Notes under the pieces: generated by a model
The model's database searches: none
Told to the model about the DNA's origin: nothing
What the model saw: only the letters and a program-made list of their open reading frames with translations
Shown: one piece after another, positions 1-64,000 of the stretch
Layout: every line of letters begins with the position of its first letter
How positions within the stretch are numbered: the first letter of the stretch is position 1
DNA from: Anaeromyxobacter dehalogenans 2CP-1
GTDB taxonomy: Bacteria > Myxococcota > Myxococcia > Myxococcales > Anaeromyxobacteraceae
Direction of reading: 5' to 3'
Assembly: GCF_000022145.1 (NCBI RefSeq)
Contig: NC_011891.1
Location: 124,001-188,000, forward strand
Length of the DNA: 64,000 nucleotides
Made by a program: the position numbers and the translations under genes

Positions 1-843
1 CAGGAACACCGAGTCGCGGCCGCGCTTCATGGCCCGGAGCAGCCGGTCCGAGCTGTGCTGGAGCGGCATGTCCAGGTACTTCACGATCTTGGGCTCGTCG
101 GCGATCGCGGCCACCAGCGCGTCGGGCACGTCGCGGGGGTAGGCGTAGTGCAGGCGGATCCAGCGGATGCCGTCCACCTTCGCGAGCTCGGGCAGCAGGT
201 GGTGCAGGCGCACCTTGCCGGGCAGGTCCTGCCCGTACGCGGTGAGGTCCTGCGCGACGAGCGACAGCTCCACCGTCCCCTGCGCGGCGAGCGCGGCGGC
301 CTCGGCCACCAGGTCGTCGATGGGGCGCGAGCGCTGGCCGCCGCGCAGCTTGGGGATGATGCAGAACGCGCAGGCGTTGTCGCAGCCCTCCGCGATCTTG
401 AGGTAGGCGGTGTGCGACGGCAGCGAGTTCACCCGCGGCGTCGCGGACGAGTGCACGAAGTCGGGGTCGGGGACGACCAGGCGCTTCGCCTGCGCGTCGG
501 AGACGATCCGGGCCACGTCCTGGTAGGCGCCGGTGCCGAGGAAGTGGTCGACCTCGGGCAGCTCGCGGGCGAGCTCCTCGGCGTGCCGCTGCACCAGGCA
601 CCCGGTCACGACCAGCTTGCGGCACCGCCCCTCGCGCTTCTGGTCGGCGAGCTCGACGATGGCCTCGACCGACTCCTCCTTGGCGCTCTCGATGAAGCCG
701 CAGGTGTTGACGACGATGACCTCGGCCTGCGCCGGGTCCTGCACCAGCCGGTAGCCGGCCTCGGCGAGCGTGCCGAGCATCACCTCGCTGTCGACCCGGT
801 TCTTCGGGCAGCCGAGGGTGTGCATGTAGACGCGGGTGGCCAT
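1..843 (-). CDS. rimO: Ribosomal protein uS12 methylthiotransferase RimO, C-terminus cut by window edge
   Basis: A radical-SAM enzyme that adds a methylthio group to an aspartate of ribosomal protein S12. The visible 281 codons read from an ATG at 843-841. The N-terminal UPF0004 domain opens [20 protein letters not shown] and holds cluster cysteines in LGCPKN, NTCGF and GCL. The radical-SAM cluster motif CDNACAFC (CxxxCxxC) follows near residue 150, after [16 protein letters not shown] separates RimO from MiaB, which usually has a different N-terminal signature. The TRAM domain lies outside the window. A promoter with TTGCCC and TAGATC sits directly in front of the ATG and no Shine-Dalgarno is seen, so the transcript is probably leaderless. 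Confidence 0.95.
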
Positions 844-853
844 GGGGAGGCGC

Positions 854-882
854 GATCTAACAGACCGGGGGGCCCGGGGCAA
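854..882 (-). promoter_or_regulatory. rimO promoter
   Basis: On the minus strand, TTGCCC (882-877), a 17-bp spacer and TAGATC (859-854). The -10 ends 10 bases before the rimO ATG, so the leader would be 0-4 bases. Confidence 0.6.
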
Positions 883-887
883 TCCAG

Positions 888-912
888 CCCCCTCCCCAGG
901 CCGGGGGAGGGG
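888..912 (-). terminator. Hairpin after yajQ
   Basis: A perfect 10-bp inverted repeat, CCCCCTCCCC / GGGGGAGGGG, with a 5-base loop. It lies 16 bases beyond the yajQ stop and just upstream of the rimO -35. There is no T-tract, so intrinsic termination is inferred from position and stem strength only. Confidence 0.5.
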
Positions 913-927
913 CGGCGCGGCGCCGGG

Positions 928-1416
928 TCAGTCCCGGAAGTTCTGGAACTGCAGCGGGATGGGGAACGCGGCCGCGCGGATGGCGTGGATGGCGGCCTGC
1001 AGGTCGTCGCGCTTCTTGCCGGTCACCCGCACCGCCTCGCCCTGGATGGCGGCCTGCACCTTGATCCCGCTCTCCTTCACCTTCGCCACGATCTTCCGGG
1101 CGTCCTCGATCTTCAGCCCGCGCTTCAGCTTCACGAGCTGGCGCACGTGGCCGCCGGAGGCGGGCTCGAGCTTCTGCGGGTCGAGCGACTCGAGCGCCAC
1201 GCCGCGCTTCGCCAGCTTCTCCATCAGCACCTGCAGCGCCGCCTCGGCCCGCCCCTCCGAGCCGGCCCGGATCAGCACGTTCTGCTCCTTGTCGCGCTCG
1301 AGCTCGGTGTGGGTGCCCTTGAAGTCGAAGCGCTGCGCGATCTCCTTGCGCGCCTGGTTGAACGCGTTCTCGACCTCCATCAGGTCCACCTCGGACACGA
1401 CGTCGAAGCTCGGCAC
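928..1416 (-). CDS. yajQ: YajQ family nucleotide-binding protein
   Basis: A 162-residue protein matching the usual length of the YajQ/UPF0234 family, two ferredoxin-like domains that bind nucleotides; some members bind cyclic di-GMP and act with transcription factors. Family hallmarks visible are the start PSFDVVSEVD, the FDFKGT segment near residue 30, VLIRAGSEGR, and the C-terminal PLQFQNFRD. The start is GTG. It follows rnj on the same strand with a 39-base gap and no promoter of its own that I can see, so the two may be co-transcribed. The c-di-GMP link is family knowledge for some homologues and is not shown by this sequence. Confidence 0.93.
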   Translation of the reverse strand: MPSFDVVSEVDLMEVENAFNQARKEIAQRFDFKGTHTELERDKEQNVLIRAGSEGRAEAALQVLMEKLAKRGVALESLDPQKLEPASGGHVRQLVKLKRGLKIEDARKIVAKVKESGIKVQAAIQGEAVRVTGKKRDDLQAAIHAIRAAAFPIPLQFQNFRD

Positions 1417-1455
1417 GGCTGCCTCCAGGCTCTCGGCGGCGCGGGGCCGCCCGGT

Positions 1456-3108
1456 TCACAGCTCCAGGACCACCGGTAGCACGGGCGGCTTCTTGCCGGT
1501 GGTCCGGCGGAAGAAGCGGCGCACCGCGAGGCGCACCGCCTCCTGCACCTCGGCGGGATCGGTGCGCGCCTTCGGCGAGAGGTCGCCCAGCCCGGCCAGG
1601 ATCTCGGCGCGGAGCTCCTCCTCCGCCCCCTCGAACCCGGCCACGCCGCGCGCGAACAGCTCCGGGCCGCGCACCACCGCGCCGGTGGTCCGCTCGATGG
1701 CCAGCACCGCGATGCACAGGCCGGTCTCGGCGAGCAGGCGGCGGTCGCGCACCACCAGCGCGCCGATGTCGGCGCCGAGGAGCGCGTCGCGGTCCGTGTA
1801 CACGCGGCCGGTCGCCACCGGCTCGTCCAGCACCCGCACGCCGGCGTCGGCGAGCTCCAGCACCTGCCCGTCCACCAGCACGTCGCGTCCGGCCACGCCC
1901 TCGGCCGCGGCGTGGGCGGCGTGCCGGGAGAGGTGCCGGTACTCGCCGTGGATGGGCACGAAGTGGGCCGGGCGGGCGAGCCGGATCAGTCGGCGCTGCT
2001 CGTCCGCCTGGGCGTGGCCGGACACGTGGAGCGGCGCGAGGCCCTCGTACGCGACCTCGGCGCCGCGCCGGCAGAGCTCGTTCACCACCTGGCCGATCGC
2101 GATCTCGTTCCCGGGGATGAAGCGCGACGACAGCACCACCAGGTCGCCCGGCGAGACGGCGAGGTCCGGGTGCTCGCCGCGGGCGAGGCGCGCGAGCGCG
2201 CTGCGCGGCTCGCCCTGGGTGCCGGTGGTGAGGACGCACAGCTCGCGCGGCGGCAGCGTCCTCGCCTCCTCGGGCGACACCGGCATCCAGCCGGGCAGCT
2301 CGAGGTACCCGAGCTCCTGCGCGAGCCGCGCGTTCGCCTCCATGGAGCGGCCCAGGAACGCGACCCGCCGGCCGAAGGCGCGCGCCGCGTCCACGATCTG
2401 CTGCAGCCGGTGGACGTTGGAGGCGAAGCAGGCCACGAACACCCGGCCGCGCGCCAGCTCGAACGCCTGCTCCAGCGCCGGGCCCACCTGCGACTCCGAG
2501 AGCGAGGTCCCCTCGCGCTCGGCGTTGGTGGAGTCGGAGAGCAGGAGCCGCACGCCCTTGCGCCCGAGCGCCTCGATGCGGCCGAGATCCATGCCGGGGC
2601 CGCGCACCGGCGCCGGGTCGATCTTGAAGTCGCCGGAGTGGAGCAGCGTCCCCTGCGGCGTCGAGAGCGCCAGGCCGCAGGCGTCGGGGATGGAGTGGGT
2701 GACCGAGAAGAACTCGGCCGCGATGGGCGAGGCGTCGCCGGCGGGCCGGACGTCGCCGGGGCGGACCTCGCGCAGATCGGCGCGCACGCCCGCCTCGTCG
2801 AGCCGCGGGCGGAGCAGCGCGAGCGTGAAGCGCGTGCCGTAGACCGGCACCGGGACCTCCCGGAGCAGGAACGGCAGCGCGCCCAGGTGATCCTCGTGGC
2901 CGTGCGTGAGGAACACCGCGCCCACCTGCTCGCGCCGCTCGCGCAGCCAGGAGAGGTCCGGCGCGATCAGGTCGACGCCCAGGCTCTCGTTCGGGAAGAG
3001 CACGCCGCAGTCCACCACGGCGATCCGGCCGTCGCACTCGACGGCCATGCAGTTCATCCCGATCTCCCCGAGCCCGCCCAGGGGCACGATCCGCACCGGC
3101 GCCGCCAC
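1456..3108 (-). CDS. rnj: Ribonuclease J
   Basis: A 550-residue metallo-beta-lactamase/beta-CASP nuclease for RNA decay and 5' or 3' maturation. The zinc motif HGHEDHLGA is at residues 69-77, and HSIPD and HSGDFKID follow near residues 165 and 185. The HVSGHAQ and PIHGEYRHL motifs near 365-390 are typical of RNase J rather than other beta-CASP enzymes. The length matches RNase J (about 550). The start is GTG at 3108. A -10 (TAGATT, 3120-3115) ends only 6 bases before it, so the mRNA should be leaderless. It is divergent from the exported protein at 3205. Confidence 0.94.
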   Translation of the reverse strand: MAAPVRIVPLGGLGEIGMNCMAVECDGRIAVVDCGVLFPNESLGVDLIAPDLSWLRERREQVGAVFLTHGHEDHLGALPFLLREVPVPVYGTRFTLALLRPRLDEAGVRADLREVRPGDVRPAGDASPIAAEFFSVTHSIPDACGLALSTPQGTLLHSGDFKIDPAPVRGPGMDLGRIEALGRKGVRLLLSDSTNAEREGTSLSESQVGPALEQAFELARGRVFVACFASNVHRLQQIVDAARAFGRRVAFLGRSMEANARLAQELGYLELPGWMPVSPEEARTLPPRELCVLTTGTQGEPRSALARLARGEHPDLAVSPGDLVVLSSRFIPGNEIAIGQVVNELCRRGAEVAYEGLAPLHVSGHAQADEQRRLIRLARPAHFVPIHGEYRHLSRHAAHAAAEGVAGRDVLVDGQVLELADAGVRVLDEPVATGRVYTDRDALLGADIGALVVRDRRLLAETGLCIAVLAIERTTGAVVRGPELFARGVAGFEGAEEELRAEILAGLGDLSPKARTDPAEVQEAVRLAVRRFFRRTTGKKPPVLPVVLEL

Positions 3109-3114
3109 GGGCCC

Positions 3115-3143
3115 AATCTACCGCCGGTCGCGCCCGGACGCAG
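3115..3143 (-). promoter_or_regulatory. rnj promoter
   Basis: CTGCGT (3143-3138), 17-bp spacer, TAGATT (3120-3115); 6 bases to the GTG start, the spacing expected for a fully leaderless mRNA. Confidence 0.6.
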
Positions 3144-3166
3144 CGCGCGCGCGCCGGCCCTCCGGG

Positions 3167-3195
3167 CTGCGGCCCCCCGGCGACCGTGGTAGCCT
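3167..3195 (+). promoter_or_regulatory. Promoter of the exported protein at 3205
   Basis: CTGCGG (3167-3172), 17-bp spacer, TAGCCT (3190-3195), 9 bases to the GTG. Divergent from the rnj promoter in a 96-base gap. Confidence 0.55.
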
Positions 3196-3204
3196 GCCCG
3201 CCCC

Positions 3205-4332
3205 GTGGTCGCCGCACGCCGCATCCTCGCGCTCCCGCTCGCGTTCGCGCTCGCCGCCCTGCCGGCGGCGCCCGGCGCCGACGGGCCGGCCCGCGGCGCG
3301 ACGCCGGCCCCGCCCGCGGCCGAGGCCGAGCCGCGGGCCGCCGGCCCCGAGCTCGTGCGCCTCCGCTGGGCCTGGCCCGCGCCGCTCGAGGCGCAGGTGA
3401 CCTGCCGCCGGACCCGGGTCCGCACCGGCGCGCCGCCCTCGGTGTTCACCGCGCGTTATAGGCAGCGCGCCGCCCTCGCCGGCGCCGGCGAGCCCGGGCT
3501 GGCCATCTCCACCCGCGGCACCACCTGGGAGGGCGATCTCCCGTGGGCGCCGCCGGTGGCGCGGCAGGCGCTGCACGCCTCCGAGCAGCTGGTGCAGCGC
3601 ATCGGGCCGGACGGCGCGTTCGCGGCGCTGGAGGGCGCCGAGGCGCTGCGCCCGGCGCTGCGCAGCCTCGTGGACGGCGCGGGCGTGCAGGGCGCGCAGG
3701 CGGAGCGCGCCGTGGCGCGCGCGGAGGCCGCCGCCCGCGGCGAGGCCGAGGAGCTCTGGAACCTGTCGGTGGGGTTCTGGATCGACGCCGACCTGGTGCT
3801 GGGGCAGGAGTACGTGATGCCCTCGGAGACCGAGCTGCCGCTCCTCCCCGGCGTGCGCGGCCCGGCCTCGGTCGAGTTCGCGGTGCGCCGCCGGGTGCCC
3901 TGCGCCGCCGCCGAGCGCGCCGCGCGCTGCGTCGAGATCGTGCTCCACGCCACCCCGGAGCCGGCGGCGCTGGCCCGCCACGCGGCCGCGCTCCGGGCGC
4001 GGCTCGCCGAGGGCGCCGAGGGGCCGGTGGCGGTCCCGGCGGCCCACGGCCGCGACGGCGGCGAGCTGGAGGCCGAGGGCACGCTGGTGCTGGTGACCGA
4101 TCCGGCCACGCTGGTGCCGCGGCGGGTGGCCTGGACGCGCGCGGTGCGGCTCGCGACGGGGGACGACGGCGCGCCCGCGCTCGAGCACGTGGACCGGGTC
4201 GAGTACGACTACCGCTATCCGGGGAAGGCGCCGGCCGCCCCGCCCGCCCATCGCCGCCGCCGCGTCCCGGGCACGCCGCTCGAGCCCGCCCCGGTGCCAG
4301 CCCCGGTGCCCGTGCAGTTGCCGGCGGCGTAG
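3205..4332 (+). CDS. Exported protein of unknown function
   Basis: 375 residues. The N-terminus has a signal peptide (two Arg, a hydrophobic core LALPLAFALAALPAAPGA, cleavage near residue 25), followed by an Ala/Pro-rich linker. The body has an alternating strand-like pattern with two Cys (CTCRR-type near residue 60; VPCAAAERAARC near 235) that could form disulfides, and ends in a Pro-rich tail (PAPVPAPVPV). I do not recognise a family; it resembles uncharacterised periplasmic proteins. The GTG at 3205 is chosen because a -10 hexamer ends 9 bases before it and the signal peptide begins there. The stop is 43 bases before the helicase gene, whose -35 box begins just after this stop, so the two are probably separate transcripts. 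Confidence 0.7.
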   Translation: MVAARRILALPLAFALAALPAAPGADGPARGATPAPPAAEAEPRAAGPELVRLRWAWPAPLEAQVTCRRTRVRTGAPPSVFTARYRQRAALAGAGEPGLAISTRGTTWEGDLPWAPPVARQALHASEQLVQRIGPDGAFAALEGAEALRPALRSLVDGAGVQGAQAERAVARAEAAARGEAEELWNLSVGFWIDADLVLGQEYVMPSETELPLLPGVRGPASVEFAVRRRVPCAAAERAARCVEIVLHATPEPAALARHAAALRARLAEGAEGPVAVPAAHGRDGGELEAEGTLVLVTDPATLVPRRVAWTRAVRLATGDDGAPALEHVDRVEYDYRYPGKAPAAPPAHRRRRVPGTPLEPAPVPAPVPVQLPAA

Positions 4333-4337
4333 ACCCC

Positions 4338-4366
4338 CTGCGGCCGCCGCCGCGTTGGGCTATCTT
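4338..4366 (+). promoter_or_regulatory. uvrD/pcrA promoter
   Basis: CTGCGG (4338-4343), 17-bp spacer, TATCTT (4361-4366), 9 bases to the GTG at 4376. Boxes and spacings match the promoter at 3167. Confidence 0.6.
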
Positions 4367-4375
4367 CCGGCCCCC

Positions 4376-6748
4376 GTGGCCGAGGACCTGCTCCAGGATC
4401 TCAACGACGCCCAGCGCGAGGCGGTGCTGCACGACGACGGCCCGCTGCTCGTGCTCGCCGGCGCGGGCAGCGGCAAGACGCGCGTCATCGTGCACCGCAT
4501 CGCCCGGCTGGTGCGCGATCGCGGGGTGGTGCCCTGGCACGTGCTCGCGGTCACGTTCACCAACAAGGCCGCCGGCGAGATGCGCGAGCGGCTCGAGCGC
4601 CTGCTCGGCCCGCTGGCGCGCGAGCTGTGGGTCCAGACCTTCCACGCGTTCGGCGCCCGCTTCCTGCGCCGGGAGGCCGCCCGGGCCGGCCTCTCGCCCT
4701 CGTTCGCGATCTACGACGACGACGACCAGCTCCGGCTGGTGAAGGGGCTCCTCTCCGAGCTGGGCCTCGACGAGGGCGAGGGGCTCACCCCGCGCCAGGT
4801 CCTCTCGCAGATCGACCGCTGGAAGAACCAGGCGCTCCGCGCCGCCGAGGTGAAGGTCGCCGGGCTCGATCCGGAGGCCGCGCGCACGAAGGAGGTCTAC
4901 CACCGCTACGAGCAGGCGCTGGCGCGCGCGGGCGCGGTGGACTTCGGCGACCTGCTGCTCCGGCCGGTGCGGCTGCTGGAGGAGGACGCGGCGCTGCGCG
5001 CCCGGTGGGCCGGCCGCTTCCGCTACCTGCTGGTGGACGAGTTCCAGGACACGAACCCGGTCCAGTACCGGCTGCTGCAGCTCCTCACCGGCCCGCGCCG
5101 CAACGTCTGCGTGGTGGGCGACGACGACCAGGCCATCTACCGCTGGCGCGGCGCCGACGTCTCCAACATCCTCGGCTTCGACGGCGACTTCCCGGGCACG
5201 AAGGTGGTGAAGCTGGAGCAGAACTACCGCTCCACCCGCACCATCCTCGACGCGGCGCACGCGGTGATCTCGCGGGCCCGGCGCCGGCGCGACAAGCGGC
5301 TCTGGACCGAGTCCGGGGCGGGCGCGCCGCTGGCGCTGCTGGTGGGAGAGGACGAGCACGCCGAGGCCGAGCGGATCGCGCGGGCGGTCGCGGCGGAGCG
5401 CGGCCGCGGCACCTCCGGCGACGAGATCGCGGTGCTGTACCGGACGAACGCGCAATCGCGGCCGCTCGAGGCGGCCATGCGGGCGGCGCGCATCCCGTAC
5501 GTCATCGTCCGCGGCACGAGCTTCTACGAGCGGGCCGAGGTGCGGGACGCGGCCGCGTACCTGCGCCTCGCGCTCTCGCCCGCGTCCGACCTCGACCTCG
5601 AGCGGGTGGTGAACCGGCCGCCGCGCGGCATCGGGGACAAGACGGTGGAGCGGCTGCGGGCCCACGCCGCCGCCCGGGGCCTGCCGCTCGTCGAGGCGGT
5701 GGCGGAGCGCGACGCGGTGGCGGAGCTGAAGCCGGCCGCGCGCCGGGCGCTGGCCGAGTTCCACGCGCTCGTCACCGGCCTCGCCGCCGACGTCCCGGCG
5801 CTCGACGCCGGCGTGGCGGTGCAGGAGGTGCTGAAGCGCTCCGGCATGCTGGCGCGCCTCGAGGAGGAGCACACCGACGAGGCGGTGGAGCGGGCCGAGA
5901 ACCTGGCCGAGCTGGTGGCCGCCGCGCGCGAGTTCGACGAGTCCATCGCCGGCGAGCCGCCGCCCGGCGATCCGGAGGAGGTGCGCCCGCCGCCGCTGGC
6001 CCGCTTCCTCGAGCAGATCGCGCTGCTCGGCGAGGCCGACGCCGCCACGCCGGAGGGGCGCGTCGCGCTCATGACGCTGCACGCGGCGAAGGGGCTCGAG
6101 TTCGAGGCGGTGTTCCTGGCCGGCATGGAGGACGGGACGCTGCCCTACGAGCGGCCCTGGGCCGACCAGACCGCGTCGGAGCGGGACGAGTCGCTCGACG
6201 AGGAGCGGCGCCTCTGCTACGTCGGCATGACCCGCGCCAAGCGGCGCCTCACGATCTCGCTGGCGCGGCGGCGCATCGGCTACGGCGAGAACGGCCCCTC
6301 CTACCGCAACATGGAGCCCTCGCGCTTCCTGCGCGACCTGCCGCCGGAGCTGTTCGGCGACGCGGTGGCGCGCGAGGTGCGCGCGCGCGAGGCGGCCCGG
6401 GCGGCGCCGGTGGCGCGCCCGCCCACCATCCGGCGGCTCCCCGGCGCGCTCGAGGGCGAGCCGCACATCGAGCTCGACGGCGACGAGCTCTCGCAGCCGG
6501 CCGCGCCCGCGCCGCGCGCCCGCCCGGCGGCGCCGCGCGGCGAGCCCACGGTGGACTACTCGTTCGACCAGCGCGGCGACGCCGGCGCGGCCGCCTTCTC
6601 GCGGGGCGAGCGGGTGGCGCACGCCTCGCTCGGCGAGGGCGTGGTGCTCGCCTGCGACGCGGGCGGCGCGGACGCGAAGGCCACCGTGCGGTTCGCCTCG
6701 GCCGGCGACAAGCGCGTCCTGGCGCGGTTCCTCCGGAGAGCCTTCTAG
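4376..6748 (+). CDS. UvrD/PcrA-type ATP-dependent DNA helicase
   Basis: A superfamily 1A 3'-5' helicase for repair and replication restart; 790 residues. Visible motifs in order: Q motif LNDAQREAV, Walker A GAGSGKT (29-35), VTFTNKAAGEM (Ia), DEFQDTNPVQ (II, Walker B), VGDDDQAIYRWRGA (III), QNYRST (IV), TLHAAKGLEFEAVF (V) and YVGMTRAKRRL (VI). The C-terminal 60 residues (RGERVAHASLGEGVVL) are the tail typical of PcrA/UvrD. The start is set at GTG 4376, because VAEDLLQDLND leads straight into the Q motif and a -10 lies 9 bases before it; a TTG seven codons upstream is less likely. PcrA and UvrD cannot be separated here, so no symbol is given. Confidence 0.93.
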   Translation: MAEDLLQDLNDAQREAVLHDDGPLLVLAGAGSGKTRVIVHRIARLVRDRGVVPWHVLAVTFTNKAAGEMRERLERLLGPLARELWVQTFHAFGARFLRREAARAGLSPSFAIYDDDDQLRLVKGLLSELGLDEGEGLTPRQVLSQIDRWKNQALRAAEVKVAGLDPEAARTKEVYHRYEQALARAGAVDFGDLLLRPVRLLEEDAALRARWAGRFRYLLVDEFQDTNPVQYRLLQLLTGPRRNVCVVGDDDQAIYRWRGADVSNILGFDGDFPGTKVVKLEQNYRSTRTILDAAHAVISRARRRRDKRLWTESGAGAPLALLVGEDEHAEAERIARAVAAERGRGTSGDEIAVLYRTNAQSRPLEAAMRAARIPYVIVRGTSFYERAEVRDAAAYLRLALSPASDLDLERVVNRPPRGIGDKTVERLRAHAAARGLPLVEAVAERDAVAELKPAARRALAEFHALVTGLAADVPALDAGVAVQEVLKRSGMLARLEEEHTDEAVERAENLAELVAAAREFDESIAGEPPPGDPEEVRPPPLARFLEQIALLGEADAATPEGRVALMTLHAAKGLEFEAVFLAGMEDGTLPYERPWADQTASERDESLDEERRLCYVGMTRAKRRLTISLARRRIGYGENGPSYRNMEPSRFLRDLPPELFGDAVAREVRAREAARAAPVARPPTIRRLPGALEGEPHIELDGDELSQPAAPAPRARPAAPRGEPTVDYSFDQRGDAGAAAFSRGERVAHASLGEGVVLACDAGGADAKATVRFASAGDKRVLARFLRRAF

Positions 6749-6832
6749 CGCGCCTGCCCCGTTCGCCGGGCGCGGGCCCCACCTCGCCGGGCGGCGCCCC
6801 CACCCGCCCCTCCCTCCGAGGCGGCGGCGGCG

Positions 6833-6838
6833 TATGAT
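6833..6838 (+). promoter_or_regulatory. add -10 element
   Basis: TATGAT ends 6 bases before the add ATG. No -35 of the usual type is seen 16-18 bp upstream. Confidence 0.4.
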
Positions 6839-6844
6839 CCGGGC

Positions 6845-7975
6845 ATGGCCCAGGCCGCCGCGACGACGCTCCCGCAGGTGACGGAGGCGCTCGTCCGCGA
6901 CCTCCCCAAGACCGACCTGCACTGCCACCTCGACGGCTCGGTCCGGCTCGCCACCGTGCTGGACCTCGCCGCGCAGCAGGGGGTGCGCCTGCCCGCCGAG
7001 ACGCCCGAGGGGCTCGCGAAGGCCATCCACATGGGCGAGGTGTGCGCCTCGCTGGAGGACTACCTCACCGCGTTCGACGTCACGCTCGCGGTGCTCCAGA
7101 CCGAGGAGGCGCTGTACCGGACCGCCTACGAGCTCGCGCTCGACGCGGCCGCCGAGAACGTCCGCTACCTCGAGGTCCGCTACTCGCCGGTCCTGCACAC
7201 CAGGAAGGGCCTGAAGCCCACCTCCATCGTGGACGCGGTGCTGGCCGGGCTGCGGGCGGCGCGGCGCGAGACCGGGATCGAGTCGAACGTCATCATCTGC
7301 GGGATCCGCCACATCGATCCCATGACCTCGGTGCGCCTCGCCGAGCTGGCGGTCGCGTACAAGGGCAAGGGCGTGGTGGGGTTCGACCTCGCCGGCGCGG
7401 AGGAGGGCCACCCGGCGCGGCGTCACCGCGACGCGGTCCAGCTCATCCTCGACAACAACGTGAACGTGACCATCCACGCCGGGGAGGCGTTCGGACCGGA
7501 GTCCATCGCGCAGGCGGTGCACTGGTGCGGCGCCCACCGCATCGGCCACGGCGTGCGGCTGCGCGAGAACGGCGACCTGCTCAACTACCTGAACGACCAC
7601 CGCATCCCGCTGGAGATGTGCCCGTCGTCGAACGTCCAGACCGGCTCGGTGCAGGGCTTCGCGAGCCACCCGCTCAAGTTCTACTTCGACTTCGGCCTGC
7701 GGGTCTCGGTGAACACCGACAACCGCCTCATCACCGACACCACCGTCACGAAGGAGCTGCTGGTGGCGCACCGCGAGATGGGCTTCACGCTGGAGGACCT
7801 CTGCACCGTGCTGGTGCAGGGCTTCAAGAGCGCGTTCCTGCCGTTCCGCGACAAGCAGGAGCTGCTCCGGCGGGTGAACCTGGAGATCGCGCAGGTGCTC
7901 GCGCGCCACGGCGCGCCGGCGCCGGTCGCGGGCGACGGCGCGGCCCGCGCGGCGGTCGAGGCGGGGACGCCGTGA
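6845..7975 (+). CDS. add: Adenosine deaminase
   Basis: 376 residues. It hydrolyses adenosine or deoxyadenosine to inosine and ammonia in purine salvage. Metal ligands are in DLHCHLDGS (His26, His28); the other catalytic elements are FDLAGAE, HAGE near residue 215, the HRIGHG motif near 237, and SVNTDN near 282. The last differs from the TDDP of many adenosine deaminases but is common in actinobacterial-type enzymes. The C-terminal 25 residues are Ala-rich and probably flexible. The stop overlaps the next gene's GTG (GTGA), indicating translational coupling with the alkyltransferase. It works in the same pathway as the uracil and hypoxanthine phosphoribosyltransferases at 36-37.5 kb. Confidence 0.93.
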   Translation: MAQAAATTLPQVTEALVRDLPKTDLHCHLDGSVRLATVLDLAAQQGVRLPAETPEGLAKAIHMGEVCASLEDYLTAFDVTLAVLQTEEALYRTAYELALDAAAENVRYLEVRYSPVLHTRKGLKPTSIVDAVLAGLRAARRETGIESNVIICGIRHIDPMTSVRLAELAVAYKGKGVVGFDLAGAEEGHPARRHRDAVQLILDNNVNVTIHAGEAFGPESIAQAVHWCGAHRIGHGVRLRENGDLLNYLNDHRIPLEMCPSSNVQTGSVQGFASHPLKFYFDFGLRVSVNTDNRLITDTTVTKELLVAHREMGFTLEDLCTVLVQGFKSAFLPFRDKQELLRRVNLEIAQVLARHGAPAPVAGDGAARAAVEAGTP

Positions 7976-8457
7976 CCGCGCGCCTGCGCTACCGCTCGCC
8001 GGTGGGGATCCTCACGGTCGAGGCGAGCGACGAGGGGGTGTTCGGCCTTTCGTTCGGCGATCGCGGGCCGTCGCGCCCCGGCCCGTCGGCGCGTGCGCGC
8101 GCCCACCTCGACGCGGCGGCGCGGGCGCTCGACGACTACTTCGCGGGCCGGCCGCCCTCGCTCCCGCCGCTCGTCCTCCAGGGGAGCCCGTTCCAGAAGC
8201 GTGTCTGGGACGCGCTCCTCGCCATCCCGTGGGGCGACACCCGCACCTACGGCGAGGTGGCCGAGGCGCTCGGCGCCGCGGGCGGCGCCCGGGCGGTGGG
8301 CGGCGCGAACCACGAGAACCCGGTCGCGATCCTGGTGCCGTGCCACCGGGTGGTGCAGGCCCGCGGGCGGCTGGGCGGCTACGGCGGCGGCGTGGAGGTG
8401 AAGCGCTGGCTGCTCGCGCACGAGGCGGCGCACGGCCCGGCGCTCCGGCCGGCGTGA
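7972..8457 (+). CDS. Methylated-DNA--protein-cysteine S-methyltransferase (Ogt type)
   Basis: 161 residues. A suicide enzyme that transfers alkyl groups from O6-alkylguanine to its own cysteine. The active-site motif is VPCHRV near residue 123, preceded by GGANHENP; the DNA-binding helix-turn-helix segment TYGEVAEALG lies before it and GRLGGYGGG after it. The N-terminal domain (LRYRSPVGILTVEAS) is the short Ogt type, with no Ada regulatory domain. The start GTG at 7972 overlaps the add stop by 4 bases, so it is translated from the add message. The pairing with add is probably positional only. Confidence 0.92.
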   Translation: MTARLRYRSPVGILTVEASDEGVFGLSFGDRGPSRPGPSARARAHLDAAARALDDYFAGRPPSLPPLVLQGSPFQKRVWDALLAIPWGDTRTYGEVAEALGAAGGARAVGGANHENPVAILVPCHRVVQARGRLGGYGGGVEVKRWLLAHEAAHGPALRPA

Positions 8458-8541
8458 CCTCGCCGCGCCGCCCCCCCGACGAGGCGCGCGCGGGGGCGCA
8501 GCGCGGGCCGGGATCGCGCCGCCGCCCGCGCGCCCGCTTCC

Positions 8542-8570
8542 TTGCCCTGCCCCGAGCCGGTGCGTAGCAT
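8542..8570 (+). promoter_or_regulatory. glgC promoter
   Basis: TTGCCC (8542-8547), 17-bp spacer, TAGCAT (8565-8570). The start ATG is at 8605, preceded by GGAG, so this is a leadered gene with about 27 bases of 5' UTR. Confidence 0.6.
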
Positions 8571-8604
8571 CGGAGGTGTTCCTCACCCTGGACCGGAGTC
8601 ACGG

Positions 8605-9846
8605 ATGGCGAAGCTGCTCGCGATGATCCTCGCCGGCGGAGAGGGGCGCCGGCTGGACCCGCTCACGCGCGATCGCGCGAAGCCGGCGGTGCCGTTCGGC
8701 GGCCGCTACCGGATCGTGGACTTCGTCCTGTCGAACATGGCGAACTCCGGCATCCTCAAGATGAAGGTGGTGGTGCAGTACAAGTCGGAGTCGCTCAACA
8801 CGCACGTGCAGCGCGCCTGGCGCCTCACGTCGCTGCTCAACCAGTACGTGGAGCTGGTGCCGGCGCAGATGCGGGTCGGCCCGAAGTGGTTCGAGGGCTC
8901 GGCCGACGCCATCTACCAGAACCTGAACATCATCACCGACGAGGAGCCCGACTTCACGTTCGTGTTCGGCGCCGACCACGTCTACCGCATGGACGCGCGG
9001 CAGATGCTGGAGTTCCACCTCGACCGCAAGGCCGAGCTGACCGTGGCGGCGGTGCCCATCCCCGTCCAGGAGGCGAGCGAGTTCGGCATCATCGAGGTGG
9101 ACGCCGACGGCCGGATGATCGGCTTCGTGGAGAAGCCGCAGTCGGCCCCCAAGACCATCCCCGGCGACCCGACCCGCTGCCTGGCCTCGATGGGCAACTA
9201 CCTGTTCTCCACCGACGCGCTGGTGCAGGAGATCGTCCGCGACGCGGGCGACCCGTCGAGCGCGCACGACTTCGGCAAGTCCATCGTGGCGTCGATGTAC
9301 CAGCGCAAGCGCGTGTACGTGTACGACTTCGCGCGGAACGTGGTGCCGGGGCAGACCGAGCGCGAGCGAGGCTACTGGCGCGACGTGGGCTCCATCGACG
9401 CCTACTTCCAGGCGAACATGGACCTGGTGGCGGTGGACCCGGTGTTCTCGCTCTACAACGACGAGTGGCCCATCTTCACGGTCCAGTACAACTACCCGCC
9501 GGCCAAGTTCGTGTTCAACAACGAGAGCGACCACCGCGTCGGGCGCGCCACCGACTCGCTGGTGTCGGAGGGCTGCATCATCTCCGGCTCCCACGTCCAC
9601 CACTCCATCCTGTCGCCGAAGGTGCGGGTGAACAGCTACGCCACGGTGGACGAGTCGATCGTGTTCGAGAACGTGAACATCGGCCGCCACTGCCGGATCC
9701 GCCGCGCCATCATCGACAAGCACGTGGACATCCCCGCCCACACCACCATCGGCTACGACCACGAGAAGGACCGCAAGCACTTCCACGTGACCGAGAGCGG
9801 GATCGTGATCATCCCGAAGGGCATGCGGATCGAGGCGGGACGGTAG
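8605..9846 (+). CDS. glgC: Glucose-1-phosphate adenylyltransferase
   Basis: 413 residues. It makes ADP-glucose from ATP and glucose-1-phosphate, the committed step of bacterial glycogen synthesis. The nucleotide-binding signature [16 protein letters not shown] is at residues 6-21 with the [16 protein letters not shown] segment; [12 protein letters not shown] and VEKPQSAP lie in the catalytic domain, and a left-handed beta-helix covers the last 120 residues ([18 protein letters not shown]). The start ATG at 8605 is chosen because it begins the Rossmann core and has GGAG upstream. Glycogen synthase glgA and a GH57 glycosidase occur 38 kb and 33 kb away on the same strand. Confidence 0.95.
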
Positions 9847-9976
9847 CGGGCGGCCCCTCGACTCCGCCCGCCTGCGGCGGTCCCTCGACTCCGCCCGCCT
9901 GCGGCGGTCCCTCGACTCCGCCCGCCTGCGGCGGGCTACGCTCGGGATGATCGAAGGTCCGGCCGGGCTCGGCGGA
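9847..9976. repeat. Convergent-gene repeat element, copy 1, with 27-bp tandem units
   Basis: It fills the gap between the glgC stop and the response-regulator stop. Three head-to-tail 27-bp units at 9856-9882, 9883-9909 and 9910-9935 share CTCGACTCCGCCCGCCTGCG; the third runs into CTACGCTCGGGATGATCGA. The same core, TCGACTCCG...CTACGCTC, occurs at 56418-56555, also between convergent genes next to a single-domain response regulator. Confidence 0.75.
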
Positions 9977-10363
9977 CTACCGGCGCGCCAGCCGCTCGGC
10001 CTTGTTGAACGCGATCTGGAGATCCACCGGCTTCTCCATCACGTCCCAGGCGCCGAGCCCGAGCATCAGCTCGCGGAGGTTCTGGTCGGACCCGTGCGCG
10101 CTGATCACGAGGACGGGGATGCCCTGGGTCCGCGGGTCGGCCTTCAGGCGGCGGAGCGCGTCGCGGCCGTCCACCTTCGGCATGGCCACGTCGAGGAGGA
10201 TGAGGTCGGGCCCCTGGTCGGCCGCGGCGCTGAACGCCTCGGCGCCGTCGTGGGCGACGAGGACGGTGTGCCCGCGGCTCTGCGCGTAGGCGGTGTACAG
10301 CCGGGCCACCGCGGGATCGTCCTCGGCGACCAGGATGCGCAGCGGGGAGGGTTCGGGGGCCAT
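9977..10363 (-). CDS. Single-domain response regulator (CheY-like receiver)
   Basis: 128 residues and only a receiver domain: acidic pocket VAEDDPA (E/D near 14-16), phospho-acceptor Asp in LILLDVAMPKVDG near residue 58, conserved Ser in VLVISAHGS and Lys in MEKPVD near 108. No output domain, so it must act by binding a partner or in a phosphorelay. No kinase is adjacent; the 10 kb region gives no partner. The start is the ATG at 10363, with a -10 TATCCT ending 8 bases before it. It is divergent from the M16 peptidase pair. Confidence 0.88.
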   Translation of the reverse strand: MAPEPSPLRILVAEDDPAVARLYTAYAQSRGHTVLVAHDGAEAFSAAADQGPDLILLDVAMPKVDGRDALRRLKADPRTQGIPVLVISAHGSDQNLRELMLGLGAWDVMEKPVDLQIAFNKAERLARR

Positions 10364-10371
10364 CCGGGGGG

Positions 10372-10399
10372 AGGATACCTCCGCCGCCGGCCGGCGCAA
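10372..10399 (-). promoter_or_regulatory. Response-regulator promoter
   Basis: TTGCGC (10399-10394), 16-bp spacer, TATCCT (10377-10372), 8 bases to the ATG. Confidence 0.55.
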
Positions 10400-10462
10400 C
10401 GACCGCCCCGTCGTGCCTCGTGCGGGCGGGGGCATGTCCGGCAGGTCGGCCACCGGCGGGCC

Positions 10463-10491
10463 GTGACGGGCGGCCGGTCGCGGCATATAAC
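10463..10491 (+). promoter_or_regulatory. M16 peptidase operon promoter
   Basis: GTGACG (10463-10468), 17-bp spacer, TATAAC (10486-10491), 10 bases to the ATG at 10502. Confidence 0.55.
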
Positions 10492-10501
10492 GCGAGGCGC
10501 C

Positions 10502-11878
10502 ATGATCGCGAGCCCGCTCCTCGTCGCAGCGCTCCTCACCGCAGCGCCCGCGGCCGCCGCCCCGCCGCCCGGCGACGCGCCCGAGATCCCGTACACCATG
10601 TTCACCCTCGGGAACGGCCTCACCGTGATCCTGCACGAGGATCACACCGCCCCCCTCGTCGGCGTCCACGTCCAGTACGACGTGGGCTCGAAGGACGAGC
10701 GCCCCGGCCGCACCGGCTTCGCGCACCTGTTCGAGCACCTCATGTTCCAGGGCAGCGCGCACCTGCCCAAGGGCGAGGCCGACCGGCTGGTCGACGCGGC
10801 CGGCGGCGAGGCGAACGGCGGGACCAGCCCGGACAGCACCGTGTACTGGGAGCAGGTGCCCTCCGGCGCGCTCGAGCAGATGCTGTTCATCGAGGCCGAC
10901 CGGATGGGCTGGATGTTCCCCACGCTCACCCAGGAGAAGCTCGACAACCAGCGCGACGTGGTGCGGAACGAGCGGCGGCAGTCCTACGAGATGCAGCCGT
11001 ACGGCCTCGTGTTCGAGAAGCTCCTCGCGAACCTGTGGGATCCCGAGTTCCCCTACCACTGGCAGACCATCGGCACGCACGAGGACCTGGAGGCCGCCAC
11101 CCTCGCCGACGTGAAGCAGTTCTTCGAGCGCTGGTACGGGCCGGAGAACGCGGTGCTCGCCATCGCCGGCGACATCGACCCGGCGCGGACGCGCGCGCTG
11201 GTGGAGAAGTGGTTCGGGCCCATCCCCGGGAAGGCGCGGCCGGCGCACCAGCCGCCGGCGCCGAAGCCGCTCGCGGCGGAGCAGCGCGTCTCGATGGACG
11301 ACCGCGTGCAGCTTCCCCGGCTGTACCTCGCCTGGCAGACGCCGCGGGTGTTCGCGCCGGGCGACGCGGCGCTGGACGTGCTCTCGAGCGTGCTCTCCGA
11401 CGGCAAGAGCGCGCGCCTGGTGAAGCGGCTGGTGATGGACGAGCAGATCGCGCAGGGCGTCTCGGCCGGGCAGATGAGCCAGGCGCTCGCGAGCATGTAC
11501 CTGGTGGTCGCGACGCCGAAGCCGGGCATCCCGCTCGAGCGGCTGGAGCGCGAGATCGACGAGGAGCTGGCGCGGATCGCGCGCGAGCCGCCCTCGGCCG
11601 AGGAGGTGCAGCGCGCCAAGAACAAGATCGAGGCCGGCGCGGTGTTCGGCCTCGAGCCGGTGGGGGGCTTCGGCGGGCGCGCCGCCTCGCTGGCCGGCTA
11701 CTACGTGCGCACCGGCGACCCCGGGTACCTCGCGAAGGACCTGGCCCGCTACCGCGCGGTGACGCCCGCCGACGTCTCCGAGGCCGCCCGCCGCTTCCTG
11801 CGCAAGGACGCGCGCGTGGTCCTCACCGTCCACCCCAGGCCGGCGGCCGCCGGCGCCGCCGCCGGGAGCGCCCGATGA
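10502..11878 (+). CDS. M16 family zinc peptidase, catalytic subunit, exported
   Basis: 458 residues. Signal peptide (MIASPLLVAALLTAAPAAAA), then an M16 catalytic domain with the inverted zinc motif HLFEH at 75-79 (HxxEH) and a distal Glu in VVRNERRQ near 155, followed by the second M16 domain. That second domain lacks an obvious Arg/Tyr substrate pair (SARLVKRLVMDEQ). This is the pattern of the active half of a heterodimeric M16B peptidase. The partner overlaps by ATGA (11875-11878). The product is periplasmic or surface-attached; substrates are probably short peptides, as for M16B enzymes in general. The start is ATG with a -10 ending 10 bases upstream. Confidence 0.9.
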   Translation: MIASPLLVAALLTAAPAAAAPPPGDAPEIPYTMFTLGNGLTVILHEDHTAPLVGVHVQYDVGSKDERPGRTGFAHLFEHLMFQGSAHLPKGEADRLVDAAGGEANGGTSPDSTVYWEQVPSGALEQMLFIEADRMGWMFPTLTQEKLDNQRDVVRNERRQSYEMQPYGLVFEKLLANLWDPEFPYHWQTIGTHEDLEAATLADVKQFFERWYGPENAVLAIAGDIDPARTRALVEKWFGPIPGKARPAHQPPAPKPLAAEQRVSMDDRVQLPRLYLAWQTPRVFAPGDAALDVLSSVLSDGKSARLVKRLVMDEQIAQGVSAGQMSQALASMYLVVATPKPGIPLERLEREIDEELARIAREPPSAEEVQRAKNKIEAGAVFGLEPVGGFGGRAASLAGYYVRTGDPGYLAKDLARYRAVTPADVSEAARRFLRKDARVVLTVHPRPAAAGAAAGSAR

Positions 11879-13437
11879 CCCGCAGCCTCCGCCTCCTCGC
11901 CGTCCTCCTCGCCGCCGCGCTCGGCTGCGCCGGCTCCAGGCCGGCCCCTGCGCCGGCCGCGCCCGCCGCGGCGCCGCAGCCGCAGGCCGCCGCCGCGCCC
12001 GCCGGCGCGGATCGCACGCAGGTCCCGGCCGCGGGCGAGGCGCCGGAGCTGCACCTGCCTCGCCAGCAGCACTTCGCGCTCGCGAACGGCCTGCGGGTGC
12101 GGCTGGTCGAGCACCGGCGCTTGCCCATCGTGGCGCTCAACCTGGTGGTGCGCGCCGGCGCGGTGAACGACCCCGCGGGCCTCCCCGGCCTGGCCAGCTT
12201 CACCGCCAGCATGCTCACCGAGGGCGGCACCCGCAGCCGCACCGCCACCCGGCTCTCCGACGAGGTCGGCTTCCTGGGCGCCTCGCTCGGCGCCGGCACC
12301 GGCCAGGACGCCGCCTCGCTCTCCGGCTCCTCGCTCTCGCGCCACCTGCCGAAGCTCCTCGACCTGTTCGCCGACGTGGCCATGAACCCCGCGTTCCGGG
12401 CGAAGGACTTCGCGCGCGTCCAGGACCAGCGCAAGGTGACGCTGCTCCAGCAGCGCGACCAGCCGGCCACGATCGCGGGCAAGGCGTTCCTGAAGGCCTA
12501 CTGGGGCGAGGGTCACCCCTACGGCCACTACGTGCTCGGCGACGAGGCGTCGGTGGCGGCCACGCGCCCGGCCGACCTGGCCGCGTTCCACGCGCGCTTC
12601 TGGCGGCCCGCCAACGCCGAGCTGGTGGTGGTGGGCGACGTCTCGGAGGCCGAGCTGCGGCCGCTCCTCGAGCGGACGCTGGGGAAGTGGCCGGCCGGCA
12701 CCGCCGCGGCCGCGCCCCGCGCCCCCGCGCCGGCCGCGCCGCACGTGACGCTCCTGCTCGACAAGCCGGACGCGCCGCAGACGCTCGTGATGCTGGGCAT
12801 GCCCGGGCTGGCGCGCGCCTCGCCGGACTACGTCGCGGCCACGGTGGCGTTCCAGGTGCTGGGCGGCGGGATGTCCTCGCGGCTGTTCCGCACGCTCCGG
12901 GAGGAGAAGGGCTACACCTACGGCATGGGCGCCGGCGCCGACGCGCGCCGCCTCGGCGGCGTCAGCATCGTGCACGGCAACGTGAAGGCGGAGGTGACCG
13001 GCGCCGCGCTGGGCGACCTGCTCGGTGAGATCCGCAAGCTGCGCGATCAGCCGGTGGGCGACGCGGAGCTGGCCGACGCGCGGAACGCGCTCGTCCGCTC
13101 GCTGCCGGCCGACTTCGCCACCGTGGGCGGCATCGCCGGGCGCGTGGCCGAGCTGGTGATCCACGGCCTCCCCGACGACTACTGGAACGGCTACGCCGAC
13201 GCCGTCCGCGACGTCGCCCCGGCGGACGTGCAGCGCATCGCCGAGCGCTACCTCGACCCGGCGCGCGCCACCCTCGTGCTGGTGGGCACGCCGGCCGCGG
13301 TGCGGCCGCAGCTCGAGGGGCTCGCCATCGGCAAGGTCGAGGTCCGCCCGGTGCCCGGCGCCGCGCCGGTCCGCGCGCCGCCGCGGAGCCCGCGGGTCCG
13401 CACGCAGCGGCCGCCCACCTCCTCGCCCGCGCCCTAG
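11875..13437 (+). CDS. M16 family peptidase-like lipoprotein, non-catalytic subunit
   Basis: 520 residues. A lipoprotein signal (LLAAALGC, Cys near 19), then an Ala/Pro-rich linker to residue 60 and two M16 domains. At the place of HxxEH it reads GLASFTASML, so no zinc site can form. The second domain keeps the Arg/Tyr-type segment SRLFRTLREEKGYTYG near residue 340, which in M16B heterodimers supplies substrate-binding residues to the active subunit. Translational coupling with the gene before it supports a 1:1 complex, tethered to a membrane by this subunit. The C-terminal 35 residues are Pro/Arg-rich and unstructured. Confidence 0.88.
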   Translation: MTRSLRLLAVLLAAALGCAGSRPAPAPAAPAAAPQPQAAAAPAGADRTQVPAAGEAPELHLPRQQHFALANGLRVRLVEHRRLPIVALNLVVRAGAVNDPAGLPGLASFTASMLTEGGTRSRTATRLSDEVGFLGASLGAGTGQDAASLSGSSLSRHLPKLLDLFADVAMNPAFRAKDFARVQDQRKVTLLQQRDQPATIAGKAFLKAYWGEGHPYGHYVLGDEASVAATRPADLAAFHARFWRPANAELVVVGDVSEAELRPLLERTLGKWPAGTAAAAPRAPAPAAPHVTLLLDKPDAPQTLVMLGMPGLARASPDYVAATVAFQVLGGGMSSRLFRTLREEKGYTYGMGAGADARRLGGVSIVHGNVKAEVTGAALGDLLGEIRKLRDQPVGDAELADARNALVRSLPADFATVGGIAGRVAELVIHGLPDDYWNGYADAVRDVAPADVQRIAERYLDPARATLVLVGTPAAVRPQLEGLAIGKVEVRPVPGAAPVRAPPRSPRVRTQRPPTSSPAP

Positions 13438-13454
13438 GCCGAGACCGCTCGGCC
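13437..13454 (+). terminator. Hairpin at the end of the M16 operon
   Basis: GGCCGAG, a 4-base loop and CTCGGCC starting on the last base of the stop codon; a 7-bp perfect stem without a T-tract. Confidence 0.35.
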
Positions 13455-13623
13455 CGGGCCGCTGCTGCGGCGGGCAGACACGTCCCTGCGCTGCTCGACG
13501 TGCCTGCGGGCACGCCTGCGCTGCTCGGACCTCGTGTGCCCGGTCGCCGGACGCCACCGTGTGCCTCGCGACGCGACCAGATCGACCGGGCTCGGCGAGC
13601 CCCCGCCTGTCGGCCCCCTCGGC

Positions 13624-13660
13624 TACACTCGGGCACCCGGCGGTCCCCCCGACCGCCGGG
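13624..13660 (+). promoter_or_regulatory. -10 box and 5'-leader hairpin of the Cas4-like nuclease gene
   Basis: TACACT (13624-13629) resembles the -10 boxes elsewhere in the window, but here the start ATG is 39 bases away. The leader holds a perfect 10-bp hairpin, CCCGGCGGTC / GACCGCCGGG with a CCCCC loop (13636-13660), ending 8 bases before the ATG, where it would cover the ribosome-binding region. Confidence 0.5.
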
Positions 13661-13668
13661 CCCTGCCC

Positions 13669-14598
13669 ATGGCCGATCTGCAGAACGAGTTCTCCTGGTC
13701 GAAGTCGCGCCACGAGAAGTTCGCCGAGTGCCGGCGCGCGTACTTCTACGCCTACTACGGGAGCTGGGGCGGCTGGGAGGCCGCGCACGGCACCCCGGTG
13801 CGCGAGCTCTACGTCCTGAAGAAGCTCTCCTCCCGCTGGCAGTGGGCGGGGTCGGTGGTGCACGGCGCGCTGAAGCAGATGCTCTCGGCGGCGCGGGTGA
13901 GCGGGACGTTCTGGCCGGCGGAGAAGCTGCTCGACCGCACCCGCCGCAAGGCGCGCGCCGAGTGGGCCTCGTCGCGCGACAAGTCCTACTGGCGCGAGGC
14001 CTCGCGCATCACGGGCCTGGTGGAGCACGAGTACGGCGAGCCGGTGTCGGACGCGGACTGGAAGCGGCTGTTCGAGCAGGTGGTGGACGGCGGGCTGCGC
14101 GGCTTCTACGCGAGCGAGGCGTTCGAGGCGATCCGCGCCACGCCGCGCGACCGCTGGCTCTCGGTGGACGAGCTCGACGCCTGGGACTTCGAGGGCACGA
14201 AGATCTGGGTGGCGGTGGACTTCGCCTACCGCGACGCCGAAAGCCGGGTGCAGATCCTCGACTGGAAGACCGGCCGCGAGCGGACGGTGGACCACACCCA
14301 GCTCGGCATCTACTCGCTCTACGCGCAGCGGAAGTGGGGCGCCGCGCCGGACGCGGTGGTGGGCGGGCTCGTGTACCTGGCCGCGCCCGAGGACGGTGGC
14401 GCCGGGCGGGTGTCGGTGGCGGTGGACCCGGCCGCGCTCTCGGCCTGCCAGGACGCGATGCGCGGCTCCATCGCCTCGATGCGCGCGGCGCTCGCCGACC
14501 CGGCGCGGAACGTGGCGGTGGAGGACGCGTTCCCCCGGCCCGACGACCGGGTCGCCTGCCGCCGCTGCCCGTTCCGCCGCCCCTGCGGGCGGCTCTAG
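13669..14598 (+). CDS. PD-(D/E)XK superfamily nuclease, Cas4/RecB-like, with four-Cys iron-sulfur pattern
   Basis: 309 residues. Likely an exonuclease of DNA repair or processing. Visible: a first Cys in AECRRAYFY (Cys21); an active-site His-like segment WAGSVVHGALKQ; Asp in IWVAVDFAY; the core VQILDWKTGRE (Asp-x-Lys) near residue 205; motif QLGIYSLYA (the QxxxY helix); and a C-terminal CRRCPFRRPC (Cys297, 300, 306). One early Cys plus three late Cys is the 4Fe-4S arrangement of Cas4 and AddB. There are no cas genes or repeats nearby, so a CRISPR role is not supported. The ATG at 13669 begins the conserved part. It ends in a CTAG shared with the convergent acetyltransferase stop. Confidence 0.85.
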   Translation: MADLQNEFSWSKSRHEKFAECRRAYFYAYYGSWGGWEAAHGTPVRELYVLKKLSSRWQWAGSVVHGALKQMLSAARVSGTFWPAEKLLDRTRRKARAEWASSRDKSYWREASRITGLVEHEYGEPVSDADWKRLFEQVVDGGLRGFYASEAFEAIRATPRDRWLSVDELDAWDFEGTKIWVAVDFAYRDAESRVQILDWKTGRERTVDHTQLGIYSLYAQRKWGAAPDAVVGGLVYLAAPEDGGAGRVSVAVDPAALSACQDAMRGSIASMRAALADPARNVAVEDAFPRPDDRVACRRCPFRRPCGRL

Positions 14599-15092
14599 CC
14601 CGTCGCGAGCGGCTTGCGCATCCAGCGCGCGGGCAGCCCGAGGCCGCCCGGGAGCGGCGCGCGCGCGGCGCGGCCGGGGCGGAACCCGAGCCGGGCGTAG
14701 AAGCCGATCGCGGGCGCGGCCGCGAGCACGCGCAGCGCCCGGAAGCCGTCGTTCCGAGCTCGCCGCTCCACCGCGGCGACGAGCGCCGCGCCCACCCCGC
14801 GGCCCGCCGCGGAGGGCCGGACGAACACCGCGGTCAGCTCCGCCCCGCGCCAGGCGGCGTACCCGGCCACCCGGCCGCCGCGCTCGGCCACGAGGTACCG
14901 CTCGCCGCCCGCGCTCATGGCCCACAGGTGATAGAGCGGCGGGAGCGAGGCCCAGGCGGCGCGCAGGCGGTCCGGGAGCGCGCCGGCGGGGACCCCGCGC
15001 ACCGCGGCGCGCATCGCCCGCGCGATCGCGGCGGCGTCCGCGGGCCGCGCCGCGCGGACGCGGGGCGCGCCGGGGCGGCGGTCCCGCGTCAG
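14595..15092 (-). CDS. GNAT family N-acetyltransferase
   Basis: 165 residues if begun at CTG 15092. The acetyl-CoA loop is VRPSAAGRGVGAALV (R-x-x-G-x-G/A type) near residue 95, preceded by LVAERGGRVAGYAAWRG and followed by APAIGFYARLGFRPG, the usual C-terminal GNAT motif. Substrate unknown. The start is a puzzle: the first in-frame ATG (15014) would remove the first beta-strand (RVRAARPADA), and the only upstream initiator-like codon is a CTG forming a CTGA overlap with the stop of the sigma-54 regulator. It is last in the cytochrome/kinase/regulator operon. The stop overlaps the stop of the nuclease gene on the other strand by 4 bases. Confidence 0.8.
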   Translation of the reverse strand: MTRDRRPGAPRVRAARPADAAAIARAMRAAVRGVPAGALPDRLRAAWASLPPLYHLWAMSAGGERYLVAERGGRVAGYAAWRGAELTAVFVRPSAAGRGVGAALVAAVERRARNDGFRALRVLAAAPAIGFYARLGFRPGRAARAPLPGGLGLPARWMRKPLATG

Positions 15093-16468
15093 GGCTTCGC
15101 GTCCTTGTCGGCGAGCCCGTGCCGCGCGAGCTTCTCGTAGAACGTGGATCGGTGCAGCCCGGACAGCTCGGCGGCCCGCGCCACCTGCCCGCCCGCCTCG
15201 CGCAGCACGTCCTCGAGGAAGCGCTTCTCCCAGGCGTCGCGGGCGCGCCGGTAGCGTCCCTCGTCGGCGCCGCCGGCCGCGTCGCCGGAAGGCGTGAGCT
15301 CCGGCGGCAGGTCGGCGAGCGCGATGGCCTCGCCGCGCGCGAGCAGCAGCCCCCGCTCGATGGCGTGCTCCAGCTCGCGGATGTTGCCCGGCCATGGGTG
15401 GTCGAGGAGCGCCCGCATGGCCTCGGCGTCGGGCTGGAGCGGCGGGCGCGAGAGCCGGAGCGCGTGCTTCTGCACCAGGTGCTCGACGAGCAGCGGGATG
15501 TCCTCGCGCCGCTCGCGGAGCGGGGGCAGGCGCAGCGGGACCACCCGGAGCCGGAACCAGAGGTCCTCGCGGAACTTCCCCTCCTTCACGCGCCGCAGCA
15601 GATCCTCGTTGGTGGCCGCCACCACCCGCACGTTCGCCTTGCGCGCCTTGCGGCTGCCGACCGGGATGAACTCGCCATCCTGCAGGACGCGCAGGAGCTT
15701 CGGCTGGAGCGCCGGGGGCAACAGGCCGATCTCGTCGAGGAACAGCGTGCCGCCCTCCGCCGCGGCGAAGAACCCGGCCCGCGGCTGGTCGGCGCCGGTG
15801 AACGCGCCCTTCTCGTGGCCGAACAGCTCCGACTCGGCCAGGTTCTCCGGGATCGCGCTCATGTTGAGCGCGACGTACGGCCCCTGCGCGCGCGAGGAGA
15901 GCGCGTGGGCGGCGCGGGCGAGCAGGTCCTTGCCGGTGCCGGACTCGCCCTCGATGAGGATGGGCACGTCGGACGGCGCGATGCGCTCCAGCATCGAGAC
16001 CAGGTCCTTCATGGACTGCGACTTGCCCACGATCCCGTGCACGCTGAACTGGCCGGCGAGCGCGGAGCGGAGCCGGGCGTTCTCCTTCTTCACCCGCGCG
16101 TGCTCCACCGCGCGCGCCACCACCAGCTCCAGCTCCTCCGGCTCGAACGGCTTCTTCAGGTAGTCGAACGCGCCCGCCTTCATCGCCTCGACCGCGGTCT
16201 CCACGGTGGCGAACGCGGTGACGAGGATCACCGGGATCTCCGGCACCTTCGCCTGGAAGCGGCGCAGCCCTTCGATGCCGTCGATGCCCGGCATGCGCAG
16301 GTCGGTGACGATGCAGTCGAAGTCGGCGCGCTCCACCGCCGGCACCGCCTCCGCCACCGAGGGGAAGTCGTAGACGTCGTAGGAGCGGGCCAGCGTGCGC
16401 TTCATCATCTGGCGCGCGCTGTCCAGGTCGTCGATGACCATCAGGTTGGGCTTCTTCGCGCTCGCCAT
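15089..16468 (-). CDS. NtrC-family sigma-54-dependent response regulator
   Basis: 459 residues. The receiver domain has Asp14/Asp15 and phospho-acceptor Asp56 in IVTDLRMPG, and Lys in YLKKPFEP. The AAA+ domain has Walker A GESGTGK (174-180), the sigma-54 contact loop GAFTGA (221-226), Walker B TLFLDEIG and the arginine-finger region FREDLWFRLRVVPLRLPPLRER. The C-terminal Fis-type helix-turn-helix reads GQVARAAELSGLHRSTFYEKL. The GAFTGA loop is intact, so it should be a true sigma-54 activator. It is immediately downstream of its likely kinase (2-base gap). A candidate target is the -24/-12 promoter of the cytochrome b fusion gene at 20728-20743. Confidence 0.94.
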   Translation of the reverse strand: MASAKKPNLMVIDDLDSARQMMKRTLARSYDVYDFPSVAEAVPAVERADFDCIVTDLRMPGIDGIEGLRRFQAKVPEIPVILVTAFATVETAVEAMKAGAFDYLKKPFEPEELELVVARAVEHARVKKENARLRSALAGQFSVHGIVGKSQSMKDLVSMLERIAPSDVPILIEGESGTGKDLLARAAHALSSRAQGPYVALNMSAIPENLAESELFGHEKGAFTGADQPRAGFFAAAEGGTLFLDEIGLLPPALQPKLLRVLQDGEFIPVGSRKARKANVRVVAATNEDLLRRVKEGKFREDLWFRLRVVPLRLPPLRERREDIPLLVEHLVQKHALRLSRPPLQPDAEAMRALLDHPWPGNIRELEHAIERGLLLARGEAIALADLPPELTPSGDAAGGADEGRYRRARDAWEKRFLEDVLREAGGQVARAAELSGLHRSTFYEKLARHGLADKDAKP

Positions 16469-16470
16469 GG

Positions 16471-17967
16471 CTACCCCGCGCCTCCCGCCGCGGCGTCCGC
16501 GGCGGCGCCGGCCTCGGCGGCCGGCAGGTGGACCCGGAACGTGGCACCGGCGCCGGGCGCGCCGGCCACCTCCACCGTGCCGCCGTGCGCCTCGGCGGCC
16601 TGGCGCACGATGGCGAGGCCGAGGCCCGTCCCGCTCGCCTTGGTGGTGAAGAACGGCTCGAACACGTGCGCGGCCGCCTCGGCGTCGATGCCGGGGCCGG
16701 TGTCGTGGAACTCGACCACCAGGCCGCCCGGCTCGCGCAGCGCCCGGACGGTGAGCTTCCCGCCGCCGCGGTCCTGCATGGCCTGCACCGCGTTCACGCC
16801 CAGGTTGAGGAACGCCTGCCGGAGCAGCTCCGCGTCGGCGAGCACCTCGGGCAGGCCGGGCTCGACCTCGACCGCGCGCTCGACCTTCGCGTGCGCTGCG
16901 GCCGGACCGAGCACCTCCACCGCCTCGCGCAGGATGGGCTCGACCGGCTGCACCAGCGGGTGGACCGTGCGCGCCCGCGCGAACACCAGGAACCGCTCGA
17001 TGAGCCCCGCGGCCCGCGTCACCTCCCGCCGGATCGCCTCCACGTCGGAGCGGTGCGGCGAGTCGTCGGGCAGCTCGCGCGAGGTGACCGCGGCGTAGCC
17101 GCGGATGACGTTGAGCGAGTTGCCGAGCTCGTGCGCGAACCCGGCCGCGATGCCGCCCAGCGTGGCCAGCCGGTCGGCGCGCAGCACCTCGCGGGTCTTC
17201 TGCGCCACGCGCTCCTCCAGCTCGGCGATGAGCCGCTGGTTCTCGGCGCGCCGCTCGTCGAGCCGGGCGGACATGTGGTTGAAGGCGCGGACGAGGTCCA
17301 CGAGCTCCCGGTCCTCGGGCTCCTCCAGCCGGACGCCGCGCTCCTCGGCGAGCGACTCGGCCGCGCTGGCGAGCGAGACGAGCGGCTGGGTCACCTGGCG
17401 GATGAAGATGGCCGCGAGCAGGTGTCCGAGCGCGATCCAGAACGCCGCCACCGCGGCGGCGCCCCAGGCGAGGTCGCGGGCGGCGCCCACCACCTCCTCG
17501 TGCGTGAAGTCCACCCGCACCGCGCCCACCACCGCGCCGGCGCGCACGATGGGCGCGGAGGCGACGATCCCCTCCGGCCGCACCAGGCGCGAGAGCGTCT
17601 GGAGCGGCCAGTCCGCCGCCTGGAACTCGCTCGGCGGCACGCCTTCGGGGCAGGGCTCGCCGGTCCGCGACACGCACGCGAGCACCTTGCCGGCGGAGTC
17701 CACGATCCAGGCGCGGTCGAGCGGGGCCGAGGAGACCAGCCGCTCGAGGAGCGCCGGCAGCGCCTCCGGGCCGCCCGGATCGACCCCGCCCTCGCGCACC
17801 CAGTGCGAGGCGCCGGTGGCGGTGGTCGAGGCGAGCGCCACGCCCTCGCGGAGCAGGAGCTCCTGCCCGCGCACCAGCTCGCGCCAGAGCGCCACCGCGG
17901 TCACGCCGGACATGGCGAAGATGATGACGCCGGCGATGAGCACGAACAGCTTCAGCCGCAGCGTCAT
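16471..17967 (-). CDS. Membrane sensor histidine kinase with periplasmic domain
   Basis: 498 residues. TM1 is at about 5-27, a periplasmic domain of about 130 residues follows, TM2 is at about 168-190, then HAMP, a short coiled coil (240-262), a DHp domain with HELGNSL (His279), and an ATPase domain with N box NLGVNAVQAM, DTGPGI and GTGLGLAI. The periplasmic part has a close cysteine pair, Cys98 and Cys106 (CVSRTGEPC), which could form a redox-sensitive disulfide; this is inference. It is preceded by the 12-heme cytochrome with an ATGA overlap and followed by the NtrC-type regulator, so cytochrome, kinase and regulator are translationally coupled or nearly so. Confidence 0.93.
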   Translation of the reverse strand: MTLRLKLFVLIAGVIIFAMSGVTAVALWRELVRGQELLLREGVALASTTATGASHWVREGGVDPGGPEALPALLERLVSSAPLDRAWIVDSAGKVLACVSRTGEPCPEGVPPSEFQAADWPLQTLSRLVRPEGIVASAPIVRAGAVVGAVRVDFTHEEVVGAARDLAWGAAAVAAFWIALGHLLAAIFIRQVTQPLVSLASAAESLAEERGVRLEEPEDRELVDLVRAFNHMSARLDERRAENQRLIAELEERVAQKTREVLRADRLATLGGIAAGFAHELGNSLNVIRGYAAVTSRELPDDSPHRSDVEAIRREVTRAAGLIERFLVFARARTVHPLVQPVEPILREAVEVLGPAAAHAKVERAVEVEPGLPEVLADAELLRQAFLNLGVNAVQAMQDRGGGKLTVRALREPGGLVVEFHDTGPGIDAEAAAHVFEPFFTTKASGTGLGLAIVRQAAEAHGGTVEVAGAPGAGATFRVHLPAAEAGAAADAAAGGAG

Positions 17968-18893
17968 CGCGCGCCCCCCTCGTCGGTCGGGAAGGTCGGC
18001 AGCGGGGCGCCCACGAACGCGTGGCAGGTGGTGCAGGCGGTGCCCTCGGCGTGGGCCTTGCCGGACGGGTGGCAGCGCAGGCAGTCGGCCTGCTCGGCGG
18101 TCCAGGTGTGCGGCTTGTGGCACTCGAGGCAGGTGCGGTGACCCGGGATCGCGTGCAGGCCGCCCTTTGCCATCGCGTCGGAGCCGTGGCACTCGGCGCA
18201 CGCCGCCAGCGTCTGGCCCGCGGGCCGGTGCGGCCGGTGGCAGGCGCTGCAGCTCATCTCCATGGGCGCGCCGTGCGTCGCCCCGTGCTCGTTCATGGGC
18301 GCGTGGATGCCCTGGGCGGTGTGGCAGCGCATGCAGTCGCGGCGGGTGGGGCGCAGGCCCTGCTCGCTGCCGAGGAACTCGTGGCAGGCGAAGCAGTGCA
18401 GGGCGGCCATCTTCTCCACGCCCACCGCGTGCCTCGGGTGGCACTCCTCGCACTTCTTCGCCACCGGCTCGAAGCCGTGCATCGAGGCGGCGTGGCAGCG
18501 CACGCAGGCGATGCCGCGCTCCTGGTAGTGGATGCGGTGGCCGCGCGAGTTGCCCACCTGCGGCCAGCGCGGGTCATGGGAGAAGTGGCACTGGGCGCAG
18601 GCCCCCACCTCCACCTCGGCGTGCTTCCCCTTCGGCTTCTGGCCGGCCAGGAACGCGCGCAGCATGGCGAGGCCCTGCTCCGGCGTGGAGTGGTGGCAGC
18701 GCTGGCAGGAGACGCTCCGGTGCGTCCCGCCCATCCACAGCGCGAACTCGGGGCTGGCGCGGTGGCAGGTGGCGCACAGGCGCGGGTCCTCGTCCACGAA
18801 CTCCTTGAAGCGGAGGAACCCCGCCACGAGCCCGACGAGCGCCAGCGCGGCGAGCCCTGCCAGGATCGTCTTCGCGTTCCTCGAGAGGCGCAT
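17964..18893 (-). CDS. Membrane-anchored 12-heme cytochrome c
   Basis: 309 residues with twelve CxxCH heme motifs: CATCH, CQRCH, CAQCH, CVRCH, CEECH, CFACH, CMRCH, CSACH, CAECH, CLECH, CLRCH and CTTCH. The N-terminus (RLSRNAKTILAGLAALALVGLVAG) is one uncleaved helix followed by DEDPRLCATCH, resembling the NapC/NirT anchor and first heme. The fold is therefore likely an inner-membrane-anchored periplasmic electron carrier. The start ATG at 18893 is chosen over one 25 codons upstream because the membrane anchor begins there and a -10 (TAGAAT) ends 11 bases before it. The stop overlaps the sensor kinase start (ATGA). The role in electron transfer is family knowledge; the partner is unknown. Confidence 0.92.
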   Translation of the reverse strand: MRLSRNAKTILAGLAALALVGLVAGFLRFKEFVDEDPRLCATCHRASPEFALWMGGTHRSVSCQRCHHSTPEQGLAMLRAFLAGQKPKGKHAEVEVGACAQCHFSHDPRWPQVGNSRGHRIHYQERGIACVRCHAASMHGFEPVAKKCEECHPRHAVGVEKMAALHCFACHEFLGSEQGLRPTRRDCMRCHTAQGIHAPMNEHGATHGAPMEMSCSACHRPHRPAGQTLAACAECHGSDAMAKGGLHAIPGHRTCLECHKPHTWTAEQADCLRCHPSGKAHAEGTACTTCHAFVGAPLPTFPTDEGGAR

Positions 18894-18904
18894 GCGATCC
18901 CGCG

Positions 18905-18910
18905 ATTCTA
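18905..18910 (-). promoter_or_regulatory. -10 element of the 12-heme cytochrome/kinase operon
   Basis: TAGAAT on the minus strand, 11 bases before the ATG; no clear -35. Confidence 0.45.
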
Positions 18911-18953
18911 GCCCGTTCCGCCGTTTTCCCGGAGCCTGGCGCCGGAAACGGAA

Positions 18954-18981
18954 GGGGCCGCACGGCATCCCGTGCGGCCCC
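18954..18981 (-). terminator. Terminator of the cytochrome c/b fusion gene
   Basis: A perfect 12-bp stem, GGGGCCGCACGG / CCGTGCGGCCCC, with a 4-base loop, about 30 bases past the stop at 19011. On the minus strand it is followed by a short T-rich run. It separates the fusion gene from the downstream cytochrome/kinase operon. Confidence 0.75.
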
Positions 18982-19010
18982 CCCGTCAGCTCGAGCCGGC
19001 GAGCGGCCGG

Positions 19011-20711
19011 CTAGCCGTTCTGCTCGTCCTTGAGCCGGTCGTACTCCAGCGGATGCTCGTGCTTCATCGCCTCGATCGAGATGCGCCCGTTCAGCCAGGC
19101 CCAGTTCATCGGGAAGATCGAGGGCTTCAGGTGCACGTTGTAGAAGTGGACCGTGAAGAGGAACAGGATGGCGAGCGTCGCCTCCTCGCCATGGATGATC
19201 TGCGCGGCGGTGATGAGCCAGCCCGGCGCCCAGCTCGCGAACCAGACCGGGAACCAGAAGATGAACCCGGTGCCGACCATCATCACGATGCCCCAGAACA
19301 CGGCCCAGTAGTCGAACTTCTCCAGGTACATGTACCGGTCGAACTTCGGCCGCTCCTTCTTCACGCCCATCATGAAGAGGAGGTTGTCGCGCATGTCGAG
19401 CGCGTCCTTCGGGACGGGGAGCATCGACAGCGGGAGCCGCTTCTTGGAGGCGAGGAACGTCAGGTAGAACAGGTGGTAGACGGACGAGATGATGATGAGC
19501 ACCGCGCCCACCCGGTGCCAGGTCGCCGCGCCCTCCGCGCCGCCGAACACCTTCATGAACGCGCGCGAGTAGGCGGCCGCCTCGGCGTCTCCGGCGCCGC
19601 GCAGCGGCCAGCCGGTGATGCCGAGCAGGATGACGCCCGAGAGCATGAACCAGTGCTGGATGCGCTGGTGGAGGTCGAACCGGATCACCGAGCGGATCGC
19701 GTCGGCGCTCGGGCCGTGGCCGGCCTTCTTCGCGAGCCGGCTGCGCAGCTCGTAGATGAAGTCCACCAGCACGTGGAAGGCGAAGAACAGCAGCGTGAGC
19801 GTGGTGAGCCAGGAGAACGCCACGTGGACGATGTGCGGGATGACGCTCCCGCCGGTCTCGTGCAGCGGCTTGTGGGCCACCAGGCCGGCGAACGTGTCGG
19901 TCGCGCCGGCGTGGCAGCGCGCGCACGCCTGCTTCTTGTTGGCCGCGCTCACCGTGGAGGCCGGATCGGTCTTCGAGACGATCGCGTGCGTGCCGCCCGC
20001 GTCCTTCGCGGCCGCGTGGCAGCTCACGCACGTCGGCGCGGCCGCGTTGCCGACTCGCGTCAGGCGGCCGTGGATCGAGTCGTGGTACGTGATCACCGCC
20101 TCCGGGTCGAGCCCGGCGGCCTCGGCGAACGCCTCGTTCCCGTGGCAGGCCTCGCAGCGCTTCGTCATCTCGCGGCGGTCGGCCGGCACCGGCACGCGCT
20201 TGCCGTCCTTCGGCGCGTACTCGGCGAGCTTCGCCGGGATGGCGTGCGGGGAACCGTGGCAGGAGGCGCAGGTCGCGCCCGGCGCCCTGGTGTCGCCGGC
20301 GAGCCACTTGCCGTGGACCGACGTCGCGAACGCCTCGGCCTCGGTGGTGTGGCAGTTCTGGCAGGCGAGGTAGGCGCGCGGCGCGGTCACGCCGTGCTTC
20401 GCCTCGCCCTCGCCCCAGGCGCCCTTCGCCAGGCGCGCCACGGTCGCCTGCTCGGCGGCGGAGAGCGCGGGAAGCTCGCCCTCGTGCGGGCCCTCCTTGT
20501 AGCCGGCATGGCAGTCGGTGCAGCCCACCTCGTTCTGGCCGTGGACCGAGCCGGGGAAGGCCTTGAAGTCGACCTCGGGCGCGCCGCCGCCCTTGTCGTG
20601 GCACATGAGGCAGGACTCGGCGTCGGCCGGCAGCGCCGGGGCGGGCTTCGCCTCCTCGGCGCGGGCAGCGGTCGAGAGGAGAAGCGCAATCGCAAGGAGG
20701 GTGGCTCGCAT
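19011..20711 (-). CDS. Seven-heme cytochrome c / cytochrome b fusion (CbcL-like quinone oxidoreductase)
   Basis: 566 residues. A signal peptide (RATLLAIALLLSTAARA) is followed by seven CxxCH motifs over the first 300 residues (CLMCH, CTDCH, CQNCH, CASCH, CEACH, CVSCH, CARCH). A di-heme b561-type membrane domain with about four to six helices follows, with candidate heme b His in HIVHVAF, IQHWFML, TWHRVGAV and VHFYNVHLK. This arrangement resembles CbcL of Geobacter, an inner-membrane complex that moves electrons from menaquinol to periplasmic cytochromes in Fe(III) respiration; function here is inferred from architecture. It has its own terminator and a sigma-54-type promoter ending a few bases before the ATG. 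Confidence 0.9.
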   Translation of the reverse strand: MRATLLAIALLLSTAARAEEAKPAPALPADAESCLMCHDKGGGAPEVDFKAFPGSVHGQNEVGCTDCHAGYKEGPHEGELPALSAAEQATVARLAKGAWGEGEAKHGVTAPRAYLACQNCHTTEAEAFATSVHGKWLAGDTRAPGATCASCHGSPHAIPAKLAEYAPKDGKRVPVPADRREMTKRCEACHGNEAFAEAAGLDPEAVITYHDSIHGRLTRVGNAAAPTCVSCHAAAKDAGGTHAIVSKTDPASTVSAANKKQACARCHAGATDTFAGLVAHKPLHETGGSVIPHIVHVAFSWLTTLTLLFFAFHVLVDFIYELRSRLAKKAGHGPSADAIRSVIRFDLHQRIQHWFMLSGVILLGITGWPLRGAGDAEAAAYSRAFMKVFGGAEGAATWHRVGAVLIIISSVYHLFYLTFLASKKRLPLSMLPVPKDALDMRDNLLFMMGVKKERPKFDRYMYLEKFDYWAVFWGIVMMVGTGFIFWFPVWFASWAPGWLITAAQIIHGEEATLAILFLFTVHFYNVHLKPSIFPMNWAWLNGRISIEAMKHEHPLEYDRLKDEQNG

Positions 20712-20727
20712 AGGCGTGGTCCGCGTG

Positions 20728-20743
20728 TGCAACCGATGTGCCC
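20728..20743 (-). promoter_or_regulatory. Sigma-54 (-24/-12) promoter of the cytochrome c/b fusion gene
   Basis: The minus strand reads GGGCACATCGGTTGCA, matching the sigma-54 consensus TGGCACG-N4-TTGCA at all but two fixed positions, with GG and GC at the required spacing. Transcription would begin about 6 bases before the ATG at 20711. An imperfect dyad AACCAG-N11-CTGGTT (20769-20791) lies upstream and could be an activator site, but it is short. Confidence 0.72.
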
Positions 20744-20919
20744 CGGTCCTGTGCCGGGTCGAAGACTCAACCAGCGGAAACGACTCTGGTTTGCGTGAGG
20801 TCAAGGGACGGAATGACGCAGGGTTTGCGCGGCGCGGGGGTGCGGCGGAACGGATCTGCGCGTTGGCGCGCGCGCCCGTCCGCACACGACGGGATTCCCC
20901 CAGTGTAGGGGAACGAGGT

Positions 20920-20943
20920 GGGCCCGGCCTCGCGGCCGGGCCC
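20920..20943 (-). terminator. Hairpin after the small membrane protein gene
   Basis: A perfect 10-bp stem, GGGCCCGGCC / GGCCGGGCCC, with a 4-base loop, 22 bases past the stop at 20966. Confidence 0.55.
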
Positions 20944-20965
20944 CGGGGTCCCCGCCCGCAGAAGC

Positions 20966-21274
20966 TCAGCGGCCCGACTGCTCCTGGGCGACCGGCCGGC
21001 GCCCGGCGATCGCGAGCAGCGCGCCCACCGCCGCGCCGGCGGCCGCGCCGGAAACCGCGAACAGCGAGGCGACGCCCACGACGCCGAGGCCCATGCCGAA
21101 GACGATCAGGCCGCGGACGAGCAGGGTGGGCTGCACCGGCGTGCCGACGATGCCGCCCGCGAGCAGCAGGCCGGCGTAGCCGCCGTAGAGCAGCGCCGGG
21201 AGGAGCGCGATGGCGAGGAACAGGGCGAGGCCGATGCCGGCGCCGATGAGGGAGGGGAGCTTGTTCTGGGCCAT
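20966..21274 (-). CDS. Small membrane protein of unknown function
   Basis: 102 residues with three hydrophobic segments (about 8-30, 35-55 and 60-88) rich in Gly, Ala and Leu, and a short charged C-terminus (AGRRPVAQEQSGR). I recognise no family. The start ATG at 21274 has a good Shine-Dalgarno (AGGAGA, 6 bases away), unlike most neighbours. It is followed by a hairpin, so it is probably a single-gene transcript. A longer reading from further upstream would lack a ribosome site. Confidence 0.7.
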   Translation of the reverse strand: MAQNKLPSLIGAGIGLALFLAIALLPALLYGGYAGLLLAGGIVGTPVQPTLLVRGLIVFGMGLGVVGVASLFAVSGAAAGAAVGALLAIAGRRPVAQEQSGR

Positions 21275-21469
21275 GGCGTTCTCCTGGAGTGGCTGCGGGT
21301 TCGAGGTCTCGGGGCCGCCACCGTGGCGCGCCGCCGTCGTCTCTCCGCATTTGCAGGAGCGCGGCCAACCGCGCGCCACGCGATCTCGCGGGGTTGGCCG
21401 CGGCCGTGTCGGGAAGTCCCGACCCGCTGCCGGGCCTGCGGGACGTGGACCGGCGCGGGCGGCGGCGGG

Positions 21470-23215
21470 TCAGGGCCGGCGGTCGGCGCGCAGCACCGGG
21501 TAGAGCCGGTAGGCCTCGTCGTGGGCCGGGTGGCGCCGCCAGAAGAAGTCGAGCCGCGCGGCCGGGTCCTTCGCGAACGCCGGATCGGCGAGCCGGCGCT
21601 CGAACTCCGCCTTCACCGCGGGATCCCGCGCCAGCAGCGCGCGCGCCCAGGGCTCGAGCACGTAGTCCTCGATGTACTCCTTCTTCTCGAACGCGGTGGC
21701 GAACGCGCCCCAGGCCACGAACGCGTCGGGCCCGGCCGGATCGAGCAGCATGGCGGCGAGCGTCCCGAGCGGCTGCGCCGAGGGGATCCACAGCCACCCG
21801 GCGGCGAGGTCGCGCGCCTCCGGCGCCCAGGCGCCGGTGAGCGCGGTCTGGTGCCGGCCCTCGAACGACTGCGCCTTCACCTCGACGCCGGTGGCGCGGA
21901 ACGCCTCCACCTGGGCGGCGGCTCGACGGGACGCCATCCGCTCGAAGGCGATGCCGTGCAGCCGGAGCTTCCCGGCCACCCACCCCGCGTGCGCGGCCGG
22001 GACGATCCAGCCGCCCACTGGGACGCGCGCCCGCGCGGTCACCACCAGCTCGTCCACCACCGGGACGTTCCACACCTCCGGCCGCGTCTCGTCGTAGCGC
22101 GGGACCTTCTTCCCGAGCACCGGCGAGTCCTCGCGGACGTAGGCGTAGCCCTGGAACGCGAGCGGCCGCGTGCGCGATCCGGGCGCCCAGCCGAGCTCCA
22201 CCTCCCGCCCCCGCGCCGCCGCGCCCTCCCGGTCCGCGCGGTCGGCGGCGGCGCGCCAGCGGCCGCCCCGCTCGGCGGCGAGGTCGAGCAGCGCGCGCAC
22301 GAAGTGGGCGGTCGCCTTCACCCGGTGCGGATACGGCCGCCAGGAGTGGGTCTCGAGCAGGATGCCGAAGCGGTTCCGCGCGGCCCAGTAGCCGTGGCCG
22401 AAGCGGATGGGCGCAGGGTAGGGGGCGAAGCCGGAGGCGGGATCGCCGTCCTCGCGGAGCGAAGGGTAGAAGTCGAGCGGCAGGTGGCCGGCCGCGGCGA
22501 GCCGCTCGACCAGCGCGGCCGAGAGCGCCGCGCCCTCCTCGCGCATGGCCGGCGAGTAGCCCTGGCGCGGCTCGACCATCACCGCGAGGTCGTGCTGGAA
22601 CTGCGCGCCGTCGGTGACGTGGAGGTCGCCGAGGGCGATGGGGTCCCAGGCGTCCATGAGCCGGAGCACCGCCTGCGTCTCCGGCGCCTGCGCCGCGACG
22701 TAGTCGCGGTTCAGGTTCAGGTTCTGCGCCGTCGTGCGCCAGCCGGAGGTCTCCGGCCCGCGCTGGTTGGGCCGGTGGTTCGGCCCGAAGCGCTCGTGCC
22801 CGTCCGCGTTCAGCACCGGCACGAACAGCGCGGTGACCTTCGCGAGCGGTCCGCCGTCCCGCGAGGCGAGCAGCTCGCGGAGCACCAGGAAGCCGGCGTC
22901 CTTCCCGTCGATCTCGGCGGCGTGGATGCCGCCCTGCAGGAGCACCACCGGCCGCCGCGCAGCCCGCGCCGCGCGGGCGTCGAGCCCCCCGCCCGCGCTC
23001 GCCACGAGCGCCACCAGCGGCCGGCCCTCCGGCGTCTCGCCGAAGGTGAGGCAGCGGGCGCGGGCCGGGTACGCGGCGGCCAGCCCGCGGCAGAGCCGGA
23101 CCGCCTCGTCGTAGCGGCCGGTCTCCCGGAAGCCGGTCCTCTCGGCGGTGGTGGTGAGGTCGGGGCCGGCGGAGAGCGCCAGCGCGAGGAGCGGGGCGAG
23201 GGTGGGCGCGAGCAT
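21470..23215 (-). CDS. M14 family zinc carboxypeptidase, exported
   Basis: 581 residues. Signal peptide MLAPTLAPLLALALSAG, then an M14 domain with zinc ligands in GGIHAAEIDGKD (His-x-x-Glu, near 95-98) and a later His (LGDLHVTDG). The substrate-carboxylate segment is NLNLNRDY and the catalytic Glu lies in ILLETHSWR. The C-terminal 250 residues are a beta-rich accessory region without a motif I can name. The start ATG at 23215 is chosen because the signal peptide begins there and a -10 TAGGAT (23232-23227) ends 11 bases before it. Substrate unknown; probably digestion of exogenous peptides, as with the M16 and S9 peptidases in this window. Confidence 0.88.
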   Translation of the reverse strand: MLAPTLAPLLALALSAGPDLTTTAERTGFRETGRYDEAVRLCRGLAAAYPARARCLTFGETPEGRPLVALVASAGGGLDARAARAARRPVVLLQGGIHAAEIDGKDAGFLVLRELLASRDGGPLAKVTALFVPVLNADGHERFGPNHRPNQRGPETSGWRTTAQNLNLNRDYVAAQAPETQAVLRLMDAWDPIALGDLHVTDGAQFQHDLAVMVEPRQGYSPAMREEGAALSAALVERLAAAGHLPLDFYPSLREDGDPASGFAPYPAPIRFGHGYWAARNRFGILLETHSWRPYPHRVKATAHFVRALLDLAAERGGRWRAAADRADREGAAARGREVELGWAPGSRTRPLAFQGYAYVREDSPVLGKKVPRYDETRPEVWNVPVVDELVVTARARVPVGGWIVPAAHAGWVAGKLRLHGIAFERMASRRAAAQVEAFRATGVEVKAQSFEGRHQTALTGAWAPEARDLAAGWLWIPSAQPLGTLAAMLLDPAGPDAFVAWGAFATAFEKKEYIEDYVLEPWARALLARDPAVKAEFERRLADPAFAKDPAARLDFFWRRHPAHDEAYRLYPVLRADRRP

Positions 23216-23309
23216 GGTGGGCGCAGATCCTAAGCGCCCCACCGGCCCGCAATCCACCTCGTGTGATGAGGCGCCGGGGACGGCGCTCGGCCCTGCGCCG
23301 TCACGGCGC

Positions 23310-23473
23310 TCAGAGCGCGTGAATCAATCCCCGGACCGAGCCAGGCGGTCGAGCCGCGAGCAGCGCGAGGCGCGACGACCGAGCATGCCCGTCGGCATGT
23401 GAGGGAGAAGCAACGACGCGATGCGACGCGGATCGGCCGCCGCGGCGACGGGAGGGGATGGGTTCACGTGCTC

Positions 23474-23476
<3 letters not shown>
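23310..23476. repeat. Terminal-inverted-repeat element, long copy, abutting the mreB1 stop codon
   Basis: Left end 23310-23332 and right end 23454-23476 are imperfect 23-bp inverted repeats (TCAGAGCGCGTGAA... and its complement). The right end includes the TGA stop of mreB1. The last 40 bp (CCGCCGCGGCGACGGG, then GGGGA) recur at 50591-50658, where the right end again carries the stop codon of the minus-strand gene. The long copy holds about 120 bp of extra sequence without an open frame I would call. Confidence 0.65.
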
Positions 23477-24517
<1,041 letters not shown>

Positions 24518-24640
24518 CTACTACAACACGGTCCGCGGCCAAACCCTTTCTGCGAGTTGCGCGCGGATCGCGGATTCGCCCACCCCCGATCGCGGGAAAC
24601 GCCTCACCGGACGTGAAGGCGCCCGCCCGGTCGGAGGAGA

Positions 24641-25714
<1,074 letters not shown>

Positions 25715-25725
25715 GGTCCCGGCCT

Positions 25726-27750
25726 TCACCGCGGCGCGCTCGCCTGCGGGGCAGGCGATTCCAGCCACCGGCCGATCCAGCCGAGCACCTCGTCGTGGAA
25801 CACCTTCGCGTTGCGCGGCTTCAGCACCCAGTGCCCCTCGTCCGGGAACACCATCAGCCGCGAGGGGACCCCGCGCCGCTGGAGCGCCGTGAACGCGGCG
25901 AAGCCCTGCGTCACGGTGACGCGGAAGTCCTTCTCGCCGTGCGAGATCAGCGTCGGCGTCCGCCACCGCCCCACGAACGCGCTCGGCGACCAGCGCTCGA
26001 ACGCCTCCGACGCCTCCCACGGACGCCCCAGCTCCCATTCGGGGAACCAGAGCTCCTCGGTGTCGTAGTACGCCATGCGCAGGTCGAAGTTGCCCGCGTG
26101 CGCCACCAGGCAGCGGAACCGGTCGGTCTGGCCGTTGATCCAGTTCACCATGTACCCGCCGTAGCTCGCGCCGGCGGCGCACATCCGGTCCCCGTCGGCG
26201 GCGCCGGTGGCGACGGCCGCGTCGGTGAGCCGCATGATGTCGTCGTACGGGGTGCCGCCCCAGTTCCCCCGGACGGCGTCGGTGTAGGCCTGACCGAAGC
26301 CGGTCGAGCCGCGCGGGTTGGGCAGCACCACCGTCCAGCCCCGGGCGGCGTACAGCATGGGGTTCCAGCGGAAGCTCCAGGCGTCGTTCCAGGCGCCCTG
26401 CGGGCCGCCGTGGACGAGCACCACCGCGGGGTGCCGCTGGCCGTCGCGGTGGCCCGGCGGCAGCACCATCCACCCGTGCAGCGCCTGTCCGTCCTTGCCG
26501 GTGGCGGCGAGGGGGCGGACCTCGCCGAGCGCGACCCCGGTGAGCCCCTTCGCGCCGAAGCCAGTGAGCAGGCGCGGCTGCGGCCCGCGCGCGCCCGGCT
26601 CGAGCACCGCCACCTCCGGCGGCGCCGCCAGCCCGTCCACCAGCGCGGCGAGGCGCGCGCCGTCGCGCGACCAGCTCACGCGGGCGAGGTTCCGGCCGCG
26701 GTACAGCTCGGTCACCTTGCCGGCGAGGTCCACCTCGTAGACCGCGTGGACGCCCTCGCTCTCGGCGGTGAACCGGAGCGCCTTGCCGCCGCGGGCCCAC
26801 TCGAGATCGGCCGCGGAGCGGTCGAAGCCGGCGGTGAGGTCGCGCGCGCCCGACCCGTCCGCCGCCGCCACCATCACGTGGAAGCGGTCGGCCTCGTAGC
26901 CCGCGCGCGGCTGGGCCAGCCACGCAAGCCGCTTGCCGTCCGGCGACGGGCGGGGCGAGCCGTCCCAGCCCGGCGCGGTGGTGACGCGGCGGGGCGTCCC
27001 GCCGGCGAGCGGGACCGCGTACACGTCCCCGTTCGTCGAGGTGGCCTCCACCGGATCCGAGACCGCCACGTAGTAGAGCGTCTTCCCGTCCGGCGAGAAG
27101 GCCAGGTCGTCGCCCGAGCCGCGCTGCACCGGCGGAGCGTCGCGGTCGCCCGGGGTGAGGTCCACCGCGGGGCCGCCGTCGAGCGGCACGCGGACGAGGT
27201 GCGTGCGCACGCGCTCGCGCCACTCGTTCCAGTGCCGGAACAGGAGCCGGTCGGTGAGGTGCGGGCGGACCTCGGCGGCCGCGTCCGCCTTCCGGTTGCA
27301 GGCCGCGTCGGCGCCGCAGGCCGGGTCCACGTCGCTCGCGACGACCAGCGCGGCGCCGTCCGGGGTGAAGCGGAGCTCGGAGACGCCGCCGGGCAGGTCC
27401 GTCACCCGCCGGGCCTCGCCGCCCTGGAGGTCGAGCACCCACGCCTGCGTGCCGCCCTTGCGGTTGGAGAGGAACGCGATCCGCCGCCCGTCGGGCGAGA
27501 ACGCCGGCGAGGTCACCCGCTCCTCGCCGAACGTGAGCCGGCGGGCGGCGCCGCCCGCGGCGGGGACGAGGTGCAGCGCCGAGACGAGCTTCTCGCCGCC
27601 CGCCGACGAGGTGGCGACGGTGTACGCGACGCTGGCGCCGTCCGGCGAGACGGCCGCGTCCCCCGCGCGCTCGAGCGCGAGCAGGTCATCGACGGTGAAG
27701 GGGCGGGGGACCGATGCGAGGGCGAGCGCGACGAGCGCGGCGGTGAGCAT
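25726..27750 (-). CDS. S9 family prolyl oligopeptidase / acylaminoacyl-peptidase, exported
   Basis: 674 residues. Signal peptide (LTAALVALALASVP), then a beta-propeller of WD40-like TolB repeats (SPDGASVAY, SPDGRRIAFLS, SPDGKTLYY, SPDGKRLAW) to about residue 410, then an alpha/beta hydrolase domain. The nucleophile is in GASYGGYM, the acid in SHGEKDFRV and the His in PDEGHW. NPRGSTGFG is typical of this family. It is probably a periplasmic peptidase acting on short peptides. The start ATG at 27750 has TAGAAA 9 bases upstream. It ends 50 bases before mreB copy 2, which has its own promoter. Confidence 0.92.
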   Translation of the reverse strand: MLTAALVALALASVPRPFTVDDLLALERAGDAAVSPDGASVAYTVATSSAGGEKLVSALHLVPAAGGAARRLTFGEERVTSPAFSPDGRRIAFLSNRKGGTQAWVLDLQGGEARRVTDLPGGVSELRFTPDGAALVVASDVDPACGADAACNRKADAAAEVRPHLTDRLLFRHWNEWRERVRTHLVRVPLDGGPAVDLTPGDRDAPPVQRGSGDDLAFSPDGKTLYYVAVSDPVEATSTNGDVYAVPLAGGTPRRVTTAPGWDGSPRPSPDGKRLAWLAQPRAGYEADRFHVMVAAADGSGARDLTAGFDRSAADLEWARGGKALRFTAESEGVHAVYEVDLAGKVTELYRGRNLARVSWSRDGARLAALVDGLAAPPEVAVLEPGARGPQPRLLTGFGAKGLTGVALGEVRPLAATGKDGQALHGWMVLPPGHRDGQRHPAVVLVHGGPQGAWNDAWSFRWNPMLYAARGWTVVLPNPRGSTGFGQAYTDAVRGNWGGTPYDDIMRLTDAAVATGAADGDRMCAAGASYGGYMVNWINGQTDRFRCLVAHAGNFDLRMAYYDTEELWFPEWELGRPWEASEAFERWSPSAFVGRWRTPTLISHGEKDFRVTVTQGFAAFTALQRRGVPSRLMVFPDEGHWVLKPRNAKVFHDEVLGWIGRWLESPAPQASAPR

Positions 27751-27826
27751 GGGGCGGACTTTCTACCACGTCGCACCGGCGCGCGATCCCGATGCGGCCG
27801 GGACTTTCCGGGTCCGGCGGCGCCGG

Positions 27827-27834
27827 GATACTCT
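27827..27834 (+). promoter_or_regulatory. -10 element of the Ser/Thr kinase gene
   Basis: Overlapping GATACT and TACTCT, 12-14 bases before the ATG, so the leader would be very short. No clear -35. Confidence 0.35.
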
Positions 27835-27846
27835 CGCGGCGAGCGC

Positions 27847-29619
27847 ATGCCCGGCCCCCTGGCGATCCCCGACCTCCGCGCCCCGTGCCCCGGCTGCGGA
27901 CACCTCGCGGAGCCGACCGGCGGGCCGCTGAACTTCTGCCCGCGCTGCGGCCTCGACCTGCGGGAGACGGCGCGCCGCGCGCCGCCGGCGGACCCGCTGG
28001 TGGGCCGGGTGATCGCGGACCGCTACCGGCTCGTCTCCCTGCTCGGCGAGGGCGGGATGGGCGCGGTCTACCGGGCCGAGCACGTGCAGATGGGCAAGGC
28101 GCTCGCGGTGAAGGTGCTGCGCGGCGACTTCGCCCGCGACCCGTCCGCCGCGGAGCGCTTCCGCGCCGAGGCGCGCATCGTGTCGCGCCTCTCGCACCCG
28201 CACACCATCGCGGTCTTCGACTTCGGCGAGCTGCCCGAGCGCGGCTTCTACCTCGCCATGGAGTACGTGCCCGGGCAGGACCTGGCGCGGGCGCTGCGCG
28301 AGGGCGGCGCGCTCTCCGAGGCGCGGGCGGTCGGCATCGCCCAGCAGGTGCTCGGATCGCTGGCCGAGGCGCACGAGTCGGGCGTGGTCCACCGCGACAT
28401 GAAGCCCGCGAACGTGATGCTGATGCAGGCGCGGCCGGGCGAGGACTTCGCGAAGGTGCTCGACTTCGGGATCGCGAAGCTGCGCGACGAGGCGGGCGGC
28501 GCCACCACCGGGGCGGGCGCGGTGGTGGGCACGCCGAGCTGCCTCGCGCCGGAGCAGGCCCGCGGCGGCCCGGTGGACGCGCGCGCCGACCTCTACGCCA
28601 TGGGCTGCCTGCTGTACGAGCTCGTGTCCGGGCGGCCGCCGTTCACCGCGGCGAGCCCGGTGGCGGTGATCACCGCGCACCTCCACGACGCGCCGCCGCC
28701 GCTCCGGGAGGTCGCCCCGGGCGTCTCGCGCCGGCTCGCCGAGGTGGTCCACCGCGCGCTCCGCAAGGATCCCGCCGAGCGGTTCCCGAGCGCGGACGCG
28801 ATGCGCGACGCGCTCGCGGGGCCCGGGCACGCAGCCCGGCCGTCCCGCCGCCCCGCGCTCCCCCGGGCCGCGGGCGAGCTGGAGCTGGCGAGCCGGGAGG
28901 ACTTCCGCGACGGCCTGGAGCAGGGCGCCCTGGAGCGGCAGGTGGGCGTGCTGCGGCCGCCGCGGCTCGTCACCCCGGCCCGCGCCGCGCTGGCCATCGC
29001 CGCCGCGCTCGCCGCCGGCGCGGCCTGGCGCTGGGACGACCTGTACGCGGCGCTCGCGGCCGCCGCGCCCGCGATCGCGACGCAGGTGCCGGCGGCGCTC
29101 CGCCCGGACGCGGCCGCCTGGGTGGAGCGCGAGCCGAACGACGGCGCGGCGGAGGCGACGCCGCTCCCGCTGCTCCCGCGGGCGGACGGCGTGCCCGCCG
29201 CGGAGGTCCGCGGCGCCATCGGCGCGCCGCGCCGGCCGGACGAGGGCGACCTCGACGTCTACCGGCTGGTGGTGCCGGACGGCGCGGGCGGCCGCGTGCT
29301 GCGGGCGCGCTGGCACGCGGCGGGGGCCGCGCCGGACCAGGGCATCCCGGGGCTCGCGGTGACGCTCTCGCTCAACCGGGCGCCGGCCGGCGCCGAGCGC
29401 GCGCCGCTGGTGGCCGCGGCGGGCGAGGGCGGCCCGGGCGCGGCCGAGGCGCTCTCGGCCGAGGTCGAGCCGGGCACCTACTGGCTGTCGGTGCGCGAGC
29501 GGCACGCGGCGGGCGCCGCGCCGGCGGCGCGCCCGGAGGCGCCGTACGCGCTCGAGGTGGAGCTCGCGCCGCGCGCGGCGAGCGAGGCCGCGGGCGAGGG
29601 CGACGGACCCCACAAATGA
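27847..29619 (+). CDS. Serine/threonine protein kinase with N-terminal zinc ribbon and C-terminal extracytoplasmic domain
   Basis: 590 residues. Zinc ribbon: CPGC (Cys14, 17) and CPRC (Cys31, 34). Kinase domain about 60-330: glycine loop LLGEGGMGAVY, VK Lys89, HRDMKPANV, LDFGIAK and APEQ. A hydrophobic helix near 383-400 (ALAIAAALAAGAAW), then an extracytoplasmic region opening WVEREPNDGAAEATPL. That phrase and the following strands resemble the pre-peptidase C-terminal (PPC) domain; this is the weakest part of the call. The activation segment reads GTPSCLAPEQ, with Cys where Tyr or Phe is usual. No phosphatase or substrate gene is adjacent. It is divergent from the S9 peptidase. Confidence 0.9.
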   Translation: MPGPLAIPDLRAPCPGCGHLAEPTGGPLNFCPRCGLDLRETARRAPPADPLVGRVIADRYRLVSLLGEGGMGAVYRAEHVQMGKALAVKVLRGDFARDPSAAERFRAEARIVSRLSHPHTIAVFDFGELPERGFYLAMEYVPGQDLARALREGGALSEARAVGIAQQVLGSLAEAHESGVVHRDMKPANVMLMQARPGEDFAKVLDFGIAKLRDEAGGATTGAGAVVGTPSCLAPEQARGGPVDARADLYAMGCLLYELVSGRPPFTAASPVAVITAHLHDAPPPLREVAPGVSRRLAEVVHRALRKDPAERFPSADAMRDALAGPGHAARPSRRPALPRAAGELELASREDFRDGLEQGALERQVGVLRPPRLVTPARAALAIAAALAAGAAWRWDDLYAALAAAAPAIATQVPAALRPDAAAWVEREPNDGAAEATPLPLLPRADGVPAAEVRGAIGAPRRPDEGDLDVYRLVVPDGAGGRVLRARWHAAGAAPDQGIPGLAVTLSLNRAPAGAERAPLVAAAGEGGPGAAEALSAEVEPGTYWLSVRERHAAGAAPAARPEAPYALEVELAPRAASEAAGEGDGPHK

Positions 29620-29620
29620 G

Positions 29621-29644
29621 AAGGGCCGGCGGGAGCCGGCCCTT
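29621..29644. terminator. Bidirectional terminator between the kinase and rplI
   Basis: AAGGGCCGGC, a GGGA loop and GCCGGCCCTT: a perfect 10-bp stem beginning 2 bases after the kinase stop and 27 bases past the convergent rplI stop. Confidence 0.8.
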
Positions 29645-29670
29645 CGGAGCATCGGGATGGCGCCGGGCGG

Positions 29671-30120
29671 CTACTCCGCCTCGGCCTCGACGGTGACCTT
29701 GACCTTGCCGGCCACCTCGGAGTGCAGCTTCACCGGCACCTCGAACTCGCCCACGGTCTTGATGGGCTCGTCGAGGACGATGGAGCGGCGGTCGAGCTGC
29801 ACGCCGCGCGCGGCGAGCGCCTCGGCCACGTCCAGCGCGGTGACCGACCCGTAGAGCTTGTCCTGCTCGCCCACCTTGCGCTTCAGCGTGACCGGGGTCT
29901 CGCTGAGCCGCTTGGCGACCGCCTGGGCCGAGGCCTTCAGCTTCGCGGCCTTGGCGGCGGCGACCGCCTTCTGGTGCTCGAGCTCCTTCACGTTCTTCGG
30001 GTTCGCGGTGACCGCGAGCCCGCGCGGCAGGAGGAAGTTCCGCCCGTAGCCGGGCTTCACGTCCACCAGGTCGCCGCCCTTTCCGAGATTCTCGACGTCT
30101 TCACGGAGGATGAGCTTCAT
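29671..30120 (-). CDS. rplI: 50S ribosomal protein bL9
   Basis: 149 residues, standard length. The N-terminal rRNA-binding domain reads [22 protein letters not shown] with [13 protein letters not shown], joined by a long helix ([16 protein letters not shown]) to a C-terminal domain (KLYGSVT, LDVAEAL). It is last in the rpsF-rpsR-rplI operon, with a 12-base gap after rpsR, and its transcript ends at the 29621 hairpin. Confidence 0.97.
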
Positions 30121-30132
30121 GGCGGCGCTCCT

Positions 30133-30534
30133 TTACATCTGCCCCACGGTGTAGGGCAGGATCGCGAGCATGCGGCCGCGCTTGATGGCGGTGGCCACCT
30201 CGCGCTGGTGCTTCGCGCAGTTCCCGCTGATGCGGCGGGGGATGATCTTGCCGCGCTCGGTGAGGAAGTACTTCATCTGGCCCTGGTCCTTGTAGTCGAC
30301 CTTCAGCGCCTTGTCGGCGCAGAACCGGCAGACCTTGCGCCGGCCGAAGCCGCGCCGCCCGCCGCCCTCGTCGCCGCCGCGGTCGTCGCGGTCCCCGCGG
30401 TCGCCGCGATCACCGCCGCGGCCGCCGCCGAACCCGCCACCGCCGAAGCCGCCACCGCCGCCGCCGCCGAAGCCGCCGCTGCGAGGACCGCCGAACCCAC
30501 CCGTCTTCGGACCACCCATGTCAGGACGCGCCAT
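30133..30534 (-). CDS. rpsR: 30S ribosomal protein bS18 with glycine/arginine-rich N-terminal extension
   Basis: 133 residues; bS18 is usually about 75. The C-terminal 70 residues are standard ([49 protein letters not shown]). They carry Cys-x-x-Cys and Cys-x-x-His, a zinc-binding form of bS18. The first 65 residues are low complexity: Gly runs broken by Phe, then [13 protein letters not shown], similar to RGG/RNA-binding tails. The ATG is 2 bases from the rpsF stop, so coupling to rpsF fixes the start and the extension should be translated. The DNA here is a purine/pyrimidine-skewed CCGCCG repeat and is prone to slippage. Confidence 0.92.
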
Positions 30535-30536
30535 GG

Positions 30537-30983
30537 CTACTCCTCCTGCCCTTCCGGCGCCTCGGCCTCGAACGGCTCCTCGCCGCCCTCGGGGCGCTCC
30601 TCGCGAGGCTTCTGCTCGTCCTCGACGGCCTGGACCTTCACGTCGGCCTCGACCTGGCGGGCGTCGAAGTCCACGCCGTCGGCCAGCTTCACCGACTGGA
30701 ACTTCGTGACCACGTCGATCATCTTGAGGTTGCGCTCGAGCTCGGTCACGAGCCCGGGCTTGCCGACGTACAGGCAGTGCATGTACAGGGCCTTCGCGTT
30801 CTTCGCGACCGGGAAGGCGGTCTTGCGCTTGCCCTGGTTGGTGAACCGGATCACCTTCCCGCCCTGGCGGCTCACCACCCCGCGCAGGCGCTCCTTGATC
30901 TCGTCCACCTGCTCGTCCGGCGTCTCGGCCTTGAGCAGGTAGATGGTCTCGTACTCGCGCACGAGCTGCTTCGTCTCTGCCAT
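30537..30983 (-). CDS. rpsF: 30S ribosomal protein bS6
   Basis: 148 residues. The core is [47 protein letters not shown] and [20 protein letters not shown]. The C-terminal 40 residues are acidic ([21 protein letters not shown]); acidic tails of varying length are known in bS6. The start ATG at 30983 has a strong Shine-Dalgarno (GAGGGGAG). A reading starting 20 codons upstream is rejected, as it would enter the leader. It binds bS18 in the small subunit, matching the gene order. Confidence 0.96.
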
Positions 30984-31005
30984 GTCGCTCCCCTCGGGTT
31001 CGGTA

Positions 31006-31069
31006 GCGGCGGTTCGCCCGCCGCGAGGAGTCGTTCCCGCCAATCCCGGCCCGCCGGCCCCATGCCGGC
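31006..31069 (-). promoter_or_regulatory. rpsF leader hairpins
   Basis: Two perfect hairpins lie between pth and rpsF: GCCGGC with a 5-base loop (31053-31069), and GCGGCGG with a GCGAA loop (31006-31024), which ends 22 bases before the rpsF ATG. S6:S18 autoregulatory RNA structures are known upstream of rpsF in many bacteria. I cannot show the conserved CCG bulge here, so this is a candidate only; the first hairpin may instead end pth. Confidence 0.35.
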
Positions 31070-31089
31070 GCGTCCGGTGCTGCCGTGCT

Positions 31090-31668
31090 TCAGTCCGCCG
31101 CGCGGGAGCGGCGGTTCACCTGGTTCATCGCCCTGGCGGCGCCCAGCTCGACCGCGAGCCGCGTCGCCTCGACCGCCTGCTCGACGCACAGGTCGAGCTC
31201 GGCATCCTCGCCCTTCGCGAACTTCCCCAGCACGTAGTCGGCCGGGTCCATCCGCGGCGGCGGGCGGCCCACGCCCACGCGCACGCGCGCGTACTCGGGG
31301 CTGCCCACGTGGGCGTTCACGCTCTTCACGCCGTTGTGCCCGCCGTGGCCGCCGCCGACCTTGAGCTGGACGCGATACGGATCCAGCTCCAGGTCGTCGT
31401 GCACCACCACGAGGTCGTCGAGCCCCAGCTTCCAGAACCGCAGGGCCGCGCCGACCGCCTCGCCGGAGTGGTTCATGTAGGTCTGGGGCTTCATGATCCA
31501 GACCCGCTCCGGCCCGAGGCGGGCCTCGGCGAGCTCCGCCGCGAACTTCTTCGCGGAGAAGCTCGCCCCCGCGAGCTGCGCCAGCCGATCCGCCACCACG
31601 AAGCCGACGTTGTGGCGGGTGCGGGCGTATTCCTCGCCGGGGTTGCCGAGGCCGACCACGAGCTTCAA
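31090..31668 (-). CDS. pth: Peptidyl-tRNA hydrolase
   Basis: 192 residues. It frees tRNA from prematurely released peptidyl-tRNA. Hallmarks: [18 protein letters not shown] with catalytic His19 and Asn9, FMN-type MNHSGEAV (Asn near 65), VVHDDLELD (Asp near 91) and [12 protein letters not shown]. It lies 9 bases after rplY on the same strand, so both are probably on one transcript, as in the ctc-pth order of Firmicutes. Confidence 0.96.
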
Positions 31669-31677
31669 GCGACGCCC

Positions 31678-32400
31678 TTACTTCTTGGCCTTGTCGCCGC
31701 CCTTGGCCTCGCCGCCCTTGGCAGGGGCAGCGCCCGCGGCCGGGGCCGCGCCGCCGGCCGGAGCCGCAGCGCCCGCGGCCGGAGCCGCGCCCTCGGCGGG
31801 AGCCGCGCCCGGGACCGCCGCAGCGACCGGCGCCGCGACCTCCTCCTTCTCGGGCACCGCGACGAACACGACCACGTAGTCCGTCTGGAACTTGAACTTG
31901 CAGCCCTCGGGCGCCTTCAGCTCCGAGACGTGGAGCGACCGGCCGATCTTGAGCTCGGTGACGTCCACCTCGATGCGCACCGGGATCTTGTTCGGCAGCG
32001 CCTCGACCACGATGGCGTGGGTGGCGACCGAGAGGATGCCGCCCTCGGCGACGCCGGCGGCGCGGCCCACGGTGACCACCGGGACGTTCACCTTCACCGG
32101 CTGGTCCATGCTCACCTCGAGGAAGTCCGCGTGCAGCAGCTTCCGGGTGACCGGATCGACCGTGTAGTCCTTGAACAGCACGTGCTTCGAGGCGCCGTCC
32201 ACCTGGAGCTCGAGCAGCGTGTTGAACTTGTGGGGCGTCTCGATGGCCTTCAGCAGCGTGGCCGGGTCGAGCGCGACGTGGGTGGGCTCCCGCTTGCCGC
32301 CATAGACGACCGCGGGGATGAGGCCCTGCTGGCGAAGCCGGCGGGCGGGACCCTTGCCCTGCTCGGTGCGCTTCTGGGCGCTGAGGACGTTCTCTGCCAT
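31678..32400 (-). CDS. rplY: 50S ribosomal protein bL25, general stress protein Ctc type
   Basis: 240 residues. The 5S rRNA-binding domain is at 1-95 (EQGKGPARRLRQQGLIPAVVYGG, LFKDYTVDPVTRKLLHADF), then the TL5/CTC beta domain to about 190. An Ala/Pro/Gly tail of about 50 residues follows, ending in Lys-rich KGGDKAKK. The tail is longer than in most CTC proteins. The start ATG at 32400 has GGGAGG 5 bases upstream. Transcription is from a near-consensus promoter at 32525-32553, leaving a 118-base leader. Confidence 0.95.
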   Translation of the reverse strand: MAENVLSAQKRTEQGKGPARRLRQQGLIPAVVYGGKREPTHVALDPATLLKAIETPHKFNTLLELQVDGASKHVLFKDYTVDPVTRKLLHADFLEVSMDQPVKVNVPVVTVGRAAGVAEGGILSVATHAIVVEALPNKIPVRIEVDVTELKIGRSLHVSELKAPEGCKFKFQTDYVVVFVAVPEKEEVAAPVAAAVPGAAPAEGAAPAAGAAAPAGGAAPAAGAAPAKGGEAKGGDKAKK

Positions 32401-32518
32401 CTTTTCCTCCCAATGGACTCGCGCCTCGCTCCGGAGCGCGCGGGGGGCCGTCGCCGAAAAGCGCATGGGCCCTGGGTGGTTGTCGGAGGCCACTCGCTCG
32501 TCGAGGGGCCGTCGGGAA
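32401..32518 (-). other. rplY 5' leader
   Basis: About 118 bases of untranslated leader. It is GC-rich with a self-complementary run near 32430-32450 (GGAGCGCGC). I recognise no known riboswitch or leader motif. Confidence 0.4.
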
Positions 32519-32524
32519 CGCGGG

Positions 32525-32553
32525 GAATTAGCCGAAAACCCCCGCGAGGTCAA
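32525..32553 (-). promoter_or_regulatory. rplY promoter (strong sigma-70 type)
   Basis: TTGACC (32553-32548), 17-bp spacer, TAATTC (32530-32525). The best sigma-70 match in the window. Transcription would start near 32518. Confidence 0.75.
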
Positions 32554-32630
32554 GGGTTCTGGATCGCGCCCGGCGCGACCCCCGCAGCTCCGGTCGCGAT
32601 CGGCCGGGATCGAAGGCCAGCAGGGAGGGG

Positions 32631-32777
32631 CCCCAGCCGCAGGCTGGGGAGGGGTGCAACCCCTCCCGGCGGGGATCGCTCGCGTGCCCGCGCACGCGGG
32701 CGCGAGCGATCACGGGCTCCGCGCAGCAGGAGTGGGGCCCCGACGGCTCCGTCGGCGGGGCGAGGGCGCAGCCCTCG
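32631..32777. repeat. Cluster of five hairpins between prs and the rplY promoter
   Basis: In order: CCCCAGCC-gca-GGCTGGGG (32631-32649); GGAGGGGT-gca-ACCCCTCC (32648-32666); a 17-bp stem with a 2-base bulge, GATCGCTCGCG... (32674-32711); CCGACGG-ct-CCGTCGG (32740-32755); CGAGGGC-gca-GCCCTCG (32761-32777). The last begins 3 bases beyond the prs stop. Three stems share a GCA triloop. It may act as a terminator plus a mosaic of dispersed repeats. Confidence 0.7.
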
Positions 32778-32779
32778 TC

Positions 32780-33745
<966 letters not shown>

Positions 33746-33835
33746 GGCGCCGTGCTCCCTTCAATCCCGCGAAGATGGAAGGCGACGCGCACGCCCGGAG
33801 GCTCTCGCCGGACGTCGGGTCGTCGAAAGGGCGCC

Positions 33836-33864
33836 CTTATACCGGATGGGTCCCACGCCGTCGA
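33836..33864 (-). promoter_or_regulatory. prs promoter
   Basis: TCGACG (33864-33859), 17-bp spacer, TATAAG (33841-33836); leader about 85 bases to the prs ATG. Confidence 0.5.
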
Positions 33865-33892
33865 CCGGGCGCTGCGTGAACCGCATCCGCGG

Positions 33893-34198
33893 TCAATCCT
33901 CGTGGGGGTCCGTGCCCGTGGCACGTGCCGGCGCCGCCCCGCCCTTCTTCAGCTCGCGGTCGTACTCGGCGAGGATGGTGCGCTCCATCTTCTCGCGCGT
34001 GTCCGAGTTGAGCGGATGGGCGATGTCCTTGAACGTGCCGTCCTTGCGGCGCTTGGCCGGCATCGCGATGAACAGGCCGGTGTTGCCGTGGATCACCTTC
34101 AGGTCGCGGATCACGAAGCAGTGATCCAGCGTGATCGTCACGTAGGCCTTGAGCTTCTCCTCGTTGACCGGGAAGACGCGGACCTCGGTGATCTCCAT
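33893..34198 (-). CDS. spoVG: SpoVG family protein
   Basis: 101 residues. Core MEITEVRVFPVNEEKLKAYVTITLD, FVIRDLKVIHGNTGLFIAMPAKRRKDGTFKDIAHPL, then TREKMERTILAEYDREL, matching the family along its full length. SpoVG is a site-specific DNA/RNA-binding protein first found in Bacillus sporulation and present in many non-spore-formers. Its start lies inside the 3' end of ispE (61-base overlap), so it may be translationally coupled. The C-terminal 15 residues are variable. Confidence 0.95.
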   Translation of the reverse strand: MEITEVRVFPVNEEKLKAYVTITLDHCFVIRDLKVIHGNTGLFIAMPAKRRKDGTFKDIAHPLNSDTREKMERTILAEYDRELKKGGAAPARATGTDPHED

Positions 34199-35079
34199 GG
34201 CGATACCCTCGGATGCCGTCGCACCGTCCGCGCAAGGAGGACCTGCACGCCAGCCGCGCCCCCCTTCGCCCTGCCCTGGATCGCTAACGCCGCCCCGCGC
34301 GCCGCGCCTCGGCCCGGGAAGATTCCGAAGACGGTCGGCCCGCTGCCGGACATTATAGCGGCCGTCGCCCCCGCCCCCACAAGCAGCCCAAGCAGCGCCT
34401 GGAGCGCGGGCTTTCGCGCCACGCAGGGCGCCTGGAGATCGTTCCCCAGCAGGGTCGGACGCCACCGCCCCGGACGGCCCAGACGCCGCGGGGCCTGCGA
34501 CCCGCTGGCGCGCGCCTCGTCCAGCCAGCGGTAGGCGTCGCCCGCCCGGATCGCGAGCGAAGGATCGGCCGGATACACGAGCACGAGGTCGAGCGGCGGC
34601 ACCTCGGCGCGGGAGAGCCGCTCGCCGCGCCCCGCCGCCCACGCCGGCCCGGGGCCGAGGAAGAACGGAACGTCCGAGCCGATCTCGAGCGCGAGCGCGG
34701 CGAGCGCCGCGCCGTCGCGCACCCGCAGCGCGCGGGCGAGGCAGCGGAGCACCGCCGCCGCGTCGGAGGAGCCCCCGCCCAGCCCGGCGGTCACCGGCGT
34801 ACGCTTCTCGATCCGGATCGACACCGCGCGATCGACGCCGAAGCGCCGGCGGAACGCCTCGGCGGCGCGCGCCGCCAGGTTCTCCGGGCCGTCCAGCTCC
34901 GGCCGGCCCGGCACCGTGCAGCGGACCGGCCCGCGGCGCGGCGACACGCGGACGTCCACGCGATCGCCGAGGTCGAGCGGGACCATCAGCGTGCGGAGGT
35001 CGTGGTAGCCGTCCGCGCGGACCGGGCCCACGCGGAGCACGAGGTTCACCTTGGCCGGGGCGAGCGTGACGAGGCGCAC
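34138..35079 (-). CDS. ispE: 4-diphosphocytidyl-2-C-methyl-D-erythritol kinase
   Basis: 313 residues. GHMP kinase of the non-mevalonate isoprenoid pathway. It opens LVTLAPAKVNLVLRVGPVRADGYHDL, has the ATP motif PVTAGLGGGSSDAAAVL near 93-109, IGSDVPFFL, and the C-terminal motif AAIMSGSGPTVFGIF near 240-255. The last 35 residues (RTVRRHPRVSPWRSPRSASSR...) are Arg/Ser-rich and arise because the frame runs 61 bases into spoVG; a typical IspE ends near residue 285. Either this tail is translated or the gene has lost an earlier stop. Confidence 0.93.
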   Translation of the reverse strand: MRLVTLAPAKVNLVLRVGPVRADGYHDLRTLMVPLDLGDRVDVRVSPRRGPVRCTVPGRPELDGPENLAARAAEAFRRRFGVDRAVSIRIEKRTPVTAGLGGGSSDAAAVLRCLARALRVRDGAALAALALEIGSDVPFFLGPGPAWAAGRGERLSRAEVPPLDLVLVYPADPSLAIRAGDAYRWLDEARASGSQAPRRLGRPGRWRPTLLGNDLQAPCVARKPALQALLGLLVGAGATAAIMSGSGPTVFGIFPGRGAARGAALAIQGRAKGGAAGVQVLLARTVRRHPRVSPWRSPRSASSRSTRRSSRPT

Positions 35080-35228
35080 GGAGAGGCCTCTACCACGGTC
35101 GCGCGCGCCGGTGCGCCGGGCCTGCGCGCGGATGCACGTGTCACGGAGGTGCGCGCGCTTACTCCTTCTCCCCGAGGGCTCGGACCGCCATGCGCGGCCG
35201 GCGCGCCTCTTCTCGGAGGAACACCGAA

Positions 35229-35582
35229 ATGAACCCGACGTTCGCCCGCGCGGCCGCCTGTGCCGCGCTGCTCGCCGCGGCCGGTTGCCGCAGCGCCTTC
35301 GCTCCCGAGCCCGTGCTCAAGCTCTCCTCGGCGCCCGCCGCCGAGCACCCCGCCACCGTGGTCCAGGCCGCCGAGCTCCGCTCCGGTCCCGACGGGCTCG
35401 CCAAGGTGCTCGGGACCGTCGCGGCCGGCACGACGGTGACCGCGTCCGACAAGCCCATCCGCGGCTTCCTGCGCGTGCGCACCGCCGACGGCAAGTCCGG
35501 CTACGTGCCGCAGGCGGCGGTCTCCGCCACCGCCGCGGCCAGCGCGCCGGCGTCGGCGCCGACCGGCGCGGCCGCGCCGTAG
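35229..35582 (+). CDS. Putative SH3-domain lipoprotein
   Basis: 117 residues. Lipoprotein signal LLAAAGC (Cys near 20), then an SH3b-like fold: TVVQAAELRSGPDGLAKVLGTVAAGTTVTASDKPIRGFLRVRT, DGKSGYVPQAAV. Bacterial SH3 domains often bind cell wall or act as spacers. The Ala/Pro C-terminus is disordered. The start ATG at 35229 has GGAGGA 9 bases upstream. No partner is evident. Confidence 0.7.
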   Translation: MNPTFARAAACAALLAAAGCRSAFAPEPVLKLSSAPAAEHPATVVQAAELRSGPDGLAKVLGTVAAGTTVTASDKPIRGFLRVRTADGKSGYVPQAAVSATAAASAPASAPTGAAAP

Positions 35583-35743
35583 CGGCGGGCGCGACCCGAG
35601 CGCCACGGGCGCGGGGGCGGCCTCGCCTCCGCGCCCGCGACGTTCCGGGCCCCGCGCGCTCCGCGGCGGGAGCGGCCGGGCCGCGCTAGGATGCCTGCGC
35701 CCCGCGGCCTCCGCCGCGGCGCGACGCCCGGAGGCGCTCCGCC

Positions 35744-36091
35744 ATGTCCCGCACCGCGATCCTGCCGCTCGCCGCCCTCGCCGCCGTCCTCGCGCTCGCC
35801 CCTGCCTGCAAGGGCGACGACGCGAAGGAGCAGGTGGTGAAGATCACCGTCACGAAGAACGGCTACGAGCCCTGGCGCATCGAGGCCAAGGCGGGCCGGC
35901 CGCTCACGCTCGTCATGACCCGCGTCACCGACCAGACCTGCGCCACCGAGATCGTGATCCCGGACCTCGGGATGAACGTCCCGCTGCCGCTCAACGAGAC
36001 GGTGATGGTGCGGGTCGTGCCGCAGAAGACGGGCGAGCTCCGCTTCTCCTGCGGCATGAAGATGTTCCAGGGCGTCATCGACGTGAGGTGA
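35744..36091 (+). CDS. Cupredoxin-like lipoprotein
   Basis: 115 residues. Lipoprotein signal (AALAAVLALAPAC, Cys22) and a single cupredoxin beta-sandwich: VVKITVTKNGYEPWRIEAKAGRPLTL, TCATEIVIPDLG, LPLNETVMVRVVPQKTGELRFSCGMKMFQG. The C-terminal CGMxM motif and the upstream TCATE are the pattern of single-domain cupredoxins with Cys/Met ligands. I do not see a His in the usual CxxxxHxxM ligand loop, so the metal site may be non-classical or bind Cu(I). It may be a periplasmic copper carrier. A TAGGAT -10-like hexamer is at 35687-35692. Confidence 0.8.
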   Translation: MSRTAILPLAALAAVLALAPACKGDDAKEQVVKITVTKNGYEPWRIEAKAGRPLTLVMTRVTDQTCATEIVIPDLGMNVPLPLNETVMVRVVPQKTGELRFSCGMKMFQGVIDVR

Positions 36092-36171
36092 GCCGCCGCC
36101 AGGTGCCCCCCGCGCCGGCTCCCCGCGCCCGGGGCGCAAATTTGGCAGGACGCTTCCGGGCCGAGCCGCAT

Positions 36172-36177
36172 TATGCT
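36172..36177 (+). promoter_or_regulatory. -10 element of the uracil phosphoribosyltransferase gene
   Basis: TATGCT, 8 bases before the GTG start. Confidence 0.45.
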
Positions 36178-36185
36178 CCCGGCCC

Positions 36186-37001
36186 GTGCGAGACCTGAGC
36201 TACGACCACGTCCCCTACCGGATGAGCGAGATCGAGCACCGGTACGGCGAGAACGTCCACATCGTCGCGAACCCCTTCCTGCTGGGCGCGCTCGCCACGC
36301 TGTGCTCGAAGGAGACCCGCCAGCCGGCCATCAACCGGCTGGTCCGGCTGCTGTACGAGGACCTCATCCGCACCGTGATGAACCACGAGTTCCCGCGGCG
36401 CCGGGTGGCGGTCCCCACCCGCATGATCGACAGCTCGCCGCAGGCGATCTTCGAGGGCGAGGTGGTCGACCGGCAGGTGCGCGCGGTGACGGTGAACATC
36501 GCCCGCGCCGGCGCGGTCCCGTCGCAGCTCGTCTACGACCTGCTCAACGAGACGCTCGAGCCGTCGCTGGTCCGCCAGGATCACATCATCATGAGCCGGA
36601 TGCTGGGCGAGAACGAGGAGGTCGTCGGCGCCGGCATCGGCGGGATGAAGATCGGCGGGGACGTGGACGACGCGTTCCTGCTCTTCCCGGACCCGATGGG
36701 CGCGACCGGCTCGTCGCTCGCGACCGCCATCGAGACCTACAAGAAGAAGGTGCCGGGGAAGGCGAGGCGGATCGTGAACATCCACCTCATCGTCACCCCC
36801 GAGTACCTGCGCAACATGACGAAGGCCCACCCCGACGTGCGGATCTACGCGATCCGGCTCGACCGCGGCCTCTCCCCGCCCGACGTCCTCGCGACCGTCC
36901 CCGGCACGCGCTGGGACGAGGAGCGCGGGCTCGACGACCACCAGTACATCGTCCCCGGGGGCGGCGGCTTCGGGGAGATCATGAACAACGCCTATGTCTA
37001 G
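36186..37001 (+). CDS. Uracil phosphoribosyltransferase-like protein
   Basis: 271 residues, longer than the 210 of typical Upp. It has the PRPP motif FPDPMGATGSSLATAI near 174-190 (DPMxATGxS as in Upp), IVNIHLIVTPEYLRNM, and the C-terminal GGGFGEIMNNAYV, close to the Upp ending (D-A-G-D-R/-FGT type). The N-terminal 60 residues (LSYDHVPYRMSEIEHRYG) are an extra segment. Likely UMP synthesis from uracil and PRPP, though the extra domain and variant ending leave room for another base. The start is GTG at 36186 with a -10 8 bases before. It overlaps hpt by 8 bases. Confidence 0.85.
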   Translation: MRDLSYDHVPYRMSEIEHRYGENVHIVANPFLLGALATLCSKETRQPAINRLVRLLYEDLIRTVMNHEFPRRRVAVPTRMIDSSPQAIFEGEVVDRQVRAVTVNIARAGAVPSQLVYDLLNETLEPSLVRQDHIIMSRMLGENEEVVGAGIGGMKIGGDVDDAFLLFPDPMGATGSSLATAIETYKKKVPGKARRIVNIHLIVTPEYLRNMTKAHPDVRIYAIRLDRGLSPPDVLATVPGTRWDEERGLDDHQYIVPGGGGFGEIMNNAYV

Positions 37002-37521
37002 CAGCCGCGCCGGCCTCGACGTGCTCATCTCCGAGGCGGACCTCCGGGCCCGCGTCGCGCAGATGGGCGCCGACATCACCCGCGACTACGCGGGGAAGAA
37101 CCTCGTCGTCATCGGCGTGCTGAAGGGCAGCTTCATCTTCCTCGCCGACCTGGTGCGCGCGGTCGACCTGCCGCTGTCGGTGGACTTCATCGGCATCAGC
37201 TCGTACCAGGGCACCCGCACCACCGGCGTCGTCCAGATCACGAGCGACCTCACCCGGCCCATCGACGGCAAGGACGTGCTGCTCGTCGAGGACATCATCG
37301 ACACCGGCCTCACCATGCGGTACCTGCTCGAGAACCTCTCGACCCGCAAGCCGGCCAGCGTGCGCATCGCCGCGCTCCTCGAGAAGCCCGCGCGCGCGCA
37401 GGTGAAGATCCCCATCGACTACCGCGGCTTCGTCATCGGCGACGAGTTCGTGGTCGGCTACGGGCTCGACTGGGACGGCAAGATGCGGAACCTGCCGTTC
37501 ATCGGGGTGCCGCGGACCTGA
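36994..37521 (+). CDS. hpt: Hypoxanthine phosphoribosyltransferase
   Basis: 175 residues. It converts hypoxanthine or guanine with PRPP to IMP or GMP. LKGSFIFLADLVR (PPi loop), GISSYQGTRTTG (flexible loop) and the PRPP motif VLLVEDIIDTGLTM near 95-108 are all intact; the base-binding segment is FVVGYGLDWDGKMRNLPF. It is coupled to the preceding uracil-type transferase (8-base overlap), giving a two-gene salvage operon. Confidence 0.96.
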   Translation: MSSSRAGLDVLISEADLRARVAQMGADITRDYAGKNLVVIGVLKGSFIFLADLVRAVDLPLSVDFIGISSYQGTRTTGVVQITSDLTRPIDGKDVLLVEDIIDTGLTMRYLLENLSTRKPASVRIAALLEKPARAQVKIPIDYRGFVIGDEFVVGYGLDWDGKMRNLPFIGVPRT

Positions 37522-37580
37522 GCCGCGGGCGCGGCGCCGTCGCGCAGCCCCTCTCTCTCGGCAACCGGAGGACCTTCGAC

Positions 37581-38387
37581 ATGGCGGACGAGACCCCGCG
37601 CGCGCGCGCCGGATCCGGCGTGAAGGCGCTGCTCGCCTGGGTGGCCATCCTGGGCCTCGCCGGCGTGGTGGCGTGGCTCGCCTCCGAGCGGAACGCGCGC
37701 ACCTGGTACCTGGTGCCGGACGAGGGGCGCCTGGTGGTGATGAAGGGCCTCATGCTGCCCATGGGGCGGCAGGCCTTCTCGACCGACGACCCGGCGCTCG
37801 CCGCGGCCTACGCGCCGCTCGTGCCGCCGCCGGGCAAGCCGCTCCCGGCCGAGCGCGCCTTCGAGGAGCGCAGCCTGCTCGACCAGGGGCTGTTCGACCT
37901 GCTCGCCGGCTGGGCGCGCGAGGAGGTCGCCACCGGCGACCCGGCCCGGCTCGAGCGCGGCCTCGGCTACCTCGGGCGCGCCGAGCGGCTGGCCGGGATC
38001 TCGCCCGCGCAGCGGGACGAGCTCGGCGCCATCCGCGCCGAGTCCGGCTACCACGAGGCGCGGCGGCTGCTGGAGCGCGCCGCCGCCGAGCTGCGCGACG
38101 CGGCCGAGAAGCTGCGCGTCACCGCCGGCTCCCGCTCGTCGCGCGCCATGGACGCGCAGCTGCTCCTGAAGCAGCTCGAGCCGGCGGTGGACGCCACGCT
38201 CGGCGCGATCCGCACCGCCGCCCGGTCCGAGCCGGCCGCCGCGGAGAAGGGCGCCGGGCCCCCGCCCGCCGCGGGCGAGCCGGCCCCCGCCGCCGCCCCG
38301 GAACCGGGCCAGGCGCCGGCCGCGCAGCCGTCCGCCGCGCCCGTCGCACCGGCCGGGCAGCCGCCCCCGCCCGGCGACGGGCGGTAG
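37581..38387 (+). CDS. Membrane-anchored protein of unknown function
   Basis: 268 residues. One N-terminal helix (about 15-38, LLAWVAILGLAGVVAWLAS), then a predicted extracytoplasmic region with WYLVPDEGRLVVMKGLMLPMG, a helical segment at 90-205 (repeated Leu/Ala/Glu with LLERAAAELRDAAEKL) and a Pro/Ala-rich tail. I recognise no family; the helical part could be TPR-like, but no repeat is clear. Start ATG with CGGAGGA 8-13 bases upstream. It stands alone. Confidence 0.65.
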   Translation: MADETPRARAGSGVKALLAWVAILGLAGVVAWLASERNARTWYLVPDEGRLVVMKGLMLPMGRQAFSTDDPALAAAYAPLVPPPGKPLPAERAFEERSLLDQGLFDLLAGWAREEVATGDPARLERGLGYLGRAERLAGISPAQRDELGAIRAESGYHEARRLLERAAAELRDAAEKLRVTAGSRSSRAMDAQLLLKQLEPAVDATLGAIRTAARSEPAAAEKGAGPPPAAGEPAPAAAPEPGQAPAAQPSAAPVAPAGQPPPPGDGR

Positions 38388-38462
38388 GGCGGCCGCGCAC
38401 CTCCGGCGCCGCGTCGGCGGGCAGGGCCCGGGCGCCGCGCGCGGACCGGCCCTCCGCCGGTG

Positions 38463-38468
38463 TACCAT
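38463..38468 (+). promoter_or_regulatory. -10 element of the coiled-coil gene
   Basis: TACCAT, 8 bases before the ATG at 38477. Confidence 0.45.
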
Positions 38469-38476
38469 CCGGCGCC

Positions 38477-41314
38477 ATGGCCTCCTTTCACGCCCGGAAC
38501 GGCACCGGCGAGCTCCTCGCGCGCTACGCGTTCGTCGAGCCCCTCCTCGAGGGGCGACGGATCCTGGAGATCGGCGCGGCGGCCGCCACCGAGGGCGCGA
38601 CGGCCGCGTTCCTGGCCGAGCGCGGCGCGGCGGAGGTCCTGTCGATCGAGGACGACGGCGCCGCGCTCGCCGCCGCGGTGCGCGGCCCGCACGAGCCGTA
38701 CGTGCAGTTCCGCGCCGCACGCCCCGAGGACCTGCCCGCCGGCGCGTTCGACGTGGTGCTCCTCGCGGACGGCGCGGCGCTCGCCGCCGAGCCGGCGCGC
38801 GCGGCGGCCCTGGCGCGCCTGCTCGCGCCGGGCGGCCGGCTCGTCACCGCGGTGGACGCGGGCGGGCCGGGCCTGGCCGAGCTCGCCGGCGAGCCGCGCC
38901 GGGCGGCGCCGCCGGGGTACGAGGCGTTCGTGGGCGCGCTGCTGGGCCGCTTCGCGCAGGTGGAGGTGGCGGCGCAGTCGGCCACGCTGGGCTGGGTGTT
39001 CGGCATGGGCGGCGGCGACGAGCCGGAGCTGGCCATGGACGGCTCGCTCGCCGGGACCGCCGAGACCGCCGCGTACGTGGCGGTGTGCGGCGACGCGCCG
39101 TGCGGCCTGTCGGGCTTCACGCTGGTGGCGCTGCCGGCGGGGCCGCTCCTCGAGGAGGGCGCGGCCGGCGCGGCGTCCGCCGCGGCCCGGGCGCTCGCCG
39201 CGGACGCGCTGCGCGAGCGGGCCGAGGCGCTCGCGGCGCGCGACCTCGCGCTGGGCGAGCGGGACGCGGCCGCCGAGGCGCGGGAGCAGCTCCGCGCCGA
39301 GCTGGACGCGGCCGCCGCGGCCGCGCTCGACGCCGCGCGCGCCCGCGACCGCGTGCTCGCCGACGCCGCCGCCGATCGCGACCGCGCCGCCTGCGCCGAG
39401 CAGGCGGCCGCGGCAGCCGCCGAGGCGCGGGACGAGGCGCTCGCCGCGCGCGACGGGCTGGCGCGCGAGCTGGAGGCGCTCCGGGCCGGCGTGGACGACC
39501 TGCGCCGCTCGCGCCAGGCGGTGGAGGCCGAGGTGGATCGCCTCCGCGCCGGGGCCGAGCTCTCGGCGGCGCGGGCGCGGGAGCTGGAGGCGACGCTCGA
39601 CGCCGAGCGCGGCGGCGGGGCGGACGCGCGGGCCGAGCTGGAGCGGGCGGAGGGCGTCATCGCGGAGCGCACCCACGAGCTCGCCGAGGCGCGGGCCGCG
39701 CTCGCGACGCAGGCCGCGGCGGTGGCGCAGGCGGACGAGGCGCGCGCGCGCGCCGACGCCGCGCTGGCCGAGCGGCGCGAGGCGGCCGCCGAGGCGGAGG
39801 CCGCGCTGCAGGCGGCGCGCTCGGAGGCGCAGGCGGCCAAGGCCGCGCTGGAGGCGGCGCTGGAGCGCGCCTCGGTGGGCGAGGCCCGGCTGCCGGAGCT
39901 GGAGGAGGCGGTCGAGGCGCGCGCGCACGAGGCGGCGGAGGCGCAGGCGGCGCTGCGCGAGGCGCGCGACCGGATCTCGGCGCTGGAGGCCGAGGCGGAG
40001 CGCGGGCGCGAGACGCTGGCCGAGGCCCGCGCGGCGGAGGAGGTGGCGCGCCTCGACGCCGGCTCGGCCCGGGCCGAGGCCGACCGGGCGCTGGTGGACG
40101 CCGAGGCGGCGCGGGAGGAGACGGCCCGGCGGGCCGCCGAGCTCCGCACGCTCGAGGCCGCCCGCGCCCAGGTCGCCGCGGAGGCGGACACGCTGCGCGC
40201 CGAGGCCGGCGCGGCCCGCGCGCGCGCCGAGCGGCTCGCCGGCGAGGCGGAGGCCGCGCGGGCCCGGGCGGCCGAGCTCGAGGGCGCCGACGCCGCCCGC
40301 GACGCCGAGCAGCGCGAGGCGGCCGAGGCGCGGGCCGAGGCGCTCGCCGCGCGCGCCGGGGAGGTGGAGAAGCTCACCGCCGAGCTGGCCGGGGCGTCGG
40401 CCGCGGCCGGAGAGGCCGCCGCGCTGCGCGAGGCGCTCGAGGCCCGCGTGGCCGAGCTGGAGGCCCGCCTGGAGAGCGAGGCGGAGCGCGCGGGGCTGGT
40501 GGAGGCGCGCGCGGCCGAGGCGCTGGCGCGCCTGGAGAGCCTGGAGGAGGCCGGCGCCGCGCGCGAGGCCGAGCAGACCGCGGCGGTCCGGGCGGTCACG
40601 GCGCGCGCCGAGGCCGCGGAGGCGGCCGCGCGCGACGCCGAGGCCCGCGCCGCCGCGGCCGAGGCGCGGCCGGCGGCGCCCGCGCCGGACGCGGGGCTCG
40701 AGGCCGAGCTCGCCGCGGCGCGCAGCGCCGCCGACGTGGCCGGCGCGCAGGCGGCGGAGCTCGAGGCCGAGCTGCAGGCGGTCCGTTGGGAGAAGGACGA
40801 GATCGAGCAGCGGCTGCAGTCGCTCACCGCCTCGGGCGCGCTGGGCGGCGCCGGCGAGGTGAGCCGGCTGCGGGACGAGCTCGCCGCACGCGCGGGGGAC
40901 GGCGCGCTGCTGCGCAAGGAGCTCCAGCGCCTCGAGGCGCAGGTGGCCGAGCTGACGGCACGCCCGCTCGCCGCGCCCGCGCCCGCCGAGGAGGCCGAGG
41001 CGGTGCGCCGGGCCGCCGCCCACGCCGCAGAGCTGGAGGAGCGCCTGGCGGAGGCGCTCCGCCGCGCCGCGGACGCGGAGGCCGCCGCCGAGGCGGCCCG
41101 GGCCGCGCCGGCGCCCATCCCGGCGGTCGCGGCGGGCGAGGCGCTGAAGCGCGTTGCGCAGGAGAAGGACGCGATCGCCGCGCAGGTCGCCGAGCGCGAC
41201 CAGAAGATCGCGCGGCTGCAGCGCGAGGTGGCCGACAAGACCGAGCGGCTGGGCCGGCTCGCCAAGGAGATGGGCGAGCTGAAGGCGCGCGGCTTCGGCA
41301 AGATCTTCCGCTAG
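38477..41314 (+). CDS. Methyltransferase-like domain fused to a long Ala/Glu/Arg coiled coil
   Basis: 945 residues. Residues 1-240 resemble a class I SAM methyltransferase: RRILEIGAAAATEG (motif I position), VLSIEDD (acidic end of strand 2), FDVVLLADG and LLAPGGRLV. The glycine-rich loop is degenerate (GAAAA where GxGxG is expected), so SAM binding is doubtful. Residues 260-900 are almost pure coiled coil with no Pro except at 690-700. The last 65 residues (ERDQKIARLQREVADKTERLGRLAKEMGELKARGFGKIFR) are more conserved in look and end in Phe-Gly-Lys-Ile-Phe-Arg. This could be a scaffold or motility/polarity protein, as myxobacteria use head-plus-coiled-coil proteins of similar size; no specific function can be assigned. 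Confidence 0.75.
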   Translation: MASFHARNGTGELLARYAFVEPLLEGRRILEIGAAAATEGATAAFLAERGAAEVLSIEDDGAALAAAVRGPHEPYVQFRAARPEDLPAGAFDVVLLADGAALAAEPARAAALARLLAPGGRLVTAVDAGGPGLAELAGEPRRAAPPGYEAFVGALLGRFAQVEVAAQSATLGWVFGMGGGDEPELAMDGSLAGTAETAAYVAVCGDAPCGLSGFTLVALPAGPLLEEGAAGAASAAARALAADALRERAEALAARDLALGERDAAAEAREQLRAELDAAAAAALDAARARDRVLADAAADRDRAACAEQAAAAAAEARDEALAARDGLARELEALRAGVDDLRRSRQAVEAEVDRLRAGAELSAARARELEATLDAERGGGADARAELERAEGVIAERTHELAEARAALATQAAAVAQADEARARADAALAERREAAAEAEAALQAARSEAQAAKAALEAALERASVGEARLPELEEAVEARAHEAAEAQAALREARDRISALEAEAERGRETLAEARAAEEVARLDAGSARAEADRALVDAEAAREETARRAAELRTLEAARAQVAAEADTLRAEAGAARARAERLAGEAEAARARAAELEGADAARDAEQREAAEARAEALAARAGEVEKLTAELAGASAAAGEAAALREALEARVAELEARLESEAERAGLVEARAAEALARLESLEEAGAAREAEQTAAVRAVTARAEAAEAAARDAEARAAAAEARPAAPAPDAGLEAELAAARSAADVAGAQAAELEAELQAVRWEKDEIEQRLQSLTASGALGGAGEVSRLRDELAARAGDGALLRKELQRLEAQVAELTARPLAAPAPAEEAEAVRRAAAHAAELEERLAEALRRAADAEAAAEAARAAPAPIPAVAAGEALKRVAQEKDAIAAQVAERDQKIARLQREVADKTERLGRLAKEMGELKARGFGKIFR

Positions 41315-41326
41315 GGGTATCGCACC

Positions 41327-41860
41327 GTGACCGAGCCACGCCGCTACGAGCGCATCGACGTCGAGCTTCCCTGCCGGCTGTACGTGCCGGGCGAGCGCGG
41401 CCTCAAGTTCGAGGCCCACTGCACCTCGCGCAACCTCGGCCTGGGCGGCGTGTTCCTCTCCTCGTCGTTCCTGCTGCGCGAGGGGCTGGAGCTGTTCGTG
41501 GAGCTGGGGCTGCCGGCCGGGCCGCTCGCGATCCGCGCCCGGGTGGCGCACACCGTCCCGGGCGATCACCCGGAGCTGGAGGGCGGCTTCGGCGTCGAGT
41601 TCCTCGACGTGGACGCGGCCGGGCGCGAGACCCTGCTCCGCTACTTCACCCCGCTCCGCTACCACGAGTTCTACCGCGCCTTCGCCGGCGAGTTCCCGCA
41701 CCTGCGCGACCGCGTGCCGGTGGCCGACGTGGCCCTGCTCCTGAACCTGTGGGAGGAGTGGAAGGCCGTCGGCGAGGGCGGCCCCGCCTTCACCGCGTCG
41801 GGCGCGCCGCCCGCGCCGGCGAGGGCCGGCGCGGGGCCGGCGCGGCGCGGAAGGCGCTGA
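41327..41860 (+). CDS. PilZ domain protein
   Basis: 177 residues. PilZ domains bind cyclic di-GMP through an RxxxR motif and a (D/N)xSxxG motif. Here RRYERI at 5-10 gives Arg5-xxx-Arg9, but the second motif reads NLGLGG, with Gly in place of Ser, so binding is uncertain. GGFGVEFLD follows as in most PilZ domains. The C-terminal 70 residues hold a helix (DVALLLNLWEEWKAV) and an Ala/Pro tail. The start is GTG at 41327, 12 bases after the stop of the coiled-coil gene, so the two are likely co-transcribed. Confidence 0.87.
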   Translation: MTEPRRYERIDVELPCRLYVPGERGLKFEAHCTSRNLGLGGVFLSSSFLLREGLELFVELGLPAGPLAIRARVAHTVPGDHPELEGGFGVEFLDVDAAGRETLLRYFTPLRYHEFYRAFAGEFPHLRDRVPVADVALLLNLWEEWKAVGEGGPAFTASGAPPAPARAGAGPARRGRR

Positions 41861-41873
41861 GCACCGGCCGCAT

Positions 41874-41902
41874 TTGCGCGCGGCGCGCCCGCGTTCTACC
41901 GT
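41874..41902 (+). promoter_or_regulatory. Promoter of the GH57 gene
   Basis: TTGCGC (41874-41879), 17-bp spacer, TACCGT (41897-41902), 8 bases to the ATG. Confidence 0.6.
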
Positions 41903-41910
41903 CCCGCCAG

Positions 41911-44091
41911 ATGACGCCCGTCCGCCTCGCGTTCCTCTGGCACATGCACCAGCCCCCCTACCGCGAGCCGGAGACGGGCGCGTACCTCATGCCGTGGGTC
42001 CGGCTGCACGCCACCCGCGCCTACCACGACATGGCCTGGATGCTGGAGCGCCATCCGGGCGTGCGCTGCACCGTGAACTTCACCCCGGTGCTGCTCGAGC
42101 AGCTCGAGGACTACGCGCAGGGGACCGCGCAGGACCGCCTGCTGGAGCTGAGCGCACGCCCGCCCGCCGATCTCGGCGCCGAGGATCGCCAGCAGATCCT
42201 GCGCTCGTTCTTCATGGTCGGCTGGGAGACGAACGTGAAGCCCTTGCCGCGCTACTGGGAGCTGCTCCAGAAGCGCGGGCGGGAGCTGCGCGGGGTGGAC
42301 CTGGCCCGGCTCGCGCACTCGTTCGGCGACCAGGAGCTGCAGGACCTCCAGGCGCTGTTCAACCTCGCCTGGATGGGCTTCGCGGCGCAGGCCGACGAGC
42401 CGGCGGTGCGGGCGCTGCGGGAGAAGGGGCGGGGCTACACCCGCGCCGACGTGGACGCGCTGCTCGAGGTGCAGCGGCGCATCGCGGCGGGCGTCGTGCC
42501 GCGCTGGCGCGCGCTGCAGGACCGCGGGCAGGTGGAGCTCTCCACCACGCCGTACTACCACCCCATCCTCCCGCTGCTCTGCGACACCGACGCCGCGCAC
42601 CGCGCGCTGCCCGGCATCCCGCTCCCCCCGCGCTTCGCCCACCCCGAGGACGCGCGCTGGCACGTGCGCGAGGCGATCGCCGCGCACGCGCGCCGCTTCG
42701 GGCGGCCGCCCGCGGGCATGTGGCCGGCCGAGGGCTCGGTCTCGCCGGAGGCGCTCGAGATCCTGGCCTCCGAGGGCGTGGGCTGGGCGGCGAGCGACGA
42801 GGGCGTGCTGCTGCAGTCCCTGCCGGCGGCGGCGCCGCGCCTGCGCTCGGTGTACCGGCCCTGGCGCGTCGCGGCCGGCGCGGGGCGCGAGGTCCGGATG
42901 CTGTTCCGCGACCGCGCGCTCTCCGACGTCATCGGCTTCACCTACGCGAAGGTCCCGGCGCGGGACGCGGTGGCGGACTTCACCGCGCACGTGCGGGCGG
43001 TGGCCGACGCGTGGGCGCGCGACGGGCAGCCCGGCGCGCCGACGCTGGGCGTGTTCCTCGACGGCGAGAACGCCTGGGAGCACTACCCGAGCTCGGGCCA
43101 CGAGTTCCTCGACCGGCTCTACGACGCGCTGGAGCGCTCCGACCGCGTGCAGACGGTGACGCTGTCCGAGGCGACCGCCGCCGCCGAGGGCCCGCCCATC
43201 GCGCGCGTCCACACCGGCTCCTGGATCGAGGCCTCCTTCCGGATCTGGATCGGCCACCGCGAGGACCGCGAGGCGTGGGCGGCGCTGGGCCGGGTCCGCG
43301 ACGCGCTCGCGCAGGCGGAGGAGCGCGGCGAGGTCCCGGCCGAGCGGCTCGCCCGCGCGCGCCAGCACCTGTACGCCGCCGAGGCGTCGGACTGGTACTG
43401 GTGGTACGGCGAGGACTTCACCACCGAGCAGGCGGCGGAGTTCGACGCGCTGTTCCGCGCGCACGTGAACCGGGCGGCGCTGCTCTGCGGCGTGGACCCG
43501 CCGCCGGAGACGCAGGCGCCCATCAAGCGCGCCGGCGCGCCGGCCCCGGGCGCGCTCGAGGCGAAGCCGCTCCGCGAGCCGGTGATGCTGCTCACGCCGA
43601 CCCTGGACGGCCGCGAGACGACCTACTTCGAGTGGCAGGGCGCCGGGCTGTACCGGCCCGGCCAGCACCGCGGCTCGATGTACGGCGGCGCGCAGGCGTT
43701 CCACGTGCTCCGCTTCGGCTTCGACCTCGCCGCGCTCTACCTGCGGCTCGATCCGGCCGAGTCCGCGGCGCGCGCCGCCGAGGTCGCGACGCACGTGCGC
43801 GTGTCGGTGCGCTCCCGGGACGGTCAGCGCTGGGTGGACTTCCCGCTCGAGCCGGACGGCGCGCCCCGCCCCGGCGCGTGGCGCGGCCAGGCGCTCGGCC
43901 GGCTCGCGTTCGCGCAGGTCGCGGAGCTCGAGCTGCCGTTCGCCGCGCTGGGCCTCGCGCCGGGCGACCGGGTCGACCTCGCCGTCCACGCGCTCCGGGG
44001 CGAGGTCGAGGTGGAGCGGCTGCCGCGCTACGGCTACCTCGCGCTCACCGTGCCCGACCAGGACTTCGAGCGCATCCACTGGCGGGTGTAG
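41911..44091 (+). CDS. Glycoside hydrolase family 57 protein
   Basis: 726 residues. GH57 includes alpha-amylases, 4-alpha-glucanotransferases and branching enzymes. Conserved regions: LWHMHQPPY at residues 8-16, the nucleophile Glu in GMWPAEGSVS near 270, the acid Asp in GVFLDGENAWEHY near 370, and WYWWYGEDF near 490. The C-terminal 180 residues are beta-rich and probably a carbohydrate-binding or structural domain. Specificity cannot be read from sequence; with glgC and glgA in the window, a role in glycogen structure or turnover is plausible. Start ATG at 41911, 8 bases after a -10. Confidence 0.9.
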   Translation: MTPVRLAFLWHMHQPPYREPETGAYLMPWVRLHATRAYHDMAWMLERHPGVRCTVNFTPVLLEQLEDYAQGTAQDRLLELSARPPADLGAEDRQQILRSFFMVGWETNVKPLPRYWELLQKRGRELRGVDLARLAHSFGDQELQDLQALFNLAWMGFAAQADEPAVRALREKGRGYTRADVDALLEVQRRIAAGVVPRWRALQDRGQVELSTTPYYHPILPLLCDTDAAHRALPGIPLPPRFAHPEDARWHVREAIAAHARRFGRPPAGMWPAEGSVSPEALEILASEGVGWAASDEGVLLQSLPAAAPRLRSVYRPWRVAAGAGREVRMLFRDRALSDVIGFTYAKVPARDAVADFTAHVRAVADAWARDGQPGAPTLGVFLDGENAWEHYPSSGHEFLDRLYDALERSDRVQTVTLSEATAAAEGPPIARVHTGSWIEASFRIWIGHREDREAWAALGRVRDALAQAEERGEVPAERLARARQHLYAAEASDWYWWYGEDFTTEQAAEFDALFRAHVNRAALLCGVDPPPETQAPIKRAGAPAPGALEAKPLREPVMLLTPTLDGRETTYFEWQGAGLYRPGQHRGSMYGGAQAFHVLRFGFDLAALYLRLDPAESAARAAEVATHVRVSVRSRDGQRWVDFPLEPDGAPRPGAWRGQALGRLAFAQVAELELPFAALGLAPGDRVDLAVHALRGEVEVERLPRYGYLALTVPDQDFERIHWRV

Positions 44092-44123
44092 CGCATCGCG
44101 CGCCCGGCGCGCGGGGCCCGGTG

Positions 44124-44129
44124 TAGACT
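44124..44129 (+). promoter_or_regulatory. -10 element of the FHA-GGDEF gene
   Basis: TAGACT, 9 bases before the ATG; the same hexamer and distance occur before hprK. Confidence 0.5.
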
Positions 44130-44138
44130 CGCGGTCGC

Positions 44139-45008
44139 ATGGGCGACGACCCCACCCGCGTCCGGACCCCGGAGGAGCGCGCCGCCGCCGCGGCCGGCCA
44201 CTGCCTCGTGTTCGTGGCGGGGGACGGCGCGCTCGGCCTGCGGGTGCCGCTCGACGGCGAGGTGGTGCTCGGGCGCGATCCGTCCTGCGCGGTGGCGCTG
44301 CCCGCCTCCGACGTCTCGCGCCGGCACGCCCGCGTGGTGCCGGACGGCGACGGCCACCTGGTGCTCGACCTCGGCTCCACCAACGGCACCTGGGTGAACG
44401 GCCGCGAGGTGGCGGTGCACCGGCTCGCCCCGGGCGACCGGGTGCAGGTGGGCGCGTTCGTGGCGCGCTACCTGCGGGCCGGCGACGCGGAGGAGTCGGA
44501 GCTCGCCGCGCTGGCCGACCTGGCGCTGCGCGATCCGCTCACCGGCCTCCCCAACCGCCGCGCCTTCGAGGAGTCGCTCCGCCGCGAGGTGGCGCGGGCG
44601 CGGCGCGGCGGCGACCGGCTGGCGGTGGCGGTGCTCGACGTGGATCGCTTCAAGGACGTGAACGACCGGCACGGCCACGCGGCGGGCGACGTCGCGCTCG
44701 CCGAGGTGGCGCGCCGGGCATCGGCGGCGCTGCGGGCCGGGGATCTCCTGGCGCGCATCGGCGGCGAGGAGCTCGCCGCCATCCTGCCCGGCGCCGACGT
44801 GGCGGCCGCCGCCGAGGTGGCCGAGCGCGTCCGTCGCGCGGTGGGCACGGAGCCGGTGCAGGCGGGCGGGCAGGCGATCCGCGTGACCGTCTCGCTCGGC
44901 TGCGCCGAGCTCGCGCCCGACGACGCCGACGGCGCCGACCTGTTCGCACGGGCCGACGGCCACCTGTACCGCGCCAAGCACGCCGGCCGCGATCGCGTGG
45001 AGTTCTGA
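44139..45008 (+). CDS. FHA domain-diguanylate cyclase
   Basis: 289 residues. FHA domain about 38-110: VLGRDPSCAVALPASDVSRRHARV and DLGSTNGTWVNG, the full phosphothreonine-binding pattern. GGDEF domain about 128-285: RDPLTGLPNRRAFEE, VLDVDRFKDVND, signature GGEEL and the I-site RxxD (RAGD) exactly five residues before it, so product inhibition is likely. It should make cyclic di-GMP under control of a Ser/Thr kinase through the FHA domain; the kinase at 27.8 kb is one candidate. Start ATG, -10 9 bases before. Confidence 0.93.
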   Translation: MGDDPTRVRTPEERAAAAAGHCLVFVAGDGALGLRVPLDGEVVLGRDPSCAVALPASDVSRRHARVVPDGDGHLVLDLGSTNGTWVNGREVAVHRLAPGDRVQVGAFVARYLRAGDAEESELAALADLALRDPLTGLPNRRAFEESLRREVARARRGGDRLAVAVLDVDRFKDVNDRHGHAAGDVALAEVARRASAALRAGDLLARIGGEELAAILPGADVAAAAEVAERVRRAVGTEPVQAGGQAIRVTVSLGCAELAPDDADGADLFARADGHLYRAKHAGRDRVEF

Positions 45009-45101
45009 TCGGCCGGCGGCGGCGCCCGGGTGCGCCGCCCCGCGATCCCCCGCCCTCACCCGAACGCGCCCGGCGGCGCGCGCCCGGCCCGGCAGGAAAG
45101 C

Positions 45102-45130
45102 CTGCGCCCCGTCCCTGGCCGGGTTATCCT
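45102..45130 (+). promoter_or_regulatory. Promoter of the MFS transporter gene
   Basis: CTGCGC (45102-45107), 17-bp spacer, TATCCT (45125-45130), 9 bases to the GTG. Confidence 0.6.
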
Positions 45131-45139
45131 CGCGCCCGC

Positions 45140-46336
45140 GTGAAGAACCGGTCCGCCCTCGCGATCCTCTTCGTCATCGTCTTCATCGACCTGCTCGGCT
45201 TCGGGATGGTCATCCCGGTGATGGCGCTGTACGCCGAGCGGCTCGGCGCGCCGGACGCGCAGATCGGGTGGCTGATGACCGGCTACTCGGCGATGCAGTT
45301 CGTCTTCACGCCGATCTGGGGCCGGCTCTCGGATCGCCACGGCCGCCGGCCGCTCCTGCTCCTCTCGATCGTGATGACGGCGGTCGGGTTCCTCGGCTAC
45401 GCGCTCGCCCCGAGCTTCGCGTGGCTGCTCGTCTCGCGCCTGTTCGCCGGCGCCGCCACCGCCAACATCGCCATCGCGCAGGCGTACATCGCCGACGTCA
45501 CGCCGCCGGAGGGGCGCGCGCGCGGCATGGGGCTCATCGGCGCGGCGTTCGGGCTCGGCTTCGTGCTCGGGCCGGCCATCGGCGGCCTGCTCTCGGCCAT
45601 CTCGCTCTCCGCGCCCGGCTACGCGGCGGCGGCGCTCGCGGCGGCGAACGGGGTGGCGGCGTTCTTCGTGCTGCCCGAGCCGGCCGCGCACGTGCAGGCC
45701 GAGCGCCGGCCGCACCTCGAGGCGCTGCTCGGCGGCGTGAGCCGGCCCGGGATCCGCCGGCTCATCCTCATCTACTTCATCGCCATCCTCGCGTTCAGCG
45801 GGATGGAGGCGACGTTCGCGCTGCTCGCGGTCCACCGCTACGGGCTCGACCAGCGGCAGGTGAGCTACGTGTTCGCGCTCATCGGCGTGGTCGCGACGGT
45901 GGTCCAGGGCGGCCTCATCGGCCCGCTCAGCCGCCGCTTCGGCGAGCGGGCGCTGCTCGTGGCCGGGCTGCTCTTGCAGGCGGCCGCGCTCGCGGCGCTG
46001 CCCTACGCCGGCTCGGTGGCGGGCCTGCTCGTCGCCACCGTGCCGCTCGCGTTCGGGTCGAGCCTGACCACCCCGTCCCTGACCTCGCTCGTCTCGCGCT
46101 CGGCGCGCGCCGAGGACCAGGGCGGCACGCTCGGCATCGGCCAGTCCGCCGCCGCGCTCGGGCGCATCGCCGGCCCCATCTCCGCCACCCACGCCTACAG
46201 CCAGCTCTGGTTCGCGGCGCCCTACCTCGGGGGCGCGGCGCTCATGCTCGCCGGCGCCGCGGTGGGCTCGACGCTCCGGCGCCCGCCGCGCCACGAGCCG
46301 GTCGAGCCGGGCGCCGCGCCGGCCGAGGAGGGGTAG
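45140..46336 (+). CDS. MFS transporter, drug:H+ antiporter (TetA-like)
   Basis: 398 residues with 12 predicted helices. Motif A GRLSDRHGRRPLLL between TM2 and TM3, motif C GAAFGLGFVLGPAIGGLL in TM5, and FIDLLGFGMVIPV in TM1, all as in the 12-helix drug/tetracycline antiporters. It is an inner-membrane exporter; substrate unknown. No tetR-type regulator is adjacent. The start is GTG at 45140 with a full promoter upstream. galT begins 6 bases after its stop. Confidence 0.9.
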   Translation: MKNRSALAILFVIVFIDLLGFGMVIPVMALYAERLGAPDAQIGWLMTGYSAMQFVFTPIWGRLSDRHGRRPLLLLSIVMTAVGFLGYALAPSFAWLLVSRLFAGAATANIAIAQAYIADVTPPEGRARGMGLIGAAFGLGFVLGPAIGGLLSAISLSAPGYAAAALAAANGVAAFFVLPEPAAHVQAERRPHLEALLGGVSRPGIRRLILIYFIAILAFSGMEATFALLAVHRYGLDQRQVSYVFALIGVVATVVQGGLIGPLSRRFGERALLVAGLLLQAAALAALPYAGSVAGLLVATVPLAFGSSLTTPSLTSLVSRSARAEDQGGTLGIGQSAAALGRIAGPISATHAYSQLWFAAPYLGGAALMLAGAAVGSTLRRPPRHEPVEPGAAPAEEG

Positions 46337-46342
46337 CGCCGC

Positions 46343-47344
46343 ATGCCGGATCTCCGCCGCGATCCCATCGTCGGCCGCTGGGTGATCATCGCCACCGAGC
46401 GCGCCCGCCGTCCCTCCGACATGCAGCGCACCGCCCCCGCGCCGCAGGGCGGCCTGTGCCCGTTCGATCCCGGCAACGAGGGGATGACGCCGCGCGAGGT
46501 GTACGTGGCCGGGCGGCCGCCGTCCGCGCCGCCCAACGCGCCGGGCTGGAAGGTGCGGGTGGTGCCGAACCGGTTCCCGGCACTCAAGATCGAGGGCGAG
46601 CTGGACCGGCAGGCGGAGGGCATCTACGACCGGATGAACGGGATCGGCGCCCACGAGGTGATCGTCGAGACCCCGGACCACGACCGGGCCATGGAGGACC
46701 TCACCCCGGCCGAGCTCACCGAGGTGCTGTTCGCGTTCAAGGCGCGCATCCTCGACCTGCGCAACGACCTCCGCTTCAAGTACATCCTGCTGTTCAAGAA
46801 CCACGGCCACCTGGCCGGCGCCTCGCTCGAGCACGCGCACTCGCAGCTCATCGCGCTGCCGGTGGTGCCGCGGCAGGTGATCGAGGAGATCGAGGGCGCC
46901 CGCCGGCACTTCGACCTGAAGGAGCGCTGCATCTTCTGCGACATCGTCGGGCAGGAGCGGAAGGAGCGGGCGCGGCTGGTCCTCGAGAACGACGAGTTCG
47001 TGGTGTTCGCCCCCTGGGCCCCGCGGAGCCCGTTCGAGACCTGGATCATGCCGAAGCGCCACCAGTCGAACTACGAGGCCGAGCCCAAGGAGCGGCTGGC
47101 GCTGTGCGCCGAGGCGCTGGGCAGCACGCTGCGCCGCCTGGGCGGGGCGCTCGGCAAGCCCGCCTACAACTTCATGGTCCACTCCAACCCGCTCCGCGAC
47201 GCCCAGAGCCCGAGCTACCACTGGCACATCGAGGTGATGCCGGCGCTCACGCAGGTGGCCGGGTTCGAGTGGGGCTCCGGGTTCCACATCAACCCGGTCC
47301 CGCCCGAGGAAGCGGCGGAGTTCCTGCGCAAGGTGCCCGGCTAG
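46343..47344 (+). CDS. galT: Galactose-1-phosphate uridylyltransferase (GalT/HIT type)
   Basis: 333 residues. Class I GalT: DPIVGRWVIIATERARRP, ASLEHAHSQLIALPVVP with the active-site HxHxQ (near 162-166), CIFCDIV, HQSNYE and SYHWHIEVMP. In most GalTs the first zinc pair is CPFC; here it is CPFD (Cys39, Asp42), so the metal site may be altered or absent. Substrate could be another sugar-1-phosphate, such as ADP-glucose phosphorylase activity in related enzymes. The partner enzymes galK and galE are not in the window. It follows the MFS gene closely and precedes glgA. Confidence 0.87.
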   Translation: MPDLRRDPIVGRWVIIATERARRPSDMQRTAPAPQGGLCPFDPGNEGMTPREVYVAGRPPSAPPNAPGWKVRVVPNRFPALKIEGELDRQAEGIYDRMNGIGAHEVIVETPDHDRAMEDLTPAELTEVLFAFKARILDLRNDLRFKYILLFKNHGHLAGASLEHAHSQLIALPVVPRQVIEEIEGARRHFDLKERCIFCDIVGQERKERARLVLENDEFVVFAPWAPRSPFETWIMPKRHQSNYEAEPKERLALCAEALGSTLRRLGGALGKPAYNFMVHSNPLRDAQSPSYHWHIEVMPALTQVAGFEWGSGFHINPVPPEEAAEFLRKVPG

Positions 47345-47359
47345 CGGCGCCGGAAGGTC

Positions 47360-47365
47360 CATACT
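47360..47365 (+). promoter_or_regulatory. -10 element of glgA
   Basis: CATACT, 7 bases before the ATG; weak match, no -35 seen. Confidence 0.3.
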
Positions 47366-47372
47366 GACGTCG

Positions 47373-48806
47373 ATGCAGATCCTGTTCGTCGCCTCGGAGG
47401 TCGGCCCGTGGTCGAAGACGGGCGGGCTCGGGGACGTGGCCGGCGCGTTGCCGCAGGCGCTCGCCGAGCGGGGCAACGAGGTGGCGGTGGTGACGCCGCG
47501 CCACGGGTCGATCGACCCGCACGCGGCCGGGCTCCAGCCCGTGCGGACGGCGCTCCACGTGCGGGGCGAGCCGGTGGCGCTCTGGGTGAAGCGGGGGCCG
47601 GCGCCGGTCTACTTCGTGGAGCACCCGCACCTGTTCGGCAGCCGCCGCGGCCTGTACGGCGAGGGCGGGCGCGACCACGGCGACAACGCCGAGCGCTTCG
47701 CGTTCCTGACCCGGGCCGCGCTGGCCCTGCCCGCCGCGCTCGGGCTCCGCCCCCGCATCCTGCACCTGAATGACTGGCAGTGCGGCCTCGGGCCCTGGCT
47801 GCTGCGCCACGAGCACGCGCGCGACCCGGCGCTCGCCGGCGCCCGGACGGTGTTCACCATCCACAACCTCGCCTACCAGGGGCTGTTCCCGAAGCAGGTG
47901 CTGCCCGCGCTGGGCCTCCCGTGGGAGGTGTTCCGCTGGGAGGCGATGGAGTTCTTCGACCAGCTCTCCTTCATGAAGGCCGGGCTCGCGTTCGCCGACG
48001 CGCTCACCACCGTCTCGCCCACCTACGCGCGCGAGATCCTCACGCCGGAGGGCGGCGCCAGCCTCGACGCGCTGCTCCGGCACCGCGCCCGGGACCTGCA
48101 CGGCATCCTGAACGGCATCGACGTGCACGCCTGGGACCCGGCCCGCGACCCGCACCTGCCCGCGCACTTCGGCGCCGGCGACCTCACCGGCAAGGCGGCG
48201 TGCAAGGCCGCGCTCCAGCGCGAGGTGGGGTTGCCGGTGCGGCCCGAGGTCCCGGTGGCGGGCCTGGTGACCCGGCTCGCCGAGCAGAAGGGGATCGACC
48301 TCGTGGCGGCGGCGCTGCCGGCGCTGCTCGCCCGCGACGTGCAGGTGGTGCTGCTCGGGAGCGGCGACGCGGCCTACGAGCAGGCGTTCGCGCGCGCCGC
48401 GCGCGAGCACCCCGACCGCGTGGCCGCGCGCATCGGGTTCGACGAGGGGCTGGCGCACCGGATCGAGGCGGGCGCGGACCTGTTCCTCATGCCCTCGCGG
48501 TTCGAGCCGTGCGGCCTGAACCAGATGTACTCGCTGCGCTACGGCACCGTCCCGGTGGTGCGGGCGGTGGGCGGCCTCGCCGACACGGTCGAGGACTTCG
48601 ACGGCTTCGCCCGCGGCACCGGCTTCCGCTTCTCCGAGTACACGCCGCAGGCGCTCCTCACCGCGACGCGCCGCGCGCTGGACGTGTTCCGCGACCGGCG
48701 CGCCTGGCGCGGGCTGGTGGAGCGCGGCATGGCCGAGGACAACAGCTGGGAGCGGAGCGCGGCGAGGTACGAGGCGCTCTACCGGACGCTCGCGCCGGGG
48801 CGCTGA
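47373..48806 (+). CDS. glgA: Glycogen synthase (ADP-glucose)
   Basis: 477 residues, the usual length. It extends alpha-1,4-glucan from ADP-glucose made by GlgC. A GT5 glycosyltransferase: KTGGLGDVAGALP at 15-27, HLNDWQCGL, TIHNLAYQG, VSPTYAREI, NGIDVHAWDP, GLVTRLAEQKGIDL near 295 and MPSRFEPCGLNQMYSLRYGTVPVV. ATG start, 28 bases after the galT stop. Confidence 0.95.
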   Translation: MQILFVASEVGPWSKTGGLGDVAGALPQALAERGNEVAVVTPRHGSIDPHAAGLQPVRTALHVRGEPVALWVKRGPAPVYFVEHPHLFGSRRGLYGEGGRDHGDNAERFAFLTRAALALPAALGLRPRILHLNDWQCGLGPWLLRHEHARDPALAGARTVFTIHNLAYQGLFPKQVLPALGLPWEVFRWEAMEFFDQLSFMKAGLAFADALTTVSPTYAREILTPEGGASLDALLRHRARDLHGILNGIDVHAWDPARDPHLPAHFGAGDLTGKAACKAALQREVGLPVRPEVPVAGLVTRLAEQKGIDLVAAALPALLARDVQVVLLGSGDAAYEQAFARAAREHPDRVAARIGFDEGLAHRIEAGADLFLMPSRFEPCGLNQMYSLRYGTVPVVRAVGGLADTVEDFDGFARGTGFRFSEYTPQALLTATRRALDVFRDRRAWRGLVERGMAEDNSWERSAARYEALYRTLAPGR

Positions 48807-48856
48807 CCGGCCCGACGCGCCTTCCCGGCGACCCGCGCGGTGCGCAGCGTGCGGTC

Positions 48857-49186
48857 ATGGCCACCGCACCCCACGACGACCCCGAGCCGACCGCCCGCCC
48901 GACCGACCGGCTGCCGCGCGAGCTGCTCGAGGAAGAGGACGAGAAGCTCGTGCCCGCGAGCAACGTGGGCGGTGCGGCCCCCACCGCGCTCGGCGCCGAC
49001 TCCGGGGGCGACCTGCCCGGCTCGGAGGACGACCTCGCCAACATGTCCGAGCCTGAGCCGCCCGAGCCGCCGGAGGTGGGGGCGGTGCACGTCCGCCGCG
49101 GCGCCGCGGGCGAGGAGGAGGGCGAAGGCGGCGAGGCCGGCGACGACGAGGAGGCCGGGCCCGGCGCGCCGCGGACGCGGCACTGA
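48857..49186 (+). CDS. Acidic, low-complexity protein of unknown function
   Basis: 109 residues, rich in Glu, Asp, Pro and Gly (ELLEEEDEKLVPASN, EEEGEGGEAGDDEEAG), with no helix or hydrophobic core that I can see; probably disordered. It begins at ATG 48857, 50 bases after glgA, with no clear ribosome site. Codon bias fits the coding frame moderately. A real gene is likely but not certain. Confidence 0.45.
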   Translation: MATAPHDDPEPTARPTDRLPRELLEEEDEKLVPASNVGGAAPTALGADSGGDLPGSEDDLANMSEPEPPEPPEVGAVHVRRGAAGEEEGEGGEAGDDEEAGPGAPRTRH

Positions 49187-49204
49187 CGCGGCCTGCGCCG
49201 CGAC

Positions 49205-50446
49205 CTACTCGAGGCCGCGGTCGCGCAGCTCGTCGTCCGACTCGCCGTGCAGGTGCCCGAGCTCGTGCAGGAGCGTCACGCGCACCTGCTCGGTGAGCTC
49301 GGCCCGGTCGCGCGCGAAGCGGAGCAGGTTCTTGCGGTAGAACACGATGCTCCGGCAGCGGGGCCCGTCGGCCTCGGTGCAGGCCTCGTCGGCGGGCGGG
49401 CCGCGGTACAGCCCGAGGATCGACGGCGAGAGCGGCGGCTCGACCGCGGTGAGGTCCTCGGTGTCGGGCAGGTCCTGGATCTCCACCGGCGCGAGCTTCA
49501 GCGCCTCGCGCTCGGCCGCGGGGAGCGCCGCCACCGCGGCCTCCACCTCGGCCCGGAACGCGCCCGCGTCCACCGCCAGCTCGTCGCGGAAGTCGTCCGG
49601 CGCGAGCGTGCGCGCCCGCGCCAGGAGCGCCGCGGCGCGCCGGCCGTCGCCGCTGCGCTCGGCGACCAGGCCGAGCTGGTGGATGGCCCACGCGTCGTCG
49701 GGCGCGATCGCCAGCGCGCGCTCGAAGGCCCGGCGCGCCTCGCCGAAGCGGCACAGCTCGAACAGGGCCACGCCGCGCTCGTAGAGCGCGTCCGGGTCCC
49801 TGGGCCGGGCCGCCAGCGCGCGCTCGAGGTGCGCGAGCGCCAGGTGGCTGCGCCCCAGGTCGTTCTCGGCCATCCCGGCGACCAGCTCGAGCCGCGCGGC
49901 GAGGTCCTTGTCCTTGCGCGGGGGGCGGGTGGCGCTGCGCGCGCCGCGCACCGCGTACTCGAGGCCGGCCTCGAGCGCGTCGCGGGCGGCGCCCAGCCGG
50001 CGGACGTGCAGCTCGGCCGCGCCGAGCAGCGCCTCCGGCTCGTCCGGATCCACCGCCAGCGCGCGCGCGAAGGCGAGGCGCGCCTCGTCGAGCCGGTCGA
50101 GCGCGGCGAGCGCGGCGCCGCGCGCGGTGAGCGCCGGCACCATCCGCGGCGCGAGCCGCAGCGCCTCGTCGGCGCAGGCGAGCGCGCGCTCCCGGGCGCC
50201 CGCGTCCAGCGCCGCGACCGCCTCCTCGGCGAGCGCGCTCGGGGCCGCGAACGGCTCGCCGGGCAGGCACGCCTCGGGGCGAGCGCGCGACCCGCGGGCG
50301 GGCGGCGGGACGTAGCGGGCCGGGGTGATCGTCCCGCGCGCGACATGGTTCGCCTGCGGCGCCGCCGGGGCGGGCGCAGGAGCGGTGGAGGGGGTGCAGG
50401 CCGCAGCGAGCAGGAGGACCGCCGCACGGCGGAACGGCAGAGACAT
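49205..50446 (-). CDS. TPR lipoprotein with C-terminal HExxH zincin domain
   Basis: 413 residues. Lipoprotein-like signal (VLLLAAAC, Cys near 17), then a Pro/Ala linker. About six TPR-like repeats follow over 65-300 (ARERALACADEALRLAPRMVPAL, DEARLAFARALAVDPDEPEAL, HLERALAARPRDPDALYERG, EARRAFERALAIAPDDAWAIHQLG). The C-terminal 110 residues (LAPVEIQDLPD, LYRGP, RSIVFYRKNLLRFARD) end in HELGHLHGESDDEL (His394, Glu395, His398, Gly401, Asp404), the HExxHxxGxxD pattern of minimal zincin-like peptidases. Those domains usually stand alone as 110-residue proteins. Probably periplasmic or outer-membrane-bound; substrates unknown. Confidence 0.85.
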   Translation of the reverse strand: MSLPFRRAAVLLLAAACTPSTAPAPAPAAPQANHVARGTITPARYVPPPARGSRARPEACLPGEPFAAPSALAEEAVAALDAGARERALACADEALRLAPRMVPALTARGAALAALDRLDEARLAFARALAVDPDEPEALLGAAELHVRRLGAARDALEAGLEYAVRGARSATRPPRKDKDLAARLELVAGMAENDLGRSHLALAHLERALAARPRDPDALYERGVALFELCRFGEARRAFERALAIAPDDAWAIHQLGLVAERSGDGRRAAALLARARTLAPDDFRDELAVDAGAFRAEVEAAVAALPAAEREALKLAPVEIQDLPDTEDLTAVEPPLSPSILGLYRGPPADEACTEADGPRCRSIVFYRKNLLRFARDRAELTEQVRVTLLHELGHLHGESDDELRDRGLE

Positions 50447-50590
50447 CGCCGCGAGCTTGCCACAGCCCTCGGGGGCGCGCCAGCCGGGGTCCCGCGCCGC
50501 GAGCGCCCGCGCGGCCGGCCGAGGGCAGAGGGCGCAGGCGGCGCCCGACGGCGCCTGCGGGGCACCGCGCTGCCCGCTCCGGGGGGGGCG

Positions 50591-50658
50591 TCAGGGCGCG
50601 TGAGCCGATCCCCGCCCGCCGCCGCGGCGACGGGCGGGGACGGGGTGGCGTGCGCTCA
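50591..50658. repeat. Terminal-inverted-repeat element, short copy, abutting the SIR2 stop codon
   Basis: A 68-bp version of the 23310 element. It keeps both ends and the CCGCCGCGGCGACGGG core but lacks the 100-bp middle. The inner stem CCCCGCCCG / CGGGCGGGG (50610-50639) is perfect. As at mreB1, the right end holds the TGA of the gene upstream on the minus strand. It could act as a terminator for the SIR2 gene. Confidence 0.65.
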
Positions 50659-51576
50659 TCGCGGGAACGGGCCCAGCGCCGCCTCGCACCGGTCGGCGAG
50701 CGCGCCCAGGAACGCGAGCAGCTCCGGCGGGTGGACCGGGTCCGAGGCCCGCAGGTCCACCCGGGCGATGCGGTCGAGCTCGAAGGTGGCGAGGTCGAGG
50801 TCGGTGGAGGTCCCGAGCTCCAGGAACCAGGCCACCGGGAGCACCTCCAGGTCGCGCAGCTTGGTCCAGATCCAGCGCAGGTTCGGGTCGTTGAAGCCGT
50901 AGCCGACGAGCAGCAGCTCGCGGCCGACCGCGTCGGAGCAGAAGCGCAGGTCGATCGCGTTCGCGGCCAGGCTGGCGCGCCGCTGGAAGTCGGTCTCGCT
51001 CACCACCAGCGTGGCGGGCCGGTCGAGCGTGCCGTGCAGCTTGTAGACGGGGAACCGCGAGACGAAGCGGCCGCCGGCGGGGTCGAGCCGCCAGCGCTGC
51101 AGGTCGTCCGCCGCCGCCACCACCTGGCAGGCGCGGCCCGCCCAGGCGAAGGTCCGCTCCAGCAGGTCGTCGAAGTTGGTGGTGTAGAGCGCGGGCACGA
51201 ACGCGGCGAGCCGGACCAGCAGCCGGTGCAGCGGCAGGGCCGCCGGATCGATGCGCGAGGTATCGAACAGCCCCGCGAGCCGCTCCACCAGCCGCGCCTC
51301 GCCGCAGAGCGCGCGGTGCGCCTCCGGGACGCGGAGCAGCGTCTCCAGCGCCACCGGGTCGTCCGGCCCCGGCGGCGAGAAGCGCGCCGGCGCGTCCGGC
51401 AGCCGCTCGCGGAGCACCGGCACGAGGTCGCGCGCCAGCGCCACGACGGCCTCGCGCCAGGACGGCAGCCCGGCCCAGCGCGAGGCGCCCGCGCCCACCA
51501 GCAGGAGGAGCTGGCCCTGCGCGAGCCGGTCGAAGAGGTGGTCCTGCACCTCCCGGATGTCCGGCGCGCCGCGCAT
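50656..51576 (-). CDS. Stand-alone SIR2-like domain protein
   Basis: 306 residues. SIR2_2-type fold: LLLLVGAGASRWAGLPSWREAV (NAD loop, 24-45), YTTNFDDLLERTF (Asn134, Asp136), VYKLHGTLD (His181) and LLVGYGFNDPN near 240. Asn and His sit where the NAD-cleaving SIR2 domains of phage-defence proteins carry their catalytic pair. No partner gene (TIR, prophage sensor, helicase or Argonaute) is adjacent; the upstream gene is thiO (57-base gap, same strand). It may be a single-gene defence NADase or a housekeeping NAD enzyme; the sequence does not decide. Confidence 0.82.
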   Translation of the reverse strand: MRGAPDIREVQDHLFDRLAQGQLLLLVGAGASRWAGLPSWREAVVALARDLVPVLRERLPDAPARFSPPGPDDPVALETLLRVPEAHRALCGEARLVERLAGLFDTSRIDPAALPLHRLLVRLAAFVPALYTTNFDDLLERTFAWAGRACQVVAAADDLQRWRLDPAGGRFVSRFPVYKLHGTLDRPATLVVSETDFQRRASLAANAIDLRFCSDAVGRELLLVGYGFNDPNLRWIWTKLRDLEVLPVAWFLELGTSTDLDLATFELDRIARVDLRASDPVHPPELLAFLGALADRCEAALGPFPR

Positions 51577-51633
51577 GGGCCGGTGAAAACCTGCGGCCCG
51601 GCGCGGCCGCGGGCAAGCCGGGGGAGCCCGCGC

Positions 51634-52764
51634 CTACCTGCGGCCCGCCGCCTGCGGCCGGCCCGCCCCGAGGCGCGCCGGCGAGAACGGCGCGAGGTCC
51701 ACCGGCGGCGGCGTCCCGAGCACGGCCGCCGCCACCGCGTCGGCGGTGACCGGCGCGAGCAGGATGCCGTTCCGCGTGTGGCCGGTGGCGTAGTACAGGC
51801 CGGGCACGGTCCCGGCGCCGAGGATGGGCGAGCCGTCCGGGCTGGCGGGGCGGAAGTTGGACCAGGTCTCGACCACCGGCGCGGCCGCCAGCGCGGGCGC
51901 GATCTCGAGCGCGATGTCGAGGACGCGCCGCAGCCCGCCCGCGGTCACCGCCTTCTCGTGCCCGACCTCCTCCATGGTGGAGCCGCACAGGATCCGCCCG
52001 TCGGCGCGCGGCACCACGTAGCCGTTGGCCGAGAACACCACGCGCGAGAGGAGCGGCGGCCGGGTGTCGAGGAGCGCGATCTGCCCGCGCACCGGGCGCA
52101 CCGCGCCGGGCGGCAGCCCGTTCCCCTCCACCTGCATGCTCCAGCTCCCCGCGGCGAGCACCACCGCGTCCGCCTCGATGCGCCCGGCGTCGTGGTCCAC
52201 GCCCACCGCCCGCCCGCCCGCGTGGACGATCCGCTCCACCTTGCCGGTGACGAAGCGGGCCCCGGCGCGCGCCGCCGCCACGTACACGGCCCGGCCCAGC
52301 AGCCGCGGGTCCACCGAGGCCTCGTCGGCGAAGTACAGCGCGCCGCGCGTCTCCGGCGACACGCCCGGCTCGAGCCGGCGCACCTCGGCGTCGTCCAGCA
52401 CCTCCACCGCCAGCCCGGCCTTGTGGAGCTTCTCGGCGCGCCCGGCGAGGAGCCGGGCCTCCGGATCGTCCACCGCGATCTCGAGCGTCCCGCCGCCGCG
52501 GAGGCCGACCCACATGCCGCTCGCGGCCTCGACCTCGCGCGCGAACGCCGGGTAGCGCGCCAGCGAGGCGGCGCAGAGCGCGTAGAACGGGCCCGGCTCG
52601 AGCGCCTCCACGCCGGGCGAGAGGATGCCGCCGGCCGCGTAGGACGCCTCGGCGCCCGGCACCGCCCGCTCCAGCACCACCACCTGCTTGCCGGCCTGCG
52701 CGAGGCGCAGCGCCACCGAGGCGCCCTGCAGCCCGGCGCCCACCACCACCACGTCCGTCTTCAT
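51634..52764 (-). CDS. thiO: Glycine oxidase ThiO / FAD-dependent D-amino-acid oxidase family
   Basis: 376 residues. FAD loop VVVVGAGLQGASVALRLAQAGKQVVVLE (GxGxxG, 5-32), LLGRAVYVAAARAGARF, VLAAGSWS, VRPVRGQIALL, VPRADGRILCGSTMEEVG and the C-terminal ATGHTRNGILLAP. This is the ThiO pattern: oxidation of glycine to iminoglycine for thiazole synthesis. No other thi gene is nearby. ATG start. A 57-base gap separates it from the SIR2 gene downstream. Confidence 0.88.
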   Translation of the reverse strand: MKTDVVVVGAGLQGASVALRLAQAGKQVVVLERAVPGAEASYAAGGILSPGVEALEPGPFYALCAASLARYPAFAREVEAASGMWVGLRGGGTLEIAVDDPEARLLAGRAEKLHKAGLAVEVLDDAEVRRLEPGVSPETRGALYFADEASVDPRLLGRAVYVAAARAGARFVTGKVERIVHAGGRAVGVDHDAGRIEADAVVLAAGSWSMQVEGNGLPPGAVRPVRGQIALLDTRPPLLSRVVFSANGYVVPRADGRILCGSTMEEVGHEKAVTAGGLRRVLDIALEIAPALAAAPVVETWSNFRPASPDGSPILGAGTVPGLYYATGHTRNGILLAPVTADAVAAAVLGTPPPVDLAPFSPARLGAGRPQAAGRR

Positions 52765-52857
52765 GGTGCGCGAGCCTACGCCCGCCCCGGCGCGCCGGAA
52801 AGGCTCGCGTGCCCCCGCCGGGACGGCGGGCCGGGCGCGCAGACGGGCGGCGGGCGC

Positions 52858-53481
52858 TCAGCCGCGCGGGCCGGCGCGCGGGGCGAGCCCGTTCGCGAGC
52901 ACGTGCAGCACGTGCGCGCGCCAGGCCTCGGGCGCGAGCTGCTGGCCGACCATCGGCAGCATCGCCTCCCGCGAGGACGCCACCAGCGCGGCGAGGCCGC
53001 CCACGGTCACGACGGCGAGCACCGGATCGACGCCGCCGTCGGTGCCCTCCGCGATCACCGCCGCCGCCCGCCGGAGCGGGTCGAGCAGCGCCGGCTCGGC
53101 GGTGGTGAGCTGGGACAGGTAGGGGGCGCCGTCCAGGTACTCGCGCACCAGGATCTGCGCGCCCATCGCGTCGTGCATCATGGCGTCGAGGTAGGCGGCG
53201 ATGACCGCCTCCGGACCGCCCGAGCCGTTCTCGACGAAGCGCGACAGCTCGTTCGCCGCCGAGAGCCACACCGCCCGCAGGATGTCGAGGTAGAGGGCCC
53301 GCTTGGAGGCCCAGTGGCGATAGATGAGCGCCACGTTGCAGGACGCACCGCGTGCGATCCCCTGCACGCGGGCACCGTGGTACCCCCGCTTCGAGAACTC
53401 GGCCCTGGCCGCGTCCCAGATCCGCTCCGCGATCCCGGCCCGCGGAGGACCGATACGGCGGGTAGCCACCGATCCGTCCAT
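52858..53481 (-). CDS. TetR family transcriptional regulator
   Basis: 207 residues. N-terminal DNA-binding domain: ERIWDAARAEFSKRGYHGARVQGIARGASCNVALIYRHWASKRALYLDIL, a standard TetR helix-turn-helix with TxxxIY changed to CNVALIYRHW. The C-terminal ligand domain is helical (AVIAAYLDAMMHDAMG, LTTAEPALLDPL). Start ATG at 53481 with a promoter directly upstream whose -35 lies inside a perfect 11-bp palindrome, so autoregulation is likely. It is divergent from dinB by 91 bases. Effector unknown. Confidence 0.9.
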   Translation of the reverse strand: MDGSVATRRIGPPRAGIAERIWDAARAEFSKRGYHGARVQGIARGASCNVALIYRHWASKRALYLDILRAVWLSAANELSRFVENGSGGPEAVIAAYLDAMMHDAMGAQILVREYLDGAPYLSQLTTAEPALLDPLRRAAAVIAEGTDGGVDPVLAVVTVGGLAALVASSREAMLPMVGQQLAPEAWRAHVLHVLANGLAPRAGPRG

Positions 53482-53490
53482 GCAAGCCGC

Positions 53491-53519
53491 TACTTACCGG
53501 GCCACTTGATCAGGATCAA
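53491..53519 (-). promoter_or_regulatory. tetR-family gene promoter
   Basis: TTGATC (53519-53514), 17-bp spacer, TAAGTA (53496-53491), 9 bases to the ATG. The -35 lies in the right arm of the palindrome at 53501-53524. Confidence 0.65.
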
Positions 53520-53524
53520 GTGGC
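53501..53524. promoter_or_regulatory. Perfect palindrome, likely TetR operator
   Basis: GCCACTTGATC, two bases, GATCAAGTGGC: an 11-bp inverted repeat with a 2-bp centre. It covers the -35 of the tetR gene and ends 12 bases before the -35 of dinB, so one bound dimer could affect both. Confidence 0.75.
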
Positions 53525-53536
53525 GCGGCGTCCCCG

Positions 53537-53565
53537 TTGGGCACGGCAGGGGGTTGTCCTATGTA
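53537..53565 (+). promoter_or_regulatory. dinB promoter
   Basis: TTGGGC (53537-53542), 17-bp spacer, TATGTA (53560-53565), 7 bases to the ATG at 53573. The -10 overlaps a TGTACA palindrome. Confidence 0.6.
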
Positions 53566-53572
53566 CAGGGCG

Positions 53573-54817
53573 ATGGATCCGGGGCCCCGCACCATCCTCC
53601 ACCTCGACCTCGACGCGTTCTACGCGTCGGTGGAGCAGCTCGACCACCCCGAGCTGCGCGGCCGGCCGGTGATCGTGGGGGGGACCGGCAACCGAGGGGT
53701 GGTGTGCGCGGCGAGCTACGAGGCGCGGAAGTTCGGCGTCCGCTCGGCGCTGCCCACGGCCCGGGCCCGCCGGCTCTGCCCGGACGGCGTGTTCCTCCCG
53801 CCCCGGTTCGGCCGCTACTCGGAGCTGTCGCGGCGGGTGTTCGACGTCTACCGGCGCTACACGCCGCTGGTGGAGCCGCTCTCGCTCGACGAGGCGTTCC
53901 TCGACGTCAGCGCCAGCCGGGCGCTGCACGGCACCGGGCCGGAGATCGCGCGGGCCATCAAGGTGGCGGTCCGGGGCGAGTGCGGCCTGGCGGTGTCGGC
54001 CGGCGTGGCCGAGGTGAAGATGGCGGCCAAGATCGCCACCGACCTCGGCAAGCCGGACGGGCTGGTGGTGGTGCCGGCGGGCGGCGTGGCGGCGTTCCTG
54101 GCGCCCTTGCCGGTGGGGCGGCTGTGGGGCGTGGGCGAGGTGACCGAGGCCACGCTCCGGCGCATCGGCGTCGCCACCATCGGCGACCTCGCCCGCATGC
54201 CGGAGTCGGCGCTCGCCGCGGCGCTCGGGCCCAACCACGCGCGCGGGCTGCGCGCGCTCGCGCGAGGCGAGGACGCGCGCGAGGTGGTGCCGGACGAGGA
54301 GGCGAAGTCGGTCGGGGCCGAGGACACCTTCGACCACGACCTGCTCGGCCGCACGGCGCTCGAGCGCGAGCTGCTCGCGCAGGCGGGCACGGTGGGGCGG
54401 CGGCTCCGCGCGGCCGGGCTCGCCGGCCACGTGGTGACGCTCAAGGTGAAGTACGCCGACTTCACGCTGGTGACGCGCCGGGTGACGCTCGAGCGGGCCA
54501 CCGACGACGACCGCGCCATCTTCGAGGCGGCGCGCGCGCAGCTCGAGCGCGTGGACCTGCGCCGGCCGGTGCGCCTCACCGGCATCTCGGTGTCCGGCTT
54601 CGCCGGGGACGAGGAGCGCGGGCAGCTCGGACTCTTCGGTGGGGCGCCCGCTCCCCCGCCGCCCGAGGCGTCCCGGCGCAAGGCGCTCAACGCGGCGCTC
54701 GACGCGCTGGCGGGCCGCTTCGGGGAGGGCGCGGTGACGCGGGCCGACCTGGCCGGCCGGCCGCCCCGGCGGCGCCACGGGGATCCCGGGGACGGCGGCG
54801 AGGATCCCGACCGGTGA
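53573..54817 (+). CDS. dinB: DNA polymerase IV (Y-family)
   Basis: 414 residues. An error-prone translesion polymerase. HLDLDAFYASVEQ (catalytic Asp, residues 8-20), VCAASYEARKFGVRSALP, LSLDEAFLDVS (catalytic Asp-Glu near 104), LAVSAGVAEVKMAAKIATD, then helix-hairpin-helix LWGVGEVTEATLRRIGV and a little-finger domain (ERELLAQAGTVGRRLRAAG). The last 40 residues are Arg/Pro-rich with no beta-clamp motif I can be sure of; ERGQLGLFGG near 360 is a good candidate (QLGLF). Start ATG at 53573 is chosen because a promoter ends 7 bases before it; ATG at 53561 and a GTG further up overlap that promoter. Confidence 0.94.
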   Translation: MDPGPRTILHLDLDAFYASVEQLDHPELRGRPVIVGGTGNRGVVCAASYEARKFGVRSALPTARARRLCPDGVFLPPRFGRYSELSRRVFDVYRRYTPLVEPLSLDEAFLDVSASRALHGTGPEIARAIKVAVRGECGLAVSAGVAEVKMAAKIATDLGKPDGLVVVPAGGVAAFLAPLPVGRLWGVGEVTEATLRRIGVATIGDLARMPESALAAALGPNHARGLRALARGEDAREVVPDEEAKSVGAEDTFDHDLLGRTALERELLAQAGTVGRRLRAAGLAGHVVTLKVKYADFTLVTRRVTLERATDDDRAIFEAARAQLERVDLRRPVRLTGISVSGFAGDEERGQLGLFGGAPAPPPPEASRRKALNAALDALAGRFGEGAVTRADLAGRPPRRRHGDPGDGGEDPDR

Positions 54818-54865
54818 GGGAGCCGCGGTTTGCCCCGTGGCGCGCGGCGCCGCAGGTTGACGGGC

Positions 54866-55729
54866 ATGGCCGCAGCCATACGTCCGGGCGAGGACCTCGC
54901 CATCCGGGAGCGGAGCCAGGGGGAGCTCGACGCGCGGGCGACCGCGCTGCGGGCGCTCGCCGGCTCGGGCGTCCCCTTCCTGGTGGCCGGGGCGTACGCG
55001 TTCTTCGAGTACACCGGCATCTTCCGGGACACGAAGGACCTCGACCTGTTCCTGCGGGAGAAGGACCTCGAGGCCGCCTTCCGCGTGCTCGAGGAGGCGG
55101 GCTTCCGCACCGAGCTCACCGACGCGGGCTGGATCGGCAAGGCCTGGCAGGGCGAGTGGTTCGTGGACCTCATCTTCTCGTCGGGCAACGGCGTGGCGGT
55201 GGTGGACGACCTCTGGTTCACTCACGCGCGGCCGGGGCGGGTGATGGACGTGGAGGTGCTGCTCGCGCCGCCCGAGGAGATCATCTGGTCGAAGAGCTTC
55301 GTGCTCGAGCGCGAGCGCTACGACGGCGCCGACGTGAACCACCTGCTGCACGTCTGCGGCCCCGGCATGGACTGGGACCGGCTGCTCCAGCGGTTCGACC
55401 GGTACTGGGAGGTGCTGTTCTCGCACCTGCTGCTGTTCCAGTTCGCGTACCCGGGGGCGCGCTCCACCGTGCCGGACTGGGTGACCGAGGAGCTGGTGGG
55501 CCGCACGCTCGAGAACCTGCGCTCCGGCGACCACCCGGTGGCGATGTGCCGGGGGAGCCTCATGTCTCGCGTGCAGTACCAGCACGACGTGGACCGGCTC
55601 GGGCTCCACGACGGGCGCCGCTGGGACGAGGCGGAGCGGGGGCCGGCGGGGAGGGCGGGACATGGCGGAGCAGCAGGCACCGACGCAGCAGCAGGCGGAG
55701 CGGACGTTTCGCCTGGCGGCGGCGGCTGA
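54866..55729 (+). CDS. Nucleotidyltransferase-fold protein (AbiEii/MNT-like)
   Basis: 287 residues. VAGAYAFFEYTGIFRDTKDLDLFL near 40-62 fits the nucleotidyltransferase pattern G-(G/A)-x(n)-R-x-T-x-D-h-D, with DLIFSSGNGVAVVDD after it. Such folds occur in toxin/antitoxin systems, tRNA or kanamycin-type transferases and housekeeping enzymes. No antitoxin gene is adjacent, so it is probably not a toxin. The C-terminal 40 residues (GPAGRAGHGGAAG...) are low complexity because the frame overlaps the next gene by 68 bases. ATG 54866 is chosen as the start; the upstream reading lacks a ribosome site. Confidence 0.72.
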   Translation: MAAAIRPGEDLAIRERSQGELDARATALRALAGSGVPFLVAGAYAFFEYTGIFRDTKDLDLFLREKDLEAAFRVLEEAGFRTELTDAGWIGKAWQGEWFVDLIFSSGNGVAVVDDLWFTHARPGRVMDVEVLLAPPEEIIWSKSFVLERERYDGADVNHLLHVCGPGMDWDRLLQRFDRYWEVLFSHLLLFQFAYPGARSTVPDWVTEELVGRTLENLRSGDHPVAMCRGSLMSRVQYQHDVDRLGLHDGRRWDEAERGPAGRAGHGGAAGTDAAAGGADVSPGGGG

Positions 55730-56417
55730 CCTGCACTGCCGCTCCGACCAGCACGGCCGGTTCCGCGAGCTGGTGCGGATGGTGAACGGCGAGGCCGAGG
55801 GGCTGGTCCTCGCCGGCGACCTCACCGACCACGGCACGCTCGACGAGGCGAAGACGCTCGCGGAGGTGCTCTCGCAGCTCCGCGTCCCCTGCGCCGCGGT
55901 GCTCGGGAACCACGACTACGAGGGCGGCGTGGTGCGCGACATCTGCCGGGTGCTGACCGAGGCCAAGGTCACCCTGCTCGACGGGGACCACGCCGTGTTC
56001 GACCGCCGCCTCGGCATCGCCGGCGTGAAGGGGTTCGGGGGCGGCTTCGAGCGCGGGATGCTGCAGGCGTTCGGCGAGCCGGCCATCAAGGCGTTCGTGC
56101 AGGAGGCGGTGAACGAGGCGCTGAAGCTCGAGGCCGCGCTCGCGCAGCTCGAGATCCAGAAGAAGGTGGTGATCATGCACTACGCCCCGGTGTTCGAGAC
56201 CACCGAGGGCGAGGACCTGCAGCTCCGGCCGTTCCTCGGCTCGAGCCGCCTCATCGGGCCGTGCGAGGCGTTCGGGGCGCGGGCCGTCTTCCACGGTCAC
56301 TCGCACCACGGCACGCTGGAGGCGCGCACGCCGAAGGGCGTGCCGGTCTACAACGTCGCCATGCCGCTGCTGCGCAAGCTGATGGACGACCGGCGCTTCC
56401 GCGTGTTCGAGCTGTAG
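55662..56417 (+). CDS. Calcineurin-like metallophosphoesterase
   Basis: 251 residues. DLHC (Asp-x-His) near 22, GDLTDHG near 50, GNHDYEG near 84, VIMHYAPV near 165 and FHGHSHHG near 210: the full two-metal phosphoesterase set. Substrate unknown. ATG with a GGAGGG ribosome site. It overlaps the nucleotidyltransferase by 68 bases in another frame, so the two are translated from one message. Confidence 0.88.
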   Translation: MAEQQAPTQQQAERTFRLAAAADLHCRSDQHGRFRELVRMVNGEAEGLVLAGDLTDHGTLDEAKTLAEVLSQLRVPCAAVLGNHDYEGGVVRDICRVLTEAKVTLLDGDHAVFDRRLGIAGVKGFGGGFERGMLQAFGEPAIKAFVQEAVNEALKLEAALAQLEIQKKVVIMHYAPVFETTEGEDLQLRPFLGSSRLIGPCEAFGARAVFHGHSHHGTLEARTPKGVPVYNVAMPLLRKLMDDRRFRVFEL

Positions 56418-56556
56418 CCCTTCGACTCCGGCGCGCTCATCAGGGTGACCCTTCGACTCCGGCGGGCCTGCGGCCCGCCTACGCTCAGGGAGAGCGGAGA
56501 TCGATGGCGCTCATCCCGAGCGTAGCGCGGCCTCGAGGCCGCGCGGAGTCGAGGGA
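56418..56556. repeat. Convergent-gene repeat element, copy 2
   Basis: It fills the gap between the phosphoesterase stop and the response-regulator stop. Two forward TTCGACTCCGG starts (56421, 56452) and one reversed copy, in which CCGAGCGTAGCGCGGCCTCG leads to CGCGCGGAGTCGAGGG. The forward and reversed copies form a large inverted structure. The core matches 9856-9950. Confidence 0.75.
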
Positions 56557-56937
56557 TCAGTGCCGCATGGGCGGCGGCCCGGCGGCCTTGCGCACGCGCT
56601 CCAGGATCTCGTCCATCCCCACCGACTTCGGGATGTAGCCCTGGGCGCCGAGCAGCTCGGCCTCCCACTCGAAGCCGTACGCGGACAGGATGAGGATCGG
56701 GATCGCGGCGCTCTTCGCGTCGCCGCGCATCCGCTCCATCACGCCCCAGCCGTCGAGCACCGGCATCTTGAGGTCGAGCAGCACGATGCCCGGCGCCTCC
56801 TCGTCCACCTTGGCGAGCGCGACCTCGCCGTTCTCGGCCTGCTGGACCGGGTAGCCGGCGTCCACGAGCACCTCGGAGAGCGCCTCGCGGAAGTCGTCGT
56901 CGTCGTCCACCACCAGGATGTACTGGCCCGGGGTCAT
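56557..56937 (-). CDS. Single-domain response regulator (CheY-like receiver)
   Basis: 126 residues, receiver only. VVDDDDDFREAL (acidic pocket), LDLKMPVLDG with acceptor Asp near 54, ILSAYGFE (Ser) and YIPKSVGMDE (Lys). It overlaps the DHH gene stop by ATGA, so it is coupled to a phosphoesterase and not to a kinase. Confidence 0.9.
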   Translation of the reverse strand: MTPGQYILVVDDDDDFREALSEVLVDAGYPVQQAENGEVALAKVDEEAPGIVLLDLKMPVLDGWGVMERMRGDAKSAAIPILILSAYGFEWEAELLGAQGYIPKSVGMDEILERVRKAAGPPPMRH

Positions 56938-57899
56938 GGTGCGTTCGGCTCCCCCCGGAGCGCGGAGGCGATCTCCGCGGCGATCCGGCGCGCGTCCGCC
57001 AGCCGGTCCGGCGCGAGCGACACCGCACCGACCACCGGGTGCCCGCCGCCGCCGTACCGCTCGCAGAGCTTGGAGATGTCGTGCGTGCGCTGCTCGCGGG
57101 CCCAGGGGTTCGAGCCCACCGACACCTTGGTTCGCTTCGGATCCTTCGACACGACCACCGTGTAGCGCGCCTCCGGGAACAGATCGTAGGCGATGAACTT
57201 GTTCGCGGCCTCGAGGCCGGTGTCGCCGAGGTCGATCTCCACCACCCCGTCCCGCACCCTGGCCTGGCGCCGCACCACGTCGATGGCGCCGCGGTGCCGC
57301 TCCAGGATCGGCGCGAGCGGCCCGGTCACCCAGTCCTGCGCCGCGATCTCGGCGAGCGGCAGCCGCTGCATGGCGCCGATGAGCCGGGTCGGGAGCGCCG
57401 GGTCCTTGGTGGCCTCGAGCAGCGTCATGATGCGGAGCGCGGGCGCCTCGAGCCGCACCGCCACCGCGGCCGACTCGAAGCGGGCCGCGTCGATGACGTC
57501 GGCCCAGCGCACCAGCTCGTCCAGCTCGGCGGCGCGCCAGCCGAACCGGTCCGCCAGCGTGCGCGCGATGAAGCCGGTGCAGCTCGGCGCGGCCGGGTCC
57601 CAGAACTTCCGGCCGGTCGCGTCCCGCTCGAACGACGCGCGGTCCGCGGGCGTCGGGAACGCGCTGGCGTGGTGGTCGAACCACCAGTCGAGGCGGGGCG
57701 AGTAGCGGAAGTCGACGCACGCGTTCACGTCCGCGCCGAAGGCGTCGGCGGGGAACGCGTCGCCCTGCTGGTGCTGCACGGGGCGGTAGCGGACGCCGGC
57801 GAGGCGCGCCCCCTCGCGCTCCTGGAACCAGCGTCCGAAGAGGGCGGCCGAGGCGCAGCCGTCGAAGCAGTTGCCGTGGTAGAGGAGCTCGAGCTGCAT
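56934..57899 (-). CDS. DHH family phosphoesterase
   Basis: 321 residues. NCFDGCASA (motif I Asp), VDFRYSPRLDWWFDHHAS (DHH motif near 75), a central DRASFERDATGRKFWD and the DHHA1 motif ERYGGGGHPVVGAV near 285. These are the two domains of NrnA/GdpP-type enzymes, which degrade short oligonucleotides or cyclic dinucleotides. No GAF/PAS sensor is present, so it is more likely an NrnA-type nanoRNase or pApA hydrolase. Start ATG at 57899. Confidence 0.88.
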   Translation of the reverse strand: MQLELLYHGNCFDGCASAALFGRWFQEREGARLAGVRYRPVQHQQGDAFPADAFGADVNACVDFRYSPRLDWWFDHHASAFPTPADRASFERDATGRKFWDPAAPSCTGFIARTLADRFGWRAAELDELVRWADVIDAARFESAAVAVRLEAPALRIMTLLEATKDPALPTRLIGAMQRLPLAEIAAQDWVTGPLAPILERHRGAIDVVRRQARVRDGVVEIDLGDTGLEAANKFIAYDLFPEARYTVVVSKDPKRTKVSVGSNPWAREQRTHDISKLCERYGGGGHPVVGAVSLAPDRLADARRIAAEIASALRGEPNAP

Positions 57900-57911
57900 G
57901 GCGGGCCGGGC

Positions 57912-57941
57912 AATCTAGTGACGTCGGGAGCATAGCGTCAA
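57912..57941 (-). promoter_or_regulatory. DHH phosphoesterase promoter
   Basis: TTGACG (57941-57936), 18-bp spacer, TAGATT (57917-57912), 12 bases to the ATG. Confidence 0.55.
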
Positions 57942-58182
57942 CGCGTGTTGCAGGCCCGGCCGGCGATCTGTACCCAGAGGGGGAAGCCGCGTCGGCGCCT
58001 GCCTCCGGCGCGGGCCGCGCGTGCGCGCGCGTTCTCTGTGGGTGAACACGCTCGGAGCGTGCGGGGCGGGGGTCCGGCGGCCGGCGCGGGGCGCGCGAGC
58101 CCTCGCCCCCGCCGCCACGGGCGCGCCCGGCCCCGGCCCCGCCGGCGCGCGCCGAAGGTGGCGGGCCCGGGTTTCGCCGGGT
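57942..58182. other. Intergenic region between the DHH gene and hprK
   Basis: Outside the two promoter elements I see no gene. It holds a run of alternating GC dinucleotides (GCGCGTGCGCGCGCG near 58014-58030) and several short GC stems. Confidence 0.4.
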
Positions 58183-58188
58183 TAGACT
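58183..58188 (+). promoter_or_regulatory. -10 element of hprK
   Basis: TAGACT, 9 bases before the ATG at 58198; no -35 seen. Confidence 0.5.
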
Positions 58189-58197
58189 CGGCACCCC

Positions 58198-59163
58198 ATG
58201 GATGCGATCCGCGTCGGGGCGCTCCTCGACGACACCAAGTTCGATCTGCGGCTCACGCTCGTCGCGGGCAAGCAGGGCCTGTCGCGCCGGATCAGCTCCT
58301 CGCGCATCCAGAAGCCCGGGCTGGTGCTCGCCGGCTTCACCGAGTACCTGCACAAGGAGCGCGTGCAGGTGTTCGGGAACACCGAGATGAGCTACCTCGC
58401 CACCCTGCCGCGCGAGCGCTCGGTCGAGGTGCTGCGCAGCTTCTTCGGCCAGGACGTCTCCTGCCTGGTGGTGACGAAGGGGCTGCAGCCGCCGCCCGAG
58501 ATGATGGCCGCGGCGGACGAGGCGGGGGTGCCGCTGCTCCGCACCAGCCACCTCTCCTCCAACTTCATCGAGTCGGTGCAGAACTGCCTGGAGGACGTGC
58601 TCACCGCGCAGACCTCCATGCACGGCGTGCTGCTCGACGTGTTCGGCGTCGGGATCCTGCTGCTCGGCAAGTCCGGCATCGGCAAGAGCGAGATCGCGCT
58701 CGACCTCATCATGCGCGGCCACCGCCTGGTGGCCGACGACATCGTGGACGTGAAGCGCAAGACGCCGGAGTCGGTGTTCGGCGCGGGCTCGGAGATCATC
58801 AAGCACCACATGGAGATCCGGGGCCTCGGCATCATCAACATCAAGGACCTGTTCGGCGTCGCCGCCATCCGCGAGCGGAAGAAGATCGAGATCGTGCTCG
58901 AGCTGGTCGAGTGGGATCCGAACGTGGAGTACGACCGGCTCGGCGTCGAGGAGCGCAAGTTCCGCATCCTCGACGTGGAGATCCCGATGCTGGTCGTCCC
59001 GGTCCGGCCGGGCCGCAACATGACCACCATCGTGGAGGTGGCCGCGCGCAACCACCTCCTCAAGCTCCAGGGGCACCACTCCGCCCGCGAGTTCCAGGAG
59101 CGACTGAACCGCGCCATCGCGCTCGCGCCGGGCGGGCGCGTCGGGGAGATCGACGTCGAATGA
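58198..59163 (+). CDS. hprK: HPr kinase/phosphorylase
   Basis: 321 residues. It phosphorylates HPr at a serine (here Ser48 of the HPr at 62590) and reverses this with phosphate. N-terminal domain ([24 protein letters not shown]), Walker A GKSGIGKS (157-164), catalytic LVADDIVDV near 178, then [20 protein letters not shown], the HPrK signature. It is coupled (ATGA) to rapZ. HprK is typical of Firmicutes and occurs in several proteobacterial groups with regulatory PTS. Confidence 0.96.
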
Positions 59164-60044
59164 CCGCCACGGTGAGCCACGCCGGGCCGCAGGTGGTGAT
59201 CCTCACCGGCGTGTCCGGCTCGGGGAAGTCCACCGCGCTGCGCGCGCTGGAGGACGCCGGCTTCTACTGCGTCGACAACCTACCCATCGTCTTCCTCGAG
59301 AAGCTGCTCGAGCTCTCCGGCCACACCGCCGGCGAGGTCTCGCGCATGGCGCTCGTGGTGGACGCGCGCGAGGGGCGCTTCCTGGTGGAGGCGCCGCGGA
59401 TCATCCGCGAGCTCCGCCAGAAGGGCGCCGACGTGGAGGTGCTGTTCCTCGACGCCTCCGACGAGGCGCTGGTCCGGCGCTACTCCGAGACGCGCCGCCG
59501 CCACCCGCTGGCCGGGGAGGGCGGCACCGTCCCCGACGGCATCGCGGCCGAGCGGCTGGCGCTCGCGGACGTGCGCGGCATCGCCGACGAGGTGATCGAC
59601 ACCACCACGCTCAACGTCCACGAGCTGAAGCGGCTCGTCACCCGCCGCTTCGTGGCCGGCGAGGGCGCGAAGCTGGGCGTGACGCTCGTGTCCTTCGGGT
59701 TCCGGTTCGGCATCCCGACGCACGCCGACCTGGTGCTCGACGTGCGCTTCCTGCCGAACCCGTTCTTCGTGCCGGAGCTGAAGCCGCACCCCGGGACGGA
59801 TCCGCGCGTGGCGGAGTTCGTGCTGGGCCAGGCGGACGCGAAGGCGTTCCTGGAGCGGCTCACGGACCTGCTCGGCTTCCTGCTGCCGCGCTACCGGAAC
59901 GAGGGGAAGAGCTACCTCACGATCGCCATCGGCTGCACCGGCGGCAAGCACCGCTCGGTGGCGCTCGCCGCCGCGCTCGCCGAGCGGCTCGAGGGCTCCG
60001 GCCAGCCGGTCCGGCTCTGGCACCGCGACGTCGAGAAGGAGTAG
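59160..60044 (+). CDS. rapZ: RNase adapter protein RapZ / YvcJ-type nucleotide-binding protein
   Basis: 294 residues. Walker A GVSGSGKS (17-24), [10 protein letters not shown] (38-47), [33 protein letters not shown], and the C-terminal [16 protein letters not shown] and [16 protein letters not shown] (basic and zinc-type RNA-binding part). In E. coli it adapts GlmZ RNA to RNase E; in other bacteria the role is unclear. It starts in the ATGA overlap with hprK. Confidence 0.95.
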
Positions 60045-60086
60045 CCGCGCCCGGGCGTTCGGCGCTGGCCGCCGGGGCCCGCGGCG

Positions 60087-60094
60087 TATATGGT
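60087..60094 (+). promoter_or_regulatory. Likely -10 region of PTS IIA gene
   Basis: TATATGGT with overlapping hexamers; leader about 55 bases to the ATG at 60157. Confidence 0.35.
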
Positions 60095-60156
60095 ACGCGC
60101 GCGCCGGGGGGGCCGGACGCGGCCGGCCGCTCATCCGCCGCGAGGACGCTGAGGAC

Positions 60157-60573
60157 ATGGTCGGACTGGTGGTCGCCACGCACGGACGGCTCGCGGAGGA
60201 GCTCCTGCTCACCGCCGAGGGGATCGTCGGGCGCCTGGAGCGCTGCGAGGCGGTGAGCATCGTGGCCGGCGCGTCGATGGACGAGGCCCGCCAGCACATC
60301 GCCGAGGCGGTGAAGCGGGTCGATCAGGGCAGCGGCGTGCTGGTCCTCACCGACATGTTCGGCGGGACGCCCGCGAACCTGGCGCTCACCTTCCTCGGGG
60401 ACAAGCTGGAGGTCGTCACCGGGGTGAACCTCCCCATGATCATGAAGCTCGCGACCGCGCGGGGCGAGGACGTCTCCCTCCACTCGGTGGCCGAGCTCGT
60501 GACCGCGTACGGGCAGAAGAACATCACCCTCGCCTCCGAGCTGCTGCGCACGCGCGCGCGGAGCCGGACGTAG
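60157..60573 (+). CDS. PTS EIIA component, mannose family
   Basis: 138 residues, one IIA domain. Phosphorylated His9 in VATHGRLAEEL; VLTDMFGGTPANLAL near 63-78 and VVTGVNLPMIMKLA are the mannose-family signature. It passes phosphate from HPr to IIB. It is separate from IIB, unlike fused E. coli ManX. Confidence 0.94.
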   Translation: MVGLVVATHGRLAEELLLTAEGIVGRLERCEAVSIVAGASMDEARQHIAEAVKRVDQGSGVLVLTDMFGGTPANLALTFLGDKLEVVTGVNLPMIMKLATARGEDVSLHSVAELVTAYGQKNITLASELLRTRARSRT

Positions 60574-60616
60574 CCGACCGCTGAATGGCCGGCCGGGAGC
60601 GACCGTCGAGTCTCAC

Positions 60617-61111
60617 GTGATCCCCCTGGTCCGCGTCGACAACCGCCTGCTGCACGGCCAGATCCTCGAGACCTGGGTGCCCCGCCTGCGCATCGACCAG
60701 GTGATGGTCGCGGACGACGAGGCGGCCGCCAGCTCGCTCGCGCAGGCGGCCATGACCCTGTGCGTCCCGCCGGAGCTGCCGGTGCGCATCCGCCGGGTGG
60801 CGGAGGTCGACTACGCGGGGCTGGCCGCGGGCGGCGCCAAGGTGCTCCTGCTGGTGCGCGACGTGCCCGGGCTGGCGGCGGCGCGCGCCGCCGGCCTCGG
60901 CGCCGCGCTCGCACCGCGGGTGAATCTGGGCAACCTCCACTTCGGGCCGGGGCGGCGCCTGGTCACGCCCTCGGTGTTCGTGTCGGAGGAGGACCTGTCG
61001 GTCCTGCGCCGGCTTGCCGCGGAAGGCTTCGAGGTGGAAGCTCGCGCGATTCCTTCCGAATCCCCCACGGGTTTGGTCGAGATCGAACGCCGGTACGCCG
61101 CGGGCCATTAG
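60617..61111 (+). CDS. PTS EIIB component, mannose family
   Basis: 164 residues. Phosphorylated His13 in RVDNRLLHGQILETW; IDQVMVADDEAA, LLVRDVPG and NLGNLHFGPG are typical of mannose-family IIB. GTG start 44 bases after IIA. Confidence 0.93.
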   Translation: MIPLVRVDNRLLHGQILETWVPRLRIDQVMVADDEAAASSLAQAAMTLCVPPELPVRIRRVAEVDYAGLAAGGAKVLLLVRDVPGLAAARAAGLGAALAPRVNLGNLHFGPGRRLVTPSVFVSEEDLSVLRRLAAEGFEVEARAIPSESPTGLVEIERRYAAGH

Positions 61112-61113
61112 GT

Positions 61114-61119
61114 TACACT
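61114..61119 (+). promoter_or_regulatory. -10 element of the EIIC gene
   Basis: TACACT, 8 bases before the TTG start; it overlaps the last codons and stop of EIIB, so IIC-IID-HPr-EI may have an internal leaderless promoter. Confidence 0.4.
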
Positions 61120-61127
61120 CGTCCGGC

Positions 61128-61823
61128 TTGGGTCTTCTCTTCCTAGGGCTCGTGGCGGGCCTCGCCGCCGTGGAGCGCAAGGGGTTCCTGCAGGCCATGC
61201 TGTCGCGCCCCATCGCGCTGGCCCCGGTGGCAGGCTGGGTGCTCGGCGACGCGGCGGGCGGGCTGGTGGTCGCGGCGCCGCTCGAGCTGCTCTGGCTCGG
61301 CGCCGTCAACCTCGGCGCGGCGGTGCCGGTGCACGAGGCGCTCGGCGCCGCCGCCATCGCCGGCGGCGCGGTGCTGGCCGGCCGGGCGGCCGGGTCCGGG
61401 GTCACCCCGGAGATCGCGGTGCTGGCGGTGCTGCTCGCGGCGCCGGTCGCGCTCCTGGGGCGGCGCGCCGACAAGGCGGTGGAGGGCTGGAACGAGCGGC
61501 TGGCGCGCCACGCCGAGGCGGCGCTCGCGCGCCACCGGGTGGCCGAGGCCGCGCGCTCGAACCTCTACGGCCTGGCCGCGCCGTTCGCGATCGCCGCGGT
61601 GCTCGCGCCGCTCTCCGCCTGGCTGGCCGAGGCGCTCATCCCGCGCTTCCTCGCCGCCGCGCCGGGCGCGGCCGCGCCGCTGCGGGTGGGCTGGTTCGCG
61701 TTCGCCGCGCTGGCCTGCGCCGCCGGCGCGAAGGCGCTCCGCTCGCGCGCCGCCCCCCGGCTGTTCTTCGCCGCGTTCGCCGCCGCCTTCGCGGCGCTCC
61801 TCACCTGGAGGCTGCTCGGGTGA
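61128..61823 (+). CDS. PTS EIIC component, mannose/sorbose family
   Basis: 231 residues. Hydrophobic, about seven or eight helices: LFLGLVAGLAAVERKGFLQAMLSRPIALAPVAGWVLGDAAGGLVV and LEALELLWLGAVNLGAAVP-like LELLWLGAVNLGAAVPVHEALG near 55-75 fit EIIC of the mannose family (LQxLW-type motif). The only sensible start is TTG at 61128; the upstream frame overlaps IIB and has no initiation signal. It forms the channel with IID. The stop overlaps the IID GTG (GTGA). Confidence 0.87.
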   Translation: MGLLFLGLVAGLAAVERKGFLQAMLSRPIALAPVAGWVLGDAAGGLVVAAPLELLWLGAVNLGAAVPVHEALGAAAIAGGAVLAGRAAGSGVTPEIAVLAVLLAAPVALLGRRADKAVEGWNERLARHAEAALARHRVAEAARSNLYGLAAPFAIAAVLAPLSAWLAEALIPRFLAAAPGAAAPLRVGWFAFAALACAAGAKALRSRAAPRLFFAAFAAAFAALLTWRLLG

Positions 61824-62587
61824 GCGCGCGCGTCCCGAGGGCCACGCTGGTGCGCGTCTTCTGGCGCTGCCTGTTCCTGCAGGCGGCCTGGAACCGGCGC
61901 GGCATGCAGAACCTGGGCTTCGCCTACGCGATCGACCCGGCGCTCCGCGCGCTCTACCCCGACCCGGCGCGGCGCGAGGAGGCGCTCGGGCGGCACCTCG
62001 GCTTCTTCAACTGCCACCCGTACATGGCCGCCGCCATCGTGGGCGGCGCCATCCACCATGAGGAGCGGGTGGCGGCGGGCGCCGAGCCGGGGCAGGCGCC
62101 GCTCGCCTACAAGGCCACGCTGCAGGGGCCGCTCGCGGCGCTGGGCGACGGCTTCTTCTGGACCGCGCTCCGCCCGTTCTTCGGCGCGCTGGCGGTGGTG
62201 GGGGCGCTCCTGCTCGGCGTCCCCGCCCTCGTCGCGGCGCTCCTCGTCTACAACGCCATCCACCTCGCCCTGCGCATCGGGCTGTTCCGCGCCGGCTACC
62301 TGCGCGGCGACGCGCTCGTCGGGACCATCGCGCACCTCAACCTGCCGGTGGTGGCCGACCGGCTCCGCGCCGGCGGCGCGGCGCTGTGCGGCGTGGCGGG
62401 TGCGGTGTTCCTCATGCGCGGCGCGGCGGTGGGCGGACCGCCGGCCGCGGCGCTCGCGGCGGCGGCCGCGGCCGGCGGCTACGCGGCGCTGGCCCGCGGC
62501 GCCCGCCTGCTCCCCACCGCCTACGTCGCCACCCTGGCCGGGGTCGGCGCCGCGCTCCTCCTCGGCCACCTCCACGGGAGCAGCTAG
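61820..62587 (+). CDS. PTS EIID component, mannose family
   Basis: 255 residues. RATLVRVFWRCLFLQAAWNRRGMQNLGFAYAI at 7-38 and FFNCHPYMAAAIVGGAIHHEER near 68-90 are the EIID signatures (helical cytoplasmic part), then GDGFFWTALRPF and about four C-terminal helices. GTG start overlapping IIC. The last 70 residues are rich in Ala and Gly. Confidence 0.93.
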   Translation: MSARVPRATLVRVFWRCLFLQAAWNRRGMQNLGFAYAIDPALRALYPDPARREEALGRHLGFFNCHPYMAAAIVGGAIHHEERVAAGAEPGQAPLAYKATLQGPLAALGDGFFWTALRPFFGALAVVGALLLGVPALVAALLVYNAIHLALRIGLFRAGYLRGDALVGTIAHLNLPVVADRLRAGGAALCGVAGAVFLMRGAAVGGPPAAALAAAAAAGGYAALARGARLLPTAYVATLAGVGAALLLGHLHGSS

Positions 62588-62589
62588 GG

Positions 62590-62862
62590 ATGCCGCACCA
62601 GGAGCGCACGTTCGTCATCGTCAACACGCTCGGCCTCCACGCGCGCGCCGCGGCGCAGCTCGTCCAGACCTCGAACCGCTACCGGTCCGAGATCCACGTC
62701 GAGAAGGACGGCATGCAGGTGAACGGGAAGAGCATCATGGGCGTGCTCACGCTCGCCGCGGCCAAGGGCTCGCAGATCACCGTGACCTGCGACGGCGACG
62801 ACGCCGACCAGGCCATGACCGCGCTCGCCAAGGTGATCGAGAACGGGTTCGGGGAGACATGA
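62590..62862 (+). CDS. ptsH: Phosphocarrier protein HPr
   Basis: 90 residues. Phosphorylated His17 in LGLHARAAAQ and the regulatory Ser48 in GKSIMGVLTLAAA, both intact, so both PEP-dependent and HprK-dependent phosphorylation should be possible. Starts 2 bases after the IID stop and overlaps EI (ATGA). Confidence 0.96.
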   Translation: MPHQERTFVIVNTLGLHARAAAQLVQTSNRYRSEIHVEKDGMQVNGKSIMGVLTLAAAKGSQITVTCDGDDADQAMTALAKVIENGFGET

Positions 62863-64000
62863 GCCGGTCGTCCGCCACCACGCTCGTCGGCATCGGCGCC
62901 TCGCCCGGCATCGCCATCGGGCGCTGCTGGACGATCGAGCGGCGGCGGGTGCGGACCCCCAAGCGCCGGCTCACGCCGGAGGAGGTCGAGGCCGAGCTGG
63001 CGCGGCTGCGCACCTCGCTCGAGATCTCCGACGTGCAGCTCGCCGAGGTGCGCGGCAAGGTGGAGGAGTCGCAGGCGCCGGGCAGCGCCGAGCACACCGC
63101 CATCATCGACATGCACCGGATGATGCTGAAGGACGAGATGCTCGTCCTCGAGGCGCAGCGGCAGATCCGGGAGGAGCGGCTCAACGCGGAGTGGGCGGTG
63201 AAGCGCGCCACCCGCAAGATCAAGAACGCGTTCCACGAGCAGGCCGACGACTACTTCAAGGAGCGCCGGGCCGACGTGGACTTCGTGGGCGAGCGGATCA
63301 TCAAGAACCTGCTCGGCCAGGCGCCGGACGTCGAGGACGTGCCGCCCGAGGGCGTGATCGTGGTGGCGCACGACCTCTCCCCCGCAGACACCGCGCTGCT
63401 CCTGCACGAGCACAAGGTGGCCGCCTTCGTCACCGACGCCGGGGCCAAGACCTCGCACACCGCCATCGTGGCGCGCGCGTTGGAGGTGCCGGCGGTGGTG
63501 GGGGTGGGCCGGGTGACCGCCGTCGCCGACCGCGGCGACTGGATCGTGGTGGACGGCGGGCGCGGGCTGGTGGTCATCAACCCGAGCCCGGGCGAGCGGG
63601 CCGGCTACGAGGCCGCCCGCGAGAAGCAGCTCGCCGGCGAGCAGGCGCTGCTCGCCACCCGCGACCTGCCCGCCCGGACGCTCGACGACCTCACCGTCCG
63701 GCTGGCCGGCAACATCGAGTTCGCCGAGGAGGTCCCGAGCCTGATCGCGCACGGCGGCGAGGCGGTGGGGCTCTACCGCACCGAGTTCCTGTTCATGGGC
63801 CGGTCCGACCTGCCCGGCGAGGAGGAGCACTACCAGAACTACCGGCGCATCCTCGAGGCGCTCGCGCCGCGCCCGGTCACGATCCGCACGTTCGACCTGG
63901 GCGGCGACAAGCTCCCGGCCGGCATGCGCGTGACCGCCGAGAACCCCGCGCTCGGCCTGCGCGCCATCCGCTACTGCCTGCGCCAGCCGGAGATGTTCCG
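62859..64000 (+). CDS. ptsI: PTS Enzyme I (phosphoenolpyruvate-protein phosphotransferase), cut by window edge
   Basis: The first 380 codons are visible. N-terminal domain VGIGASPGIAIGRCW, helical bundle, then the active-site His in DAGAKTSHTAIVARAL near residue 203, GVGRVTAV, VDGGRGLVVINP, and the start of the PEP-binding barrel (NIEFAEEVPSL, AVGLYRTEFLFM, RTFDLGGDK). The remaining part of the barrel is beyond 64000. Start ATG in the ATGA overlap with HPr. Confidence 0.95.
   Translation, partial: MSRSSATTLVGIGASPGIAIGRCWTIERRRVRTPKRRLTPEEVEAELARLRTSLEISDVQLAEVRGKVEESQAPGSAEHTAIIDMHRMMLKDEMLVLEAQRQIREERLNAEWAVKRATRKIKNAFHEQADDYFKERRADVDFVGERIIKNLLGQAPDVEDVPPEGVIVVAHDLSPADTALLLHEHKVAAFVTDAGAKTSHTAIVARALEVPAVVGVGRVTAVADRGDWIVVDGGRGLVVINPSPGERAGYEAAREKQLAGEQALLATRDLPARTLDDLTVRLAGNIEFAEEVPSLIAHGGEAVGLYRTEFLFMGRSDLPGEEEHYQNYRRILEALAPRPVTIRTFDLGGDKLPAGMRVTAENPALGLRAIRYCLRQPEMF

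Follow-up and report, generated by a model that had tools for sequence, protein, structure and literature searches.

We propose, with a probability of about 0.72, that the cytochrome gene cyb7 of Anaeromyxobacter dehalogenans 2CP-1 has its promoter in a dyad-marked sigma-54 regulon for cytochrome supply, the activator of which is most likely EBP3. The window analysed is a stretch of 64,000 nucleotides (contig NC_011891.1, positions 124,001 to 188,000). The mark of the regulon would be a dyad, CGCAA-N3-TTGCG, lying 53-133 bp before a -24/-12 element, where a phosphorylated NtrC-type activator would remodel the sigma-54 holoenzyme. Its members would supply multihaem cytochromes: cyb7 itself, hemA2 (predicted first step of haem synthesis), ResB-CcsA (haem attachment), an operon joining a PPIase with multihaem cytochromes, and multihaem lipoproteins. 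DNA binding, the signal, the direction of control and the identity of the activator are the parts that we infer from sequence. The following features of the window are relevant:

15089..16468, minus strand: EBP1, NtrC-type response regulator with GAFTGA and a Fis-type HTH
16471..17967, minus strand: HK1, HisKA histidine kinase with a periplasmic sCache-like sensor
17964..18893, minus strand: cyt12, membrane-anchored c-type cytochrome of 309 aa with 12 CXXCH
18905..18910, minus strand: -10 TAGAAT of the cyt12-HK1-EBP1 operon, sigma-70 type, leaderless-like
19011..20711, minus strand: cyb7, 566 aa, periplasmic 7-haem c domain and membrane b561-type domain
20728..20743, minus strand: sigma-54 -24/-12 element GGGCACATCGGTTGCA, 32 nt 5' of the cyb7 ATG
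20764..20770, minus strand: -10 position of an FNR-type promoter, here degenerate TTGAGTC, TAGAAT in relatives
20791..20804, minus strand: FNR-like box TTGACCTCACGCAA (TTGAY-N4-RTCAA type), -93 to -80 from the cyb7 ATG
20817..20829, minus strand: upstream dyad CGCAA-ACC-CTGCG (CGCAAACCCTGCG), proposed enhancer, 86 bp before the 16-mer of the -24/-12 element

Most of what the initial annotation had read from the letters of this region is upheld. The 7-haem cytochrome b fusion was recovered by profile search as seven CXXCH motifs with PF01292 (a search of PDB sequences with cyb7 gave no match), and the protein probably moves electrons from quinol to periplasmic cytochromes at the inner membrane. 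The neighbouring operon encodes, as had been stated, a 12-haem cytochrome, a kinase with a cysteine pair and an NtrC-type GAFTGA activator; EBP1 combines PF00072, PF00158 and PF02954 with the GAFTGA loop, as expected of an NtrC-type enhancer-binding protein. C98 and C106 are the only cysteines of the HK1 sensor and are invariant in all 19 orthologues covering the region. They possibly form a redox-switched disulphide in a sensor whose fold, in a model of modest confidence, is sCache-like. The gene-order check proposed at that time found cyb7-cyt12-HK1-EBP1 as neighbours in every one of the six genera of the family, and likewise in an Archangiaceae MAG; EBP1 adjoins cyb7 wherever the contig extends far enough. 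Thus cyb7 and the cyt12-HK1-EBP1 operon are, judging by this order, evolutionarily linked. In three genera (L049, L053, L055-L057, L059, L063) cyt12 is inverted, still between cyb7 and HK1. A paralogous locus (L058, 2,202,001-2,222,000) carries HK2-EBP2 together with a separate 9-CXXCH cytochrome and a b-type gene. In most relatives the -10 of the cyt12 operon is TAGAAT or differs from it by one or two bases, and its place about 12 nt 5' of the ATG suggests a leaderless transcript.

The predicted -24/-12 element at 20743-20728 was also borne out. GGGCACATCGGTTGCA matches the consensus TGGCACGNNNNTTGCW at 10 of the 12 specified positions and has the correct spacing between the -24 GG and the -12 GC; the start predicted from it lies, as noted before, some 6 nt 5' of the ATG at 20711, which leaves no space for a ribosome-binding site. 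Matches scoring this high number 2 in the 64-kb window against 3.95 expected from shuffled sequence, and since they are not enriched, the match by itself proves nothing. The strict pattern TGGCACN5TTGCW has seven sites in the window's own genome, and the cyb7 element is not among them. Orthologues of cyb7 were found in 22 family genomes, with a fragment in G021, and the upstream regions were oriented and aligned. Twelve of the 22 orthologues, namely those of all nine genomes of the genus, both genomes of g3, and G020, have the element between -31 and -33. A weaker form, RGGCAY-N5-CTGCA at -36/-37, is found in four g4 genomes, and in two g5 genomes another candidate sigma-54 element lies at -42/-43; no -24/-12 element is present in the aligned upstream regions of G009, G017, G022 and G023. 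In a set of ten non-redundant genomes, identity is 89% in the specified columns and 38% in the flanking ones, and the -24 GG, the -12 TTGC and the final A of the element are invariant. Because both position and sequence are conserved well above the flanks, GGGCACATCGGTTGCA is a real, conserved sigma-54 promoter of cyb7, predicted to be functional.

The same alignment revealed a feature that had been missed earlier, the dyad CGCAA-N3-TTGCG upstream of cyb7. In each of the nine genomes of the genus it starts 86 bp before the -24/-12 16-mer (eight by scan at score 10; G005, where the 16-mer scores 9, by pattern search). The distance is 97 and 103 bp in g3 and, as read off the alignment, about 75 bp in g4; the steps 75/86/97 are close to one helical turn, and 103 does not fit. 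In G009, G022 and G023 the cyb7 promoter has neither the -24/-12 element nor the dyad. The upstream enhancer site expected of a sigma-54 promoter would be this predicted dyad, common to the whole regulon. Homologues of cyb7 from outside the family showed no dyads, and the regulon therefore seems restricted to it. Among these distant homologues, those in Gemmatimonadota MAGs (L256, L277, L283) and an unclassified bacterium (L278) adjoin a kinase-EBP pair, of which the EBP is closest to EBP3 (49-51%) and has GAFTDA. A plasmid search found nothing.

A genome-wide survey by pattern searches and inspection of sequence stretches extended the arrangement beyond cyb7. The window's genome contains four perfect dyads outside the cyb7 promoter; three of them are followed, after 56, 75 or 132 bp, by a strong sigma-54 element, and the dyad and sigma-54 element together are common to five separate operons in one genome. 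For the 24 family genomes we used a composite pattern (the dyad, 36-128 bases, GGCAYN5TTGC), with the reversed pattern as control. There were 16 + 27 + 5 = 48 matches versus 1 for the control; many of these are orthologous sites in related genomes, so that 48 is not the number of independent events. Forty-five of the 48 precede cytochrome or haem genes and three are unrelated. The targets are cyb7 (11 matches), hemA2, a second glutamyl-tRNA reductase (11), the PPIase foldase operon (9; with 26- and 16-haem cytochromes behind it in the window's genome), resB followed by ccsA for cytochrome maturation (8), multihaem lipoproteins or cytochromes (5), and HK3 (1). The hemA2 gene is present in part of the family only and is additional to another hemA, which occurs in nearly all genomes. 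Two glutamyl-tRNA reductase genes of one genome (L163, 2222812; L192, 1632589) are about 42% identical, and one of them lies behind a dyad with a sigma-54 element. Similarly built promoters in Anaeromyxobacter and its relatives form a small and apparently undescribed set, which would drive genes for the production, haem loading and folding of the multihaem cytochromes of metal respiration; we found no report of such a regulon in Anaeromyxobacter in the open-access literature.

The best candidate for the activator is EBP3, to which we would give, from the distribution of sites, about an even chance. In most genomes the dyad stands before an HK3-EBP3 or hemA2-HK3-EBP3 operon, and in G017, G018, G019 and G022 it is found on the HK3-EBP3 side and is absent at cyb7. 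Its presence there even where the cyb7 promoter has decayed makes EBP3 the better candidate. Moreover, self-regulation is common among such regulators, and a dyad at its own operon favours EBP3. Several observations speak against EBP3, among them the resB site of G010 described below. No clear sigma-54 element was seen near the HK3 dyad in G007 and G022, suggesting that the dyad-binding factor may also work without sigma-54. The EBP3 loop reads GAFTDA or GSFTDA, not GAFTGA, in all family members read, and is likely a natural variant. In the window's strain EBP3 has a 1-bp deletion relative to a close relative (L205) that splits the receiver domain. The deletion lies near 2,225,886 (about 5886 in L065), where a stop overlaps a new ATG (TGATG) and most of the receiver is lost; it may be real or an assembly error. 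Two other enhancer-binding proteins were considered and set aside: EBP4, beside resB, has a GAFADS loop and is therefore unlikely to work with sigma-54, and EBP2 (2.208 Mb) was a candidate only by virtue of a module about 14 kb from hemA2.

EBP3 would be driven by HK3, a kinase predicted to carry one c-type haem in its periplasmic sensor. The CXXCH of this sensor is invariant in 16 of 16 sequences, and the structural model places it in a Cache-like fold, on a short helix flanked by strands. The Foldseek matches of the model include Cache sensors such as 3b42 and 3b47, and the haem sensors GSU0935/GSU0582 are among the structural matches. As modelled, the sensor thus has the Cache fold and conserved CXXCH of the sCache_heme type, and it does not reach Pfam PF11845 at E 0.001. 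With a haem in the sensor and the operon behind the dyad, the production of cytochromes and haem would come under feedback from the haem or redox state. It is conceivable, at somewhat less than even odds, that HK3-EBP3 sense haem or redox state and through a single dyad activate their own operon, haem synthesis, haem attachment, the foldase and the cytochromes, in a closed loop.

The circuit put forward in the initial annotation, in which the redox state of a multihaem cytochrome is read by the neighbouring two-component system and controls cyb7, stands in part. The sigma-54 promoter is real and the link of cyb7 with the adjacent operon is evolutionary; the driver of the promoter would probably not be EBP1, given that the dyad is absent from the EBP1 operon and shared with HK3-EBP3. 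The step from the redox state of a multihaem cytochrome to the kinase is something we infer. According to the fuller version of this explanation, HK1, with cyt12 and the cysteine pair as redox sensor, drives EBP1, which acts through the dyad on cyb7 and the rest of the regulon. The order of the four genes across six genera and the Archangiaceae MAG, the intact GAFTGA of EBP1 in the window's genome and the invariant HK1 cysteines all fit it. However, the cyt12-HK1-EBP1 operon has no dyad in any genome examined and no sigma-54 element, EBP1 is retained in G009, G017, G022 and G023, where the cyb7 promoter lacks both, and several genomes with a decayed cyb7 promoter keep the dyad at HK3-EBP3. A shared redox partner could explain the linkage instead of transcriptional control. 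On these grounds EBP1 is our second choice, and an unlikely one.

Some other regulator, an enhancer-binding protein or not, may also bind the dyad, which resembles the NtrX box CAAN3-5TTG (PMC9223101); we consider this, from the sites at hand, just as doubtful. In G010 (L103, L156) a good dyad and sigma-54 site precede resB, and EBP1 and EBP3 were both not found in this genome, which is 92% complete. A perfect dyad near 255855 (L291), next to a TTGATTCTCGTCAA box and before pyruvate:ferredoxin oxidoreductase, has no sigma-54 element, and two one-mismatch dyads (L072 2076, 2116; L228) with an FNR-like box lie just upstream of the gene for an FNR homologue. These sites would be at home under such a regulator. 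On the other hand, the strong association of the dyad with sigma-54 elements favours an enhancer-binding protein, and identity with NtrX was rejected: against NCBIfam NF051870, with its cut-off of 600 bits, all candidates score well below, the most NtrX-like being L150 in the window's genome (422) and L158 in G010 (402), with 336 for EBP1 and 331 for the EBP3 fragment.

Less probable still is that an upstream FNR-type promoter is the main promoter of cyb7 under anoxia, with the sigma-54 promoter secondary. The FNR-like box is present in most cyb7 orthologues, and in six relatives its centre keeps a constant -40.5 spacing to a TANNNT -10, which is TAGAAT in five of the six. It is kept in G009, G022 and G023, all without the sigma-54 element and dyad, and in G022 and G023 together with its -10. 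Among the genes of the genome is one for an FNR homologue, which has N-terminal cysteines and the recognition helix ETLSR. The six relatives have the layout of an FNR class II promoter, for which a box centred near -41.5, a -10 and an FNR homologue are expected, but the -10 has degenerated in this strain and its closest relatives, where the sigma-54 element is conserved. A box at class II spacing to a -10 that is degenerate in this strain points to a second, older promoter. An anoxia-responsive promoter 5' of the sigma-54 one may have served cyb7 at first, or may persist in relatives. Finally, that the sigma-54 match before cyb7 is due to chance, as the unenriched count in the window would by itself allow, is very improbable given conservation far exceeding the flanks and the 48:1 excess of the composite over its control.

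Metal-respiring bacteria produce multihaem cytochromes in very large amounts, and the supply of protein, haem and maturation capacity must match; to our knowledge, little is known of how these are coordinated. With one enhancer motif over hemA2, ResB-CcsA, the foldase and the cytochromes, the regulon can be put directly to the test, and HK1-EBP1 and HK3-EBP3 can be named as two-component systems that are candidates for redox sensing. The shared enhancer motif is, moreover, a stronger guide to the controller of a promoter than the adjacency of a regulator gene. Overall, the shared enhancer with its predicted cytochrome-supply regulon appears a larger find than the cyb7 promoter itself, and what we say of control is to be read as prediction from sequence.

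Among known systems, BccR-CbcBA of Geobacter, in which a sigma-54-type regulator controls an inner-membrane cytochrome complex, would be alike in its mode of control; the name BccR was not met in the literature found. In Myxococcus xanthus rpoN, the gene for sigma-54, is essential. The RpoN regulon of Geobacter sulfurreducens, mostly of flagella, pili, nitrogen and central metabolism, similarly ties sigma-54 to cytochromes of extracellular electron transfer, but the word "heme" is absent from its description (PMC2725144). A single enhancer motif uniting haem synthesis, maturation and cytochromes was not found in the literature searched. The NtrX box of alphaproteobacteria recurs as CAA-N3-TTG inside the dyad and belongs to an NtrC-family regulator, as is proposed for the dyad (PMC9223101), although the candidates here fall under the NtrX family cut-off. 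The sCache_heme sensors GSU0935/GSU0582/Tll0287 (PMC12889525) resemble the modelled HK3, whose sensor is likewise of single-Cache type and bears CXXCH on a short inter-strand helix; they differ from it in that HK3 stays below PF11845; no target genes of sCache_heme kinases were found in the literature searched. Finally, CbcL of G. sulfurreducens also joins a periplasmic multihaem c domain to a transmembrane domain for inner-membrane electron transfer, with nine periplasmic haems versus seven in cyb7 (PMC9129911). It is by its domain architecture, a multihaem c domain with a b-type membrane domain, that cyb7 is called CbcL-like here.

Follow-up and report, generated by a model that had tools for sequence, protein, structure and literature searches.

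A myxobacterial head-coil protein family with a predicted methyltransferase fold, an altered SAM loop and a conserved membrane-protein neighbor

The head-coil gene and its locus

The window analyzed here is the whole 64,000-nucleotide stretch of Anaeromyxobacter dehalogenans 2CP-1 DNA (NC_011891.1, positions 124,001 to 188,000). Its forward strand carries an open reading frame (ORF) at 38477-41314, running from ATG to TAG, for a protein of 945 residues (here called the head-coil protein) in which a head domain is followed by a long coiled coil and a C-terminal tip (Table 1). The start site is supported because the N-terminal sequence MxxFxARxG is common to close relatives of the window protein. 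Two phosphoribosyltransferase genes (UPRT and HPT) and the gene for a membrane protein, UP268, lie upstream, and a PilZ gene follows. An antisense open frame of 1217 residues (38048-41701, minus strand) spans the head-coil gene; such a frame is expected at 83% GC and does not point to a gene. The names GH57, dapF, nrdA/B, thymidine-kinase and UPF0158 used for neighboring genes are ones that we presume from their sequences. No recognizable description of the head-coil protein was found in the open-access literature, where an unrecognized locus tag could hide one. Handles for genomes (G), loci (L), families (f) and genera (g) are given where these need to be told apart; some loci duplicate genomes that have G handles (e.g., L044/L062 and L032/L111), and the number of loci therefore does not equal the number of genomes.

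Table 1. Features of the head-coil locus, in window coordinates
Feature	Position	Strand	Basis
Uracil-phosphoribosyltransferase-like protein (UPRT), older neighbor	36186..37001	+	PF14681 E 1.5e-14; synteny
Phosphoribosyltransferase (HPT-like), older UP268 neighbor	36994..37521	+	PF00156 E 1.2e-29; synteny
UP268, single-pass membrane protein (putative TM), conserved neighbor	37581..38387	+	Structure model, adjacency counts
Head domain, residues 1-228	38477..39160	+	Predicted class I methyltransferase fold: AlphaFold2, Foldseek, VIA, family profile
Altered SAM loop, residues 28-42, RILEIGAAAATEGAT	38558..38602	+	Gly columns across 80 heads; loop length
Ala-rich coiled coil, residues about 240-866	39194..41074	+	Heptad periodicity, dN/dS
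C-terminal tip, residues 877-945, RDxKIxRLQREVxDKTxRLGRLAxEMGELK...GKIFR	41105..41311	+	Profile match at relatives' C terminus
PilZ-domain protein, 12 bases downstream of head-coil stop	41327..41860	+	Pfam PF07238 E 2e-13

The head domain and its SAM loop

The head had been read in the initial annotation as a degenerate methyltransferase, and structure prediction bore this out. The AlphaFold2 model, built with 40 related heads, has the topology of a class I methyltransferase (pLDDT 77, pTM 0.80); the predicted fold takes in residues 1-208. Methyltransferases were among the Foldseek matches listed for this model (best E 8e-9, prob 1.00), and VIA aligned it with 4kdr (UbiG) and 3l8d (Z 15.9, rmsd 2.7-3.1 over 174-176 residues). 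The predicted fold is like that of these two structures, but here the SAM loop is altered and a coil of ~640 residues and a C-terminal tip are attached. No methyltransferase family in Pfam or NCBIfam matched the head at E<=1, with Pfam returning only coil noise, and the assignment therefore rests on the predicted fold and on distant relatives.

The sequence ILEIGAAAATEG is present exactly in the head-coil protein. The SAM loop was aligned across 80 distinct heads, 76 from loci of the order Myxococcales and 4 from distant families, with the L055 methyltransferase kept outside the set as a control. None of the 80 heads compared has the GxGxG motif I of class I SAM methyltransferases: the central Gly is found in 0/80 and a Gly at the third position in 1/80 (L038), while the first position is Gly in 49/80 and Asp in 28/80. 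These counts rest on aligned columns; a loose GxGx(x)G pattern also flagged L037, L038 and L056. Other head residues are strongly conserved (Gln167 in 79/80, Asp98 in 77/80 and Asp92 in 77/80), and an acidic residue following strand 1 is kept in all 80 heads (76 Glu and 4 Asp). Since none of the 80 heads keeps the central Gly, the loss of the SAM loop is itself conserved, and since Gln167, Asp98 and Asp92 stay conserved, it appears constrained rather than decaying. Judged from these alignments, the usual SAM grip is gone from the head, yet the loop is under constraint. Compared with the nearest relative, the head has a dN/dS of 0.165 and the coil one of 0.277.

The loops of family f11 are near-canonical. 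They read Cys-x-Asp-Gly-x-Gly, with Asp-Gly-x-Gly in 8/8 heads, the central Gly in 4/8 and the whole GxGxG in 3/8; the f13 loop reads GAGGG. In a second alignment, the loop has three more residues in Myxococcales than in f11 and in the control methyltransferases, and the conserved Gly40, kept in 71/80 heads, falls near the third motif I Gly. Given the near-canonical f11 loop and the retention of Gly40 in Myxococcales, an altered SAM site is possible. Alternatively to a dead enzyme, the protein might be a still-active methyltransferase with an unusual SAM loop, whose coil would position the enzyme or serve to measure distance, a role proposed for WbdD. The intact predicted fold, the f11 and f13 loops, the conserved Asp92, Asp98 and Gln167 and the acidic residue after strand 1 are consistent with such an enzyme, but the missing central Gly, the replacement of the first Gly by Asp in 28/80 heads, the longer loop and the lack of a Pfam methyltransferase match at E<=1 argue against it, and we regard it as unlikely.

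The WbdD report (PMC3482155) describes an N-terminal methyltransferase domain and a C-terminal coiled coil in the Escherichia coli O9a protein, the same order of parts as in the head-coil protein. WbdD differs in being an active enzyme that also carries a kinase domain and works in O-antigen synthesis. The window protein gave no Pfam or NCBIfam match to a WbdD-type kinase domain, and no WbdD-type glycan locus was found, the neighbors of the head-coil gene being UPRT, HPT, UP268 and PilZ.

The distribution of the head was examined with two profiles. The first gave strong matches (E<=3.2e-39) at 120 places in 117/145 genomes of the order. The second, wider profile matched at E<=1e-6 in 21/33 genomes searched, mostly outside the order, with full-length head matches in families f10, f11, f13, f16, f26 and f30 and a split match in f27; the weaker matches among the 21 genomes resemble ordinary methyltransferases. 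A scan of genome contigs returned 53 loci, all with Myxococcota titles save L073 (Comamonas) and L107 (Proteobacteria bacterium). On this sequence evidence, the head-coil family spans the phylum Myxococcota. In a maximum-likelihood tree of 49 heads, each group with more than one row fell to one side of a branch, the Myxococcales heads had support of 94/87, and the f11 heads were placed beside two control methyltransferases. Because the f11 SAM loop is near-canonical, the pseudo-enzyme probably derives from an enzyme-like head; on this unrooted tree, the most economical interpretation is that several branches lost the SAM loop. In L073 (BNCN01000006.1), titled Comamonas sp. KCTC 72670, the head-coil and UP268 locus is of the Myxococcus type and its head is 87% identical to that of Corallococcus; the record is probably mislabeled or contaminated.

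The coiled coil and the C-terminal tip

A coiled coil of ~640 residues had been proposed from the sequence, and its heptad signal exceeded that of all shuffles: heptad power over residues 240-880 was 24.8, versus <=9.2 in 300 shuffles. Nine prolines interrupt the coil of the window protein. Heptad periodicity was above all 300 shuffles in 7/7 coils tested, narrowly so in L053. Complete head-coil ORFs in the order range from 358 to 2293 residues, a range that omits a possibly broken f3 frame of 329 residues (L039). Coil regions also give weak NCBIfam matches to SMC proteins; SMC membership was rejected, since TIGR02168 scored 30.8 bits against a cutoff of 567 and only coil stretches, with no ATPase head, were matched.

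The proposal of a distinct C-terminal module was upheld in that residues 877-945 were recovered as a separate unit of 65-70 residues ending in GFGKIFR; its presence in relatives held only in part. A tip profile built from seven Anaeromyxobacteraceae scored 111-123 bits in that family and 28.6 bits near the end of the f9 member L049. Among 13 distant relatives, the best tip match ended <=15 residues from the C terminus in 11; in 10 of the 13 it scored above the highest shuffle value, 5.4 bits. The tip was not recovered in Myxococcaceae, where, among the matches listed, the profile scored <=15.4 bits and lay hundreds of residues off the end (shuffled coils reached 9.3 bits in the Anaeromyxobacteraceae/Myxococcaceae comparison), nor was it found at the C terminus of three f30 members or of L047, L075 and L103. 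Because the best match lies at the C terminus in most distant relatives, the tip is probably old, and Myxococcaceae carry other tails. The dN/dS of the C-terminal 70 residues was 0.877, from only seven changes, and no conclusion was drawn from it.

The head-plus-coil-plus-tail design resembles that of FrzS and AglZ of Myxococcus xanthus, as had been suggested, and the architecture is indeed shared. According to published reports (PMC1974792, PMC3158785), FrzS and AglZ have an N-terminal domain without catalytic residues followed by a coiled coil, and dynamic localization of FrzS needs its pseudo-receiver, its 258-residue coil and its extreme C-terminal tail (PMC1974792). The head-coil protein is alike in having a long heptad-periodic coil after a putatively noncatalytic head, and its conserved C-terminal tip stands where FrzS has a functional tail. 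It differs in three ways: AlphaFold2 and VIA assign the head a methyltransferase fold instead of a receiver fold that lacks the phosphorylation residues, the coil is longer, and the neighbor is a membrane protein. Because the head fold differs, the head-coil protein is not a member of the FrzS/AglZ family, although by analogy it may work like one.

Conserved neighbors and a possible scaffold

UP268 was modeled (pLDDT 87.6) with a long N-terminal helix at residues 9-39, the putative TM segment, and a helical bundle at residues 97-215; its single long hydrophobic helix is the N-terminal one, and its tail is rich in Pro. It matched no Pfam family and no PDB entry (best E 0.68, which does not establish a new fold). 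The gene lies <=4 kb upstream of 110/120 strong head places; it shares the strand of the head at 19 of them and is on the opposite strand at 91. The 91 divergent places are Myxococcaceae-type loci, and the counts are therefore not independent. The other ten places have no UP268 match on that contig, and five of these ten are in genomes without any UP268 match (G012, G017, G022, G024 and G133). A strong head occurs without any UP268 match in 5/117 genomes, and UP268 occurs without a strong head in 17/129. UP268 is present in 129/145 genomes of the order and in 148/174 Myxococcota genomes sampled (order members included), usually after the UPRT and HPT genes. The gene order UP268 to head-coil recurs in distant families f26, f27 and f30 (5/20 loci), and in 13 loci of f10, f11, f13 and f16 no UP268 match was found near the head-coil gene.

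Thirty loci around UP268 from distant families and from relatives without a strong head were also compared. A head match adjoins UP268 in 7/30; two of the seven are short head-only remnants of ~215 residues in genus g6 (L154:6428-7084 and L155:6409-7050), and the other UP268 loci among those listed have different genes at the head-coil position. L156 and L153 have no head-coil gene at the corresponding place beside UP268. Because of these remnants and absences, we conclude that the head-coil gene was lost within Anaeromyxobacteraceae.

Directly downstream of the head-coil gene in f2, f3, f6, f9 and basal f4 loci is a gene for a protein of ~750 residues (L103:12888-15143 and equivalents) that has a hydrophobic segment at its N terminus, seven CarboxypepD_reg stretches and, at its C terminus, a PDZ domain. 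By sequence comparison, neither this protein nor UP268 matches a named family as a whole. Full-length or near-full-length profile matches (E<=3.2e-123) were found in 30/145 genomes, 15 of them beside the head-coil gene (judged by eye from coordinates and frame lengths), 1 apart on the same contig and 14 on other contigs. The gene was not at the downstream place in the Myxococcus, Corallococcus and Anaeromyxobacter loci examined; that place is held by the PilZ gene in Anaeromyxobacter loci and by what we take to be a dapF-like gene in Corallococcus and Archangium loci. These linkages would fit a trans-envelope structure in which the head-coil protein lies inside, UP268 sits in the inner membrane and the CarboxypepD_reg-PDZ protein occupies the periplasm, serving an envelope role and not motility. 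The direct downstream position and the 15 adjacent genes favor this, but the gene is missing from that place in the three genera just named and half of the matches lie elsewhere; we regard a trans-envelope structure as very unlikely.

The PilZ gene had been pointed out in the initial annotation as the telling neighbor. It is present downstream as described, and its conservation held within Anaeromyxobacteraceae, where 15/24 genomes have a match at E<=1e-15: 12/13 with a strong head and 3/11 without one, the latter three being draft assemblies and the counts ignoring relatedness. It follows the head-coil gene directly in Anaeromyxobacter and g5 loci with enough sequence; in the g4 locus L037 it does not. 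Conservation did not extend to loci of other families, from which PilZ was rejected as a general partner. As far as gene order tells, the PilZ association is local, and the general neighbor is UP268.

PilT-family genes (E<=1e-60) were found in 28/30 genomes tested. The two without them, G037 and G135, both have a head-coil gene, and several PilT-family genes occur without a strong head in G010, G013, G018, G021, four f7 genomes, G027 and G030. A plain type IV pilus link is unsupported, as the two kinds of gene are separable both ways. In G017, where UP268 is missing, a PilT-family gene (L036:12026-13582) lies next to the head-coil gene on its upstream side; G012, a relative of G017, has other genes at that place. 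These data bear on a further alternative, that the head-coil protein is specifically a scaffold for polarity or surface motility and corresponds in function to FrzS or AglZ. It would accord with the three-part design reported for FrzS (PMC1974792), with gliding-like flares described at A. dehalogenans colony edges (PMC2330069), with the PilZ neighbor in Anaeromyxobacteraceae and with the adjoining gene in G017; however, PilT-family and head-coil genes occur without each other and the head is not a receiver domain, and we consider this alternative unlikely.

Our preferred reading, tentative and a little short of an even chance, is a cytoplasmic head-rod-tip scaffold whose dead-enzyme head serves for docking and which UP268 links to the inner membrane. 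It draws on the computed fold, the conserved loop loss, the periodicity, the tip conservation and the gene neighborhood, and would work as follows: (i) the head, a methyltransferase fold without the usual SAM grip, would not catalyze and would instead be a domain on which a protein or an altered ligand docks; (ii) the coiled coil would make the protein oligomeric, forming a rod that can drift freely in length; (iii) the C-terminal tip would be a second docking site; (iv) in Myxococcales, UP268 would bring the scaffold to, or work with it at, the inner membrane; and (v) in Anaeromyxobacteraceae, the PilZ protein may add c-di-GMP input. Scaffold function and any link to motility are both putative. 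What weakens this reading most is the chance that the SAM site is altered but still live. In addition, the putative topology of UP268 counts against the scaffold tie: the protein would be mostly periplasmic, and a cytoplasmic coil could contact no more than a short stub of it. Strong heads and UP268 that occur without each other, and the f10, f11, f13 and f16 loci with no UP268 match nearby, also weigh against it. A broader account, which we rate as rather doubtful, would derive the whole scaffold family from a SAM methyltransferase: f11 members may be enzymes, Myxococcales, f10 and f16/f27/f30 would have docking heads, and in many Myxococcales a cytoplasm-to-periplasm assembly would form with UP268 and the seven-domain CarboxypepD_reg-PDZ rod.

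If the scaffold reading is true, this phylum-wide protein, whose dead-enzyme head is conserved, would be an organizer of myxobacterial cells that had escaped description, for which UP268 and the CarboxypepD_reg-PDZ protein offer candidate partners. The head-coil protein is present in M. xanthus (L075), where deletion and tagging are possible, and the loss of the loop across one order, set against its near-canonical form in another family, allows the enzyme-to-scaffold step to be tested directly.

Two genes past PilZ, at 44139-45008, lies a gene for a protein with FHA and GGDEF domains, likely a diguanylate cyclase. It puts c-di-GMP parts near the head-coil locus, a proximity that is suggestive only.
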